A program made the translations under genes and the position numbers. Shown piece after piece: positions 1-50,233 of a stretch of 50,233 nucleotides of DNA; the first letter of the stretch is position 1, and the number at the start of each line of letters is the position of its first letter. This stretch comes from a virus: positions 1-50,233 of the IMG/VR virus record IMGVR_UViG_3300021519_000016; one strand, given 5' to 3'. The notes below the pieces were generated by a model. The model had not been told where the DNA came from, did not search any database, and saw only the letters and a list, made by a program, of their open reading frames with translations.

Positions 1-322
1 CCATTCTTCCCACCATTCTTCCCGTTCTTCCCATTCTTCCCTCCATTCTTCCCACCATTCTTCCCTCCATTCTTCCCACCATTCTTCCCATTCTTCCCGT
101 TCTTCCCTCCATTCTTCCCTCCATTCTTCCCTCCATTCTTCCCACCATTCTTCCCATTCTTCCCACCATTCTTCCCTCCTTACTTCCCATTCTTCCCATT
201 CTTCCCACCATTCTTCCCTTACTTCCCGTTCTTCCCGTTCTTCCCACCATTCTTCCCATTCTTCCCGTTCTTCCCTCCATTCTTCCCTCCATTCTTCCCA
301 TTCTTCCCACCGTTCTTCCCAT
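1..322 (+). repeat. Tandem 9/12-nt repeat array (TTCTTCCCN with optional CCN)
   Basis: About 30 copies of TTCTTCCCN, some followed by an extra CCN, run without interruption from the window edge to about 322. N is A, T or G, never C. Every unit is 9 or 12 nt, so the triplet phase never changes over 320 bases. Two units carry TAC instead of the first TTC (181-183 and 220-222). The + strand is nearly pure pyrimidine. Fixed phase with variation confined to one position of three suggests a coding repeat. The array continues past the left edge, so its full length is unknown. Confidence 0.95.
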
Positions 323-405
323 CCTTCGGTAGTTGCAATTATGCTTGCCCAAATCAATGCACCCCATGTGGTTGCTTCTGTGTTGGAAGAACATGCGTAT
401 GCTAA
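1..405 (+). CDS. Phe-Phe-Pro repeat protein with cysteine-rich C-terminus (5' partial)
   Basis: In frame 1 the repeat array reads as F-F-P or F-F-P-P units. All N changes then fall on the third base of Pro codons, and the only replacement is Phe to Tyr, twice. The frame runs straight into a short tail with eight cysteines in its last 23 residues (visible residues 112, 116, 120, 123, 125, 127, 132, 134) and stops at TAA 403-405. The start lies left of the window. I do not recognise the family; it could be a structural, surface or disulfide/metal-binding peptide. Against this reading, every Phe codon is TTC although the phage prefers TTT, and frame 2 is also open to 421 with an ordinary-looking Ala/Val-rich end. 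Its position just before seven prolyl-hydroxylase-like genes makes modification of its prolines a testable idea. Confidence 0.5.
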   Translation, partial: PFFPPFFPFFPFFPPFFPPFFPPFFPPFFPFFPFFPPFFPPFFPPFFPPFFPFFPPFFPPYFPFFPFFPPFFPYFPFFPFFPPFFPFFPFFPPFFPPFFPFFPPFFPSFGSCNYACPNQCTPCGCFCVGRTCVC

Positions 406-432
406 AGCACAGAATGACTAAAACACAAAACA

Positions 433-441
433 TGATATACT
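433..441 (+). promoter_or_regulatory. Extended -10 promoter, TGATATACT
   Basis: TGATATACT matches the extended -10 form TGN-TATAMT that recurs in this window. It lies after the stop of the repeat protein and 22 nt before the ATG at 464, with AAGGAG at 453-458 between them. No convincing -35 is visible. It probably starts the transcript of the accessory island. Confidence 0.5.
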
Positions 442-463
442 TAAACATTGAAAAGGAGAAAAA

Positions 464-907
464 ATGAAATATTTATTAATGACAGCACCAAACAATGGTG
501 GTATATCAGAAGTTTTTTATACTGCGTTAATGCCAACTGGGGTTGCTCCACAATCCCTAATTACAAGATGGAATAGCCTTGTAGAAAATTCTCCTATTAT
601 GGTTGTTCCAGTATCAGGACAAGAAGAAATTGGATTAAACTATGAATGGGACAGTTCTTCTGAAACTTTTGGTCTTAATGGGGAAAATAACGAGCAAGTC
701 CTTAAGCCAACAGATAGAGAATCCTATGCATTTTTAGTAGATAATAACGTAGTGTCTATTATGCATCTTAATGGTGAAGAAGAGGGAGATGCAAGATTTG
801 CTGTGGCATTTTCTGAACCAGTAACTATAAAATCAGTTCCAGACAATAGCGACGTAAGTCTTGGATACACCTGGAATGGTACAGACTTTACATCACCTGA
901 AAATTAA
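464..907 (+). CDS. Unrecognised 147-aa protein with Y-x-W end motif
   Basis: The ATG at 464 has a strong ribosome site, AAGGAG at 453-458. The protein is acidic, with no signal peptide or membrane segment. Two related short motifs, one near residue 59 (Gly-Leu-Asn-Tyr-Glu-Trp) and one at the C-terminus (Gly-Tyr-Thr-Trp-Asn-Gly-Thr), resemble the G-x-x-W-x-G-x-x-F ending common on small phage tail and accessory proteins. That resemblance is from memory and weak. It is the first gene after the putative island promoter and lies 6 nt before a small zinc protein. A structural or oxygenase-partner role is possible, but the function is unknown. Confidence 0.75.
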   Translation: MKYLLMTAPNNGGISEVFYTALMPTGVAPQSLITRWNSLVENSPIMVVPVSGQEEIGLNYEWDSSSETFGLNGENNEQVLKPTDRESYAFLVDNNVVSIMHLNGEEEGDARFAVAFSEPVTIKSVPDNSDVSLGYTWNGTDFTSPEN

Positions 908-913
908 TTAAAA

Positions 914-1162
914 ATGTCTGAAGCATGGGATAATTGGAAAAAAGCCCAAGGAGATTCAAAGCCATGGCATATATTAAATGTCGATGCCAGAATTAAAGAT
1001 CAAACAAAAATAGACGCTAGACTTAATATTTGTAGAGGCTGTCCAGAACTGATACAATTAACAACAACATGTAAAAAATGTGGTTGCTTTATGTCAGTAA
1101 AAACAGAACTACTTGGTGCTGAGTGTCCAATAGGGAAATGGGGAAAAGAAACTAATGAATAA
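914..1162 (+). CDS. Small phage zinc-ribbon protein
   Basis: This 82-residue protein has cysteines arranged as C-R-G-C-P-E-L (residues about 40-43), then C-K-K-C-G-C-F, then C-P-I-G-K-W near the end, a pattern I know from small zinc-binding proteins of cyanophages and other environmental phages. The Trp-rich N-terminus and the G-A-E-C-P-I-G-K-W ending fit that family. Two CxxC pairs can bind one zinc ion, with extra cysteines available. Its last codons overlap the start of the first oxygenase by 8 nt, so the two are probably translationally coupled. The molecular role is unknown; an adaptor binding protein or nucleic acid is plausible. Confidence 0.8.
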   Translation: MSEAWDNWKKAQGDSKPWHILNVDARIKDQTKIDARLNICRGCPELIQLTTTCKKCGCFMSVKTELLGAECPIGKWGKETNE

Positions 1163-1865
1163 CTATGATGAAAATGAAACACCTTGGTTTACAAAAGATA
1201 GATCAGAAACGGCTTTAAATAGATATCCATCTAGGAAAATAGGAAACAATATTACAGTTGAAAATCCAGCACTAGGAATAAACCTATACAGCAATACGTT
1301 TTCTTCGGAGGATTCAAAAAGATATATTGATATTCTTGAGTCCAATCTGTCTACTGGTGGAAAGTATAAGTGGTCAGAAGCACAAGTAACAAACTCTAGT
1401 GTTCCAATTAAAAAAGCAAGAGATGCTGTAGATTTTAAATATAAACAAGAAAATCTGGGTTCAAAAGATGAACACAATTCTGAATTAATTGAACTACATG
1501 AAGAAATTTATCAAAAACTAAAATTTTGTGTTGACGATTATGCAAGATACTGGGGAATCAATGTTGTATATTATGAGGCTTTTAACTTTGTTAAATATGA
1601 AGGAGAAGGAAAACATTTCAATATTCATGCAGACCATGGACCAGCATATAACTGCACGGTTTCTGCTGTAATTTATATTAACGATGACTATGAAGGCGGA
1701 GAAATTAGGTTTCCAAGACTAGATGGTTACACACATAAGCCAAAAATTGGAGATATTATTTTATGCCCATCTAATTATATTTACGAACATGCCTCTCTTC
1801 CAATGAGTAAAGGTACCAAATATTGCGTTGTCATTATGACAGACATAAATGAACTGAGCCATTAG
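1155..1865 (+). CDS. 2-oxoglutarate/Fe(II) oxygenase, prolyl-4-hydroxylase type (copy 1)
   Basis: The C-terminal half is a double-stranded beta-helix dioxygenase domain. The iron triad is H158-x-D160 (in H-A-D-H-G) and H212 (Y-E-H), and Lys222, ten residues after the distal His, would bind the 2-oxoglutarate carboxylate. The strand motif Y-I-N-D-D-Y-E-G-G-E is typical of P4H-like members. Such enzymes couple 2-oxoglutarate decarboxylation to hydroxylation of a protein, nucleic acid or small molecule; the substrate is not evident here. It is closely related to the gene at 2655. Start and stop overlap both neighbours. The Lys anchor, rather than Arg, matches the collagen-type P4H subgroup. Confidence 0.9.
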   Translation: MNNYDENETPWFTKDRSETALNRYPSRKIGNNITVENPALGINLYSNTFSSEDSKRYIDILESNLSTGGKYKWSEAQVTNSSVPIKKARDAVDFKYKQENLGSKDEHNSELIELHEEIYQKLKFCVDDYARYWGINVVYYEAFNFVKYEGEGKHFNIHADHGPAYNCTVSAVIYINDDYEGGEIRFPRLDGYTHKPKIGDIILCPSNYIYEHASLPMSKGTKYCVVIMTDINELSH

Positions 1866-2644
1866 TGGACAGTATAAAATCTAAGATAGCAATATTTAGA
1901 TCTTTTAGACCATGGTTAAATAAAGAAAGTCTATTTAAACCAGTTCCAACACAAAGTGTAATTCCTCAATGGTATAAAGATGCAGATAGGTTTGCTAAAA
2001 TGCCAAATGGTGAATATTATAAAGCCCCAAAAGAGGTTTGTCCATTTCCAAAAGAAGGAACTACGGATGATTACGGTAAGATTCCTACATGGAAAGCATG
2101 TCCTGCTATTATGGATGCATTTTCAACAGGCTATGTTTTTAAAACTCCTTGCGATTTAAGGTTTTTTAAAAACTCTTTTGGTTCCATTAATGTTGAGATT
2201 ACAGATTCAAAATATAAAGATTTTTGTACTCAGCGTCCACCAATGCCACAATTTGAGCATCCAAAAGGATTCTATAGGGATCATTTTTCTTGGAGTTCTG
2301 ATTGGGGTTTAGAGTTGCCAGAAGGCTATAGTGCTTTATTCATGACTCCTATGAATAGGTTTGATCTTCCATTTATGAATACCGTCGGAATTGTTGATTC
2401 TGATAAAGTGCATTTGCTTGGAAGTTTTCCATTTTTTATTGCAGACGGATGGGAAGGAACTATTCCAGCAGGAACGCCATACCTACAAGTACTTCCTTTT
2501 AAAAGAGAAAACTGGGAACATGAAATAGATATTTTAAACCAGCCAGACATGTATGGTAAAATGGTAGATAACGCAAAGTTCTACCGTCAGCCTGACGGCG
2601 GGGTATATAAGAATAAAGTTTGGTCAAGAAGAGACTATAGATAA
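1865..2644 (+). CDS. Conserved phage protein of unknown function (DUF6065-like?)
   Basis: The GTG start overlaps the preceding TAG by one base. The 259-residue protein is rich in aromatic residues, with motifs such as C-P-A-I-M-D-A, N-R-F-D-L-P-F and A-G-T-P-Y-L-Q-V-L-P-F-K-R-E that I recall from hypothetical proteins in marine and freshwater phages, often near 2OG oxygenases. No catalytic motif is obvious. It shares the I-x-A-G-T-P-x-x-x-x-x-P turn with the protein at 3332, so the two may be distant relatives sharing a beta-barrel fold. It sits between the two most similar oxygenases, suggesting a shared pathway. The family name is a guess from memory. Confidence 0.75.
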   Translation: MDSIKSKIAIFRSFRPWLNKESLFKPVPTQSVIPQWYKDADRFAKMPNGEYYKAPKEVCPFPKEGTTDDYGKIPTWKACPAIMDAFSTGYVFKTPCDLRFFKNSFGSINVEITDSKYKDFCTQRPPMPQFEHPKGFYRDHFSWSSDWGLELPEGYSALFMTPMNRFDLPFMNTVGIVDSDKVHLLGSFPFFIADGWEGTIPAGTPYLQVLPFKRENWEHEIDILNQPDMYGKMVDNAKFYRQPDGGVYKNKVWSRRDYR

Positions 2645-2654
2645 GGAATAGATT

Positions 2655-3332
2655 ATGCAGACATGGACAGAAAAACAAGATCTTGGCAACGGAATATGGG
2701 TATATAAGGGTGTCATTAAAAAAGAGTTTGATGTAATAAATGTACTTGAAAACACCCTTGGGTCAGTCGCTGGTTATGGAGAACTCTCTTCAGAAGGCAA
2801 GCGATATCATTGGATGCCAGCCTATGTTGGATACCAACAACTTATGCCAACATATAGAGATTGTAATGATTTTAAATTTAAAAAAACAGATATAGAACAA
2901 GACACCAGTGAAGATTCTTTAAAATTGCAAGCACTTTGGCAAGACTTGTATGATGTTAAGTTGCCAGTAGTAGAAGATTATTCAAGAATGTACAACATTA
3001 ATAATCTAAAATATTGGGAAGCCTTTAACTTTATCAAGTATGGTCCAGGACAGCATTTTATGGAACATCACGATCACGGATTTTCTTATAATTGCACAGT
3101 GTCTTTGGTTTCATATATTAACGATGATTATGAAGGCGGAGAACTTTTCTTTAGACTACAAAATCTAAAAGTTAAAGCAGAGGCAGGAGATCTTTTTATT
3201 TTCCCATCAAACTTCATGTATCCACATCAAGCAATGCCAGTAACTTCTGGAACTAAATATTCTATTGTTACTATGTTGGACTACAGTAAAAAGTTTCATA
3301 CTAACGAAATGTATAGTGCAGAGGCAGACTAA
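2655..3332 (+). CDS. 2-oxoglutarate/Fe(II) oxygenase, prolyl-4-hydroxylase type (copy 2)
   Basis: The P4H-like domain has iron ligands H138-x-D140 (in E-H-H-D-H-G) and H191 (Y-P-H), with Lys201 as the likely 2-oxoglutarate anchor ten residues on. The core motif Y-I-N-D-D-Y-E-G-G-E-L and the stretch A-F-N-F-x-K-Y before the first His match the gene at 1155, so these two are recent paralogs that have separated by one gene. Spacing from the upstream stop is about 10 nt with only a weak AAGGAA site. The next gene starts on the stop codon (TAATG). The substrate is unknown. Confidence 0.9.
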   Translation: MQTWTEKQDLGNGIWVYKGVIKKEFDVINVLENTLGSVAGYGELSSEGKRYHWMPAYVGYQQLMPTYRDCNDFKFKKTDIEQDTSEDSLKLQALWQDLYDVKLPVVEDYSRMYNINNLKYWEAFNFIKYGPGQHFMEHHDHGFSYNCTVSLVSYINDDYEGGELFFRLQNLKVKAEAGDLFIFPSNFMYPHQAMPVTSGTKYSIVTMLDYSKKFHTNEMYSAEAD

Positions 3333-4066
3333 TGCTTAATATTTCAGTTGAGAAAACTCAAGACTCTAAATTTAATATTGCTCCAATGTCAATAAAAAGA
3401 GATTGGATGGATGTTACATCAGAGGGTCATGCATACAGGTGTTTCCCAGTAACACAGGCAAACGTTATTGGTTGGAACCTTTCTTGTAATGAAGACATAG
3501 AGTTTATTTGGGACGGAACAAATGATCAAACACCAAACCATATTGAAATAATAACAGCGCCAGAAGGGTCTTACGGAGGAAGGGGTCAATCCTCTATAAG
3601 TTTTCATACTGGTTTAATTTTTAGAACAGATGAAGATGTCAGTTTACTTGCTATCAATCCAGTAAATTATTTTAGCAATGATTTTGAAACAATGTCATCT
3701 TTAATGACTACATCTTTTTATGATAACCCACTACCTCTTGCAATTAAAGCAAAAATGGCAAATGAAAAAATTGTGATTAAAGCAGGAACGCCAATAGCAA
3801 CTATAGTCCCAATTTCTTTGTCAAATTTAAATAATACTATTATTGAAATAGTTGACTACAAAGATCAGGATAGAAAAAGGCAAGAGTCAAATGTCTCATA
3901 CGGTGAAGCAGCCCAAGTAATAAATTCTTCTGGACAGTGGACAGATTGGTATAGGGATGCAATAAATGAAAATGCAGAGGTTTTAGGTAAGCATGAAGTT
4001 AAAGTTTTAAAACTTTCTGTTATAGATAACACTAAAAATACTATAAAAAAAGAGGGTGCTCTATGA
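3332..4066 (+). CDS. Conserved phage protein of unknown function (DUF6065-like)
   Basis: The 244-residue protein contains C-F-P-V-T-Q-A-N-V-I-G-W, E-D-I-E-F-I-W-D-G, I-S-F-H-T-G-L-I-F-R-T and I-K-A-G-T-P-I-A-T-I-V-P. I associate this set with a family of phage hypothetical proteins (DUF6065, from memory). No known active site is seen. The middle looks like a beta-sandwich or cupin-like barrel, and the last 70 residues are charged and helical. It shares the I-x-A-G-T-P turn with the protein at 1865. It overlaps both neighbours by 1-4 nt and so belongs to the oxygenase operon. Confidence 0.8.
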   Translation: MLNISVEKTQDSKFNIAPMSIKRDWMDVTSEGHAYRCFPVTQANVIGWNLSCNEDIEFIWDGTNDQTPNHIEIITAPEGSYGGRGQSSISFHTGLIFRTDEDVSLLAINPVNYFSNDFETMSSLMTTSFYDNPLPLAIKAKMANEKIVIKAGTPIATIVPISLSNLNNTIIEIVDYKDQDRKRQESNVSYGEAAQVINSSGQWTDWYRDAINENAEVLGKHEVKVLKLSVIDNTKNTIKKEGAL

Positions 4067-4518
4067 ATGAAACAAATACCACTTTAATAAACACCTTGAA
4101 CGAATATATACAAAATGTTAAAGATAAAAGAGTTGAGCATTATATAATTACAGTTTCCAGAGATGGAGAAACTCCGCCAAGGTCGCTAATATCTTTTTAT
4201 ACTAGAAAAGAAGCATTAGAAGGGTATGAAAAATATCAAGATGCTGGTTTTGCAGAACAGATTTTGACGGTATCTTTATACGAGCCGTCTGGAAAAATAA
4301 ACACAAAGATTTTAAAAAGAAACCACGCTGGAGATCCATCTTTTGTGAGGCAAAACTATATAGATACTGTTGATGCCCTGCACAAAGTTAAAGATAAGTT
4401 AAATAAAGAAGACTATGAAGACTTATGTATTAAGATTGTAACTTCATTTGCAAAAGACAACTGGAGATTTAACGCAGATAGATTCTTAAAGCAACTAGAG
4501 ATAGAGAGGGAATTGTAG
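4063..4518 (+). CDS. Unrecognised 151-aa charged protein
   Basis: The start overlaps the preceding stop as ATGA, indicating translational coupling. The protein is hydrophilic and Lys/Glu-rich, with a likely alpha/beta N-terminal domain (residues 1-85, with Y-I-I-T-V-S-R-D-G-E-T) and a helical C-terminal part. There are no cysteines apart from one near the end, no signal peptide and no membrane segment. It is the last gene before an internal promoter at 4530, so it may end one transcription segment. I see no basis for a function. Confidence 0.75.
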   Translation: MNETNTTLINTLNEYIQNVKDKRVEHYIITVSRDGETPPRSLISFYTRKEALEGYEKYQDAGFAEQILTVSLYEPSGKINTKILKRNHAGDPSFVRQNYIDTVDALHKVKDKLNKEDYEDLCIKIVTSFAKDNWRFNADRFLKQLEIEREL

Positions 4519-4529
4519 GATAAACCCTA

Positions 4530-4538
4530 TGATATAAT
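4530..4538 (+). promoter_or_regulatory. Extended -10 promoter for a leaderless gene, TGATATAAT
   Basis: A perfect TATAAT hexamer (4533-4538) carries the TGN extension and is followed by exactly 6 nt before the ATG at 4545. Transcription from such a -10 would start on the A of that ATG. There is no Shine-Dalgarno and no -35 in the preceding 26-nt gap. Confidence 0.65.
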
Positions 4539-4544
4539 TCAATT

Positions 4545-5219
4545 ATGGACAAAATGGATGCTTCTGTTGTAATTAGAAAGCCGTCACTGACACCTTCTGG
4601 TTGGTTTGGCAATGGCAAAGATATGATTGTTGAGTTAGAGAACTTTATGACTCAAGAAGAAATGGATTTTTTAGAAAAGGCTGCAAAGTCTTTGACAATT
4701 TGGGATGTAACTGAAAGCCATGTAAATGAAAATGGAACAGTCGTCTATGATTCTGACTATTGGAAAGATAGGGTAGCAACTAGCCCAACCTTAGATAAAA
4801 ATGATCCAACAATTGCTCCAGTAATTGCAGGACTGTTTGAAAGGCTAAAGCCAATAGTTGAGGAGTTTTATAAGGTAAAGGTTACCCCTACTGGCACAAC
4901 CATTGTTAGATGGCTTCCAGGACAGTTTCAGAAGCCTCACGCAGACAAAGAACTACATGAAGGTCCAGATGCTGGTCTCCCAAATGATTTTCCAAACTAT
5001 GATCTTTCAAGTTTGTTTTATCTAAACGAAGATTATGAAGGGGGAGAACTATATTTTGCAAACCAAAAGGTTCAGTTTAAACCTAAGAAAGGCGCTGCTT
5101 ATTTTTTCCCAGGGGATATGAATTATATTCACGGAGTAACAGAGATTAAAAGTGGTATTAGATATACCTGTCCATTTTTTTGGGAGATCACAGAGCACAC
5201 TGGAGATAGAAAACCATGA
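4545..5219 (+). CDS. 2-oxoglutarate/Fe(II) oxygenase, P4H-like (copy 3)
   Basis: The dioxygenase triad is H132-x-D134 (P-H-A-D-K) and H196 (Y-I-H-G-V), followed ten residues later by Arg206 in G-I-R-Y. The domain carries F-Y-L-N-E-D-Y-E-G-G-E-L and Y-F-F-P-G-D. The Arg anchor sets it apart from copies 1 and 2 and matches the PHD-like subgroup. There is no ribosome site before the ATG; a leaderless-type promoter ends 6 nt upstream, which supports this start over the second Met at codon 4. The next oxygenase starts within its stop (ATGA). A hydroxylated protein substrate is plausible but unproven. Confidence 0.9.
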   Translation: MDKMDASVVIRKPSLTPSGWFGNGKDMIVELENFMTQEEMDFLEKAAKSLTIWDVTESHVNENGTVVYDSDYWKDRVATSPTLDKNDPTIAPVIAGLFERLKPIVEEFYKVKVTPTGTTIVRWLPGQFQKPHADKELHEGPDAGLPNDFPNYDLSSLFYLNEDYEGGELYFANQKVQFKPKKGAAYFFPGDMNYIHGVTEIKSGIRYTCPFFWEITEHTGDRKP

Positions 5220-6082
5220 CAGAAAAAACTTTAGATTATTTAGAGATATACCCTAAAATATTTGTTTACAAAAATGTTTTTAAAGATATAGAAAAAACAT
5301 ATCTTGAATTAAAAAATTCTACTGGTGAAGAGGATGGCCTTTTTAGTCCATGGACTCAGTGGTCTCATTTTGGAGAATATGTAAACCCTTTGTTTGCTAA
5401 TCACCAACATACCTTTGGCATAGAATACTTTGAAAACATAGAAACAGAAACAAAAAAACAAGAGTCTCAAAAACTTTCAATGCTAGAACTGTTTAAAAAT
5501 TTTTATTTAGTTACAGAACACTACGCTACTAAAAATGGCATAGACATTAATAAAGAAAAAATAGTCCTGTCAGATAGTGGAGAGTCTAAAAAAGAATGGA
5601 TGATGAATGGTCCATCTATAGCAAGATATAAAAAAGATATTGAAGACCCAATTGCAATGACGTATCATTCAGATTATATTAGAGAGCCTATCATAAGTCC
5701 AGGATACAAGTTTGCTATAACCGCACTTGTTTACTTTAATGACGAATACGATGGTGGTGAGATTGACTTTATTGTAAATGGAGAAGCATATAAGTATAAA
5801 CCAGAAGCAGGAGACTTTCTTGTATTCCCTTCTGGACACCCAGAGGTGTTAAGAAATGGAGATAGCGTATATTTACATGGTGTGTTACCACCAAGAGGGG
5901 CAAGCAAATATCTGGCCAGAATGTATTGGATGAAATATTCTTTTGGAGATCCTGAATGGTTTGAAAAAGAAAAAGAATTTGGAAAAGATGTTTGGGCAGA
6001 AATGCAACCAGACATTATGCAAAAGTTTAGAGATGACAACCCTAACAAAAATAATGCTGACAAAGAAAGAAGGATAAAATGA
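5216..6082 (+). CDS. 2-oxoglutarate/Fe(II) oxygenase, P4H-like (copy 4, long form)
   Basis: At 288 residues this is the longest of the array. Iron ligands are H151-x-D153 (Y-H-S-D-Y) and H221 (Y-L-H-G-V), with Lys231 as the probable 2-oxoglutarate anchor. The core reads V-Y-F-N-D-E-Y-D-G-G-E-I. The extra length lies in a long helical N-terminal region (residues 1-125) and a Lys/Glu/Asn-rich C-terminal tail after residue 240. It overlaps both neighbours by 4 nt (ATGA), so the whole block should be made as one translationally coupled set. Confidence 0.9.
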   Translation: MTEKTLDYLEIYPKIFVYKNVFKDIEKTYLELKNSTGEEDGLFSPWTQWSHFGEYVNPLFANHQHTFGIEYFENIETETKKQESQKLSMLELFKNFYLVTEHYATKNGIDINKEKIVLSDSGESKKEWMMNGPSIARYKKDIEDPIAMTYHSDYIREPIISPGYKFAITALVYFNDEYDGGEIDFIVNGEAYKYKPEAGDFLVFPSGHPEVLRNGDSVYLHGVLPPRGASKYLARMYWMKYSFGDPEWFEKEKEFGKDVWAEMQPDIMQKFRDDNPNKNNADKERRIK

Positions 6083-6828
6083 ACCTAGAAAACAAGAATA
6101 GGATAACAAAAGATATAGTTGTTTATGAAAACTTTATTGATGCAGAGACTGCTGCTAAACTTGTAAAGGTTTTAGATAAGCATGCAGAACTGGGACTAAT
6201 TACGTGGATGCCTATATCTTTCTATGAATCATACTCTTCTGTTTTGCCACAAGATAATGACGAGCATGTAGAGAATGAGGAATTGCCAAGCGATATATTC
6301 TCACAAATGAAGCAAGGCATTATTGATGCTGTTGCAAGTGTTCATGATATTGATCCAAAAATAATTTCTCAAATTGGATATCACACACAAAAGTGGGAGC
6401 CAGGAGCATATGCAAGAAAGCATTCTGATAACACAGACGAGCATGGTCACTCTGGTGCTTTTACAAGAAGTAGATATGCAGCCTTTTTATATTTAAACGA
6501 TAACTTTGAGGGTGGAATGTTGCAGTTCCCAGATCAAGAAATAAACCTACAGCCTAAAGTTGGAATGCTTGCTGCCTTTGACGGGGGATTTAACAATATG
6601 CACGAAGTATCCCTTATAACAAAGGGAGTAAGATATACAATTGGATCTTTCTGGGATGACAGAGAAGAATCAGACTATCCACAAGAATTAAGAGATGCTT
6701 GGGCAGAAGAAATGAAAAAGACAAGAGAAGGTCAAGAAATTGAAAGAGCAGAGTGGCAAGAACTTCTAAAGCAAGGATGGAAGTTAGATGCTGAAGGCAA
6801 CAAGTATAAAGTAGATGACTTATCATGA
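6079..6828 (+). CDS. 2-oxoglutarate/Fe(II) oxygenase, P4H-like (copy 5)
   Basis: The triad is H115-x-D117 (K-H-S-D-N-T-D-E-H-G) and H175 (N-M-H-E-V), with Arg185 in G-V-R-Y as the 2-oxoglutarate anchor. The core strand is L-Y-L-N-D-N-F-E-G-G. The last 50 residues are highly charged and helical (E/K/R-rich) and could be a protein-binding or oligomerisation tail, a feature not seen in copies 1-3. ATGA overlaps occur at both ends. It is probably cytoplasmic, as there is no signal sequence. Confidence 0.9.
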   Translation: MNLENKNRITKDIVVYENFIDAETAAKLVKVLDKHAELGLITWMPISFYESYSSVLPQDNDEHVENEELPSDIFSQMKQGIIDAVASVHDIDPKIISQIGYHTQKWEPGAYARKHSDNTDEHGHSGAFTRSRYAAFLYLNDNFEGGMLQFPDQEINLQPKVGMLAAFDGGFNNMHEVSLITKGVRYTIGSFWDDREESDYPQELRDAWAEEMKKTREGQEIERAEWQELLKQGWKLDAEGNKYKVDDLS

Positions 6829-7487
6829 GCGTCTTTTTAGAAAAAGAATTTACAGACGCAGGATATAAAACAGAAGTTTTTCACGACCAAGTTTTAATTA
6901 TTAAAGATTTTTTGAAAGAAAAAGAACTACAAACAATATTAAAAATAATTGATATAACTCCAGAAGCAGATTGGTCCATAGAGTACCAAAAAAATCTTTC
7001 CCGATTTTGTATGGAAAAGTTTGGAAGAGACGACGTCGACAATTTAGTTGCTGAAGGCAAATTTGAAATCACCCAAGGCTGGGATGATAAAAATTTAAAT
7101 ATTTCACATGAAATGATTAGTTCTATTTTGCAAAAAAGACTTGGAGATCTTGTTCGTTTATCTGATGATAGGCTAGAGTTGGCTGGATTTGGAACGCTTC
7201 AAAGGATGCAAAGTGACGTTGAATTAAAAGCCCATACAGATCAAGACACAGATCCTTCTATTAAATATGCTGCTATACTATATATTAATGATGACTACAA
7301 GGATGGAACTTTGTTTTTTCAAAACAAGGAAAACTCAGACTTGAGGCCAAGTCCAGGAACTTTGCTTGTTTTTCCAGGAAACGAAGAATACGAGCACGGA
7401 GTAAGACATGTAGGAGAAGGCCCTATCCGATATGTCACAGTAGGATTTATAAAGGTTACAGGCTTTTATGAAAATAATAAATACTAA
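6825..7487 (+). CDS. 2-oxoglutarate/Fe(II) oxygenase, P4H-like (copy 6, divergent)
   Basis: Ligands are H137-x-D139 (A-H-T-D-Q-D) and H191 (Y-E-H-G-V). The 2-oxoglutarate anchor appears to be Arg202 in P-I-R-Y, eleven rather than ten residues after the distal His, a one-residue insertion compared with the other six. The core Y-I-N-D-D-Y-K-D-G has lost the Gly-Gly-Glu found in the other copies. These changes suggest a different substrate or reduced activity, although all metal ligands are kept. The gene overlaps its upstream neighbour by 4 nt and is followed by a good ribosome site (AAGGAG, 7488-7493). Confidence 0.85.
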   Translation: MSVFLEKEFTDAGYKTEVFHDQVLIIKDFLKEKELQTILKIIDITPEADWSIEYQKNLSRFCMEKFGRDDVDNLVAEGKFEITQGWDDKNLNISHEMISSILQKRLGDLVRLSDDRLELAGFGTLQRMQSDVELKAHTDQDTDPSIKYAAILYINDDYKDGTLFFQNKENSDLRPSPGTLLVFPGNEEYEHGVRHVGEGPIRYVTVGFIKVTGFYENNKY

Positions 7488-7498
7488 GGAGATACAAA

Positions 7499-8128
7499 AT
7501 GGATCTAGAAATACTTGAAGAAAAGGTTTATTATTACACAAACGTAATTGAAGACCCAAAGAAACTTGTCGATGCAATTGAAAATGATAATAAGGATCCT
7601 TGGGGTGAGTGGATGGCCTGTAGTGGTCAGCACTATGTTTATGGTTCAGACAAGACAATTGCTTTAACTGCAGAAACAGATGAAAAAAATAAATATATTT
7701 ATGATACTTTAGAAAAAGCATTTGATGTTGTAGCAAGAGACTATGCTAAAGCACAAGGAATTACTGACGAGCCAAAACTATTTCCACAATACCCAATCAA
7801 AAAGTATCAGGCAGGAACCTACATGGGCGCACACTTTGATCAACAAGAAGGAGATGAAAGACTTAAAGTTTCCTTTGTCATGTATTTAAATGATGACTAC
7901 GAGGGTGGAGAAATATCTTTTACTATTGCCTCCCCAGATGGAGTCCTTACTGCTTCTAGTCCAGAGTCAGACTTTGCAGAAGCAGAAAAAAATGGTAATT
8001 ATACATTTGCTGTAAAGCCAAAGCCAGGAAGTGTTATTGTATTTCCTCCATCACCACCATATCATCACACTGCTCATCTAGTTAAAAGTGGTGAGAAAAT
8101 AATGGTTCCACAACACTGGATTCATTAA
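7499..8128 (+). CDS. 2-oxoglutarate/Fe(II) oxygenase, P4H-like (copy 7)
   Basis: The domain has H112-x-D114 (A-H-F-D-Q-Q), distal H190 (Y-H-H-T) and Lys200 in G-E-K-I ten residues later. The core is M-Y-L-N-D-D-Y-E-G-G-E-I. Between core and distal His lies an extra loop of about 30 residues rich in Ser, Ala and Asp (near residues 145-170) that could shape substrate choice. This copy has its own strong Shine-Dalgarno and an 11-nt gap, so it may be translated independently. The stop is followed by one base and then the methyltransferase ATG. Confidence 0.9.
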   Translation: MDLEILEEKVYYYTNVIEDPKKLVDAIENDNKDPWGEWMACSGQHYVYGSDKTIALTAETDEKNKYIYDTLEKAFDVVARDYAKAQGITDEPKLFPQYPIKKYQAGTYMGAHFDQQEGDERLKVSFVMYLNDDYEGGEISFTIASPDGVLTASSPESDFAEAEKNGNYTFAVKPKPGSVIVFPPSPPYHHTAHLVKSGEKIMVPQHWIH

Positions 8129-8129
8129 T

Positions 8130-8723
8130 ATGCCCCTGGGGTATCAAAATTTTAGTGAGCAAGAACAGTTTGTATTAAACTTACTTGATAACAAAAAAGA
8201 AGGCCACTATGTTGAACTTGGGGCTGCTCATTCAAAAAATGGAAGCAACACTTACAGACTTGAAAATGAGTTTGATTGGAAAGGTGTTTCTTTTGAGATT
8301 GTTCCAGAACTACATCAAGAGGTTTCAGAAAATAGAAAAAATCCTTGTATCCTTGGGGATGCCACAAAATTTAACTATATAAGTTACTTTGAAGAAAATG
8401 ACTTTCCAAACCAAATAGATTATCTTCAGGTTGATATTGATGCAGGATATGATCAAAAGGGAAGGCCAGTTGGTAGTGCATATACCAGTCTCCATGGTTT
8501 AATTGCTGTTCCTTTAAATAAGTATAGATTCTCAGTTATAACATTCGAGCATGATACCAACATGTATTGGAAAAATACATCAATTAGAGATATGCAGCGA
8601 GAGATTCTTGATTCCCTAGGCTACTCTTTAGTTGTTAGACAGATTCATGAAGACTGGTGGGTAGATCCAAGAGTAATTCCTTTAGAAAAGTATAGGGAGT
8701 ATTTCCAATGGGCCACCCTGTAA
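8130..8723 (+). CDS. FkbM-like SAM-dependent methyltransferase
   Basis: The 197-residue protein shows an SAM-binding motif I, Y-V-E-L-G-A-A-H-S-K-N-G-S-N-T-Y (residues about 27-42), an acidic strand end L-E-N-E-F-D-W-K-G-V-S-F-E, and Y-L-Q-V-D-I-D-A-G near residue 103. This order is typical of FkbM/Methyltransf_21 proteins, which often O-methylate sugars or natural products and are common in environmental phages. The substrate cannot be told from the sequence. It follows the last oxygenase by one base and overlaps the dehydrogenase by 16 nt, so the three probably act together. Confidence 0.75.
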   Translation: MPLGYQNFSEQEQFVLNLLDNKKEGHYVELGAAHSKNGSNTYRLENEFDWKGVSFEIVPELHQEVSENRKNPCILGDATKFNYISYFEENDFPNQIDYLQVDIDAGYDQKGRPVGSAYTSLHGLIAVPLNKYRFSVITFEHDTNMYWKNTSIRDMQREILDSLGYSLVVRQIHEDWWVDPRVIPLEKYREYFQWATL

Positions 8724-9391
8724 AACAAAAAACAGCAATAGTTACTGGAGCAAGCAGGGGAGTAGGCTATGCAACTGTAAAGTTATTGTCTGAAAATGGG
8801 TATAAAGTTATAGCAGTTTCAAGAGACTTATCTAAAATATCTCAACTTGTTTCCGAAAATGTAGAAGTTTATCAGTTAGACATCACAAATGAAAACGCAA
8901 TTAAACAATTTGTTGAGGAATATAAAGACATAACTTTAGATCTTTTAGTAAATAATGCTGGTGGTGGAGCAGGTCCAACTCACATCATTAATGAAACGAT
9001 GAGTAATTTTAGAATGGCTTATGATATAAATGTGTCTGGTCCAATGTACTTGTCACAACTTTTTGTTCCATGTATGGAAAAATCAAACTCTCCTACAATT
9101 ATTTTTATTAGTTCTTTAGGTGGAAAGTTCCCCTATAGATCAGGAGGAAACTATACAAATGCTAAAAGAGGTGTTATGGCTCTTGCAGATACAATGAGAA
9201 TGGAATTTATGTCGTATAACATTAAAATAACAGAAATTTGTCCAGGAACTATTAACACACAGGAAGAAAAAAAGGTTGCTGCACTAACGGCAGAAGACCT
9301 AGCAGAATGCATTCGATGGGTATCTGAGTTACCAAGTCATGTAAATATAAACCACCTAGAAGTTAATCATTTGGAAAGCGGTAGATGGTAA
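8708..9391 (+). CDS. Short-chain dehydrogenase/reductase (SDR)
   Basis: The Rossmann nucleotide-binding motif T-G-A-S-R-G-V-G is at residues 14-21, the N-N-A-G motif near 88, and the catalytic Ser near 136 with Tyr149-x3-Lys153 (Y-T-N-A-K). The length, 227 aa, is normal for a classical SDR, which oxidises or reduces hydroxyl/keto groups with NAD(P). It overlaps the methyltransferase and is followed by a terminator, so it ends the accessory operon. A role on the hydroxylated product of the oxygenases, or in glycan or nucleotide modification, is inference. Confidence 0.9.
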   Translation: MGHPVKQKTAIVTGASRGVGYATVKLLSENGYKVIAVSRDLSKISQLVSENVEVYQLDITNENAIKQFVEEYKDITLDLLVNNAGGGAGPTHIINETMSNFRMAYDINVSGPMYLSQLFVPCMEKSNSPTIIFISSLGGKFPYRSGGNYTNAKRGVMALADTMRMEFMSYNIKITEICPGTINTQEEKKVAALTAEDLAECIRWVSELPSHVNINHLEVNHLESGRW

Positions 9392-9402
9392 ATCGACTTT
9401 TA

Positions 9403-9445
9403 CAAAACTCTCAATAAGAACTTTACTCAGAGTTTTGCTTTTTAT
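9403..9445 (+). terminator. Rho-independent terminator after the accessory operon
   Basis: CAAAACTCT (9403-9411) pairs perfectly with AGAGTTTTG (9429-9437) over a 17-nt loop, followed directly by CTTTTTAT. It lies 11 nt after the SDR stop. The right arm can instead pair with a second copy downstream. Confidence 0.65.
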
Positions 9446-9461
9446 AAAACTCTGCTATACT
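9428..9461 (+). promoter_or_regulatory. Ribonucleotide reductase promoter with overlapping inverted repeat
   Basis: TGCTATACT (9453-9461) is an extended -10 promoter. CAGAGTTTT (9428-9436) and AAAACTCTG (9446-9454) form a perfect 9-nt inverted repeat with a 9-nt spacer directly upstream, covering the -35 region and touching the TG extension. It could be an operator, or an alternative hairpin to the terminator. A ribosome site, GAAAGGA, follows at 9481-9487. Confidence 0.55.
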
Positions 9462-9495
9462 TAAGCCTTATTCCGTTTTTGAAAGGACGATACAT

Positions 9496-11529
9496 ATGTC
9501 AGATTTTTTTAGTTTTAGACTTCCAGAAGATTTTATAGATAAATATATTTCTGCCCCAAGCCCTTTTGGTTTTAAAGATGCAGCAGAAAATTCACTTGGA
9601 GAAATTACTTTTATTCGTACGTATTCTCGCATGAAGGAAGATGGAACTAAGGAAAGATGGCATGAAGTTTGTCGTCGTGTAATCGAGGGTATGTATTCAG
9701 TACAGAAGAATCATGCTAAAGAAAACCGTTTACCTTGGAATGACTACAAGGCTCAGAAGTCTGCACAAGAAGCATTCCAAAGAATGTTTGAATTAAAGTG
9801 GACACCACCAGGACGAGGTATGTGGGCTTTTGGAACCCCCATGGTAATGGAGAAAAAGAACTCAGCAGCACTACAAAATTGTGCAATGGTTTCTACAAAG
9901 GACCTTGACAAGAATGATCCAGGAGCCTTATTTGCTTGGGTTATGGATGCCCTTATGCTTGGAATAGGTGTAGGGTTTGATACAGTAGGACAGGATAAGC
10001 ATTTCTTAATCTATGCCCCAACAGAACCAGAACAGGTGTTCGAAATCCCAGACACTCGTGAAGGATGGGTAGAGTCAGTTAGACTTCTAATCAACTCATA
10101 CCTTAGAGCAAACCAGAATATTCAAAAGTTTAACTATGATTTGATCAGACCCCTTGGGGCGCCCATAAAGGGCTTTGGAGGCGTTGCATCAGGTCCTGCA
10201 CCTCTTATCAAGTTACATGACCATATTGACCGTGTAATAGGCTCCAGAGCGGGTGAAACACTGGACTCTCGTGCCATCGTAGACTTGGTAAACCTAATTG
10301 GTACTTGTGTAGTATCAGGAAATGTCAGAAGGTCTGCAACCCTTGCTTTGGGTAGCGCTTCAGATGAAGTATTTATGAATTTAAAAAACTCTGAGTCTTT
10401 CCCAGAAAGAAACTCTTTTGATCCAGAAAATCCAGGGTGGGCATGGATGTCTAATAATTCTATTTCAGCAGAAGTAGGAACAAAGTACGAAGACTATGTA
10501 GATTTAGTTACAGAGAACGGAGAGCCAGGTTTTATATGGCTTGATGTTGCTCGTAATTATGGCAGACTAAAGGATGCGCCAGATGGAAAAGACTATCGTG
10601 TGATGGGCTTTAATCCCTGTGCGGAGCAGCCATTAGAGTCATACGAATTATGTACACTTGTAGAAGTGCATTTGAATCGTCATGAATCTAAGGAAGACTT
10701 CCTGCGTACCCTGAAGTTTGCATACCTATATGGAAAGACTGTAACACTTGTTCCAACACACTGGCCACAAACAAACGGCATCATGCAACGCAACCGTCGC
10801 ATTGGCACATCACTTACAGGTATTGCATCATTTGCAGATCAAAAAGGTTTGCCAATAGTTCGTGAATGGATGGACGAAGGATACAACAAGATCCGCCACT
10901 ACGACCACCAGTATTCAGAATGGCTATGTGTTCGTGAATCAATTCGTGTAACTACAGTTAAGCCATCAGGATCAGTCTCAATTCTTTCTGGTGCAACTCC
11001 TGGAGTTCACTGGGGTCCTGGAGGAAACTTCTTCCTTCGTGCAATTAGGTTTGGAAACACCGATCCAATGATACATTTGTTCAAAGCAGCGGGGTATACA
11101 ATTGAAGACGATGTTGTATCAGCAAATACATCAGTAGTTTACTTCCCAATTAAATCAGGTCATCCAAGATCTGAAAAGGATGTAACAATATTTGAAAAGA
11201 TTGCTCTTGCTGCCACTGCTCAGAAGTACTGGTCTGATAATGGTGTTTCTGTAACATTATCATTTGATAAAGAAACAGAGTCAAAGCACATTGTCCCAGC
11301 ACTTAATATGTACGAGGGACAGTTAAAGGCTGTCTCGTTCCTACCAATGGGAAACACAGTTTATCCACAACAGCCATACACAGGAATTACTAAAGAGCAA
11401 TACGAGTCATATATTGGTAAGTTAAAGCACATTGATTTTAAGGCAATTTACGACGGTGTAGATAATCTTGAGGCTCAGGGTGAATCATACTGCACAACAG
11501 ACTACTGTGAAATTAAAATAAACAAGTAG
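9496..11529 (+). CDS. Class II (adenosylcobalamin-dependent) ribonucleoside-triphosphate reductase
   Basis: This enzyme makes deoxyribonucleotides for phage DNA synthesis using coenzyme B12. The 677 residues match the monomeric Lactobacillus leichmannii type (about 740). Visible key residues are C129 (Q-N-C-A-M), the active-site set C375-A-E377 and C386 (N-P-C-A-E-Q and E-L-C, the same 11-residue spacing as C408/C419 of the leichmannii enzyme), the phosphate loop S-G-S-V-S-I-L-S-G-A-T-P-G, and the C-terminal redox pair C666/C671 (C-T-T-D-Y-C). No separate radical-generating subunit is needed, fitting its stand-alone position. It has its own promoter and ribosome site between a terminator and the virion genes. 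The host must supply or import cobalamin. Confidence 0.95.
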   Translation: MSDFFSFRLPEDFIDKYISAPSPFGFKDAAENSLGEITFIRTYSRMKEDGTKERWHEVCRRVIEGMYSVQKNHAKENRLPWNDYKAQKSAQEAFQRMFELKWTPPGRGMWAFGTPMVMEKKNSAALQNCAMVSTKDLDKNDPGALFAWVMDALMLGIGVGFDTVGQDKHFLIYAPTEPEQVFEIPDTREGWVESVRLLINSYLRANQNIQKFNYDLIRPLGAPIKGFGGVASGPAPLIKLHDHIDRVIGSRAGETLDSRAIVDLVNLIGTCVVSGNVRRSATLALGSASDEVFMNLKNSESFPERNSFDPENPGWAWMSNNSISAEVGTKYEDYVDLVTENGEPGFIWLDVARNYGRLKDAPDGKDYRVMGFNPCAEQPLESYELCTLVEVHLNRHESKEDFLRTLKFAYLYGKTVTLVPTHWPQTNGIMQRNRRIGTSLTGIASFADQKGLPIVREWMDEGYNKIRHYDHQYSEWLCVRESIRVTTVKPSGSVSILSGATPGVHWGPGGNFFLRAIRFGNTDPMIHLFKAAGYTIEDDVVSANTSVVYFPIKSGHPRSEKDVTIFEKIALAATAQKYWSDNGVSVTLSFDKETESKHIVPALNMYEGQLKAVSFLPMGNTVYPQQPYTGITKEQYESYIGKLKHIDFKAIYDGVDNLEAQGESYCTTDYCEIKINK

Positions 11530-11536
11530 TCTTCTG

Positions 11537-11545
11537 TGGTAAAAT
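11537..11545 (+). promoter_or_regulatory. Candidate extended -10 promoter, TGGTAAAAT
   Basis: The element lies in the 25-nt gap after the reductase, 9 nt before the ATG at 11555. There is no Shine-Dalgarno in the gap. It matches the local TGN-TA-rich promoter family less well than the others do, with TAAAAT in place of TATAMT. Confidence 0.4.
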
Positions 11546-11554
11546 AGACTTATA

Positions 11555-14500
11555 ATGTCTACTCCATCAAACATGTATGCCGAAAAAGTCTTTGCTGAGC
11601 ATCCGACTGGTCTATGGGCATTGGATGACAAAGCAGACTACATCTCTTTAATATCTGAGGCTCAAAGGGTTTTGTCTGATACTGCAAAATGGGACATAGT
11701 TGATGGAACAGTATCTTCCTATCCAGAATCTATAGGTGAGCCATTTCTGGGTAGTTATGTTGGAAGAGTTATTGCAAACCAAACAACTAGTAAAACAGCG
11801 TCAGTAACTTTAATAAGCAAAGATATTATTAACATAAAAGATCTTAATGAGTATCTTAGAACATTTTCTGTAGGAGCATATTTTTATTCAGAGACTGCTT
11901 ACATTTCGGGGTTTGAGATTGGGTATCAATATGAAGATACAACAAGTGGACAAATCATTACTCACCTTAAAAACTTTGACACAGTTGTAAATAGCAACTG
12001 GGTGTTTATATCAGAAACTTTTGACACACCTCCAGATGATACAGCAATTAGACTTGTACTTAAGATAAACCATGTAGGAGGCCCTAATACAGAGAATGTG
12101 TTTAGAATAAACGGAATAACTTTAGGCCAGTGGTCAGAAGAGTTTGCTTCAACATCTCTGGGAACAACCGTAATAGATATTCCATCAACAATTTCTATAC
12201 AACCACAAAAGGGGCTTGTTGCAAAATGTTACGGCCTTCAAGAATTAAATGGATACTATCTTGTATCTGACAACATGCTAAAAGCAAAGAATACTGGAAT
12301 GCCTATTGTTTATGGAACTGCAGGACATACAACCCTATATGCTAATGACAATCTTCCATCACTCATTGTCCCTGGAGTTGGAATGTTAAATGAAGTTGGA
12401 CAATTTAAACAATACACTCTTGAGACTTGGATAAGAATAAACTCATACACAAATGAAACTAAAAGAATTATTGGTCCGATTGGATCAAACGATGGAATAT
12501 ATGTAGATGGACCATCAATAGGTTTAAAGGTTAACAATCAATATAAAACAAACTATGTTGGAGAATGGACAAGGCCAATGCTTCTTCATTTAAAGGTTGG
12601 CAAAGATACTGCTTCTTTGTTAATTAATGGGGAAGAGGTAATTTCTATTACATATTCACAAGACTTAGCAGTTCTTCCAAGTGAATTGAATTCGGTTGGG
12701 AAAAATCAAGATTGGATAGGGTTCTATGCATATGATGATATTTCTCCAATAGACATAGATTGTGTTGGCATTTACCCATATCTAGTTCCACAAGATGTTG
12801 CAAAAAGAAGATTTGTTTTTGGTCAGGGTGTTGAAATACCAGAAAATATAAATACATCTTACAGTGGAACTTCTATTGCAATTGACTACTCTTTTGCAGA
12901 CTACACAGCAAACTACTCATATCCATATATTGGTAGTTGGAATCAAGGATTTAGCGATAATCTTACAACTACAAACAGGGCAATATCTGTAGTTAATCAT
13001 ATACTTCCAAAAATTGTATTGTCATCAAGAACAGAAAAACAACTATTTGAAGACAATAAAGTTGCTAACAGTATAGTAGACACAGCCGCATTTTTATATG
13101 ATACAAAAGATTATTTTTCTTTTAGACCAAATAGTGCATGGAACAGTACTAGCGGATATCTTTTCTTTGAAAATTTTGATTTTTTACAAACCCCAGTGTC
13201 TGCATTTTACGGATGCTTTCAATTAAAGGCTAGCGCAACCACTCCACAAACACTGTTTAAGATTGAAAAAGAAAACACTTCAAATTCTTTTGTTATCGAA
13301 GTTAGAAATAATATTTTGTCATATATAATTAATACTAATGGAAATTCCGAGACGCTATGTTCTTCTCAGGTTTTAGATCCTAACGATTTCTTTGAGGTAG
13401 GAATTAATATTCCAAGGTTCGTAGAATTGTTTGGTAATCCAGTAGCAGAGTTTTTTGGATCTTTGGCAGATCTAAGACTGTATGTCGGTGGAGAAAAAGA
13501 CAATACAAAAACGTTTACTGGCAAGATATACAATGTTGGGTTTGCAACAAAATATAATTTTCAAAAAATAAAAACTTTGTTTAACTCAGTTGGCATACCA
13601 AAACTTCACGAAGACATCTTTTTTGTTTATCAAAATAATCAAATAATAGACATAGACGGTGGATACGACACAACATCTCAGGCACCTTCTGGTGGATTAA
13701 CTGACGTATCTCCTGGAGCAATTTCTGGCGGAGGGGTTGTACCGTTAGAAGAAGACTACTTGGTTGAACATACAGCCAGTTATACTTTGGTCCCAGATAT
13801 TTTATTTGAGACGTATAGTCTTGCAATTGCAGCCAACGGATATTGGGAAGACAACATTCCCCTTACGTATTTTGCAGAGTCTGTTTTTGATAAAAGAGGA
13901 GATCAGTATTTTGATCTTGATTTTATACAGTTCAACATAAATTATCCAATCCCGTCAAAAACTATTGCTATAGAAACAGACCCAGTTGATTGGACATATG
14001 CAGATCTTGCAACCGAGTATGGGGTACCAATTCAAAGAACTTACGAGTCATTAGATAATTATTTATTTACAGGGTATAACGATTATGAAGATTTAAAAAA
14101 TAAGATAGCAAAAGATTATAAATACGATACAGACGGAGCATTAGTAAAAACCTATGTTACATTTCAGTACACAGAACTTGGAGCAAATGCAGTAACAGAC
14201 TATTTTATTAAAGTAGAAAGGCCAAAAAGAAATGGAGTTTTAATTCCAGGAACTGACTGGATGACAACAAAATATGAAGTGGTAGATAATATGATTATCT
14301 ATCCACCATCGGGTGTTGATTTTAACGACTTGTCAATGGTTACACACATAGATGTAAATGTAAAAAACTCTTTAGTAAATAATGTTAGTATTAAGAAATT
14401 GTCTTATGCCTCTCAAGCATTAAATGAATCTGATGCAAGCCCAATAGGAACAACTTTTGGAACTCCTATTTACCCATATACAAAAACTGGAATCTATTAC

Positions 14501-15304
14501 AATTTTAAAAAGAATAATCCTTTTTCAATTTACACAGGATCCTCTCCATATCTATATTTAACAAAAACAAGTGGAGTACAACTAAAAGGAACATATGATC
14601 CGCTAGTAAATAGAGGACTTATGATTCCAATTAATACAAGCAGAGCAGATGGATTTAAAGTAATTGCTTTGCAACTTGCTGTTAGGTTTGATGGTGAGTA
14701 TTTCCCATATGCTCCAACAGAAATATTTGAGATAGAAAGCAGGGGATCATATATAAAGTTCTACATGGTTGCTTGCGATCCAAGTGGAAGAAGAGCAAAG
14801 ATCTATGCAATAGATACAAAAACTGGATTAGTTCAAAATGGAATTGGTTTTTATTGGAACGGCAAGATAGTAAAAGAGCCAGTTGTATCTTTGCAAGACT
14901 GGGGATTCTTGGGGATCAGTTTTGCAAGCAGTTTAGATTTTTCATATTTTGAGGGAGCCATAAGACTGACTGGCCCACTGCTATTTAATAATATATCTTT
15001 CTACCAGTCAACTAACCTACAAGAAGTACAAAGAGTAGCAGAAAGACCATGGTTTAGAGTTAAGGTACTAAATGGTTTAGACTTAGACTGGAAGTTCTGG
15101 AATATTGGTTCGTTTAACTGGAATAAGGTACTGGTTTTATCAGAAACAAGTTATTATGGTGTAAACCCTTCTGAAGTTTATAAGAGTTATACGGGAACAA
15201 ACAAGATAATAGTCGATACCGATAAGGTTTTGCGTCTAGGTAATTACAAATATACCGCCTATTCGGATGTAAATTGGAACCAGGTCGTAGTAGATCCAGT
15301 ATGA
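11555..15304 (+). CDS. Large minor tail protein with LamG/ConA-like domain
   Basis: This 1,249-residue protein opens with A-E-H-P-T-G-L-W-A-L-D-D, an N-terminal signature I recall from minor tail proteins of actinobacteriophages. A region near residues 285-400 (Y-T-L-E-T-W-I-R-I, then a strand-rich stretch ending in N-G-E-E-V-I-S-I) looks like a concanavalin A/LamG jelly roll. A similar block may occur near 545-680. The rest is beta-rich and aromatic with few charged helices, as in receptor-binding or tail-tip proteins. It lies before the portal gene, away from the other tail genes, so it may be an adsorption fibre transcribed from its own promoter. The gap upstream has no ribosome site. Confidence 0.75.
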   Translation: MSTPSNMYAEKVFAEHPTGLWALDDKADYISLISEAQRVLSDTAKWDIVDGTVSSYPESIGEPFLGSYVGRVIANQTTSKTASVTLISKDIINIKDLNEYLRTFSVGAYFYSETAYISGFEIGYQYEDTTSGQIITHLKNFDTVVNSNWVFISETFDTPPDDTAIRLVLKINHVGGPNTENVFRINGITLGQWSEEFASTSLGTTVIDIPSTISIQPQKGLVAKCYGLQELNGYYLVSDNMLKAKNTGMPIVYGTAGHTTLYANDNLPSLIVPGVGMLNEVGQFKQYTLETWIRINSYTNETKRIIGPIGSNDGIYVDGPSIGLKVNNQYKTNYVGEWTRPMLLHLKVGKDTASLLINGEEVISITYSQDLAVLPSELNSVGKNQDWIGFYAYDDISPIDIDCVGIYPYLVPQDVAKRRFVFGQGVEIPENINTSYSGTSIAIDYSFADYTANYSYPYIGSWNQGFSDNLTTTNRAISVVNHILPKIVLSSRTEKQLFEDNKVANSIVDTAAFLYDTKDYFSFRPNSAWNSTSGYLFFENFDFLQTPVSAFYGCFQLKASATTPQTLFKIEKENTSNSFVIEVRNNILSYIINTNGNSETLCSSQVLDPNDFFEVGINIPRFVELFGNPVAEFFGSLADLRLYVGGEKDNTKTFTGKIYNVGFATKYNFQKIKTLFNSVGIPKLHEDIFFVYQNNQIIDIDGGYDTTSQAPSGGLTDVSPGAISGGGVVPLEEDYLVEHTASYTLVPDILFETYSLAIAANGYWEDNIPLTYFAESVFDKRGDQYFDLDFIQFNINYPIPSKTIAIETDPVDWTYADLATEYGVPIQRTYESLDNYLFTGYNDYEDLKNKIAKDYKYDTDGALVKTYVTFQYTELGANAVTDYFIKVERPKRNGVLIPGTDWMTTKYEVVDNMIIYPPSGVDFNDLSMVTHIDVNVKNSLVNNVSIKKLSYASQALNESDASPIGTTFGTPIYPYTKTGIYYNFKKNNPFSIYTGSSPYLYLTKTSGVQLKGTYDPLVNRGLMIPINTSRADGFKVIALQLAVRFDGEYFPYAPTEIFEIESRGSYIKFYMVACDPSGRRAKIYAIDTKTGLVQNGIGFYWNGKIVKEPVVSLQDWGFLGISFASSLDFSYFEGAIRLTGPLLFNNISFYQSTNLQEVQRVAERPWFRVKVLNGLDLDWKFWNIGSFNWNKVLVLSETSYYGVNPSEVYKSYTGTNKIIVDTDKVLRLGNYKYTAYSDVNWNQVVVDPV

Positions 15305-15306
15305 TA

Positions 15307-15315
15307 TGGTATACT
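15307..15315 (+). promoter_or_regulatory. Extended -10 promoter for leaderless gene, TGGTATACT
   Basis: TATACT (15310-15315) with TGG extension overlaps the preceding stop region. The gap to the ATG at 15323 is 7 nt, and only 1 nt to the first ATG at 15317, which would lie upstream of the start of transcription. This favours the start at 15323. There is no Shine-Dalgarno. Confidence 0.65.
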
Positions 15316-15322
15316 TATGGTT

Positions 15323-15727
15323 ATGAATGTTGAAAATCCAAAGAAAAAGAGTAAAGTTCTGCCCAAGATGAAGGGCCAAGTGGGAGAGTCTCGTGCAAAA
15401 ATTATTGAAAAGCATTATGACTGGGGTCTTTATGTATACAAAAAGGCTAATGGTAAATGGTTTACAGATGGAACTGGTTCAGTTTTAAACATTGAGTCTA
15501 TGAAGGGTGACATTTTGCAAATATCAAAACTTAAAGAGGCTGCAAAATATTACGGGGATGAGGGAGATGGAACATGCATATTTGTTCCAGGTCTAACAAG
15601 AATATCAGAAGAAGAATATTCTGAGCAAAAACAAAGAATGGCAGAAGGTCTTATACCTTCTTTAAATGATCTTGGTGCAGTTCAGGCAGCCAAAGACACT
15701 ATTGCAAAATATGGAAGTGATGACTAA
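15323..15727 (+). CDS. Small virion-region protein upstream of the portal
   Basis: The first ATG, at 15317, lies inside the promoter spacing, so I chose the second, at 15323, as a leaderless start; this removes two residues (134 aa). The protein has a basic Lys-rich N-terminus (K-K-K-S-K), a compact W-x-x-Y-V-Y-K-K-A-N-G-K-W-F region, and a C-terminal helical part. It overlaps the portal gene as TAATG. A similar small gene precedes the portal in some actinophages, in my recollection, but its role is not known. A nucleic-acid-binding or head accessory function would fit the charge and position. Confidence 0.7.
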   Translation: MNVENPKKKSKVLPKMKGQVGESRAKIIEKHYDWGLYVYKKANGKWFTDGTGSVLNIESMKGDILQISKLKEAAKYYGDEGDGTCIFVPGLTRISEEEYSEQKQRMAEGLIPSLNDLGAVQAAKDTIAKYGSDD

Positions 15728-17340
15728 TGAGTGAAGATAACGAATATCGTATTGGTGCAAGAATTGATTCACTTCCAAAAGAAGATGATACTTTTGCAAA
15801 GCAAGATCCATTTAATAAAGATTGGGATCTTTTAAAAACATTTAACGGTTTAGATAATAATTTTAAACGCCGTGCACAAAGAATGTCAAAGGCGGATGCA
15901 ACACCAGCATACATGGATAGCGCAATGGCCATTAGTACAGGTATTAATGGAGCAGCATCAAAAGAGATTAATCCAGGTCTTATTTATAGAAATGGCTACG
16001 GACTATTTGATGTTATTACTCCACCTTGGAATCTTTATGAACTAGCAAATTATTACGATACATCTTTTGCTAATCATGCTGCAATTGATGCAAAAGTAGA
16101 AAACATTGTTGGACTTGGATATGACTTTGAGGTTTCAGCAAGAACGATGCTCAAAATTGAATCATCAACAGACTCAGGTGCCAGTGATCGTGCAAGGAAA
16201 AGAATTGAAAGAGCAAAAATTGAAATGCGAGATTGGTTGGAAAGTTTAAACAATGATGATTCTTTTACTTCTTCAATGGAAAAAGTGTACACAGATTTAC
16301 AGGCAACTGGAAACGCATACTTAGAAATTGGTAGAACTGTAAAAGGTGATATAGGTTATGTTGGGCATATACCAGCAACAACAGTTCGTGTAAGAAGACT
16401 TCGTGATGGCTTTGTTCAAGTAATTGCAAATAAAGTTGTTTATTTCCGTAACTTTGGTGCATCAAATCCAAATCCACTAGGAACTGATCCAAGACCAAAT
16501 GAGATTATTCATTTTAAGCAGTACTCTCCTCTAAATACTTTTTATGGTGTTCCAGATATTATTTCAGCAATTAATTCTTTATACGGAGACTCTCTTGCAT
16601 CACAATACAATATTGATTTCTTTAGTAATAAGGCTGTTCCTAGATACGTTGTAACTCTTAAGGGAGCAAAGTTATCTGCAGAGGCAGAAGATAAAATGTT
16701 TAGATTCTTGCAGACTGGACTTAAAGGACAAAACCATAGAACTCTCTATATTCCTCTTCCTCCAGACTCAGACACAAACAAAGTTGAGTTTAAAATGGAG
16801 CCAATTGAAAATGGTATTCAAGAGGGATCATTTAAGGAATATCGCAGGCAAAACCGTGATGATATCTTGGTAGCACATCAGGTTCCACTTTCAAAACTTG
16901 GTGGAGGAGATTCTGGATCAATTGCTTCAGCATTATCACAAGATAGAACATTTAAAGAGCAGGTAGCAAGACCTTCTCAAAGACAACTTGAAAAGCATAT
17001 TAACAAAATCATTCGTGAAAAAACTGATATTTTAGAGTTTAAGTTTAATGAACTAACCCTTACAGATGAAATTACTCAGTCTCAAATTCTTGAGAGATAT
17101 GTTAAGAATCAGATTATTGTTCCTAATGAAGCAAGAGAGCAGTTGGGAATGGCACAGCGTCCAGGAGGAGATGAACCCCTTCAACTCAAGCCAGAACAAG
17201 CAGCAGATGCCACGGCCAATAGAGCAAGAGATGCAGAACGCACAAATAATAACTCAGATAGTCCATCAACTGTTTCTGGAAGAAACCCAAAAGGTGAAGG
17301 CAGAAAGTTTGATGGAGAGTCCGAATTGTCCACATTGTGA
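15727..17340 (+). CDS. Phage portal protein
   Basis: This is the dodecameric ring at the capsid vertex through which DNA enters and leaves. The 537-residue length fits. The stretch H-F-K-Q-Y-S-P-L-N-T-F-Y-G-V-P-D (about residue 260) followed by a helical block N-I-D-F-F-S-N-K-A-V-P-R is characteristic of the PBSX/HK97-type portal family. The last 60 residues are polar, Asn/Arg/Glu-rich and probably disordered. It precedes protease, scaffold and capsid in the standard head-gene order. The large terminase normally found just upstream is not here; its place is taken by a tail protein and a small gene. Confidence 0.92.
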   Translation: MSEDNEYRIGARIDSLPKEDDTFAKQDPFNKDWDLLKTFNGLDNNFKRRAQRMSKADATPAYMDSAMAISTGINGAASKEINPGLIYRNGYGLFDVITPPWNLYELANYYDTSFANHAAIDAKVENIVGLGYDFEVSARTMLKIESSTDSGASDRARKRIERAKIEMRDWLESLNNDDSFTSSMEKVYTDLQATGNAYLEIGRTVKGDIGYVGHIPATTVRVRRLRDGFVQVIANKVVYFRNFGASNPNPLGTDPRPNEIIHFKQYSPLNTFYGVPDIISAINSLYGDSLASQYNIDFFSNKAVPRYVVTLKGAKLSAEAEDKMFRFLQTGLKGQNHRTLYIPLPPDSDTNKVEFKMEPIENGIQEGSFKEYRRQNRDDILVAHQVPLSKLGGGDSGSIASALSQDRTFKEQVARPSQRQLEKHINKIIREKTDILEFKFNELTLTDEITQSQILERYVKNQIIVPNEAREQLGMAQRPGGDEPLQLKPEQAADATANRARDAERTNNNSDSPSTVSGRNPKGEGRKFDGESELSTL

Positions 17341-17365
17341 TATATGTATAAAAAGGGCTTATAAT

Positions 17366-18781
17366 ATGATGGTGAGTAATATATCCAAGGCCCATTGGAA
17401 TTCAGATGGGGAAAATTTGCGTCTGTCAATGCCTTTTTCAAAGGTAGACAAAGAACGAAGAACCGTATCTGGATTTGCATCCCTAGACAACATTGACAAG
17501 CAAGACGATATCGTTACAGCAGAAGCATCAATGGACGCCTTTGCAAAATTCCGAGGAAATATTCGTGAGATGCACCAGCCATTAGCAGTTGGTAAAATGG
17601 TTGACTTTAAAGCAGAAAAATATTTTGATCCAGAATCAAAAAAGTTTTATAGCGGTGTCTTTGTATCTGCCTATGTTTCAAAGGGCGCACAAGATACTTG
17701 GGAGAAGGTCCTTGATGGAACTCTTTCTGGTTTTTCAATTGGTGGAAGAATGAATAAATGGGATGATGGGTTTGATGAAAAGTCAGACAAAGCAATTAGA
17801 ATTATTAAGCAATACGATTTGATAGAGTTGAGTCTTGTAGATTCCCCAGCAAATCAGTTTGCAAATATTGTATCAGTTGAAAAGGTTGATGGAGTCGATG
17901 TATTTAAAGCAGATGCCACCGTACTTGAAAATGTTTTTTATGATAGAGAGTCTGGCATAGTACAGATTTCAGAGAATGAATCAGAGGTAAGTCCTACAAC
18001 AGGCAATGCTATGGAAAATATAGGTTTCGTTGAAAAAACGGATAATGAAAAAGTAACAATGATAAAATTCTTAGTCGATAGTGCTAAAGGCATTAATACT
18101 TCTAAGATTAACAAGGAGGAAAACCTTATGGCAAAATCAACAAAAAACACAGTTGAAGAAATCGTAGAGAAATCTGATATTGCAGTTGAAACAACAGAGG
18201 TCGCTCTAAAGTCAGATGGTAACGATGAAGTTACAAAGGCTTCAACATGTCCAGATTGTAAGATGTCTATGGATGCATGCAAGTGCGATTCAAAGGCTGA
18301 AACAACAGATGAAGAGTCAACAGAAAAGGCTGCAAAGCCTGCAGTTGATGAAGCAGAATCTGCAGCAGAGGCTGCTGCTGAAACACCAGCAGATGAAGAG
18401 GCAGAGGCTAAGAAAAAGCCTATGGCTCCTAAGTCAGATGAAGTAGTTGCAGAAGCAATTGCAGAAACCAATGACGGTCTTGAAAAAGCCTTTAGCGATC
18501 TAGTAGAAATAGTCAAGTCATTGCAATCAGAAGTAGAACTTTTAAAGTCTACCAAGGTTGACATTGAAGTGGCACAAACATCATTTGAAGCAGTTGCAAA
18601 AGATATTGCATCAGCAACAAATGTATTTAATGAATTTGGTAAGCGTGTGGAACTTGTAGAGCAAGACACTGCTTTCCGAAAGTCTGGCGATCTCGGCGAG
18701 ATAGTACAGAATCAACCTGAAACGGTTGAAAAATCCCTATGGGGCGGTAGTTTCCTCAAAACAGCCGATCTATTCATTTAG
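17366..18781 (+). CDS. Prohead protease fused in frame to scaffold region
   Basis: The N-terminal domain (residues 1-200) is a herpesvirus-type/HK97 prohead serine protease: His70 in R-E-M-H-Q-P, Ser124 in L-S-G-F-S-I-G-G, and L-I-E-L-S-L-V-D-S-P after it. It would clip the scaffold and itself during capsid maturation. The same frame then continues into an acidic, Ala/Glu-rich scaffold-like region with a strong internal start at 18128, giving 471 residues in all. I chose 17366; TATAAT at 17360-17365 and the ATG/ATG/GTG series make the exact start uncertain. An upstream ATG at 17312, overlapping the portal gene by 29 nt, would add C-P-H-C-D-I-C. Confidence 0.85.
   Translation: MMVSNISKAHWNSDGENLRLSMPFSKVDKERRTVSGFASLDNIDKQDDIVTAEASMDAFAKFRGNIREMHQPLAVGKMVDFKAEKYFDPESKKFYSGVFVSAYVSKGAQDTWEKVLDGTLSGFSIGGRMNKWDDGFDEKSDKAIRIIKQYDLIELSLVDSPANQFANIVSVEKVDGVDVFKADATVLENVFYDRESGIVQISENESEVSPTTGNAMENIGFVEKTDNEKVTMIKFLVDSAKGINTSKINKEENLMAKSTKNTVEEIVEKSDIAVETTEVALKSDGNDEVTKASTCPDCKMSMDACKCDSKAETTDEESTEKAAKPAVDEAESAAEAAAETPADEEAEAKKKPMAPKSDEVVAEAIAETNDGLEKAFSDLVEIVKSLQSEVELLKSTKVDIEVAQTSFEAVAKDIASATNVFNEFGKRVELVEQDTAFRKSGDLGEIVQNQPETVEKSLWGGSFLKTADLFI
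18128..18781 (+). CDS. Scaffolding protein from an internal start of the protease gene
   Basis: AAGGAGG at 18113-18119 lies 8 nt before an ATG at 18128 that is in frame inside the protease gene, one of the strongest ribosome sites in the window. The 217-residue product begins M-A-K-S-T-K-N and is acidic. It holds a C-x2-C-x7-C-x-C cysteine cluster near residues 39-52, an Ala/Glu-rich disordered stretch (60-105), a predicted coiled coil (115-185), and a C-terminal basic/aromatic end. This arrangement matches nested protease/scaffold genes such as lambda C/Nu3. The product should be the abundant internal scaffold, removed by the protease. Confidence 0.75.
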   Translation: MAKSTKNTVEEIVEKSDIAVETTEVALKSDGNDEVTKASTCPDCKMSMDACKCDSKAETTDEESTEKAAKPAVDEAESAAEAAAETPADEEAEAKKKPMAPKSDEVVAEAIAETNDGLEKAFSDLVEIVKSLQSEVELLKSTKVDIEVAQTSFEAVAKDIASATNVFNEFGKRVELVEQDTAFRKSGDLGEIVQNQPETVEKSLWGGSFLKTADLFI

Positions 18782-18804
18782 AAAAAATCACAGGAGGTGA
18801 CAAT

Positions 18805-19950
18805 ATGTCGGAACAAAATATAGAAAAGAACCAGCCAGGTACCTCAGGGAACATTGGCGGAACAGCACCAGGACTCTACCAGGGTCAAGGCGCATTCGCA
18901 TCAGGTTCAGATGCAGCAAGTAACGTACCAGGTAACTACACAGACGGTGGTGTATTGGGTAATATCCCAACAGCACGTCTAGGAGTTAATGATGGTCCAA
19001 ATGCAGTAAATCCTTCAGGTGAGGCTGGATCAGGTATCCTACGCCCAGAGCAAGCACGTCGTTTTATTGACTACGTGTGGGATGCAACCATTCTCGCCCA
19101 AGATGGCCGTCGTGTTACTATGAGAGCCAATACAATGGAACTCGAAAAGGTAAACGTCGGAGAGCGTGTAATCCGTGCAGCAGCGCAAGCAGTTGGCGAC
19201 TACACAAACGCAGGTGCAACATTCTCAAAGGTTGAATTGACTACAAAGAAGATTCGTCTTGACTGGGAAGTATCTGCAGAAGCACTAGAAGATAACATCG
19301 AAGGTGCAGCACTAGAAGATCACATTGTCCGTTTAATGACAAATGCTTTCGGTAATGATATCGAAGACCTTGCAATTAACGGTGATGGCGCAACAGGATC
19401 ATTCCTTTCAATCATGAACGGTTTCGTAAATCGTGTCAAGACTGATGGAGATGCTCACGAGTCAGTTGTAACAGTCGCTAATAACGCTTGGACAACAGAC
19501 GTAATGCAGAACATCATCACAGCAATGCCACGCAAGTATCGTGCTATCAAGTCTAACTTGAAGTTCTATGCTGGTACTGATGCATTCCAGGGAATTGTTA
19601 AGAATAATGGTACTCTAGCAGACGCAGTCGCTGAAGCATTTGCTTCACAGGCTGGTGGAACACCAATGAACCGTCAAGCATACCTTGATGGTGGAGCACA
19701 GACATTCGGAGGAGCACGTACAACTCGTGTTCTAGGTGTCGACGTTCAGGAAGTTCCTTACTACCCTGCAGGATATGTCGACTTGACATTCCCACAGAAC
19801 CGTGTATGGGGATTCCAACGTGATATTACTGTAAACCGTGAATACAAGCCAAAGAAGGACACTGTAGAATATACAGTCTTCGTTCGCTTCGGTATTCAGT
19901 GGGAAGAGCAGGATGCAATTGCATTCGCTGATGCTGCATCAGATTCATAA
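18805..19950 (+). CDS. Major capsid protein (HK97 fold)
   Basis: The 381-residue product follows the scaffold by 23 nt with a near-ideal ribosome site, AGGAGGTGA at 18792-18800. The first 65 residues are Gly/Ser/Pro-rich and flexible. From about residue 75 there is the N-arm and a long helical spine (V-N-V-G-E-R-V-I-R-A-A), then I-R-L-D-W-E-V-S-A-E-A-L-E-D and E-D-L-A-I-N-G-D-G, typical of HK97-type capsid proteins of actinophages. Codon usage is visibly more C-ending (ATC, TTC, CGT) than its neighbours, as expected for a very highly expressed gene. A terminator follows directly. Confidence 0.93.
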   Translation: MSEQNIEKNQPGTSGNIGGTAPGLYQGQGAFASGSDAASNVPGNYTDGGVLGNIPTARLGVNDGPNAVNPSGEAGSGILRPEQARRFIDYVWDATILAQDGRRVTMRANTMELEKVNVGERVIRAAAQAVGDYTNAGATFSKVELTTKKIRLDWEVSAEALEDNIEGAALEDHIVRLMTNAFGNDIEDLAINGDGATGSFLSIMNGFVNRVKTDGDAHESVVTVANNAWTTDVMQNIITAMPRKYRAIKSNLKFYAGTDAFQGIVKNNGTLADAVAEAFASQAGGTPMNRQAYLDGGAQTFGGARTTRVLGVDVQEVPYYPAGYVDLTFPQNRVWGFQRDITVNREYKPKKDTVEYTVFVRFGIQWEEQDAIAFADAASDS

Positions 19951-19971
19951 TCTGTAATCAGTAAAATTTAG

Positions 19972-20005
19972 GGGGAGTAGGAGTTAACGCTCCTGCTCCC
20001 CTTAT
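19972..20005 (+). terminator. Rho-independent terminator after the capsid gene
   Basis: GGGGAGTAGGAG (19972-19983) pairs with CTCCTGCTCCCC (19990-20001) over a 6-nt loop, 12 bp with one G-U, followed by TTATTAACTT. It would limit read-through from the capsid gene into the connector genes. Confidence 0.85.
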
Positions 20006-20015
20006 TAACTTATAA

Positions 20016-20024
20016 TGATATAAT
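20016..20024 (+). promoter_or_regulatory. Extended -10 promoter, TGATATAAT
   Basis: A perfect extended -10 lies right after the capsid terminator and 18 nt before the ATG at 20043. AGGAGG lies in between (20032-20037). A second TATAAT sits at 20011-20016. It restarts transcription of the connector genes. Confidence 0.65.
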
Positions 20025-20042
20025 ACTATTTAGGAGGTAATA

Positions 20043-20483
20043 ATGGAAAACATGAATAATAATCCAATTACAGAAGAAGCAGTAGTTGAAACACCAGTTG
20101 TTGTAGAGGCGCCCGTCGTAGAAACACCAGCAGTTGAAGAAGCACCTGTAGAGTCTGTAATTGAAGAATCACTAGTTCAAGAGGCAATAACTGCCCCATC
20201 GTATGAATCTCATTCCAATGAAGTACAGGCCCTTGGCCCCGTAGATAATGGAGTTATGGGAACTACATCAGTACCAAGACCAGAACCACGCTTAGTTGAA
20301 AAAGCACCAGAAGATTTATCTGTAAAGCAAGCAATTTATTCAACAAAGAATGTTACATGGGAAGGTGTTGGTAAGGTTTATAAAGGCTACAACATTGTTA
20401 CAGAAGAAGCATTAGATAAGTGGTTAACAAGATCACATATTCGTATTGCAACACCAGAAGAAGTAAAAAAGGCTTTTGGGTAA
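20043..20483 (+). CDS. Head-associated protein with Val/Glu/Pro-rich N-terminus
   Basis: Residues 7-50 are a low-complexity run of V-E-T-P and V-E-A-P type units, likely an extended, disordered arm. The last 55 residues form a small domain (T-K-N-V-T-W-E-G-V-G-K-V-Y-K-G-Y, then L-D-K-W-L-T-R-S-H-I-R). This layout resembles head decoration or fibre proteins encoded just after the capsid gene in actinophages, where the C-terminal module anchors to the shell; that comparison is from memory. It has a strong ribosome site, its own promoter and the position after the capsid terminator, so it is probably made in quantity. Confidence 0.65.
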   Translation: MENMNNNPITEEAVVETPVVVEAPVVETPAVEEAPVESVIEESLVQEAITAPSYESHSNEVQALGPVDNGVMGTTSVPRPEPRLVEKAPEDLSVKQAIYSTKNVTWEGVGKVYKGYNIVTEEALDKWLTRSHIRIATPEEVKKAFG

Positions 20484-20489
20484 CAATCA

Positions 20490-21398
20490 ATGGAGGTCAT
20501 GAGAGTTCCACCTTATCCTATTAATACAACATGGAATTTACCCATACCAAACTATGAGTATATTCAATATGTTGAGGATTTGGTGGACCACTCAGTAGTA
20601 GAAACAACGGTAACTTCTGATGCTAACGGAATAGTTCAGTATGAGTTGCCCCTGGATAAAGTACAATATGATAGAAAGTTTTATATTAAGTTTTATGACT
20701 CAGAACATATTCATACACTTTATGAAGAAAATTTAGATATTATTAGACCATATGTAAATGCTAATAAACTAGGAACAACAGCATCTGAAATTGCAGAATA
20801 TAGAATGCTTGAGTTAGTCGCAAGATCTATTGTAGATACAATTATTCCAAATGGTTTTTATAATCATAAACAAATTATTCAAACAACAGGTCAAGGAACA
20901 GACTACTTCCCATTATGGTATGACACAAATAAAATTTTAAAAGTTTATGAAAATAACAAATTAGTTTATGATGTTGATACTCCAGAAGATAATGAGTACC
21001 AATTTGTCATAACATTAGATAACTCTGCTGTTCAAAAATTTATTGCAGATCCATATAACAGAGCAGAGCAAGCACCACCAAATATTCCATCAGCAAGGGG
21101 AGATTTAGGATATTATGGTTTTCAATCAGTTGGCTTTCCAGCAGGATATGATTATACATTTATTGTAGATACTGGATTTAAGACAATTCCAACAGATGTT
21201 GCTTACGCAACAGAAACATTAATGGAAGATATTAAGTGTGGAAAGTTAGATTACTATAAGAGATATGTCACAGCATACAATACAGATCAGTTTAGAATTC
21301 AGTTTGATAAGTCCATGTTTGGAGGAACTGGCAATCTCTTAGTTGATAAGATTTTGGATAAATATTCAAATACAATTCTTAAACCAGGGTTAATTTAA
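20490..21398 (+). CDS. Probable head-tail connector protein
   Basis: The 302-residue protein is placed between capsid and neck genes, where the adaptor that plugs under the portal is usually encoded. It begins with a beta-rich domain of about 105 residues (starting P-I-N-T-T-W-N-L-P), followed by a helical segment (A-E-Y-R-M-L-E-L-V-A-R-S-I-V-D-T) like the helices of connector proteins, then a second beta-rich part. The start is uncertain: ATG 20490 has no ribosome site, while GGAGG at 20492-20496 is too close (2 nt) to the next ATG at 20499. Function is inferred from gene order, not from a recognised motif. Confidence 0.65.
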   Translation: MEVMRVPPYPINTTWNLPIPNYEYIQYVEDLVDHSVVETTVTSDANGIVQYELPLDKVQYDRKFYIKFYDSEHIHTLYEENLDIIRPYVNANKLGTTASEIAEYRMLELVARSIVDTIIPNGFYNHKQIIQTTGQGTDYFPLWYDTNKILKVYENNKLVYDVDTPEDNEYQFVITLDNSAVQKFIADPYNRAEQAPPNIPSARGDLGYYGFQSVGFPAGYDYTFIVDTGFKTIPTDVAYATETLMEDIKCGKLDYYKRYVTAYNTDQFRIQFDKSMFGGTGNLLVDKILDKYSNTILKPGLI

Positions 21399-21844
21399 TG
21401 ATATGCGAATCAACAGATTATATGTTTCCTATGCAGGGTTCAGTATACTATCCTATAGTTGATCAGGGAGACTTTGGTGCAATTAAAAAGCATTGGGTAA
21501 TAGATAAGCAGTTTGCTTGCATATTTTCTTCTGCTGGAAGAGCGTTTAAAGAAGAACTTAAACCTAATGTAAGCATAAAAGAAAATGCAGTACTTGTTGG
21601 TAGGGTAAAATCAGACTTAAGAATTTCTTCTCGTGATGCCAAGAATCCACTAACAAACATATTAATTACAGACATAAAAGATAAAGATGGAAATATTGTA
21701 TACATGGAAACTTCAGGTCCAAGGTCTGGCAAAGGAACTTTATTTGAAATAGCAACTTTTGAACCATTTGTTGGAGCCTTTGGAGTAATAGATTTTTATA
21801 AGGTTGTAATTAGAAGATCTGAAAATCAAGCAGGTGATCTATGA
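21398..21844 (+). CDS. Probable head-tail stopper/neck protein
   Basis: This 148-residue beta-rich protein begins on the stop of its neighbour (TAATG) and ends within the start of the next (ATGA). It has a C-E-S-T-D-Y-M-F-P-M-Q-G N-terminus and a middle that would form a small barrel (L-V-G-R-V-K-S-D-L-R-I). The size and position after the connector fit a head-closure or stopper protein. No family signature is certain. Confidence 0.55.
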   Translation: MICESTDYMFPMQGSVYYPIVDQGDFGAIKKHWVIDKQFACIFSSAGRAFKEELKPNVSIKENAVLVGRVKSDLRISSRDAKNPLTNILITDIKDKDGNIVYMETSGPRSGKGTLFEIATFEPFVGAFGVIDFYKVVIRRSENQAGDL

Positions 21845-22515
21845 TAACTAAGTTTAATTCTAATCAGTTTAAAAAAGAAATGACAAATATTGTTAATTAT
21901 TCTGTTGGATTTTTAGAAGGAGTTCAAAAAGGAAAAACTATATTCCTAAAAAATTTTGGAATGCAAACAGTAGAATTGATGAAAGAATTTATAGATTCAA
22001 ATGCAAGAGTAAATCCTCAAATGCTTGAGCACGTATATGAATGGTATCAAATTGGAAGCCCAGATGCAAGACTATATGATATTTCATACACAACAAGTAA
22101 TTTAGGATTATCTTTTAAGTCATCTTTTAGTCAATCTATATCAATTAAAAATGGGTCAAGAACTCCTTTTTATGACAAAGCAAGAATTATGGAAAAAGGA
22201 ATCCCAGTAACGATTAGACCAAAAAATGCACAAGTCTTAGCATTTGATGATAATGGTGAGACTATTTTTACAAGGGGTCCAGTACAAGTTATGAATCCTG
22301 GAGGAACAGCAGCAGAGCGTGGCTTTGAAAAAACATTTGATATGTTTTTTAATAAATATTTTTCACAAGCATTTTTAAGAACAAGCGGTATTGCAAAATA
22401 TCTTGAAAATCCACAGGTATATAAAAAAGATATGCAAGCAGGCAAAAAGATGGGTAAGTCTAAAGGACTATCAACTGGATATAGATGGATTGCTAATGCA
22501 GGAATGGGTGGATAA
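21841..22515 (+). CDS. Neck/tail-completion protein, HK97 gp10-like
   Basis: The 224-residue product has a helical N-terminus (residues 8-50), H-V-Y-E-W-Y-Q-I-G-S near 70, and the sequence T-R-G-P-V-Q-V-M-N-P-G-G at about 142, which I recognise from gp10-like neck proteins of actinophages. A basic Gly/Lys-rich C-terminus follows. It would join the capsid connector to the tail terminator. It overlaps both neighbours by 1-4 nt, so the neck genes are made as a coupled set. Confidence 0.75.
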   Translation: MITKFNSNQFKKEMTNIVNYSVGFLEGVQKGKTIFLKNFGMQTVELMKEFIDSNARVNPQMLEHVYEWYQIGSPDARLYDISYTTSNLGLSFKSSFSQSISIKNGSRTPFYDKARIMEKGIPVTIRPKNAQVLAFDDNGETIFTRGPVQVMNPGGTAAERGFEKTFDMFFNKYFSQAFLRTSGIAKYLENPQVYKKDMQAGKKMGKSKGLSTGYRWIANAGMGG

Positions 22516-22808
22516 TGGCTATAGTTATTGATCATCCACCATCATTTATAAATGCATTTTTACAGCAAAAACTTGGTGCAGACTTTGGAGCAATCCCAAT
22601 GTTTCCAACTGTTCCTACAGATATGATATCCATGGCAGAAGGGTTTTCTATTCAAGATTTAACAGAAGGAACAAGATTTAGTTTTAACGGTAATGCTGCT
22701 ATTTACGATAGAATGCACAGAATTAGAAAGTCTCCTTTCCCTCATATTAAATGCGAACAACTTCTTTATTATTTTAATGCTTTAACAGAAGATGCAGTAC
22801 CAATTTGA
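22515..22808 (+). CDS. Tail terminator-like protein, N-terminal part
   Basis: The 97-residue product (I-D-H-P-P-S-F-I-N-A-F-L-Q near the start, K-S-P-F-P-H-I-K-C-E-Q near residue 77) looks like the N-terminal half of a longer tail-terminator/minor tail protein that I recall from actinophages as a single gene of 180-200 residues. It stops at TGA 22806-22808, where the next gene begins in the -1 frame as TTGA. One extra T in the TTT at 22804-22806 would join the two into one continuous protein. Either the halves are separate coupled polypeptides or the gene carries a frame break. Confidence 0.7.
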   Translation: MAIVIDHPPSFINAFLQQKLGADFGAIPMFPTVPTDMISMAEGFSIQDLTEGTRFSFNGNAAIYDRMHRIRKSPFPHIKCEQLLYYFNALTEDAVPI

Positions 22809-23107
22809 TTAGAATAACTCAAACTATCCAGGACCTTTTAGACCGTGGCGATGAATCTGCAGAAGATCTAAATACATGGATTTCTGAAAATCTTGATATT
22901 CAAGGCACAAAGAATGTAGATAGGCCAACAGCAACCGTTCCTGGACATGGAACATTTTATATTCCATATTTTCATAACATAAAGATATATCAATTAGAAG
23001 AAACAAGGGACATTGTAGACTTTGGAACAGCCCGTACCTATGCGGGGAATAAGATAATTATTGATTATGATTGGCATGCCGTATATCCAGACTTAAATAA
23101 CTCTTAA
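22805..23107 (+). CDS. Tail terminator-like protein, C-terminal part (TTG start or frameshift)
   Basis: This frame begins with TTG at 22805, overlapping the upstream stop, and encodes T-Q-T-I-Q-D-L-L-D-R-G-D-E-S-A-E-D, then I-K-I-Y-Q-L-E-E-T-R-D-I-V-D-F-G-T-A and Y-A-G-N-K-I-I-I-D-Y. In single-gene homologs, as I remember them, this text directly continues the upstream protein. No ribosome site precedes the TTG and no good slippery heptamer is present. Possible explanations are coupled reinitiation, transcriptional slippage on TTT, or a real or technical one-base deletion. Confidence 0.7.
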   Translation: MIRITQTIQDLLDRGDESAEDLNTWISENLDIQGTKNVDRPTATVPGHGTFYIPYFHNIKIYQLEETRDIVDFGTARTYAGNKIIIDYDWHAVYPDLNNS

Positions 23108-23118
23108 TAAAAAGGCTG

Positions 23119-23124
23119 TATAAT
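23119..23124 (+). promoter_or_regulatory. Possible -10 (TATAAT) for the tail tube gene
   Basis: TATAAT lies in the 65-nt gap before the tail tube gene, without a proper TGN extension or -35. The surrounding AAAAGGCT...AGCCCTTTT (about 23109-23149) can form a weak bulged hairpin. The ribosome site GAGGTG (23161-23166) is 6 nt before the ATG at 23173. Confidence 0.35.
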
Positions 23125-23172
23125 TGTAGTGAGGAAACAAGCCCTTTTAATAAAATGAAAGAGGTGAAAAAT

Positions 23173-23829
23173 ATGGCTAATTATAGTCGCGGTTCAAGCA
23201 GTAACATTATCGTGGGTGCAGCAGCACTTTTTACACATAATGCAGGCCCAATCGGATACGATGAAGACGGCAAGATTACAGATGCGCAAGCAGCAATAGA
23301 TCTTCCAGCACTTACAGCATCCGCAACATCCTATAAGGATACTCTGTCAAATGATGGAGATTTCACAAATATAGGATACACATCAAATGGTTTGGATATT
23401 GAATTCAATCCAGATTTTGGTGATGTAGCAGTAGATCAACTTCTTGACGTTGCTCGTTTATTCAAGCAAGGCATGACAGTTAATCTAAAGACATCTTTTG
23501 CAGAAGCAACACTAGAAAATCTTCTAGTAGCAATTGCAGGAAAAGATAGCGATCTTCCAGAAGCAGTTTCAGGAATTCATTCATTGAGAATGTCTGCAGG
23601 AGATATTGGCGACGTTCCTCTAGAGCGTGGCCTTGTAGCAGTAGGACCAGGTTCTGGTTCTTCTCTAGATCCAAAGGAAAGAATCTACGTAGCATATCGT
23701 GCACTCTCAATTGAGACTGTTACAGTATCTGCAAAGCGTGATGCAGCATCTATGTTCGATGTATCATTCCGTTTGCTTCCAAATGACAATGCGTCATATG
23801 GTAAGATTGTAGATCGTTCACTAGCGTAA
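23173..23829 (+). CDS. Major tail tube protein
   Basis: The ATG at 23173 has GAGGTG 6 nt upstream, which favours it over the ATG at 23155 (whose product would begin M-K-E-V-K-N). The 218-residue product is a beta-rich subunit with I-G-Y-T-S-N-G-L-D-I-E-F-N-P-D-F and A-Y-R-A-L-S-I-E-T-V-T-V-S-A-K-R-D, a pattern of major tail proteins in long-tailed siphoviruses. Codon usage is shifted to highly expressed style (CGT, ATC, TTC) like the capsid gene. It is followed by a strong terminator and then the assembly chaperones, which is the standard order. Confidence 0.85.
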   Translation: MANYSRGSSSNIIVGAAALFTHNAGPIGYDEDGKITDAQAAIDLPALTASATSYKDTLSNDGDFTNIGYTSNGLDIEFNPDFGDVAVDQLLDVARLFKQGMTVNLKTSFAEATLENLLVAIAGKDSDLPEAVSGIHSLRMSAGDIGDVPLERGLVAVGPGSGSSLDPKERIYVAYRALSIETVTVSAKRDAASMFDVSFRLLPNDNASYGKIVDRSLA

Positions 23830-23846
23830 TACAACTTAATATGATA

Positions 23847-23879
23847 GGCTCAATCCTTCGGGGTTGGGCCTTTCTGTTT
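23847..23879 (+). terminator. Rho-independent terminator with UUCG loop
   Basis: GGCTCAATCC (23847-23856) pairs with GGGTTGGGCC (23861-23870), 10 bp including two G-U, closed by a C(TTCG)G tetraloop and followed by TTTCTGTTT. It ends the tail tube transcript. Confidence 0.88.
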
Positions 23880-23887
23880 GGTATACT
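23879..23887 (+). promoter_or_regulatory. Extended -10 promoter for leaderless gene, TGGTATACT
   Basis: The element begins in the T-tract of the terminator and ends 6 nt before the ATG at 23894, so the predicted start of transcription is the A of that ATG. There is no Shine-Dalgarno. The alternative upstream ATG at 23864 lies inside the terminator stem and is not credible. Confidence 0.75.
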
Positions 23888-23893
23888 TATATA

Positions 23894-24574
23894 ATGGCAA
23901 CAAAAATATACGACACAAAAAAAATATCATTAGTAGATGATAGAGTTATTTTTGCTGCTCCATTAAAAATAAAATACTTAAGAGAATTTTTAGAGACATT
24001 TGAAACTATTAAAGAAGCAAAAAGTGATGATGAATCAATATCTATTCTGGCTCAATGTGCTCTTATTGCAATGCAACAATATTGCCCATCAATTAAAACT
24101 ATTGAAGATTTAGAAGATAGCCTAGACTTACCAACCATCTATGATGTTATTGATGTTGCAGCGGGAATCAAAATTAACGAGAAGTCAGAAAACACAGTTA
24201 AGGACCAGGCAGTTGACAGTGGATCAACATGGGAAACCTTAGACTTAGCAAAACTAGAGTCAGAGGTTTTTTTAATCGGTATATGGAAAGACTATGATCA
24301 ATTAGAATTATCAATGTCTATGCAAGAGTTAACAGCAACACTAAAAATAAAGAGAGAGTTAGACTATAACGATAAAAAATTTTTTGCTGCAATGCAGGGT
24401 GTTGATTTAGATAAAAATTCTGGTAATGGTAACGAATGGGAAGATATGAAGGCTAGGGTATTTAGTAAAGGAGCAGTAACTGACGGCAACGATATTCTGG
24501 CTTTACAAGGTATTAATGCTGAAAAGGCTGGTTTTGGAATAGACATGGGTCTTACCTATGAAGTTTATAATTAG
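23894..24574 (+). CDS. Tail assembly chaperone, long form (G-T type)
   Basis: The 226-residue product starts M-A-T-K-I-Y-D-T. Residues 1-100 match the separate short protein at 24630 along their length (P-L-K-I-x-x-L-R, I-A-M-Q-Q-Y, L-D-L-P-T-x-Y, G-I-K). A second domain follows (Y-D-Q-L-E-L-S-M-S-M-Q-E-L, F-F-A-A-M-Q-G-V-D-L-D), which resembles the T domain that binds tail tube subunits in lambda-like G-T chaperones. Usually G and G-T come from one gene by ribosomal frameshift. Here the long form has its own gene, before the short form, with a leaderless-type promoter. Confidence 0.8.
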   Translation: MATKIYDTKKISLVDDRVIFAAPLKIKYLREFLETFETIKEAKSDDESISILAQCALIAMQQYCPSIKTIEDLEDSLDLPTIYDVIDVAAGIKINEKSENTVKDQAVDSGSTWETLDLAKLESEVFLIGIWKDYDQLELSMSMQELTATLKIKRELDYNDKKFFAAMQGVDLDKNSGNGNEWEDMKARVFSKGAVTDGNDILALQGINAEKAGFGIDMGLTYEVYN

Positions 24575-24594
24575 TAAAAAATAAACCTGACTTA

Positions 24595-24603
24595 TGGTAT
24601 AAT
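24595..24603 (+). promoter_or_regulatory. Extended -10 promoter, TGGTATAAT
   Basis: A perfect extended -10 lies in the 55-nt gap between the two chaperone genes, followed by AAGGAGG at 24618-24624 and the ATG at 24630. Unlike the long form, the short form gets both a leader and a strong ribosome site. Confidence 0.7.
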
Positions 24604-24629
24604 TAACTAAACCTTATAAGGAGGAATAA

Positions 24630-24953
24630 ATGGCAACTGCCACTGAAGAAAAGACAGTCACGCTTATCGATGGCACCAAGATCAAAGTTAGACCACTTAA
24701 GATCTCTCTACTTCGTCCGTTTATGAAGAAGTTTGAGGATATCGCAAAGGTATCAGAAGATAACGAAAAGTCTATGGATTTACTCATGGACTGTGTTCAA
24801 ATTGCAATGCAACAATACAAGCCAGAATTGGCAGAAGACAAGGAAGCACTAGAAGAAAATCTAGACCTTCCAACAGTATACAAGATTGTCGAAGAGGCAT
24901 CAGGAATTAAACTTTCTGACGCATCATTACTTGGCAACCTTGCAAATAACTAA
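24630..24953 (+). CDS. Tail assembly chaperone, short form (G type)
   Basis: The 107-residue product begins with a strand-rich segment (K-T-V-T-L-I-D-G-T-K-I-K-V-R-P-L-K-I) and continues with helices containing C-V-Q-I-A-M-Q-Q-Y-K-P and L-D-L-P-T-V-Y-K-I-V-E-E-A-S-G-I-K-L, closely matching residues 1-100 of the long form upstream. It lacks the T domain, and there is no slippery sequence or room for one, because the tape measure starts 18 nt later. It should coat the tape measure during tail assembly. Its promoter, ribosome site and codon use all suggest higher expression than the long form. Confidence 0.85.
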   Translation: MATATEEKTVTLIDGTKIKVRPLKISLLRPFMKKFEDIAKVSEDNEKSMDLLMDCVQIAMQQYKPELAEDKEALEENLDLPTVYKIVEEASGIKLSDASLLGNLANN

Positions 24954-24971
24954 ATAAAGAGGTGTTAATGG

Positions 24972-27900
24972 ATGGCTGATGTAGAATCCAATATTCATGT
25001 AAATATTGATACGTCTGATGCTTTAGCAAGTCTAAAACTTCTACAACGTCAAATATCAGCCTTCCATACACAGATGTCAAAATCTGGTACTGCAGCATCT
25101 GCGGTAGCAGCAAATCAAGCACAAAACTTGATGAACAACATAAATGCTACTGGTAAATTTAACGCATCAATGCGAACAGTAACATCAAGTACAGAATCTT
25201 TTACCAATGCTTTAGAAAGAAATAAATTAACTTCTAGAGAATATTTTAGATATACTGGTGCTGCAACAAAAACTTTTGGTAGATTATTTGCATCTGAGTT
25301 TGAAACATTAAATAAAGTTGCAAGAGAACGTGTAAAAGATATACAAACCCAGTATGTTAAAATGGGTAGAGGTGCTAATGGTGCGCTACAAGCAATTGCC
25401 GTAAGGCCTCTAACGCTGGATATGAAAAATCTTGGAACACAAACTGCTATGGCTGCACAAAGACAACAACTTCTTAATCAATTATTGAAACAAGGATCAA
25501 CAAATCTTTTAAACTTTGGTAAAAATACACAATGGGCTGGTCGTCAGTTGATGGTTGGTTTTACAGTTCCACTTGTAATGCTTGGATCAGTTGCTTCAAA
25601 AACATTTATGAAACTTGAAGAACAGGCAATTAGATTTAAGCGTGTTTATGGAGAAATGTTTACGACTCAGGCCGAAACAGATGCCATGGTTAAGCAGGTT
25701 CAAAAACTTGCAACAGAATATACCAAGTATGGTGTTGCAATAGAAGATACAATGAAAATGGCTGCAGATGCAGCAGCAATGGGTAAACAAGGAGCAGATT
25801 TACTTGCTCAGATTGCTCAAGCAACAAGACTTGCAGTTCTTGGTGGAGTAGACCAAGCACAAGCATTACAAACAACTATCTCAGTAACAAATGCATTTGG
25901 AGTTGCTGCAGATCAGTTAGCAGGAAAAATTGATTTCCTTAACGCAGTTGAAAACCAAACAGTTGTATCAATTGAAGATTTAACAACAGCAATTCCAAAG
26001 GCTGGACCAGTTGTAAAACAACTTGGTGGATCTGTAGAAGATCTAGCCTTCTTCCTTACTGCAATGAAAGAAGGTGGAATCAATGCATCTGAAGGAGCAA
26101 ACGCTCTTAAGTCTGGACTAGCATCTTTAATTAACCCATCAGCAAAAGCAAGTAAAATGCTTGCAGGGCTTGGTGTTAATATTAAAGGAATTGTTGAAGC
26201 AAACAAAGGAGATATTAAGGCAACAGTAGTTGGATTTGCACAAGCACTTGATACACTTGATCCACTTAATCGTGCTCGTGCTATTGAGCAATTATTTGGT
26301 AAGTTTCAATTCTCAAGACTGTCTACATTGTTTCAAAACGTAACAGCGCAGGGTACACAAGCACAAAGAGTTTTGCAATTAACACAAGCAACTACAGAAG
26401 AACTTGCAATATTATCACAGCGAGAATTAGACAAAATTCAAAACACAACAACTTATAAATTTAAAAAATCAATGGAAGATTTAAAATTAGCAATAGCGCC
26501 TGTAGGAGAGCAATTCTTAAAAGCATTAACTCCCATTGTTGAGTTTGTTGGAAAAGTTCTTGATAAATTTAATAATTTAGGAGATGGTACTAAAAAGTTC
26601 TTAACTATTCTTACAGTTGCTCTTGCTGGGGTTGGGCCAGTTCTTTTGATGGGATTTGGTTTAGTTGCAAATGCTGTTGCTAATATAATTAAAATGTTTG
26701 TAGGCCTAAAGTCTGTATTTAATAGAACTGGTCAATCAAGTCAAATATTAGGAGAACAGACAAACTATTTAACTAAAGAACAATTAGAAGCCTCAGCAGT
26801 TGCAGCATCACTTGATCAGGTTCATCAAAGATTAAGGCAAACTTTTACATCTGAAACAGCAGCAGTAAATATGTTGGCAAATGCATATAGAAGAGCAATT
26901 GCATCACAGATAGGATTTGTTGGTCCTAGTGCTGGAAAGCGTATGCCTACACCTAAAAAATATTCTAAAGGAACAACAAGTGTTCCAGGAACTGGAAATA
27001 AAGATACTGTAAACGCAGACCTAACTCCTGGTGAAGCAGTAATTCCTCAACAATCAGCACAAGATCCAGCAAATAGGCCAGCCATTGCACATATGGTTGC
27101 AGGCGGAAGAATTCAAGGATTAGCCTTTGCTCCCGAAGCAGTAAAAACAAAAGATAACAATGCTACAAAAATGAGTGAGACTCACGTAGGTGGTAAAAGC
27201 GAGCCAAGACTAATATCAGACATAATAAAGGCTCATCCAGAAATGACTGACAATCAAAGATTAAAACTTATCACCATGGAACAGGTTCTTTTGTCACAAG
27301 GATTGCCAGCAGTAACAACAACTAAACATGGATTAATGTTTGATTTTCCACTAGAGATCAACAAAAGAATGTATGGAGAAGGAATACCAAAACAAGATTT
27401 TATAAATGAATGGATAAAAGACGGGGCAGCAAAATGGCATCCATCTGGAATGAGTCCTGTACAAGCACAAGCACTAGATGATGCATTTTTAACTGCTGTT
27501 AAAGACTCTAAAGCAACAATGATTAATGATGATCTATTAAAAAATTTATATGAAGAAAAAATTCCAAAAATTATAAGTCCAAATGATCCAGGATACATAA
27601 AGTCTAAAGGTTTATATGTAACAGACTTTAGATTTAATATGGGTCAGGGTTTGGGAACTACGCCAGAATCAAGCGCAGCAATATTAGAAAAAGCAAAAAC
27701 AACAATAAATCCAGCAACTGGAAAACCTTACATTGCCGACTATGAGATTAAAACTAGAATATCTCAAAGTCAGGGTAAAGTAGTAACTTCCTCTGGAAGT
27801 GTAACTCTTAATCCAGGAATGTATAATGGTTTTGAGATTAAAGAGCCAACAACTGTAAATATGAATAGACTTGGCACTGGTACAACGCCAACTTTTTCTA

Positions 27901-30900
27901 AGAAAAAAGATAGTCAAGGAATAAAGAAATCAACAAAAACAAAAATTGCAGTTCCTTTAGAGGCTCCAAAACTAATTGATCTTCAGAAAGCATTAGACCA
28001 TAAAGAAAAGTTACAGGCTATAGCAGCAGATGCAGCAGGGACTTCAAATGGAATAAAGAAACCAACAAACTTTGGTGTCCAGCAATCTCAAAGTTCTGGA
28101 AGAAGTAATTTTATGTCAACCATTGGTGGAGTATATATAAAGCCAGATGGAACAAAAGTATTTGTAAAGCCTATGTTAAGCGAATTAGATGCTGTAGCAG
28201 AAAAAAGAGCAACTGAAATTGCAAGAACCGTTCATGGGTTGGTAGCACCAAAGCAAACTATTAGGACAATGATTGACCCTACAGATATTTCTGAGACAGA
28301 TGTTAATAAAAAAAGAAAAATAATTGTACTAGAGTCTCCTTATGATCCAAGGTTTGATCCAAACACAATGTCAAAAACATTCACACAAAAAGATTATTTT
28401 AAACAGTTAGTTGCATCAAGTCTTCGTGCAGATAAAGATCTTAAGAAAGGCAATCTTGGAGGAAAAGTTTTAGCAGATGTTGGAGCAGCAGGAGTTTTTG
28501 ATACAGCCTCTGGGAAAAGGACTTATTCAAAAGGTCTTCCATCAATGGAAGATATTGCAATGCATAACTTTAAAGGTGTTGCAGGAGCAAACGCTAATGC
28601 TTCCCCTTTCTGGTTTGGAAATGCAACAGCAGATATTCCACAAAGGATAAAATCTGCAAAAGAGTATAAAGACTTAGTTGTTGCGGAAATAGAAAGAACT
28701 CTTCCAAAATTAAGAACAAAAATTGATAGTCTTAAACTTGCTGACAATGATCCAGCCAAAAAAGTCTATGAGGACATGTACAAAAGACTTGAGGCTGGTA
28801 AGGCTGCAGACTGGGAAAAAGTTTATAATTTTCATAGATCAATTTTAGTAAAACCAGATGAAGTGCTTCAAGATAAAAATGGTAACTTAAAACCAATACC
28901 AACAAAACCAAATAACGGAAAATTAAAGTCAAATTCTGGCAGTATAAGCGACACAAGACTTGCTCCAGCAAGTGTTGCTTCATTAGTTCGTCAAGGGCCA
29001 AAAGCAAGAATTGTTGGAAAAGCAAATGCTCCAGGGTCAAATAATGCAACTGTAAACGCAGTCCTTGCTGGAGTAAAAGGGTCTGTTGCAAAAGCCAAGG
29101 TTGCTGGCGCAACTATTGGAAAAACAATATCTCAGTCAGCAGCAGCATCATCAAGAACTACATTATATGGCACTGGACCAATAGATTCAGATGCTAAATC
29201 TTTACGTAGACAAATGGAAAAGCGCCAAAAGGCAGAAGCAAAAACACAAGCAAAAATGGCAGCATCAAAAACTAAACTATACGGTATGGGACCAATGGAT
29301 GCAGATGCCAAATCTATGCGTAGACAAATGGAAAGAAGAAGTAAGTTAGCAAACTCTGTAGCATATCAAAAAAGAATTATTAGTGAAAGAGCAGCAGCAC
29401 AATTTACAAAAGCACCTTCAATATCTGCAACGCCAATAGGACCTTCAATGGCAAATGGAAAATTTGAAACCACCAAATTACAAAGAACTAAAAATAATTT
29501 ATCAAATGCAAGAGCAGCAGGAAAAGGTGGTATGGGTCTTGCTGGCGGTGTTGGATTAGCAGCAGGAGCAGCAATGATTGGTTCTATGGCTCCAGGCAAA
29601 GTTGGAGAAATATCACAAAAATTAATGATGCCACTTATGGGGTTGTCTATGATAATTCCAATGTTAAAAAGTCCTGCTTCGGCTTTAGCGGTAGGACTTG
29701 TTGCAACAGTTGGATCATTTGTTGCTTTAAGAATGGCATTTGATAAAGCAGCAAATAATGTTTTACAAGAAGGTGAAAAGTTTAAAGGATCTACATCTGC
29801 AATACAGTCAATAGCAAAATTTGGTGGTAAAGCAACAGCCTCAGAACAGATGGACCTAAGAAGAAAAAATTCTTTTTCAATGCTTGGCCCAGCAACAGGT
29901 AAGACTACGTATGGAGAATCATTTGTTCAAACAGCAGAGGGTAAAGCATTAACAGCAAAAATATCAGAACAAAGTGCTAAGGGTAAAGGAAATGTTGCAG
30001 CAAAAGATTTAAGTGGTCAACTTTCTGCAGCAATTATGTCTGGTGCTATGGATATGTCACAAGCAAAAAGTTTGGCCATGAATGCTGGCAGACAAGCAGG
30101 AAACATGTCTATTGGTATAAAAGTTATTGCTCAACTAGAAAGTTTACTTGGACCAAATGGAGAAAATCTTATTAACGATCCATTAAATGTTAGAATTAAT
30201 ATGATAAATGCAAATGCAAAGAATATGCAAAATAGTGCAAACAACGTAAAGAATGCTGGTAATTTACAAAAACTTGCTGGACAAAAAGTAACACAAGGAC
30301 TAGGAATAGGTGCATCTGCACTTGGTGGAGCAGCAGCAGGTGCTGGATTCGGAACAGCACTTGGACCTGCAGGAACTCTAGCAGGAGCAATCATAGGTGC
30401 TGGAATTGGAACAGCAGTAGGAGCAATTGGTGGATACTTTGCATCACAGAAATATGCAAAAGAAGCAGCAGTTCTTGGAGCAACCTATGCGGTAGATGCT
30501 AAAATTGCAATGGAACAAAATAAACAAATATTAGATTCATTTGATATGTACTATCAAAAAAAGATTGAAGAGTTAACCCTGCAAGGCAAAATTAATGAAG
30601 CGAATCAAATGCAAAACGATTACATTAGAGATAGAAATACACTTACAGCAGCCCAAAGTGCTTTACAAGCAAATATTGTTTCACAGTATAACTCTGCTGG
30701 TGGACTTCAAGAGTCAATGATGTCTGGAATGAAAAAAGCCACAACTGCAAAATACAAAAATGATCCTAACCAATTAGCATATATAGATACTGTAAATCAA
30801 CAATCAAAAAATCTAAGAAAAGATGGTCTTATAAACAGTGGTCAAGAGTTTTTAATTCAAGCAAAAATGGCAAGTGGAGATATTCCTCCAGCCGTATTTA

Positions 30901-33900
30901 GAACTCTTTTACAAATGGCAACAGATAACAAAGACATTGCACCAAAGATGATGAACATTATTACAAAATTTACTGGTGCAACATCTGAGTCAATAGGCGT
31001 TGCAGCACAAAATATTCTTGATGCAAAGGGTGATGTTAATAAAACAATTCAAACAAACTTTATTACAAAAGTTGAAGCATTTGAAAAAGACTCAGATGCT
31101 CTTGATTTTACAAAAAATATGATTAAATTAAATAATCTTAATACAGTTATACCTTCAGATTTTATGGTTAGTTTTTACATAGACCCAAAAAATAAAGCAG
31201 CATATGATGAATTAAATCGAATTCTTGATGCAATTGAAACACAAAAACCAAAAACAATAGATGCTGTTTATAACATAATGCCACAACTTAAGGGCAGTGC
31301 AGCCTTTAATGAAGCATACTTTAAATCATTAACAGATGATCAAAAACTTGTATACACAACCACAATTGCATCAATTATTAATATTCCAGATCCACAGATT
31401 GAAGCAAGCGCAGATTACATAGCATGGACTAAAGAATCTGGACCTCATGGTGGTGCAGATGTTACTGGCAGTATTGCAAATAAAATAGCAAAATATAAAG
31501 AAGCACAGGGCTGGAAAGCAGTTACAGATAATACACAAGTAGGAGTTGCTGCCCCAGCAAAAACAACGTCAACTGGCGGAAACACAGTACAGGCCTCACC
31601 ATTAGATGATTTGGTAAAGAAATTAAGAGATGTAAGAATGAATCAGATTATGGTAACAGAAGGCTGGGGTGCTTCAAGTAAAGCACTTAATAAACTATTT
31701 GGCGGTAGCAAGACAATCAATGTATTTAGTGGTATAGAAAACGATCTAAGACGCCTAGGTGGAAGTCAAGATTTAATTGAACTAATTATTGGTATGGACC
31801 CAAAGGTATATGAACAGAAAAAGAACTCACTATTTTTCTTTGACAACAAGAAAAACATTATTGGACTAAGAGAAGATGCTAAAAACATTCAGGAAGCATT
31901 AAACTCAATAACTATGGGTGACTGGAACTCTAGTATGGAGGCAGACCTTAAGGCTATTGATAATCAGTCCTCTGCATTTAATAAGTTAGCAAACCTTGGA
32001 GTTCCAGTAGCAGATGCATATCAGTTAATTTCTGATAAGACAATAGCATCAGCAATTGCCAATGGCGTTAATGATAAAACATTAAAAACATTAATTGAAA
32101 GATATAAAACTTTGACTGCAGCACAACAAAAATCAGCAGCAATAAGCGGAGTAAAGACAGACATTGCACAATTTAAGAAAGATACAATGCAAGAAGCAAG
32201 ACTAAGATCTAAGTATGGCGCAGAAAATGCTTTTGCAATTTCATCAGATGAAAACTTAAAAGCAATGGAAAATCAAGTTGCTTTAGCACAAGCAAAAGTA
32301 GATAGGTTGATGAGAATTGATGCACCAGCAATAATGATCGGTGCTGCACAAGGAGAATTAAATGCATTAATTTCTGACTTTAATGAAAGACTAAATCAGT
32401 TAAAATCTACAGTTGAATTTATGCAAGGACTATTTGATAAAGGCTTTGGCAATGCAATGCAGGCTTTTGATGTTAAAGAAACAGCCCTTAATATACAATT
32501 TAAACTAGACACAAAATCAAAAGATACAATAATTAAAGATGCACAAAATGCAATAGCATCAATTCAATATAAAATAGATGATAAACAAGCAGCCTTAAAG
32601 GGTATTGAAGATCAAGAACAAAAAATTAATGACAAATATGATGAAAGAATTCAAGCCTTAAATGAAGTTGAAAAAGCCAATGCAACTATTTCAAATCAAC
32701 AAAAGGGACAACTAACTCTTGCTGAAGCATTAACATCGGGAGATATTGCTGCAGCAGCCAGGGCTGCACAAGACATTAGAGCACAAGAAGCAGCAGATGC
32801 CGTAACGAAACAAAAGGATGCTGTAGAACAGTCTCGAAAGTATGAATTGGCTGGAGTAACTGCAATTGATAAAACTGATGGCAAAGTTAAAACTAGGAAG
32901 CAACTTGAAGAAGAAATTAAAACCCTTGAAACTGAAATATTCAAAATTGAAGAAGATAAACTAGAACCAGCGCAAGAGTTTATTCGATTAAGACAAATTC
33001 AATTAGATAAAGATATAGAAGGACTTACAGTTCTTGGACTAACAAAAGATGCATGGGCAGCAATTAAAAATGAAGTAGACCTTGCATTAATTAAGAGCGC
33101 AGCATTTGTTGAATCTATGCAACTTGCACTAGATGTTCAAAAAAGACTTATTGATGCATATAATACACAAAAACCAGCAGCACAGGTCACACCAGCAGTT
33201 GCTTCACCTAATAAACAAGTAGCAGACCCTGCAACTACTCCAGAAGTTCCTGCAGTGGTAAAAAAAGCAGCAGACGCAGCAGTAGCAGATGCAGCAGCAG
33301 CAGTAGTTGCAGCAGGATCAACTGCAGCAGCAGCAGCAATTGCAGCAGATGCAGTGCCTGGCGCAACCATAGTAGTGGGAAATGAAACAACTACAAATAC
33401 AGCAGGAACTATAGAACCAACAGGTTCAAATAGACCAACAGATCAGTCATCTGTTGTTCAGATGCATTTTGATGATTTACAAAAAATTGCAGATGATGCA
33501 GACAAGAATTTTATGCTTTTTAATCAGGCAATGAATGTTGGAGATGTAGCAAAGAATGCAGGAAACACTCCAGCCCAGCACTTGGCAGATTTATACAAGT
33601 TACAAAATGATCTTGCTGTGCAAAAGGCTATGGCACCAACAGAAGGAATGCTTGCACAAGAAAAAGCAGTAAGAGATGCAGCAAATGCTGCCGCAGCAGC
33701 AGCAACGGCTAAGAAAGCAGCAGATGCAGCAATGCTAAAGAAATTTGGTGGAAATGCTGCAGCAGCAAATGCATTTGGTAATTGGTCTATGGGTGGCCTC
33801 ATTCCTAATTATTTTGCAGTTGGTGGTTTTGCAAAGGGTACTGATACAGTGCCAGCAATGCTAACTCCAGGAGAGTTTATTATGAGTAAGTATGCAGTTG

Positions 33901-34097
33901 ATTCTCATGGCGTAGACACTATGAGGGCAATCAATAATGGTCAAACAACAGGCGGGGCAGTGTATAATAATACATATACATTAACTGTTAATGCAAAAAC
34001 AAATGCTAATCCAAATGAAATTGCACAGGCAGTAATGTCAACAATTAAACAAGTTGATGACAGAAGAATTCGGGGGATTGGTTTAAATGGTAGATGA
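24972..34097 (+). CDS. Tape measure protein (3,041 aa) with inserted extra domains
   Basis: This protein sets tail length and travels down the tail at infection. Residues about 190-400 are a TP901-type tape-measure core. A hydrophobic stretch at about 543-580 and a Gly-zipper segment at 1780-1830 could insert in membranes. The motif V-x-x-x-L-T-P-G-E occurs twice, near 680 and near 2965 (G-T-D-T-V-P-A-M-L-T-P-G-E). Between residues 720 and 1300 lie globular sequences unusual for a tape measure, including one at 1050-1290 with kinase-like features. Two L-Y-G-x-G-P-x-D-x-D-A-K-S repeats follow at about 1398-1460, and coiled coils at 2480-2620. AGAGGTG at 24958-24964 supports the start. Confidence 0.93.
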   Translation: MADVESNIHVNIDTSDALASLKLLQRQISAFHTQMSKSGTAASAVAANQAQNLMNNINATGKFNASMRTVTSSTESFTNALERNKLTSREYFRYTGAATKTFGRLFASEFETLNKVARERVKDIQTQYVKMGRGANGALQAIAVRPLTLDMKNLGTQTAMAAQRQQLLNQLLKQGSTNLLNFGKNTQWAGRQLMVGFTVPLVMLGSVASKTFMKLEEQAIRFKRVYGEMFTTQAETDAMVKQVQKLATEYTKYGVAIEDTMKMAADAAAMGKQGADLLAQIAQATRLAVLGGVDQAQALQTTISVTNAFGVAADQLAGKIDFLNAVENQTVVSIEDLTTAIPKAGPVVKQLGGSVEDLAFFLTAMKEGGINASEGANALKSGLASLINPSAKASKMLAGLGVNIKGIVEANKGDIKATVVGFAQALDTLDPLNRARAIEQLFGKFQFSRLSTLFQNVTAQGTQAQRVLQLTQATTEELAILSQRELDKIQNTTTYKFKKSMEDLKLAIAPVGEQFLKALTPIVEFVGKVLDKFNNLGDGTKKFLTILTVALAGVGPVLLMGFGLVANAVANIIKMFVGLKSVFNRTGQSSQILGEQTNYLTKEQLEASAVAASLDQVHQRLRQTFTSETAAVNMLANAYRRAIASQIGFVGPSAGKRMPTPKKYSKGTTSVPGTGNKDTVNADLTPGEAVIPQQSAQDPANRPAIAHMVAGGRIQGLAFAPEAVKTKDNNATKMSETHVGGKSEPRLISDIIKAHPEMTDNQRLKLITMEQVLLSQGLPAVTTTKHGLMFDFPLEINKRMYGEGIPKQDFINEWIKDGAAKWHPSGMSPVQAQALDDAFLTAVKDSKATMINDDLLKNLYEEKIPKIISPNDPGYIKSKGLYVTDFRFNMGQGLGTTPESSAAILEKAKTTINPATGKPYIADYEIKTRISQSQGKVVTSSGSVTLNPGMYNGFEIKEPTTVNMNRLGTGTTPTFSKKKDSQGIKKSTKTKIAVPLEAPKLIDLQKALDHKEKLQAIAADAAGTSNGIKKPTNFGVQQSQSSGRSNFMSTIGGVYIKPDGTKVFVKPMLSELDAVAEKRATEIARTVHGLVAPKQTIRTMIDPTDISETDVNKKRKIIVLESPYDPRFDPNTMSKTFTQKDYFKQLVASSLRADKDLKKGNLGGKVLADVGAAGVFDTASGKRTYSKGLPSMEDIAMHNFKGVAGANANASPFWFGNATADIPQRIKSAKEYKDLVVAEIERTLPKLRTKIDSLKLADNDPAKKVYEDMYKRLEAGKAADWEKVYNFHRSILVKPDEVLQDKNGNLKPIPTKPNNGKLKSNSGSISDTRLAPASVASLVRQGPKARIVGKANAPGSNNATVNAVLAGVKGSVAKAKVAGATIGKTISQSAAASSRTTLYGTGPIDSDAKSLRRQMEKRQKAEAKTQAKMAASKTKLYGMGPMDADAKSMRRQMERRSKLANSVAYQKRIISERAAAQFTKAPSISATPIGPSMANGKFETTKLQRTKNNLSNARAAGKGGMGLAGGVGLAAGAAMIGSMAPGKVGEISQKLMMPLMGLSMIIPMLKSPASALAVGLVATVGSFVALRMAFDKAANNVLQEGEKFKGSTSAIQSIAKFGGKATASEQMDLRRKNSFSMLGPATGKTTYGESFVQTAEGKALTAKISEQSAKGKGNVAAKDLSGQLSAAIMSGAMDMSQAKSLAMNAGRQAGNMSIGIKVIAQLESLLGPNGENLINDPLNVRINMINANAKNMQNSANNVKNAGNLQKLAGQKVTQGLGIGASALGGAAAGAGFGTALGPAGTLAGAIIGAGIGTAVGAIGGYFASQKYAKEAAVLGATYAVDAKIAMEQNKQILDSFDMYYQKKIEELTLQGKINEANQMQNDYIRDRNTLTAAQSALQANIVSQYNSAGGLQESMMSGMKKATTAKYKNDPNQLAYIDTVNQQSKNLRKDGLINSGQEFLIQAKMASGDIPPAVFRTLLQMATDNKDIAPKMMNIITKFTGATSESIGVAAQNILDAKGDVNKTIQTNFITKVEAFEKDSDALDFTKNMIKLNNLNTVIPSDFMVSFYIDPKNKAAYDELNRILDAIETQKPKTIDAVYNIMPQLKGSAAFNEAYFKSLTDDQKLVYTTTIASIINIPDPQIEASADYIAWTKESGPHGGADVTGSIANKIAKYKEAQGWKAVTDNTQVGVAAPAKTTSTGGNTVQASPLDDLVKKLRDVRMNQIMVTEGWGASSKALNKLFGGSKTINVFSGIENDLRRLGGSQDLIELIIGMDPKVYEQKKNSLFFFDNKKNIIGLREDAKNIQEALNSITMGDWNSSMEADLKAIDNQSSAFNKLANLGVPVADAYQLISDKTIASAIANGVNDKTLKTLIERYKTLTAAQQKSAAISGVKTDIAQFKKDTMQEARLRSKYGAENAFAISSDENLKAMENQVALAQAKVDRLMRIDAPAIMIGAAQGELNALISDFNERLNQLKSTVEFMQGLFDKGFGNAMQAFDVKETALNIQFKLDTKSKDTIIKDAQNAIASIQYKIDDKQAALKGIEDQEQKINDKYDERIQALNEVEKANATISNQQKGQLTLAEALTSGDIAAAARAAQDIRAQEAADAVTKQKDAVEQSRKYELAGVTAIDKTDGKVKTRKQLEEEIKTLETEIFKIEEDKLEPAQEFIRLRQIQLDKDIEGLTVLGLTKDAWAAIKNEVDLALIKSAAFVESMQLALDVQKRLIDAYNTQKPAAQVTPAVASPNKQVADPATTPEVPAVVKKAADAAVADAAAAVVAAGSTAAAAAIAADAVPGATIVVGNETTTNTAGTIEPTGSNRPTDQSSVVQMHFDDLQKIADDADKNFMLFNQAMNVGDVAKNAGNTPAQHLADLYKLQNDLAVQKAMAPTEGMLAQEKAVRDAANAAAAAATAKKAADAAMLKKFGGNAAAANAFGNWSMGGLIPNYFAVGGFAKGTDTVPAMLTPGEFIMSKYAVDSHGVDTMRAINNGQTTGGAVYNNTYTLTVNAKTNANPNEIAQAVMSTIKQVDDRRIRGIGLNGR

Positions 34098-34716
34098 TCC
34101 AAGGTTCGCCTATATGCAAAGCCGTAAAAGATACAACAGACCTAGCGGTATGCTATGGTCTGAAAACTCTGGTACTCTGATAAATGGTTTGTATATTCCT
34201 CAAGGATACGAAGTCGGAGCAGCAACAGAGGGGGTAGATCCAGAACTAATAGACCAATTTTTAATGCTTACAGATGATAATAGATCGCCACTTGATTTTT
34301 CAGATGAGCGTATTGAAAAGCGAGAGAGAATGATTAATGGACGTATGAGATCATATCATACTGCAGACAAGATGAAAATTAGCACTGGCTGGAATATGAT
34401 TCCTTCAAGGTCGCATTCGAATGTTCCAAGTTTTAATATAGTAACTGGAAAATCACCACACACTTCATACACAACAGACGGTGGCGCAGGTGGAGCAGAC
34501 ATGCTTGAGTGGTATGACGGACACAAGGGTTCTTTCTGGGTATTCCTAGCATATGATAGAAAAGGAATTTTTAAGGGAACAGAGGCTCCCTATGATCACC
34601 TATCCCAGTATAACCAACTTATAGAAATGTTTATATCAAGTTTTTCATACTCTGTAGAAAAAAGAGGCGCTAACTTTGATTATTGGAATGTCTCAGTTAC
34701 CTTGGAAGAGGTATAA
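34087..34716 (+). CDS. Minor tail protein after tape measure (Dit-like position)
   Basis: The start overlaps the tape measure end by 11 nt. The 209-residue product has a Pro/Tyr-rich N-terminus, a glycine-rich loop (T-D-G-G-A-G-G-A-D near 140) and a final strand-rich part (F-S-Y-S-V-E-K-R-G, V-S-V-T-L-E-E-V). In long-tailed siphoviruses the gene here codes for the distal tail or a tail-tip adaptor. I recognise the position, not a family motif. It ends within the start of the next gene (TAATG). Confidence 0.65.
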   Translation: MVDDPRFAYMQSRKRYNRPSGMLWSENSGTLINGLYIPQGYEVGAATEGVDPELIDQFLMLTDDNRSPLDFSDERIEKRERMINGRMRSYHTADKMKISTGWNMIPSRSHSNVPSFNIVTGKSPHTSYTTDGGAGGADMLEWYDGHKGSFWVFLAYDRKGIFKGTEAPYDHLSQYNQLIEMFISSFSYSVEKRGANFDYWNVSVTLEEV

Positions 34717-37700
34717 TGTTTGAGGACAAAGACTTACAAAATTTCTTAGAAACATCTTCAACAATAAGAAATAAGTCAATCATAACTGCTGAATGGAATA
34801 TGAATATTCCAACTAACATTAAACACATAGGAAACTATAGATATAGACCTACACAGTCTGGATCCGTATACTCTTCTTTGCCTAGTAGTTTTGATGTTAA
34901 TGATGATGGAAACTTTTATACAGGAGCAACTGATGCAGATATTATTATAGATGGAGAGTTTGATAATAATGATATTCCAACAACATTTTTAACTAAGAAA
35001 GAAAAACTACAAACTCTTTATTCTTTAGAAGATTGCTTTGGTCAGTTTAGACCAAGGTCAGGAATTAATAAAGCGGTATTTTTTGAAAAAGGAAAACTGC
35101 ACCATCCAAATTTATTCATGGCAGATAGACCCAGATACTACATGCCAGATAAAAATGACAAGTTTAAGTATTGGACATCATATAGAACAGAGTCTGGAGA
35201 GGAGTACGGAATAGCATCAAATGTTCGTGACTCTCAGTATTCTATAGAAGATGCTTGTCCATTTGTTGTTTATAAAGAAAAAATTCCAACAAATAGGGTT
35301 GTAGTTAAAATGCAAACACATACTGGAACTGAAAACCTTGGGCCATTTTCTTCACCGACTGGAGCATATGCAGATCCATTTTATGGAGAATTAAACCAAA
35401 AAACTCCAAGTAAGTGGAAGATTCAGTTTTTAAGGGATGGCAATTGGGAAAATGTTGTATCTTTTAACCCAGCAGTAACAAGAAGAGACGGAACTCCTAT
35501 TATTAAAAGCGACGGATATGTTGAAATTGCTTACGGATTAATAGTACCAGAAGAGTGGAGATCAAATTTTGTTATTGCAGAAACTTATACAAGTATTTCA
35601 TTGCTTCCAGAACAGTCAGTAATTGGTTATGCTTATTTAATTAAACCAAATAAAGACGAACTAGGCGCTTACCATATTTGGGACGGTACACAGTATGTGG
35701 TAAAAATACCAACATACGGGTGGTACATACAAGATGAGACAGTAGATAGATTGACTAACTTTGTAACAGATGCAACGTCTCCAGATGTATTTGTAAAAAC
35801 ACTTGACAAGAAAGAGCAGTTTAGAGAGTTTGAGTATATAAGCGGTATAAGACTTGTAGTAGAAACTATGAACACAAAAGATGCCACATTTGATCTTATT
35901 GAAATTTCTCCAAGACTTGTGATGAATGTTTCTGATAAAACAATTGACTACTCTATCAATAAGAGTGCTTCAGACCTTGGACTTTCTGGTTTGCCAGTAG
36001 GACAACTAATTGCTTCTAATGGAAGCATAACTCTTTTTGATCATGATCAAGCATTTAATACTAACAACAAAAATAGCATAATTGCTAAATATATTTCAAG
36101 GCATGCTCAGTTTAAATTTTATGAAGTAATTGTTGATGTTGCTGGATGGGACTACTATGTTCCGATAAAAGCATTATACTCAGATGCATTTCCAAAACAA
36201 GACCTAATGTCAAAGCGTGTGTCTATATCATTAAGAGACATGTATTGGTATTTAGAATCACTAACTGCTCCAGAAATACTGATGACTGAGGTTTCTGTTA
36301 GTTCTGCAGTTTCTTTGCTACTAGACCACATAGGATTCTCTAACTATACTTTTAGAAGAGTTGCAAATGAAAAAGAAATTATCATTCCATACTTTTTTGT
36401 TGGGCCAGACACTAGCGTTGCACAGGTTCTTCAATACTTGGCAGTTTCAACTCAGACAGCAATGTTTTTTGATGAGTACAACAACTTTGTTATGATGAGT
36501 AAAAATTATATAATGCCAACAATAGAAGAAAGGCCGACAACTTTTGATCTTAAGGGTACAAAAGATTTTGTAGAAGATCGGGAAGTAAGAAACAAAACAA
36601 ATAAGCCAAAATTGGCAAATGTTATTTCTGTATCAACCCAGGATAGTGCGGTATATAATGATGGCGCAATTAATTACAGTACAAGATACATTCAAAGATC
36701 TATAGGATCACTAAGACAGGCAAGCCTTGTAGATGATGAAAGATACTACACATACAAACCAGCACTGTTATGGGAAGTTTCTGGTACACAAAATACCAAG
36801 TCAATAAATAATGAAGTGGCAACTCAATCTGCCTATGTGCTCAGCGCTATTCCTCTTAACTCGGATCTAACTGCTTCTGTACCAGAAGTAAAAAACAACA
36901 TTGTGATTAATAATACATTTAGCCTTGGTGAAGCAGCCTACTGGATTACAAGATATAACGGATACTTCTATTCACAAGGAGAGATTATTAAGTATGATGC
37001 AGTTCAATATAATGTTTCTGGGTTTGGAAATGTATGGATAACATCAACTGAAGATTATCAAAACTATTTTGCAAAACTTCCATTTAATGGAAAAATATAT
37101 CCTACAGGTTTAGTTAGAATATACTCTGAGCCAAAGTACTTTGAAAAAGATGGAGTAGTTAAACTACAGAATGGAGTTGTTCAAAAGCATGGCCGTGGTC
37201 AATTTGGAACTGAAGTTGTTGCACACTCTGCTGGAATATCTGATTATTGGAAATCAGATGACAATGTCAAGGGTTGCTCAATGCTTTCAGAATTTTTATT
37301 TGATCAAGATATAGAACCGATAGATATTGAAGTAGTAATCCCACCAGGCTCGACACAACAAGAGATAGACCTTCTAAAGGCTGCTGGCAAGGCAACTAGA
37401 GAAGGATACTCTTCAGATGCGATTGCAAGAACATCGTCAAGAAGTGGAATTATTAAAAACTTTATGTCAACGTCTTTTCTTGGAGAAATTGTAACGGCAA
37501 CAAAGCAACAGACTGGAACGCTACAATCTTCTGCTTTGTCTCTTACTGGTCCGAACTTTACAACTAAAGAAAATCCAAGAGATTTTATATCCTATGTTCA
37601 TAAAAACTTAAAAGACAAAAAGTATAAGCATTTTGGAACAAGAATGAGAATCGTTGGAAAGATTGAAAACAACGAAGATAGAGGTCAGACATCTAATGGA

Positions 37701-39047
37701 TCTTCAACATACTACATTGTTAATGGTAGCACCCCAGATAAAAATATAAACATATCTGGTGGCTCTGGAGGTCTTGCATTTATGCTTAACCCAACAACAA
37801 ATGTTGGTTATTATTTTGAGATTGCAGCGCTAGGTGTTGGAAATTTGTCAGATCAAGAAAGACAAAGTGTTAGCAATGTTTTCTTTTATAAGATAAAGTC
37901 TAACAATGGCGTAGCAGTTCCAGTCTCTCTTTGGCAGGGTCTTGGAGAAATTACTGTAGATGATGGTAAGTTTACTGGTCAGGCAAGAATAGTTGCTGAA
38001 CAAAATTCAACGGTATATGACTTAGCAGCAGAGTATGAAGATATTGGAAGCATAAGAAGATTCTGTCTATATCTAAATGGCCAATTAATTAAGACAATAG
38101 ATGACACAGATCCTCTACCAGCGTACTCAGATGTTGCACTATTTACACGAGGCTCTTCAAGAATTATGTTTGAAAATGTTTATGCATTGTGTAATAACTA
38201 TTCTCAGAATACAACATTTTCTTTAGGAGCCCCAGTCAACTCTGTATTTGGAGACTCAGACATAAACGCTAATGAGTCTTTTAGAAAATATTCTATAAGT
38301 GGACTAATTCAAAATACATACTTGGCAGGTGTAGGAAATTCAGAAGCACCAAAATACAACATATACTTTGAGGAGTTTGGTAGCATAATGAGAGAAGCAG
38401 CCACTTTTAATTTTAAGTATGATAAAGCCTTTCCAGCACTAACTGCAAAGATTTCTCCAACGTTCAACAAGATAAAAGGATATGTTGTTTCTGGATTTAG
38501 GGCAGGATCATATGGAGCAGAGTTTATGGTGTTTAATGCAACAGATACGGCAATTAGTTTAGACGAGACAACTGGTAACTATTTAAGAGTTCAAGGAGTA
38601 ACATTTACACAACAATCAGATAATAGGTTAACTGTTGATGATTACTTTAATAAAAACAGTTTAACATCTGATCCACAGTTTGTCGCAGATACTTTAATTT
38701 CAAACCCATATAAATTTAAACAAGATTATCAGGATATCAAGTTGAGTAGAATGACTTACGGTAAAAAAGAATTTTCTTTAAATACTCCATACATTCAATC
38801 TTATGATGAAGCAAATAGTCTCATGAAATGGCTTATTGAAAAAATAGCAAAGCCAAGAAGGTCTGTTGGTGTTAAGGTGTTTGCAATACCAACCTTACAA
38901 CTGGGAGACATTGTGACCCTTGACTATGAAGAAAACGGAGTATCTATGGCATCTTCTTTATCAAGCAGGTTTGTAATCTATAACATTGATTATTCCAAGA
39001 GTATAGATGGACCAGATATGACATTATTTTTGAGTGAGGTTGTTTGA
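34716..39047 (+). CDS. Large tail-tip protein (1,443 aa)
   Basis: The start at 34716 overlaps the upstream stop (TAATG) and has GGAAGAGG at 34703-34710; an ATG at 34683 in the same frame lies inside the neighbour and is unlikely. The protein is beta-rich and aromatic, opening with a domain containing I-T-A-E-W-N-M-N-I-P and continuing with several jelly-roll-like blocks. Near residues 480-600 is a domain resembling the barrels of tail hub proteins (V-S-I-S-L-R-D-M-Y-W-Y). The C-terminus (Q-L-G-D-I-V-T-L-D-Y, V-I-Y-N-I-D-Y-S-K) resembles hub proteins in long-tailed actinophages. It probably forms the tail tip or adhesin base. Confidence 0.75.
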   Translation: MFEDKDLQNFLETSSTIRNKSIITAEWNMNIPTNIKHIGNYRYRPTQSGSVYSSLPSSFDVNDDGNFYTGATDADIIIDGEFDNNDIPTTFLTKKEKLQTLYSLEDCFGQFRPRSGINKAVFFEKGKLHHPNLFMADRPRYYMPDKNDKFKYWTSYRTESGEEYGIASNVRDSQYSIEDACPFVVYKEKIPTNRVVVKMQTHTGTENLGPFSSPTGAYADPFYGELNQKTPSKWKIQFLRDGNWENVVSFNPAVTRRDGTPIIKSDGYVEIAYGLIVPEEWRSNFVIAETYTSISLLPEQSVIGYAYLIKPNKDELGAYHIWDGTQYVVKIPTYGWYIQDETVDRLTNFVTDATSPDVFVKTLDKKEQFREFEYISGIRLVVETMNTKDATFDLIEISPRLVMNVSDKTIDYSINKSASDLGLSGLPVGQLIASNGSITLFDHDQAFNTNNKNSIIAKYISRHAQFKFYEVIVDVAGWDYYVPIKALYSDAFPKQDLMSKRVSISLRDMYWYLESLTAPEILMTEVSVSSAVSLLLDHIGFSNYTFRRVANEKEIIIPYFFVGPDTSVAQVLQYLAVSTQTAMFFDEYNNFVMMSKNYIMPTIEERPTTFDLKGTKDFVEDREVRNKTNKPKLANVISVSTQDSAVYNDGAINYSTRYIQRSIGSLRQASLVDDERYYTYKPALLWEVSGTQNTKSINNEVATQSAYVLSAIPLNSDLTASVPEVKNNIVINNTFSLGEAAYWITRYNGYFYSQGEIIKYDAVQYNVSGFGNVWITSTEDYQNYFAKLPFNGKIYPTGLVRIYSEPKYFEKDGVVKLQNGVVQKHGRGQFGTEVVAHSAGISDYWKSDDNVKGCSMLSEFLFDQDIEPIDIEVVIPPGSTQQEIDLLKAAGKATREGYSSDAIARTSSRSGIIKNFMSTSFLGEIVTATKQQTGTLQSSALSLTGPNFTTKENPRDFISYVHKNLKDKKYKHFGTRMRIVGKIENNEDRGQTSNGSSTYYIVNGSTPDKNINISGGSGGLAFMLNPTTNVGYYFEIAALGVGNLSDQERQSVSNVFFYKIKSNNGVAVPVSLWQGLGEITVDDGKFTGQARIVAEQNSTVYDLAAEYEDIGSIRRFCLYLNGQLIKTIDDTDPLPAYSDVALFTRGSSRIMFENVYALCNNYSQNTTFSLGAPVNSVFGDSDINANESFRKYSISGLIQNTYLAGVGNSEAPKYNIYFEEFGSIMREAATFNFKYDKAFPALTAKISPTFNKIKGYVVSGFRAGSYGAEFMVFNATDTAISLDETTGNYLRVQGVTFTQQSDNRLTVDDYFNKNSLTSDPQFVADTLISNPYKFKQDYQDIKLSRMTYGKKEFSLNTPYIQSYDEANSLMKWLIEKIAKPRRSVGVKVFAIPTLQLGDIVTLDYEENGVSMASSLSSRFVIYNIDYSKSIDGPDMTLFLSEVV

Positions 39048-39685
39048 TGGTATATCTAGGAAACATGACAGATGGCGGTGGAGAAACAGCATCACCAAAT
39101 ACTACTGCTTCGCTTCCAATACCAAATGCTACGGCTTCACTTCCATTAGTAGACAACGCAACATCTCAAGGTGCTTCATTAAAGTCAACTGCGTATGCCA
39201 TAAAGATTGCAACCCCTGATTTAATAATAAGAGATTCAGAGGTTATGTCTATTGAAATAATGACAGACCTAATCTTTGAAGATATTGGCGGTCAAGAACT
39301 TGCAACAATATCCAGACACGATCTAGTCAATGGTCAAAAAGTAGTCTATGCTCCTATTAAAAATTTAACAGATCTTTATTTACAGTACAACCCAAATAAT
39401 ATTTTAAGGCTACAGCAGTCTGACTCATATTTTAAGTCTTTGTCTATTTCAATAATGGACCACCTGCCAGTTTGTGGGAATGGGTATGACATAATTGAGA
39501 ACCCTCTTGAGCCAGATAAAAACAAATGGACAAAGGTTCCAAACTGCAAGTCTATTTATGTTGATCCTATAAGCGGAGACTTAATAATTAACCTTGTAAA
39601 CTTAAAAGATGGGGTCCAGGCAGAGGTTCAGTTATTGACAAGTGGAGAGATTTATGATGCTACAATATACAATGGAGGAAATTAA
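39047..39685 (+). CDS. Minor structural protein, unrecognised
   Basis: The ATG at 39047 overlaps the preceding stop as TGATG and is preferred to the TTG three bases earlier. The 212-residue product has a Thr/Ala/Ser/Pro-rich N-terminal stretch (residues 8-50, with two T-A-S-L-P units), likely a flexible linker, then a compact beta-rich domain with two cysteines near 140 and 165. It lies between the tail-tip protein and fibre genes and is probably part of the tail tip. Confidence 0.65.
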   Translation: MVYLGNMTDGGGETASPNTTASLPIPNATASLPLVDNATSQGASLKSTAYAIKIATPDLIIRDSEVMSIEIMTDLIFEDIGGQELATISRHDLVNGQKVVYAPIKNLTDLYLQYNPNNILRLQQSDSYFKSLSISIMDHLPVCGNGYDIIENPLEPDKNKWTKVPNCKSIYVDPISGDLIINLVNLKDGVQAEVQLLTSGEIYDATIYNGGN

Positions 39686-41044
39686 GTGATAACAAATACA
39701 GGAAAGAATATTTTAGCCAAGTACCTTGTTGGTCAAACACCATCATATGCTTCTCATATTGCTGTTGGGTGTGGCCCCAAACCACTAACCCAAGACGGAA
39801 CTCTTCCAGATTTTTCAGATAAGAAGTCACTTGACTTTGAAATGTTTCGTGTGCCAATAACCTCAAGAGGTTTTGTGGATGAGTCAGGTGTCTCAAAAGT
39901 CGTACTTACAGCAGAACTTCCAACACAAGAACGATATGAAATTACAGAGGTAGGTTTATTCTCTGCTGCATCAAATCCTGCTGCAGGAGCGTTTGACAGT
40001 AAAACTATTTACTCATTTTCTGATTCTGAGTCCTGGAAGTATTCTTCTCAGGGTAAAGAGATACCAGTAATATATTCCCCACTAGATGACAGACTTGTCA
40101 ACATAGTTGGAGCAGTAGCATCTGGAGTAAACGTAACATATACAACAGACGCAGCCCACGGTTTTTTTGCTAATAACAACACCAGAGTTTCTGTTTCTGG
40201 AATTTCTCCAGCCAGTTTTAATCTAACAGATAAAGAGATTGTCGCTGTCCCTTCGTCAACAACTTTTACATTAGTAGCAGACGCTGTCGTCGCTGGCACA
40301 TTTAAAACTTCTGGGTATTTAATTAATGATGTTGATACAAATACTATCAATCAGGTCTATCCAGTTTTTCAAACAAATGCAGACAATAAGATTTTTACTA
40401 ATGAAGATAGAGTAGACAGACATGAAAGATGCAGATTCTTAAACAACATACTTATTATGTCAGGCAATACATCTACAATATCTATAGAGTCCGACAACCA
40501 CCTACTTGCAGCAACAGGATCAGAGTTTGTACAGTTAAATGCAACAGCAGTAGATTTTAGTAAAAACTCTCCAGCAGATGAACTTAGATTGGCATTTTCT
40601 GTGGTCAATAAGGTTGGTAACGCAGAAACACTACCAACATCTGTTAGAGTTATTGTTGAGTTTTCTTCTACTGGTACATTTAAAACTGGTAAGTGGGCAC
40701 TTTTTGAAGCAGTCGTGACTAGTGCAGACAATGATTTTTCAACAAATAGGTATTTGGTTGTATCAAAGCAACTTCAAGAACTTCAGAAGAGTGCAGACTT
40801 CTCGTGGGCAGAAATAAATACTGCTAGAATTTATGTTTCTGTTACAAAAGATGGAAACAATACTCCAACATCTGATTTTTATGTTTGCTTGGATGGATTT
40901 AGACTTGAAAATATTAACTCAACAAACTCTGTTTATGGTTTAACTGGATACTCTGTAATGAGAACTCCATATGCAAAAACAATTATAAAGTCAGCAAATA
41001 CAACAAACTATATTGAGTTTAGATTTGGTTTGGATGTGTTATAG
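39686..41044 (+). CDS. Tail fibre-type protein
   Basis: The GTG start directly follows the upstream TAA. The N-terminus (I-T-N-T-G-K-N-I-L-A-K-Y-L-V-G-Q, S-H-I-A-V-G-C-G-P-K-P-L) is a module I know from tail fibre and baseplate-attachment proteins, where it forms the anchor to the tail tip. Middle residues (about 135-215) look like an Ig-like domain with V-S-V-S-G-I-S-P-A-S-F-N and T-F-T-L-V. The last 200 residues suggest a carbohydrate-binding jelly roll. Length is 452 aa. It may bind the host surface. It ends on the GTG of the next gene. Confidence 0.7.
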   Translation: MITNTGKNILAKYLVGQTPSYASHIAVGCGPKPLTQDGTLPDFSDKKSLDFEMFRVPITSRGFVDESGVSKVVLTAELPTQERYEITEVGLFSAASNPAAGAFDSKTIYSFSDSESWKYSSQGKEIPVIYSPLDDRLVNIVGAVASGVNVTYTTDAAHGFFANNNTRVSVSGISPASFNLTDKEIVAVPSSTTFTLVADAVVAGTFKTSGYLINDVDTNTINQVYPVFQTNADNKIFTNEDRVDRHERCRFLNNILIMSGNTSTISIESDNHLLAATGSEFVQLNATAVDFSKNSPADELRLAFSVVNKVGNAETLPTSVRVIVEFSSTGTFKTGKWALFEAVVTSADNDFSTNRYLVVSKQLQELQKSADFSWAEINTARIYVSVTKDGNNTPTSDFYVCLDGFRLENINSTNSVYGLTGYSVMRTPYAKTIIKSANTTNYIEFRFGLDVL

Positions 41045-41517
41045 TGGCAGATGCAGGCATTAAGAATGTTATAGTTAAAAAAGAACTTTTAGGAAAAGTC
41101 TCATCAGAAAATGGCAGAGTTATAAGATTTAGGCTTGTTGCAGAAGACAAGAATAGAAAGTCTGCTTGGTCGCAGATCTTTATGATTAATGGACAGTTTG
41201 TTCAAGTTTTGCCAGGAGATATATCTGTAATTGGAAACTTAGTATTAGTAAACTGGTCTAATGGTTCAAATCCAGCAGACCAAACAAAGTATGATGTTTT
41301 TGTTCAATATGATTCTAGTACTACAATTACACATATAGGAACACCAACGGGGACAAGTCTTTCATTTTTAAAAACTGGTACTCCTCAGACACTCAGAGTT
41401 CTGGTACAATTAGCATCAACAAAACCACAGGCAATAGTGGGAACTCCAACAGCAGGCAAAACTATCAAAATTTTTGACTCAGGAATTAGAAACGCAACCA
41501 CAGGGTTTCTGGTATAA
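41044..41517 (+). CDS. Small structural protein, Ig/fibronectin-like
   Basis: The GTG start overlaps the upstream TAG by one base. The 157-residue product is beta-rich, with R-F-R-L-V-A-E-D-K-N-R-K-S-A-W-S early, then alternating hydrophobic strands like an Ig or fibronectin type III domain. No cysteines, signal or membrane segment were seen. The position among fibre genes suggests a tail appendage. Its last bases overlap a promoter for the next gene. Confidence 0.6.
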   Translation: MADAGIKNVIVKKELLGKVSSENGRVIRFRLVAEDKNRKSAWSQIFMINGQFVQVLPGDISVIGNLVLVNWSNGSNPADQTKYDVFVQYDSSTTITHIGTPTGTSLSFLKTGTPQTLRVLVQLASTKPQAIVGTPTAGKTIKIFDSGIRNATTGFLV

Positions 41518-41518
41518 T
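41510..41518 (+). promoter_or_regulatory. Extended -10 promoter for leaderless gene, TGGTATAAT
   Basis: A perfect TATAAT (41513-41518) with TGG extension straddles the upstream stop codon. Exactly 6 nt (TAGAGT) separate it from the ATG at 41525, so transcription should begin on the start codon. No Shine-Dalgarno is present. Confidence 0.7.
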
Positions 41519-41524
41519 TAGAGT

Positions 41525-41968
41525 ATGGCAATATTACCTGTACCAGAAAGAGGCCAGCCTCTAGACGTAACATATATCTATCAGATTGTTAAGGCTATTA
41601 ATGATTTATCTTCACAGATTTCTACTTCAACAAACAAATATGTCTCTGTAGACACAACAACATCAGGTAAGCAAAGCGTAAAGATTTCAGAGGCCCGTAT
41701 AATCGGTGGATATGTCCAAGTGACAACAAGTACAACACAGATTGCAGGATCGTCTAAGACGTTCTCTTATGACTTTTCAACAGACTTTAAGTTTGCCCCA
41801 ATTGTAACAGCGACCCCTATTAACGTAGGAAACACTGATGCTGGAAAAGATGTCACGGTAACTATAAATAGTATATCAACTTCTAGAGTAGAAGGAACGG
41901 TTAAGTTTAATACTGGAGGAGACACAAGCATTGGGCTTAATTTGATAATAGTTGGAATACCAAATTAA
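41525..41968 (+). CDS. Small tail fibre or receptor-binding protein
   Basis: The 147-residue product has a helical N-terminus (Y-I-Y-Q-I-V-K-A-I-N-D-L, residues 17-30), typical of trimerisation stalks, a Ser/Thr-rich linker, and a C-terminal beta domain (F-A-P-I-V-T-A-T-P-I-N-V) resembling the H-type lectin-like tips found at the end of phage fibres. It has its own leaderless-type promoter, so it may be expressed separately from the other fibre genes. It is the last virion gene before the replication module. Confidence 0.65.
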   Translation: MAILPVPERGQPLDVTYIYQIVKAINDLSSQISTSTNKYVSVDTTTSGKQSVKISEARIIGGYVQVTTSTTQIAGSSKTFSYDFSTDFKFAPIVTATPINVGNTDAGKDVTVTINSISTSRVEGTVKFNTGGDTSIGLNLIIVGIPN

Positions 41969-42159
41969 TGATGTCATGTAAAAAATGCAAAGGAAGAATG
42001 TTTTTAGATAGGCAATACACTGAGATTAATCATTTAGAAGTATTCTGTATGAGTTGCGGATTTAGAGTATTTTTTCATCCACCTAATCAAACTTTGGAGG
42101 GGCAATGGTTACTAAAAAGGGAACTATTGAGAGCGAAAAATACAATGAGTCACCTGTAA
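41968..42159 (+). CDS. Small zinc-ribbon protein
   Basis: The 63-residue product has C4-K-K-C7 and C-M-S-C near residue 27-30, which together form one zinc-ribbon site, followed by a basic helix (L-L-K-R-E-L-L-R-A-K). Starts at 41968 or 41971 are possible (TAATGATG), both overlapping or touching the upstream stop. The C-terminal 55 nt overlap the next gene in another frame. Such small ribbons in phages may act as DNA-binding or protein-adaptor modules; the target is unknown. Confidence 0.7.
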   Translation: MMSCKKCKGRMFLDRQYTEINHLEVFCMSCGFRVFFHPPNQTLEGQWLLKRELLRAKNTMSHL

Positions 42160-42647
42160 TACCAGGTAACAAAAAGGTTTGGTTTCTTAATGGAGACCTT
42201 GTTAGAATACATCACTACAACCACTCTAACGGAATAATGTCTGTTTATAATATTATAAAAGATCAAATTGAAAGTTGTTTAATTAGTGATTTTAGAAATA
42301 AAAGAGAACGGGCATACACGGTAGGTCAGACTGCTGATTTAGTTAATCGTCATAAAAAATACATGCCATCATTAATGAAACGAGGAGTCATTCCATTTCC
42401 AACGGGATCTCAAAAAGGTGGAGCAAGAGGGTTTCAGGTAAGATCATATTATTCAGAATTGCAGGTAAAAGAGATACGTGATATACTTGCTTCATATCAT
42501 ATTGGTCGACCAAGAAAAGATAAATTAATTACTAATGATATTACGCCTAGCAAACAAGAGTTGACACGAAGAATGGGTGATGGTATACTTACTTATAGGA
42601 AAACAGAAGATGGACGATTTATTCCAATCTGGAACGAATCTATTTAA
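42105..42647 (+). CDS. HTH DNA-binding protein, MerR/excisionase-like
   Basis: The ATG at 42105 has TTGGAGGGG just upstream. Residues about 68-125 contain A-Y-T-V-G-Q-T-A-D-L-V followed by P-F-P-T-G-S and R-S-Y-Y-S-E-L-Q-V-K-E-I-R-D, the order of a winged-helix MerR/Xis domain, where the second helix would contact DNA. The N-terminus (residues 20-60) is a small beta domain. The C-terminus, R-R-M-G-D-G-I-L-T-Y-R, covers a strong promoter for the next gene. It may control the switch between the virion and replication regions, but this is inference. Confidence 0.75.
   Translation: MVTKKGTIESEKYNESPVIPGNKKVWFLNGDLVRIHHYNHSNGIMSVYNIIKDQIESCLISDFRNKRERAYTVGQTADLVNRHKKYMPSLMKRGVIPFPTGSQKGGARGFQVRSYYSELQVKEIRDILASYHIGRPRKDKLITNDITPSKQELTRRMGDGILTYRKTEDGRFIPIWNESI
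42561..42589 (+). promoter_or_regulatory. Full sigma70-type promoter, TTGACA-17-TATACT
   Basis: TTGACA (42561-42566) and TATACT (42584-42589) are exactly 17 nt apart, and the -10 has the TGG extension. This is the only promoter in the window with a perfect -35. It lies within the end of the HTH gene and drives the small gene at 42661 and likely the replication genes. Confidence 0.75.
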
Positions 42648-42660
42648 CGAAGGGTATAAA

Positions 42661-42870
42661 ATGGAAAACGAAGATACAAAAGTATCTGTAACACTTGGAT
42701 ACACGCTTAACCTTGGCAACTTTCAATCACTAAGACTTGATCTTGGCATTGTTGATTCAAGGCGTAGTGGAGAAACACCAGACCAGGCTTTTGAGCGTGT
42801 CTACAAGTTTGTTGAAGATAAACTTACAGACAAAATTAGGGAAGCACAAGAAGAGGCTGCCGAAGCATAA
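42661..42870 (+). CDS. Unrecognised 69-aa protein
   Basis: The ATG has GAAGGG 6 nt upstream and lies about 65 nt downstream of the predicted transcription start. The short protein starts M-E-N-E-D-T-K-V-S-V-T-L-G, followed by a beta hairpin (L-N-L-G-N-F-Q-S-L-R-L-D-L-G) and a charged helix (residues 40-69, E/K/A-rich). Similar small beta-alpha proteins occur next to helicase genes in actinophages, in my recollection. No function can be given. It is followed by ATAATGG overlap with the next start. Confidence 0.65.
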   Translation: MENEDTKVSVTLGYTLNLGNFQSLRLDLGIVDSRRSGETPDQAFERVYKFVEDKLTDKIREAQEEAAEA

Positions 42871-43178
42871 TGGTAGAACGCAAAGACCGTATGGCTTTGC
42901 TTTCAAGATACAGCAAGTATCATACCGCAAGGTACGAATCGAAGCCATCCCTTAACTTAAATGTAGAGCAATGGGCATCTGATGCTCTTGTTGAATCATA
43001 TACATTACCAGGGTGTTACGATATACTTGAGTATTACTTTTCAGTTGCAGAGAATCCTTCTTGGAACTACTTTGCATACAACGCAGAAAAAATATTAAAA
43101 GCACAAAGAGATAACATAAAAGATAGTTTAGAAAGAGCAGAGCGTAGAAGAATGGCAAAGGAATGGCTAAGTGAATAA
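42870..43178 (+). CDS. Unrecognised 102-aa helical protein before the helicase
   Basis: It starts on the last base of the upstream stop (TAATG). The protein is mostly helical, with a basic N-terminus (R-K-D-R-M, R-Y-S-K-Y-H-T-A-R-Y), an aromatic middle (C-Y-D-I-L-E-Y-Y-F, N-Y-F-A-Y-N) and a very charged end (S-L-E-R-A-E-R-R-R-M-A-K-E-W). It overlaps the helicase start by 8 nt. The place is where a helicase loader would be encoded, but there is no ATPase motif, so that idea rests only on position. Confidence 0.65.
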   Translation: MVERKDRMALLSRYSKYHTARYESKPSLNLNVEQWASDALVESYTLPGCYDILEYYFSVAENPSWNYFAYNAEKILKAQRDNIKDSLERAERRRMAKEWLSE

Positions 43179-44397
43179 TACAGAGTCAAAACTTATTACA
43201 GCAGTGCTTAAAGATAAGCAGATGCATGTTCTTCTTCAAGCCAATGTTGAAAATCTTTTAAGGACCCATGGAGACATCTGGGGATTTATTCGTTTATACT
43301 TTGAGGCTAATGCAACTTTGCCCCCAGCAGAATTAGTTACAGAAAAATTTAGAGACTTTGAACCAATAGCAAATGTAGGAGCAACAAAGCACCACCTTGA
43401 AGAACTTCAGGGAGAATATTTAAATGATAGCCTAAAAGATATTATTAGATCAGCAGCAACAAATGTTCAAAATAATCAGGGCGTTGTAGCACTTAATGAC
43501 CTTATTACAAAAACCTCAGAATTAAAAAAGAATACATCTGCAATTCGTGATATTGATGTCACTGATCTGGAGTCTGCCGTCGCTTACTTTGAAAATGTAA
43601 AGAAGCAGCAAGAACTCGGTCATGTTGGCATCAAGACTGGTTTGCCAGGATTTGACAATTACTTGCCATCAGGAATCATGCCTGGGCAGTTAGGAGTCTT
43701 CTTGGCATACCCAGGTATCGGAAAGTCGTGGTTGGCTCTCTACTTCGCTGTACAGGCCTGGAAACAGGGTCGTAGCCCACTGGTAATAAGTCTTGAAATG
43801 TCTGAGACAGAAGTTCGTAACCGTGTCTTTACTATTATGGGTGAGGGTAGATGGTCACATAGAAAAATTAGTAATGGTGAAATTGAAATTGATATGCTTA
43901 AAGATTGGCATGCCAAGCATCTTCAGGGTAAGCCAGAGTTCCACATTATTTCAAACGACCAAGGTGGAGAGATTAACCCCTCAGTCCTTCGTGGAAAGAT
44001 TGATCAGTACAATCCAGACTTTGTGATCGTTGATTATCTTCAGTTGATGGCTCCTAATCAGAAGTCAGAGAATGAAACGGTACGAATGAAGAATCTTTCA
44101 AGAGAACTTAAACTAATGGCTATTGGCGAAGAGGTTCCTATCATTGCTATCTCATCTGCTACACCTGATGATGTTAATGATCTTTCTTCAGTCCCTACCC
44201 TGGGCCAAACCGCATGGTCTAGACAGATTGCCTACGATGCTGATTGGGTCTTGGCTATGGGTCGTGCAACTAATAGTGATATTATTGAATGCGCTTTTAG
44301 AAAGAACCGTAATGGATTCATGGGAGACTTCCTTGTTCAGTGTGATTTTGACAAGGGATACTATAGATACAAAGACTTTGAAGATAAGCAGTTATAA
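43171..44397 (+). CDS. DnaB-like replicative DNA helicase
   Basis: This enzyme unwinds the replication fork as a ring hexamer. The N-terminal domain (residues 1-130) is helical. The RecA-like ATPase core has Walker A Y-P-G-I-G-K185-S, Walker B I-V-D288-Y-L-Q-L-M, and D-W-V-L-A-M-G-R near the C-terminus, with the D-Y-L-Q-L motif of the DnaB family. Length (408 aa) is a little short of bacterial DnaB (about 470), as is usual in phages. It starts with GTG, overlapping the previous gene by 8 nt. Codon usage switches toward C-ending codons in the core, perhaps reflecting higher expression. Confidence 0.92.
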   Translation: MNNTESKLITAVLKDKQMHVLLQANVENLLRTHGDIWGFIRLYFEANATLPPAELVTEKFRDFEPIANVGATKHHLEELQGEYLNDSLKDIIRSAATNVQNNQGVVALNDLITKTSELKKNTSAIRDIDVTDLESAVAYFENVKKQQELGHVGIKTGLPGFDNYLPSGIMPGQLGVFLAYPGIGKSWLALYFAVQAWKQGRSPLVISLEMSETEVRNRVFTIMGEGRWSHRKISNGEIEIDMLKDWHAKHLQGKPEFHIISNDQGGEINPSVLRGKIDQYNPDFVIVDYLQLMAPNQKSENETVRMKNLSRELKLMAIGEEVPIIAISSATPDDVNDLSSVPTLGQTAWSRQIAYDADWVLAMGRATNSDIIECAFRKNRNGFMGDFLVQCDFDKGYYRYKDFEDKQL

Positions 44398-44398
44398 T
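44393..44398 (+). promoter_or_regulatory. Possible -10 (TATAAT) 5 nt before a start codon
   Basis: TATAAT overlaps the helicase stop and is 5 nt before the ATG at 44404. It lacks the TG extension. The spacing is one base shorter than in the best leaderless candidates. Confidence 0.4.
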
Positions 44399-44403
44399 AT
44401 GAT

Positions 44404-44757
44404 ATGTCAGAAAATAAGGAGATCTTGCCACCTACGTTCTATCATCATAAACCCATAAAAAGGTTTTATCTTGATGGGGTCATTCACGATGATTCCATGA
44501 TCGGCAGGCTCAAAATAGAATACATAAGATTGTTAGTCTCAGAAATGAAACTAAGCGGGTATGTGCCAAGGCTTGACCTTGACCCAGACTTCACAATACG
44601 ATATAATGATAAAAAGAACTTTTACGAATTTGAATTATCAATACAGGCAGTTTACGCAGGGAAAAGGAAAAGCGAATGGATAGCAGGAATAGACGGAACG
44701 AATCCAATCTTTATACCGCAGACCAAGTTAAAAGAGTCCTTACAGGATCGGGTATAG
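44404..44757 (+). CDS. Unrecognised 117-aa protein overlapping primase
   Basis: The product is mixed alpha/beta with P-P-T-F-Y-H-H-K-P near the start, K-I-E-Y-I-R-L-L-V-S-E-M-K-L-S-G-Y-V-P-R in the middle, and V-Y-A-G-K-R-K-S-E-W near residue 86. It has no ribosome site and may be leaderless. The final 82 nt overlap the primase gene in another frame, a long overlap for this compact genome. It lies between helicase and primase, so a replisome accessory role is possible. Confidence 0.65.
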   Translation: MSENKEILPPTFYHHKPIKRFYLDGVIHDDSMIGRLKIEYIRLLVSEMKLSGYVPRLDLDPDFTIRYNDKKNFYEFELSIQAVYAGKRKSEWIAGIDGTNPIFIPQTKLKESLQDRV

Positions 44758-45620
44758 ATATTGAATCTGATTTATCAGATAACTACATAGTCTTTTGTCC
44801 ATTTCACAACAACCATAGAACCCCAGCAGGAGAAGTACATAAGTCAAACGGTTTATTCTTTTGTTTTTCTTGTCAGAAAACAGCAGACCTCATTGAACTA
44901 ATAATGCATACCTCTGGAAGAACTTATTTTGAATCAGCAAGGTATATTAAGTCAAAAGAAAAGTTAACTAATCTTGTTGATGATATTGATAAAAGTCTTA
45001 TAGTTGAAGAAGAGTTTAAACAGTTTGACATAGAGATATTAAAAAGACTCTATAACAATTTAGTTTCACTAGACAGACCAAAAAATTATTTTAGATCAAG
45101 GCACATAGAGATGCAGTCTTGGACAAAGTTCTCACTTGGTTATTCTGATAAGCAAGATATGGTTACCGTTCCAGTCCACAGCCCAGACGGAATTGCAATT
45201 GGATTTGTTGGTAGATCTGTTGAAGGAAAAGACTTTAAGAACACTCCAGGACTTCCAAAAAGTAAAACATTATTTAATTTGCACAGAGTAAAGAAGTCTG
45301 ATAGAGTGTATGTAGTAGAGTCGTCTTTTGATGCAATAAGGCTTGACCAGGTAGGTATTCCAGCCGTTGCAACCTTGGGTGCAAACGTATCAAACATACA
45401 AACAGGATTGCTTCAAAAGTATTTCAATAACATTATTGTTATTGCTGATAATGATGAAGCAGGAGGAAACATGAAAGACAGGATAATTGAAAAACTTGGA
45501 TCTCGTGTTTCTGTTATTAAACTAAACAATGAGTATAAGGATATTGGAGACATGCCAGATGAGGAACTTAAGAACTTAGAGTTCCAGTTTGACAAATCTA
45601 TATCACTTATGCTAAACTAA
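44676..45620 (+). CDS. DNA primase (zinc-binding and TOPRIM domains)
   Basis: It makes RNA primers for lagging-strand synthesis. The zinc-binding domain has C41-x2-H44 and C63-x2-C66 (C-P-F-H and F-C-F-S-C). The TOPRIM domain has E215 in V-V-E-S-S-F-D-A and D258-N-D260 in I-A-D-N-D-E-A-G, which bind catalytic metal. At 314 residues it lacks the helicase-binding domain of full DnaG and matches phage-size primases. The ATG at 44676 has AAAAGGAAAAG upstream but lies 82 nt inside the previous gene; no later start would keep the zinc domain whole. Confidence 0.92.
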   Translation: MDSRNRRNESNLYTADQVKRVLTGSGIDIESDLSDNYIVFCPFHNNHRTPAGEVHKSNGLFFCFSCQKTADLIELIMHTSGRTYFESARYIKSKEKLTNLVDDIDKSLIVEEEFKQFDIEILKRLYNNLVSLDRPKNYFRSRHIEMQSWTKFSLGYSDKQDMVTVPVHSPDGIAIGFVGRSVEGKDFKNTPGLPKSKTLFNLHRVKKSDRVYVVESSFDAIRLDQVGIPAVATLGANVSNIQTGLLQKYFNNIIVIADNDEAGGNMKDRIIEKLGSRVSVIKLNNEYKDIGDMPDEELKNLEFQFDKSISLMLN

Positions 45621-45644
45621 TATAACAAACAAAGGAGAAATAAT

Positions 45645-46301
45645 ATGAGCGTAGTAAAGGGACTCAAAAACATTAATGCCCTGCTCGACAGACCAAAGTA
45701 CGAAAACGATGGACCAAAGGTTAAGTGGCTAAAACTTGCAGATGGCCAATCAGTCAAGATTCGATTTGTTGAAGAACTTGATGAAGATTCAGCAAACTAT
45801 AATGATGACCGTGGACTTGCACTTGTTGTAAAGGAACACGTAAATCCAAAAGACTACAAGCGTAAGGCTGTAGACACAATAGAGTCAGAGGGTCGTGACT
45901 GGGCAGAAGAAATGCACCGTAAAGATCCAAAAGCAGGATGGCGTGGACGCCTTCGCTTCTATTGCAATGTTTTAGTTGACGATGGAATTGAAGCACCATA
46001 TGTTGCAATCTGGTCAATGGGTATCAGCAAGCAATCATCATTCAACACAATCAAGGAATATGCTATGGAGACTGGAAGCATTTCAAATGTTCTGTGGAAG
46101 TTAAAGCGTAACGGTCAGGGAACTGAAACTAATTACACACTTATTCCATCAGCACCAGACAAAGAGCCATTTGCTTGGGGAGAAATTAAGCCCTATCCAC
46201 TTGAGTCAGCACTTAAAAATATTCCATATGCAGAACAAGAAGCGTTCTATTTGGGCTTTGATGGCCCATCCGTAACTTCATCAACCAACGCAGATTGGTA
46301 A
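45645..46301 (+). CDS. Phage single-stranded DNA-binding protein
   Basis: AAGGAG (45632-45637) precedes the ATG. The 218-residue product has an aromatic and basic core (W-R-G-R-L-R-F-Y-C-N-V-L-V, Y-V-A-I-W-S-M-G) and the segment N-V-L-W-K-L-K-R-N-G-Q-G-T-E-T-N-Y-T-L-I-P, which I know from OB-fold ssDNA-binding proteins of long-tailed actinophages. The acidic tail typical of bacterial SSB is replaced by a short S-S-T-N-A-D-W end. It lies between primase and polymerase. Codon usage is of the highly expressed type (CGT, ATC), as expected for an abundant protein. Confidence 0.82.
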   Translation: MSVVKGLKNINALLDRPKYENDGPKVKWLKLADGQSVKIRFVEELDEDSANYNDDRGLALVVKEHVNPKDYKRKAVDTIESEGRDWAEEMHRKDPKAGWRGRLRFYCNVLVDDGIEAPYVAIWSMGISKQSSFNTIKEYAMETGSISNVLWKLKRNGQGTETNYTLIPSAPDKEPFAWGEIKPYPLESALKNIPYAEQEAFYLGFDGPSVTSSTNADW

Positions 46302-46302
46302 T

Positions 46303-49300
46303 ATGAATTACGTAGGCTTACATGTCCATACACACTTCTCATTATTTGATGGTGTGGCTACTCCAGAAGAATACGTTGACCGTGCAGTTGAGTTAGGGAT
46401 GCCAGCAATTGCCATCACTGACCACGGTACTTTATCTGGGCATAGGGAACTGCACCGTATTGCAAAAGCAAAGGGCATTAAGCCAATTCTAGGTCTAGAA
46501 GGATACATGTGTGCAGACATATCTGATACAAGAGATAAGTCTGAAAGAGAAGGTCAACAAGATCTTGTCTACAACCACATTATCCTTCTAGCCAAGAATC
46601 AAATTGGTTTGGAAAATCTAAACAAGATTAGCGAACTGTCTTGGACAGACGGTTTCTTTAAGAAGCCACGATTTGATTTTACTATTCTAGAAAAGTATAA
46701 AGAAGGAATCATTGTTACCTCTGCTTGTCCAAGTAGCGTTTTAGTTAAGGCACTTGAAGAAGAAGAGTTTGCTATTGCTAAAAAGTATATCTCTTGGTTT
46801 AAAGAACGATTTGAAGACGACTATTACATTGAGGTTATGCCTCACAATGAAGCACACATTAACAAGTATCTTATTGATCTTGCTGATGAATTTGGTGTTA
46901 AGGTAGTTGTTACCCCAGACTGTCACCATGTTGACCCATCACAAAAAGAAGTTCAAGAGTTTAAGTTGCTTATGAACACCCACGGTAAAGTTTTAAAAGA
47001 ATCTACATACGAAAAATCAAAAAAGAAAACAGACATGATGGAGCGCCTCGACTATCTCTATGGTGCAGATCGTCAGATAACATTTAATAAGTTTGATATC
47101 CATTTGCTATCTTATGAAGAGATTAAAGCAGCCATGGAATTGCAGGGGATAGATAGACCTGACATATATTCAAACACAATACTACTAGCAGATACAGTAG
47201 GAGACTATGGTATTCAAGATGGAATGAACCTGCTTCCTGTGCAGTATAAGAGTCCCGATAAAGAGTTAAAAAATATTGCATATGAAGGTTTAAAGCAAAG
47301 AGGTTTTGCAGATAACCCAGAATATGTTGCTAGAGTAGAAGAAGAACTTAAAATTATTAAAGACAAGAAGTTTGCTCCTTACTTCCTTGTAGTTCAAAGC
47401 ATGATTGCTTGGGCTAAAAAAGAAGGAATCATGGTAGGTCCAGGCAGAGGATCATCAGCAGGCTCTTTGGTTTGTTACGCACTAGGGATTACAGACATTG
47501 ACCCAATTAAATATGGATTATTGTTCTTTCGTTTTATTAATCCAGACAGAAATGATTTTCCAGATATCGATACAGACATTCAGGACTCTCGCCGTGATGA
47601 AGTAAAAGACTATTTAGTTAGGCAATACCGACATGTTGCATCAATTGCTACATTCCTACAGTTTAAAGATAAAGGCGTAGTGCGAGATGTTGCACGAGTT
47701 CTTAATATTCCCCTTACAGATGTTAACAAAGTTTTAAAACTTGTAGATACATGGGAAGATTTTTGTACATCAAAATCAACACGAGAGTTTAGAGAAAAAT
47801 ATCCAGAGGTGGAAATGTATGGAGAACAATTACGTGGTCGAATTAGGGGTACTGGTATTCATGCTGCAGGAGTTGTTACTAGTAAAGATCCAATCTTTAG
47901 GTATGCGCCGATGGAAACTCGTTCTTCTCCTGGATCTGACGATAGGATTCCAGTGGTTGGCGTTGACATGGAAGAAGCGGAAAGAATTGGCCTAATTAAG
48001 ATTGATGCTCTTGGACTAAAGACACTTAGTGTTATTCAAGATGCAGTCTTAATGATTAAACAAAATCATTATAAGGATATTGATTTGCTTTCTCTTAATC
48101 TTGCAGACCCAAAGATTTATGAAATGCTTTCAAATGGATATACAAAGGGTGTGTTCCAGTGCGAAGCAAATCCATACACAAACCTTCTTGTTAAAATGGG
48201 TGTAAAGAATTTTGACGAACTTGCTGCATCAAATGCTCTTGTTAGACCTGGGGCCATGAACACAATTGGTAAAGACTACATTGCTCGTAAACATGGTAAG
48301 CAAAATGTTTCCTATAGCCATCAAGTCATGAAGCCGTTTACAATTGATACCTACGGATGTATTTTATATCAGGAGCAAGTAATGCAAGCGTGTGTGCACT
48401 TAGGTGGAATGTCGATGTCAGATGCTGACAAGGTTAGAAAGATTATTGGTAAAAAGAAAGATGCAAAAGAATTTGATTTATATAAAGAGCAGTTTGTTGA
48501 AGGTGCATCAAAGTATATATCTCCAAATAGTGCTCGTGATCTATGGCATGATTTTGAGGCTCACGCAGGGTATTCATTTAACAAGTCACATGCAGTAGCA
48601 TATTCAACGCTATCATACTGGACAGCGTGGCTAAAATACTACTATCCTCTTGAGTTTATGTTTGCTCTACTTAAGAATGAAAAGGATAAGGATAATAGAA
48701 CAGATTATCTTATTGAGGCAAAGCGTATGGGTATCCATATTAAACTTCCACATATTAATGATTCGGATTTTGATTTTAAAATTGAGGGTAAGGGTATAAG
48801 GTTTGGTCTAACAGGAATAAAGTATATATCTACCAATATTGCTGAAAAATATATTGTAGGCAGACCATTTAAATCATACAAAGAACTTGAGGAGTTTACT
48901 TTTACTAAAGGTAACGGGGTAAATAGTCGTGCATTAAACGCTTTAAGAATGATCGGCGCTGCAACCTTTCCAGATAACCCAAGGAACGATGTTGAGATTA
49001 AAGAGAATTTGTACGAGTACTTAAACCTTCCAGAATTTAATATTACTATTCCATCTCACTATTATGCTTTTATTCAAGATGTTACCGACTTTGAAGAAAA
49101 GGGTTCTTATATATTGCTTGGTATGGTAAAAGCAATTAAACGAGGAAAGGGTTGGTCACGAGTTGAAGTTTTGGACAAGACTGGCAGTGTTGGGATATTT
49201 GATGAAGAGGGAACGACTATTGAGACAGGTCGCACTTATCTTATTCTTGCAAATGATAATAGGATTGTTTCTGCAATTCCTGCTGATGAGATGAAGGGTT

Positions 49301-49578
49301 CTTCAAATGCTCTTGTAAAGTTTTTAAGTTACAAACAGTTGCCATATACAGAAGAGGAAATGTTTGTGGTATCGTTTAAACCAAGAGTTACTAAGACTGG
49401 CAAGAAGATGGCATCGCTAACGCTTGCAGATACAAGTAGAGACTTGCATTCTATTACAGTTTTCCCTACATCGTTTGCAAAGGCATACATGCATATTGAA
49501 GAAGGAAAATCTTATAAGTTTGATTTTGGAAAAACAAAAGACGGAACAGTAACATTGGAGGATGTACATGTCAGTTAG
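46303..49578 (+). CDS. DNA polymerase III alpha subunit (DnaE-type, C family)
   Basis: This is the phage replicative polymerase. The PHP domain at the N-terminus shows H7-V-H9-T-H11 and I-T-D-H-G-T. The catalytic palm has P-G-R-G-S-S-A-G-S (residues about 380-390), the acidic pair D421-I-D423 in P-D-I-D-T-D-I, and the third acid D568 in I-K-I-D-A-L-G, matching E. coli D401, D403 and D555. An OB fold (I-L-L-G-M-V-K-A-I-K-R-G-K-G-W) near residue 945 binds DNA. Length 1,091 is near full size. The start follows the SSB stop by one base. The PHP His pattern looks intact, so it may proofread. Confidence 0.95.
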   Translation: MNYVGLHVHTHFSLFDGVATPEEYVDRAVELGMPAIAITDHGTLSGHRELHRIAKAKGIKPILGLEGYMCADISDTRDKSEREGQQDLVYNHIILLAKNQIGLENLNKISELSWTDGFFKKPRFDFTILEKYKEGIIVTSACPSSVLVKALEEEEFAIAKKYISWFKERFEDDYYIEVMPHNEAHINKYLIDLADEFGVKVVVTPDCHHVDPSQKEVQEFKLLMNTHGKVLKESTYEKSKKKTDMMERLDYLYGADRQITFNKFDIHLLSYEEIKAAMELQGIDRPDIYSNTILLADTVGDYGIQDGMNLLPVQYKSPDKELKNIAYEGLKQRGFADNPEYVARVEEELKIIKDKKFAPYFLVVQSMIAWAKKEGIMVGPGRGSSAGSLVCYALGITDIDPIKYGLLFFRFINPDRNDFPDIDTDIQDSRRDEVKDYLVRQYRHVASIATFLQFKDKGVVRDVARVLNIPLTDVNKVLKLVDTWEDFCTSKSTREFREKYPEVEMYGEQLRGRIRGTGIHAAGVVTSKDPIFRYAPMETRSSPGSDDRIPVVGVDMEEAERIGLIKIDALGLKTLSVIQDAVLMIKQNHYKDIDLLSLNLADPKIYEMLSNGYTKGVFQCEANPYTNLLVKMGVKNFDELAASNALVRPGAMNTIGKDYIARKHGKQNVSYSHQVMKPFTIDTYGCILYQEQVMQACVHLGGMSMSDADKVRKIIGKKKDAKEFDLYKEQFVEGASKYISPNSARDLWHDFEAHAGYSFNKSHAVAYSTLSYWTAWLKYYYPLEFMFALLKNEKDKDNRTDYLIEAKRMGIHIKLPHINDSDFDFKIEGKGIRFGLTGIKYISTNIAEKYIVGRPFKSYKELEEFTFTKGNGVNSRALNALRMIGAATFPDNPRNDVEIKENLYEYLNLPEFNITIPSHYYAFIQDVTDFEEKGSYILLGMVKAIKRGKGWSRVEVLDKTGSVGIFDEEGTTIETGRTYLILANDNRIVSAIPADEMKGSSNALVKFLSYKQLPYTEEEMFVVSFKPRVTKTGKKMASLTLADTSRDLHSITVFPTSFAKAYMHIEEGKSYKFDFGKTKDGTVTLEDVHVS

Positions 49579-50233
49579 TTTAGAAGAAGCATTAGCACAA
49601 CTAGATCCTAAGTTAAGGAAAAGACTTGGTAGTGGTGTTGGAATTAACTTTGAATATCAACCAACCCCTAGTTTCGGTTTAAACCGTGCTCTTGGTGGTG
49701 GACTGCCATATGGTAGACAAGTCCTTGTCTGGGGTTCGAAGTCGTCGGCAAAGTCTTCTATGTGCCTTCAGATGATTGCTTTAGCACAAGCAGAGGGAAA
49801 ACTGTGTGCATGGATTGACTCAGAAATGTCATACTCAGAAGACTGGGCTAAACAAATGGGTGTAGACCCATCAAAGTTAATCTACTCACAAGCAAGAACT
49901 ATTAGTGATATGGTTGAAGTTGGTGTTGGATTAATGAATGCAGGGGTTGATTTAATAGTGGTAGACTCTATTACATCAATGCTTCCTTCAATTTATTTTG
50001 AAAAAGATACTGACGAAATGAAGCCTTTGGAAAACACCAAACAGATTGGAGCAGAATCCCGTGACTTTAGTAACGCATGGAAAATGCTTAATTATGCTAA
50101 CAACAAGATTAAGCCTACTCTTCTTGTTCTTATTTCCCAGTCTCGCAATAATATTAATGCTATGTATACTAGCCAGCAGCCTTCTGGTGGTCAGGCTACT
50201 AAGTTTTATTCTTCTTGCATTATTAAGTTATTT
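49568..50233 (+). CDS. RecA-like recombinase (3' partial)
   Basis: The ATG at 49568 overlaps the polymerase end by 11 nt, and 222 residues are visible before the window ends. The Walker A loop reads G-S-K-S-S-A-K62-S, with Ala where bacterial RecA has Gly before the Lys; UvsX-type phage recombinases also vary there. Then come W-I-D-S-E-M-S-Y, matching the RecA W-I-D-A-E motif, Walker B L-I-V-V-D-S-I-T, and the DNA-binding loop region I-S-Q-S-R-N-N-I. It would mediate strand exchange in replication-linked recombination. The C-terminal part is outside the window. Confidence 0.92.
   Translation, partial: MSVSLEEALAQLDPKLRKRLGSGVGINFEYQPTPSFGLNRALGGGLPYGRQVLVWGSKSSAKSSMCLQMIALAQAEGKLCAWIDSEMSYSEDWAKQMGVDPSKLIYSQARTISDMVEVGVGLMNAGVDLIVVDSITSMLPSIYFEKDTDEMKPLENTKQIGAESRDFSNAWKMLNYANNKIKPTLLVLISQSRNNINAMYTSQQPSGGQATKFYSSCIIKLF

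Follow-up and report, generated by a model that had tools for sequence, protein, structure and literature searches.

Of the recoding events known in tailed phages, frameshifting between G and T in tail-assembly chaperone genes is among the most widely conserved, which raises the question of why it is retained. In lambda-type systems, reportedly described by Xu, Hendrix and Duda in 2004, the G and G-T chaperones are produced with a programmed frameshift. Frameshift loci of this kind in Stanwilliamsviridae and Trinavirus lie between the tail tube and tape measure genes and yield a short and a long product. The same position and the same pair of products characterise two adjacent genes, here termed GL (long) and GS (short), of an uncultured virus represented by a 50,233-base viral record, analysed over its whole length and referred to below as the window. 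The G and T domains of GL and GS are homologous to those of Stanwilliamsviridae; unlike in lambda-type systems, however, G-T is encoded as an in-frame fusion and G by a separate paralogous gene, without a frameshift.

A two-gene chaperone state already has a precedent in T4-like phages, which are reported to carry a short chaperone gene and, apart from it, a gene for a long fusion (Vladimirov, Gautam, Davidson, Virology 2022, via PMC10885494). On that description the logic is the same as in GL and GS, namely a short gene and a fusion gene that share an N-terminal domain and need no frameshift. T4-like phages are myoviruses, whereas the GL/GS lineage is related to siphoviral Streptomyces phages, has close frameshifting cousins and sets a leaderless against a leadered start. 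An origin of GL and GS separate from the T4 chaperone genes is likely, since the gene neighbours are those of Stanwilliamsviridae; a weak match of one relative to PF12322 (T4_baseplate, E 0.03) is a lead only. In some Microbacterium cluster EA phages, two chaperone open reading frames (ORFs) seem to be expressed separately without an evident frameshift (PMC7302621), so that, as far as this passage goes, they resemble the GL/GS lineage in being actinobacterial-phage subclusters apparently lacking the frameshift. The passage mentions neither a duplicated G domain nor start signals, both of which are described for GL and GS here. The open literature searched yielded no report that describes two chaperone genes of this kind for the present lineage or the contrast between a leaderless and a leadered start.

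GL and GS lie in this order on the plus strand, as do all the features that flank them. The 5′ neighbour is the major tail (tube) protein gene (23155-23829; phrog_2175/phrog_885), whose product is 46% identical to annotated Stanwilliamsviridae major tail proteins, and a terminator-like hairpin, AGGCTCAATCC-TTCG-GGGTTGGGCCT, followed by a T-rich stretch (23846-23871), separates it from GL. GL (23894-24574; 226 aa) has a predicted leaderless start, with the extended -10 element TGG TATACT (23879-23887) placed 6 nt 5′ of its ATG. Its residues 1-102 match the G-like family phrog_10504 and are fused in frame to a T domain (24224-24571; residues 130-214 match the T-like phrog_10474) that aligns to the T segment which Streptomyces phages encode in the -1 frame. 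GS (24630-24953; 107 aa) consists of a G domain only, phrog_10504 being its sole PHROG match and the T part being absent; the extended -10 element TGG TATAAT (24595-24603) stands 26 nt 5′ of its ATG, followed by the Shine-Dalgarno sequence AAGGAGG (24618-24624). The gene for the 3041-aa tape measure protein (24972-34097; PhageMin_Tail, phrog_10030) starts 18 bases 3′ of GS.

An initial annotation of the window had called two separate chaperone genes, the long one first, correctly in coordinates, lengths and order, and had them share their first 100 residues. The paralogy is real, given a BLOSUM62 local score of 192 between GL and GS against a mean of 33 and a maximum of 48 in 500 shuffled sequences, but the resemblance is looser than this wording implied, the G parts being about 40% identical across some 100 common residues. 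Both the G and the T segments hit annotated tail assembly chaperones, and the T domains of two-gene loci are 37-48% identical to the T of phage Coruscant. The best BFVD fold match of GS is a protein named tail assembly chaperone (E 7e-7), and its best match in the PDB, a weak one, is the HK97 chaperone 2OB9 (TM 0.46, E 0.46); neither a PDB fold search with the GL model nor PDB sequence searches with the GL and GS profiles gave a credible match. Matches of one GL to Phage_TAC_19 (E 2e-4) and of one GS to the chaperone G family NF047360 (E 0.014) fit the annotation but are too few to rely on. Pfam matches of GS to Rubis-subs-bind (E 1e-4) and of GL to DUF4778 were set aside as likely chance similarities of helical proteins, because neither suits the position of the genes or their relatives. 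From synteny and the lambda model, which the role of G and G-T proteins follows (PMC5009743), and with modest structural support, we infer that, in the tail assembly of a long-tailed virus, GL acts as the G-T and GS as the G chaperone.

Several hundred loci, many of them redundant, came out of scans of a viral collection in which GS, GL and profiles served as queries, and they were classed by reading frame. A G-T fusion in frame followed by a separate second G was found at 269 loci (redundant); at 32 others (30 plus the loci L242 and L243) G is present once only and its T lies in the -1 frame. Reduced to loci of which no pair exceeds 93% protein identity, the two-gene class comprises 109 loci, that is, this virus and at least 108 distinct relatives, and the order major tail protein, hairpin terminator, GL, GS, tape measure protein is kept in every one of them. 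The frameshift class consists of Stanwilliamsviridae phages of Streptomyces and metagenomic viruses such as L245, L255, L267, L300, L263 and L310. The frameshift layout is shared by every isolated relative inspected, and the annotations of Rhodococcus phages NiceHouse and Francesca show joined frameshift genes. G GGA AAC or C CCA AAY, both canonical heptamers, stands in the G/T overlap at 20 of 27 frameshift loci; as the other seven (L149-type) lack one, a missing heptamer does not by itself exclude frameshifting. The initial annotation had proposed that two genes stand in for the frameshift, and relatives in both states support this: in one state there are slippery sites and no second G, in the other neither a slip site nor a change of frame. 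The two findings it named as contrary were looked for as well, with the result that no frameshift site is conserved and neither copy is dead. Two scans of GTDB bacterial genomes for prophage or host copies found no relative.

Three observations concern individual loci of this survey. In the seven L149-type loci (L149, L150, L151, L232, L233, L234 and L237, of Karimacvirus-type and related Streptomyces phages), T is out of frame with G, yet the overlap contains no canonical X XXY YYZ heptamer; the overlaps that were read have GAC CCG GAA in common, and the slip site may therefore be an unusual one. L242 and L243 (2546-3013) carry a frameshift-type G gene with a diverged, longer middle of about 30 extra residues between two G-like halves; what might be read as a double G is actually one ORF. 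L141 was rejected as a frameshifted GL, its one-base break adjoining the contig end.

The start signals of the two genes differ consistently, and the contrast called from the window, a leaderless-type promoter without a ribosome site for GL and an extended -10 with AAGGAGG for GS, holds across the 109 loci. The -10 hexamer of GL ends exactly 6 nt 5′ of the start codon in 76/109 loci and is TGN-extended in 95/109, and a Shine-Dalgarno match of at least 4 nt occurs in one, so that GL has the hallmarks of a leaderless gene, with a -10 element some 6 nt ahead of its start codon and essentially no Shine-Dalgarno sequence. Standard promoter geometry relates the position of the -10 element to the transcription start, and with a spacing of 6 nt transcription of GL is predicted to start exactly at the A of the ATG. 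GS has TATAAT in 108/109 loci and TGN in 109/109, located 23-37 nt upstream, together with a Shine-Dalgarno match of at least 5 nt in 102/109. By comparison, a -10-like hexamer stands 5-7 nt before 21 of the 1237 ATGs of the window (1.7%), as against 84 of 109 GL and none of 109 GS starts. All 109 loci have the hairpin with its T-rich tail 5′ of GL; its arms come in 74 different sequences, and its mean fold energy is -25.4 kcal/mol compared with -12.5 kcal/mol for shuffled sequences. G genes of the single-gene frameshift relatives have a leadered promoter with Shine-Dalgarno-like purine runs resembling that of GS; in the loci read, the leaderless start thus accompanies the two-gene state.

Leaderless starts seem to be general to this virus, because the same signature, a -10 element ending 5-7 nt before the ATG and mostly TGN-extended, is also found at window genes 4545, 15323, 41525 and 44404. 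Leaderless mRNAs can be translated well in actinobacteria, and the start type alone is therefore no proof of low GL production. Codon use differs as well, GS having codons like those of the tail tube gene and GL not. Measured against the capsid and tail tube genes of the window, GS reaches a codon adaptation of 0.653 and GL one of 0.507, the latter being the lowest among the whole genes tabulated, and GS exceeds GL in 99/105 loci (Wilcoxon p 2e-18). Judged from codons, this is the trace expected from high GS and low GL expression, although the bias could partly reflect differing ages or origins of the two copies.

We consider it likely that GL and GS are G-T and G derived by duplication of a frameshifting gene, and that the excess of G is set at initiation and not at elongation. 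On this model, which draws on relatives showing one state or the other, duplication of one frameshifting G/T gene would have left a copy that became the in-frame G-T fusion and a copy that retained only G and lost its slippery site. The terminator-like hairpin would separate GL from tail-tube transcription, and a promoter of its own would give a leaderless GL mRNA able to extend through GS into the tape measure gene. From within the operon, the second, consensus extended -10 promoter would produce an mRNA for GS, with its strong ribosome site, and the tape measure gene only. With promoters nested in this manner, GL transcripts could also yield GS, GS transcripts could not yield GL, and unequal ribosome entry would further keep G above G-T. 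Conserved unequal start signals, nested promoters and codon adaptation lend indirect support to a G:G-T ratio set by initiation strength.

An alternative is that GL and GS have diverged in function, for example with GS coating the tape measure and GL starting tube polymerisation at independent times, in which case their amounts would not be tuned to a G:G-T ratio and their start signals would reflect timing or a general promoter style. That the G domains are only about 40% identical and each form their own cluster fits this reading, as does the leaderless signature shared by window genes such as 4545, 41525 and 15323. The G and T parts nevertheless still align with the frameshift products of relatives, and the codon contrast lies in the direction expected for an excess of G, so that we regard functional divergence as unlikely though worth keeping in view. 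A bolder version of the initiation model appears rather improbable to us: leaderless and Shine-Dalgarno initiation would compete to set the G:G-T balance in place of ribosome slippage, the state of the host ribosomes would thereby alter the ratio and also tail assembly, and part of the family would perhaps have returned to frameshifting. If true, the ratio would respond to the host in a way that is impossible for a fixed slippery site.

It is very unlikely that GL still frameshifts, yielding an additional truncated G-like product from the heptamer U UUU UUA (24268-24274), or that read-through of the hairpin, in place of a leaderless promoter, is the sole source of GL. This heptamer is a classic slippery sequence and recurs in GL at a conserved Phe-Leu in 24/109 loci where 14 would be expected over all loci. 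It is nonetheless confined to these 24, falls close to expectation in 40 diverse loci (7 observed, 4.6 expected) and is located beyond the G domain, and a slippery role was accordingly rejected. The other canonical heptamer in GL of the window, A AAA AAA near codon 8, is likewise not conserved, and GS of the window has none. Across the 109 loci, zero-frame slippery heptamers are fewer in GL than in synonymous shuffles (135 against 175 ± 11) and at chance level in GS (27), and a search for a conserved slippery site in either gene found none. Read-through, for its part, would call for nothing like the conservation seen in the -10 element and its spacing of exactly 6 nt.

Decay of either duplicate, or a recent acquisition of the long gene, is hardly credible: GL is AT-rich and poorly codon-adapted and is truncated in 1/262 loci (L076), but its frame is open in the other complete loci, its signals are conserved, it has one old origin, and pairwise dN/dS values of about 0.09 for GL and about 0.07 for GS indicate strong purifying selection on both genes, neither of which is dead.

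As regards the history of the duplication preferred here, frameshifting is probably the older state, being carried by the outgroups. GL forms one clade (support 99/95), and its single origin is well supported by the trees. On G trees the three classes require 2-3 changes. In frameshift loci L245, L255, L267 and L300, G clusters with GS (98/93), leaving GL outside, but the AU test does not reject GL and GS as one clade (p 0.19). Two changes are needed on the T tree, where one two-gene clade is again not rejected (AU p 0.28). The trees were built on about 100-120 columns. These four loci would either have branched before the duplication or have lost GL later, and given both their grouping with GS and the non-rejection of one GL+GS clade, a return to frameshifting is possible.

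The lineage provides a large natural set in which both states occur and the regulatory signals can be read from sequence. It allows one to ask whether the frameshift serves the ratio alone or a coupling in time of both products. Annotators should neither join GL and GS in the two-gene group nor seek a missing frameshift there.

Two further observations concern other genes of the window. The 677-aa ribonucleotide reductase (9496-11529) is 61.5% identical to that of the lake actinomycete phage DSL-LC01 and 60.5% to that of mycobacteriophage Gaia, a resemblance that hints at an actinobacterial host; a search with the tail proteins gave no match from DSL-LC01. As listed, the portal gene (15727-17340) shares 275 bases (17066-17340), read in a different frame, with the prohead protease ORF (17066-18781), and the true start of the protease may lie further downstream than 17066.
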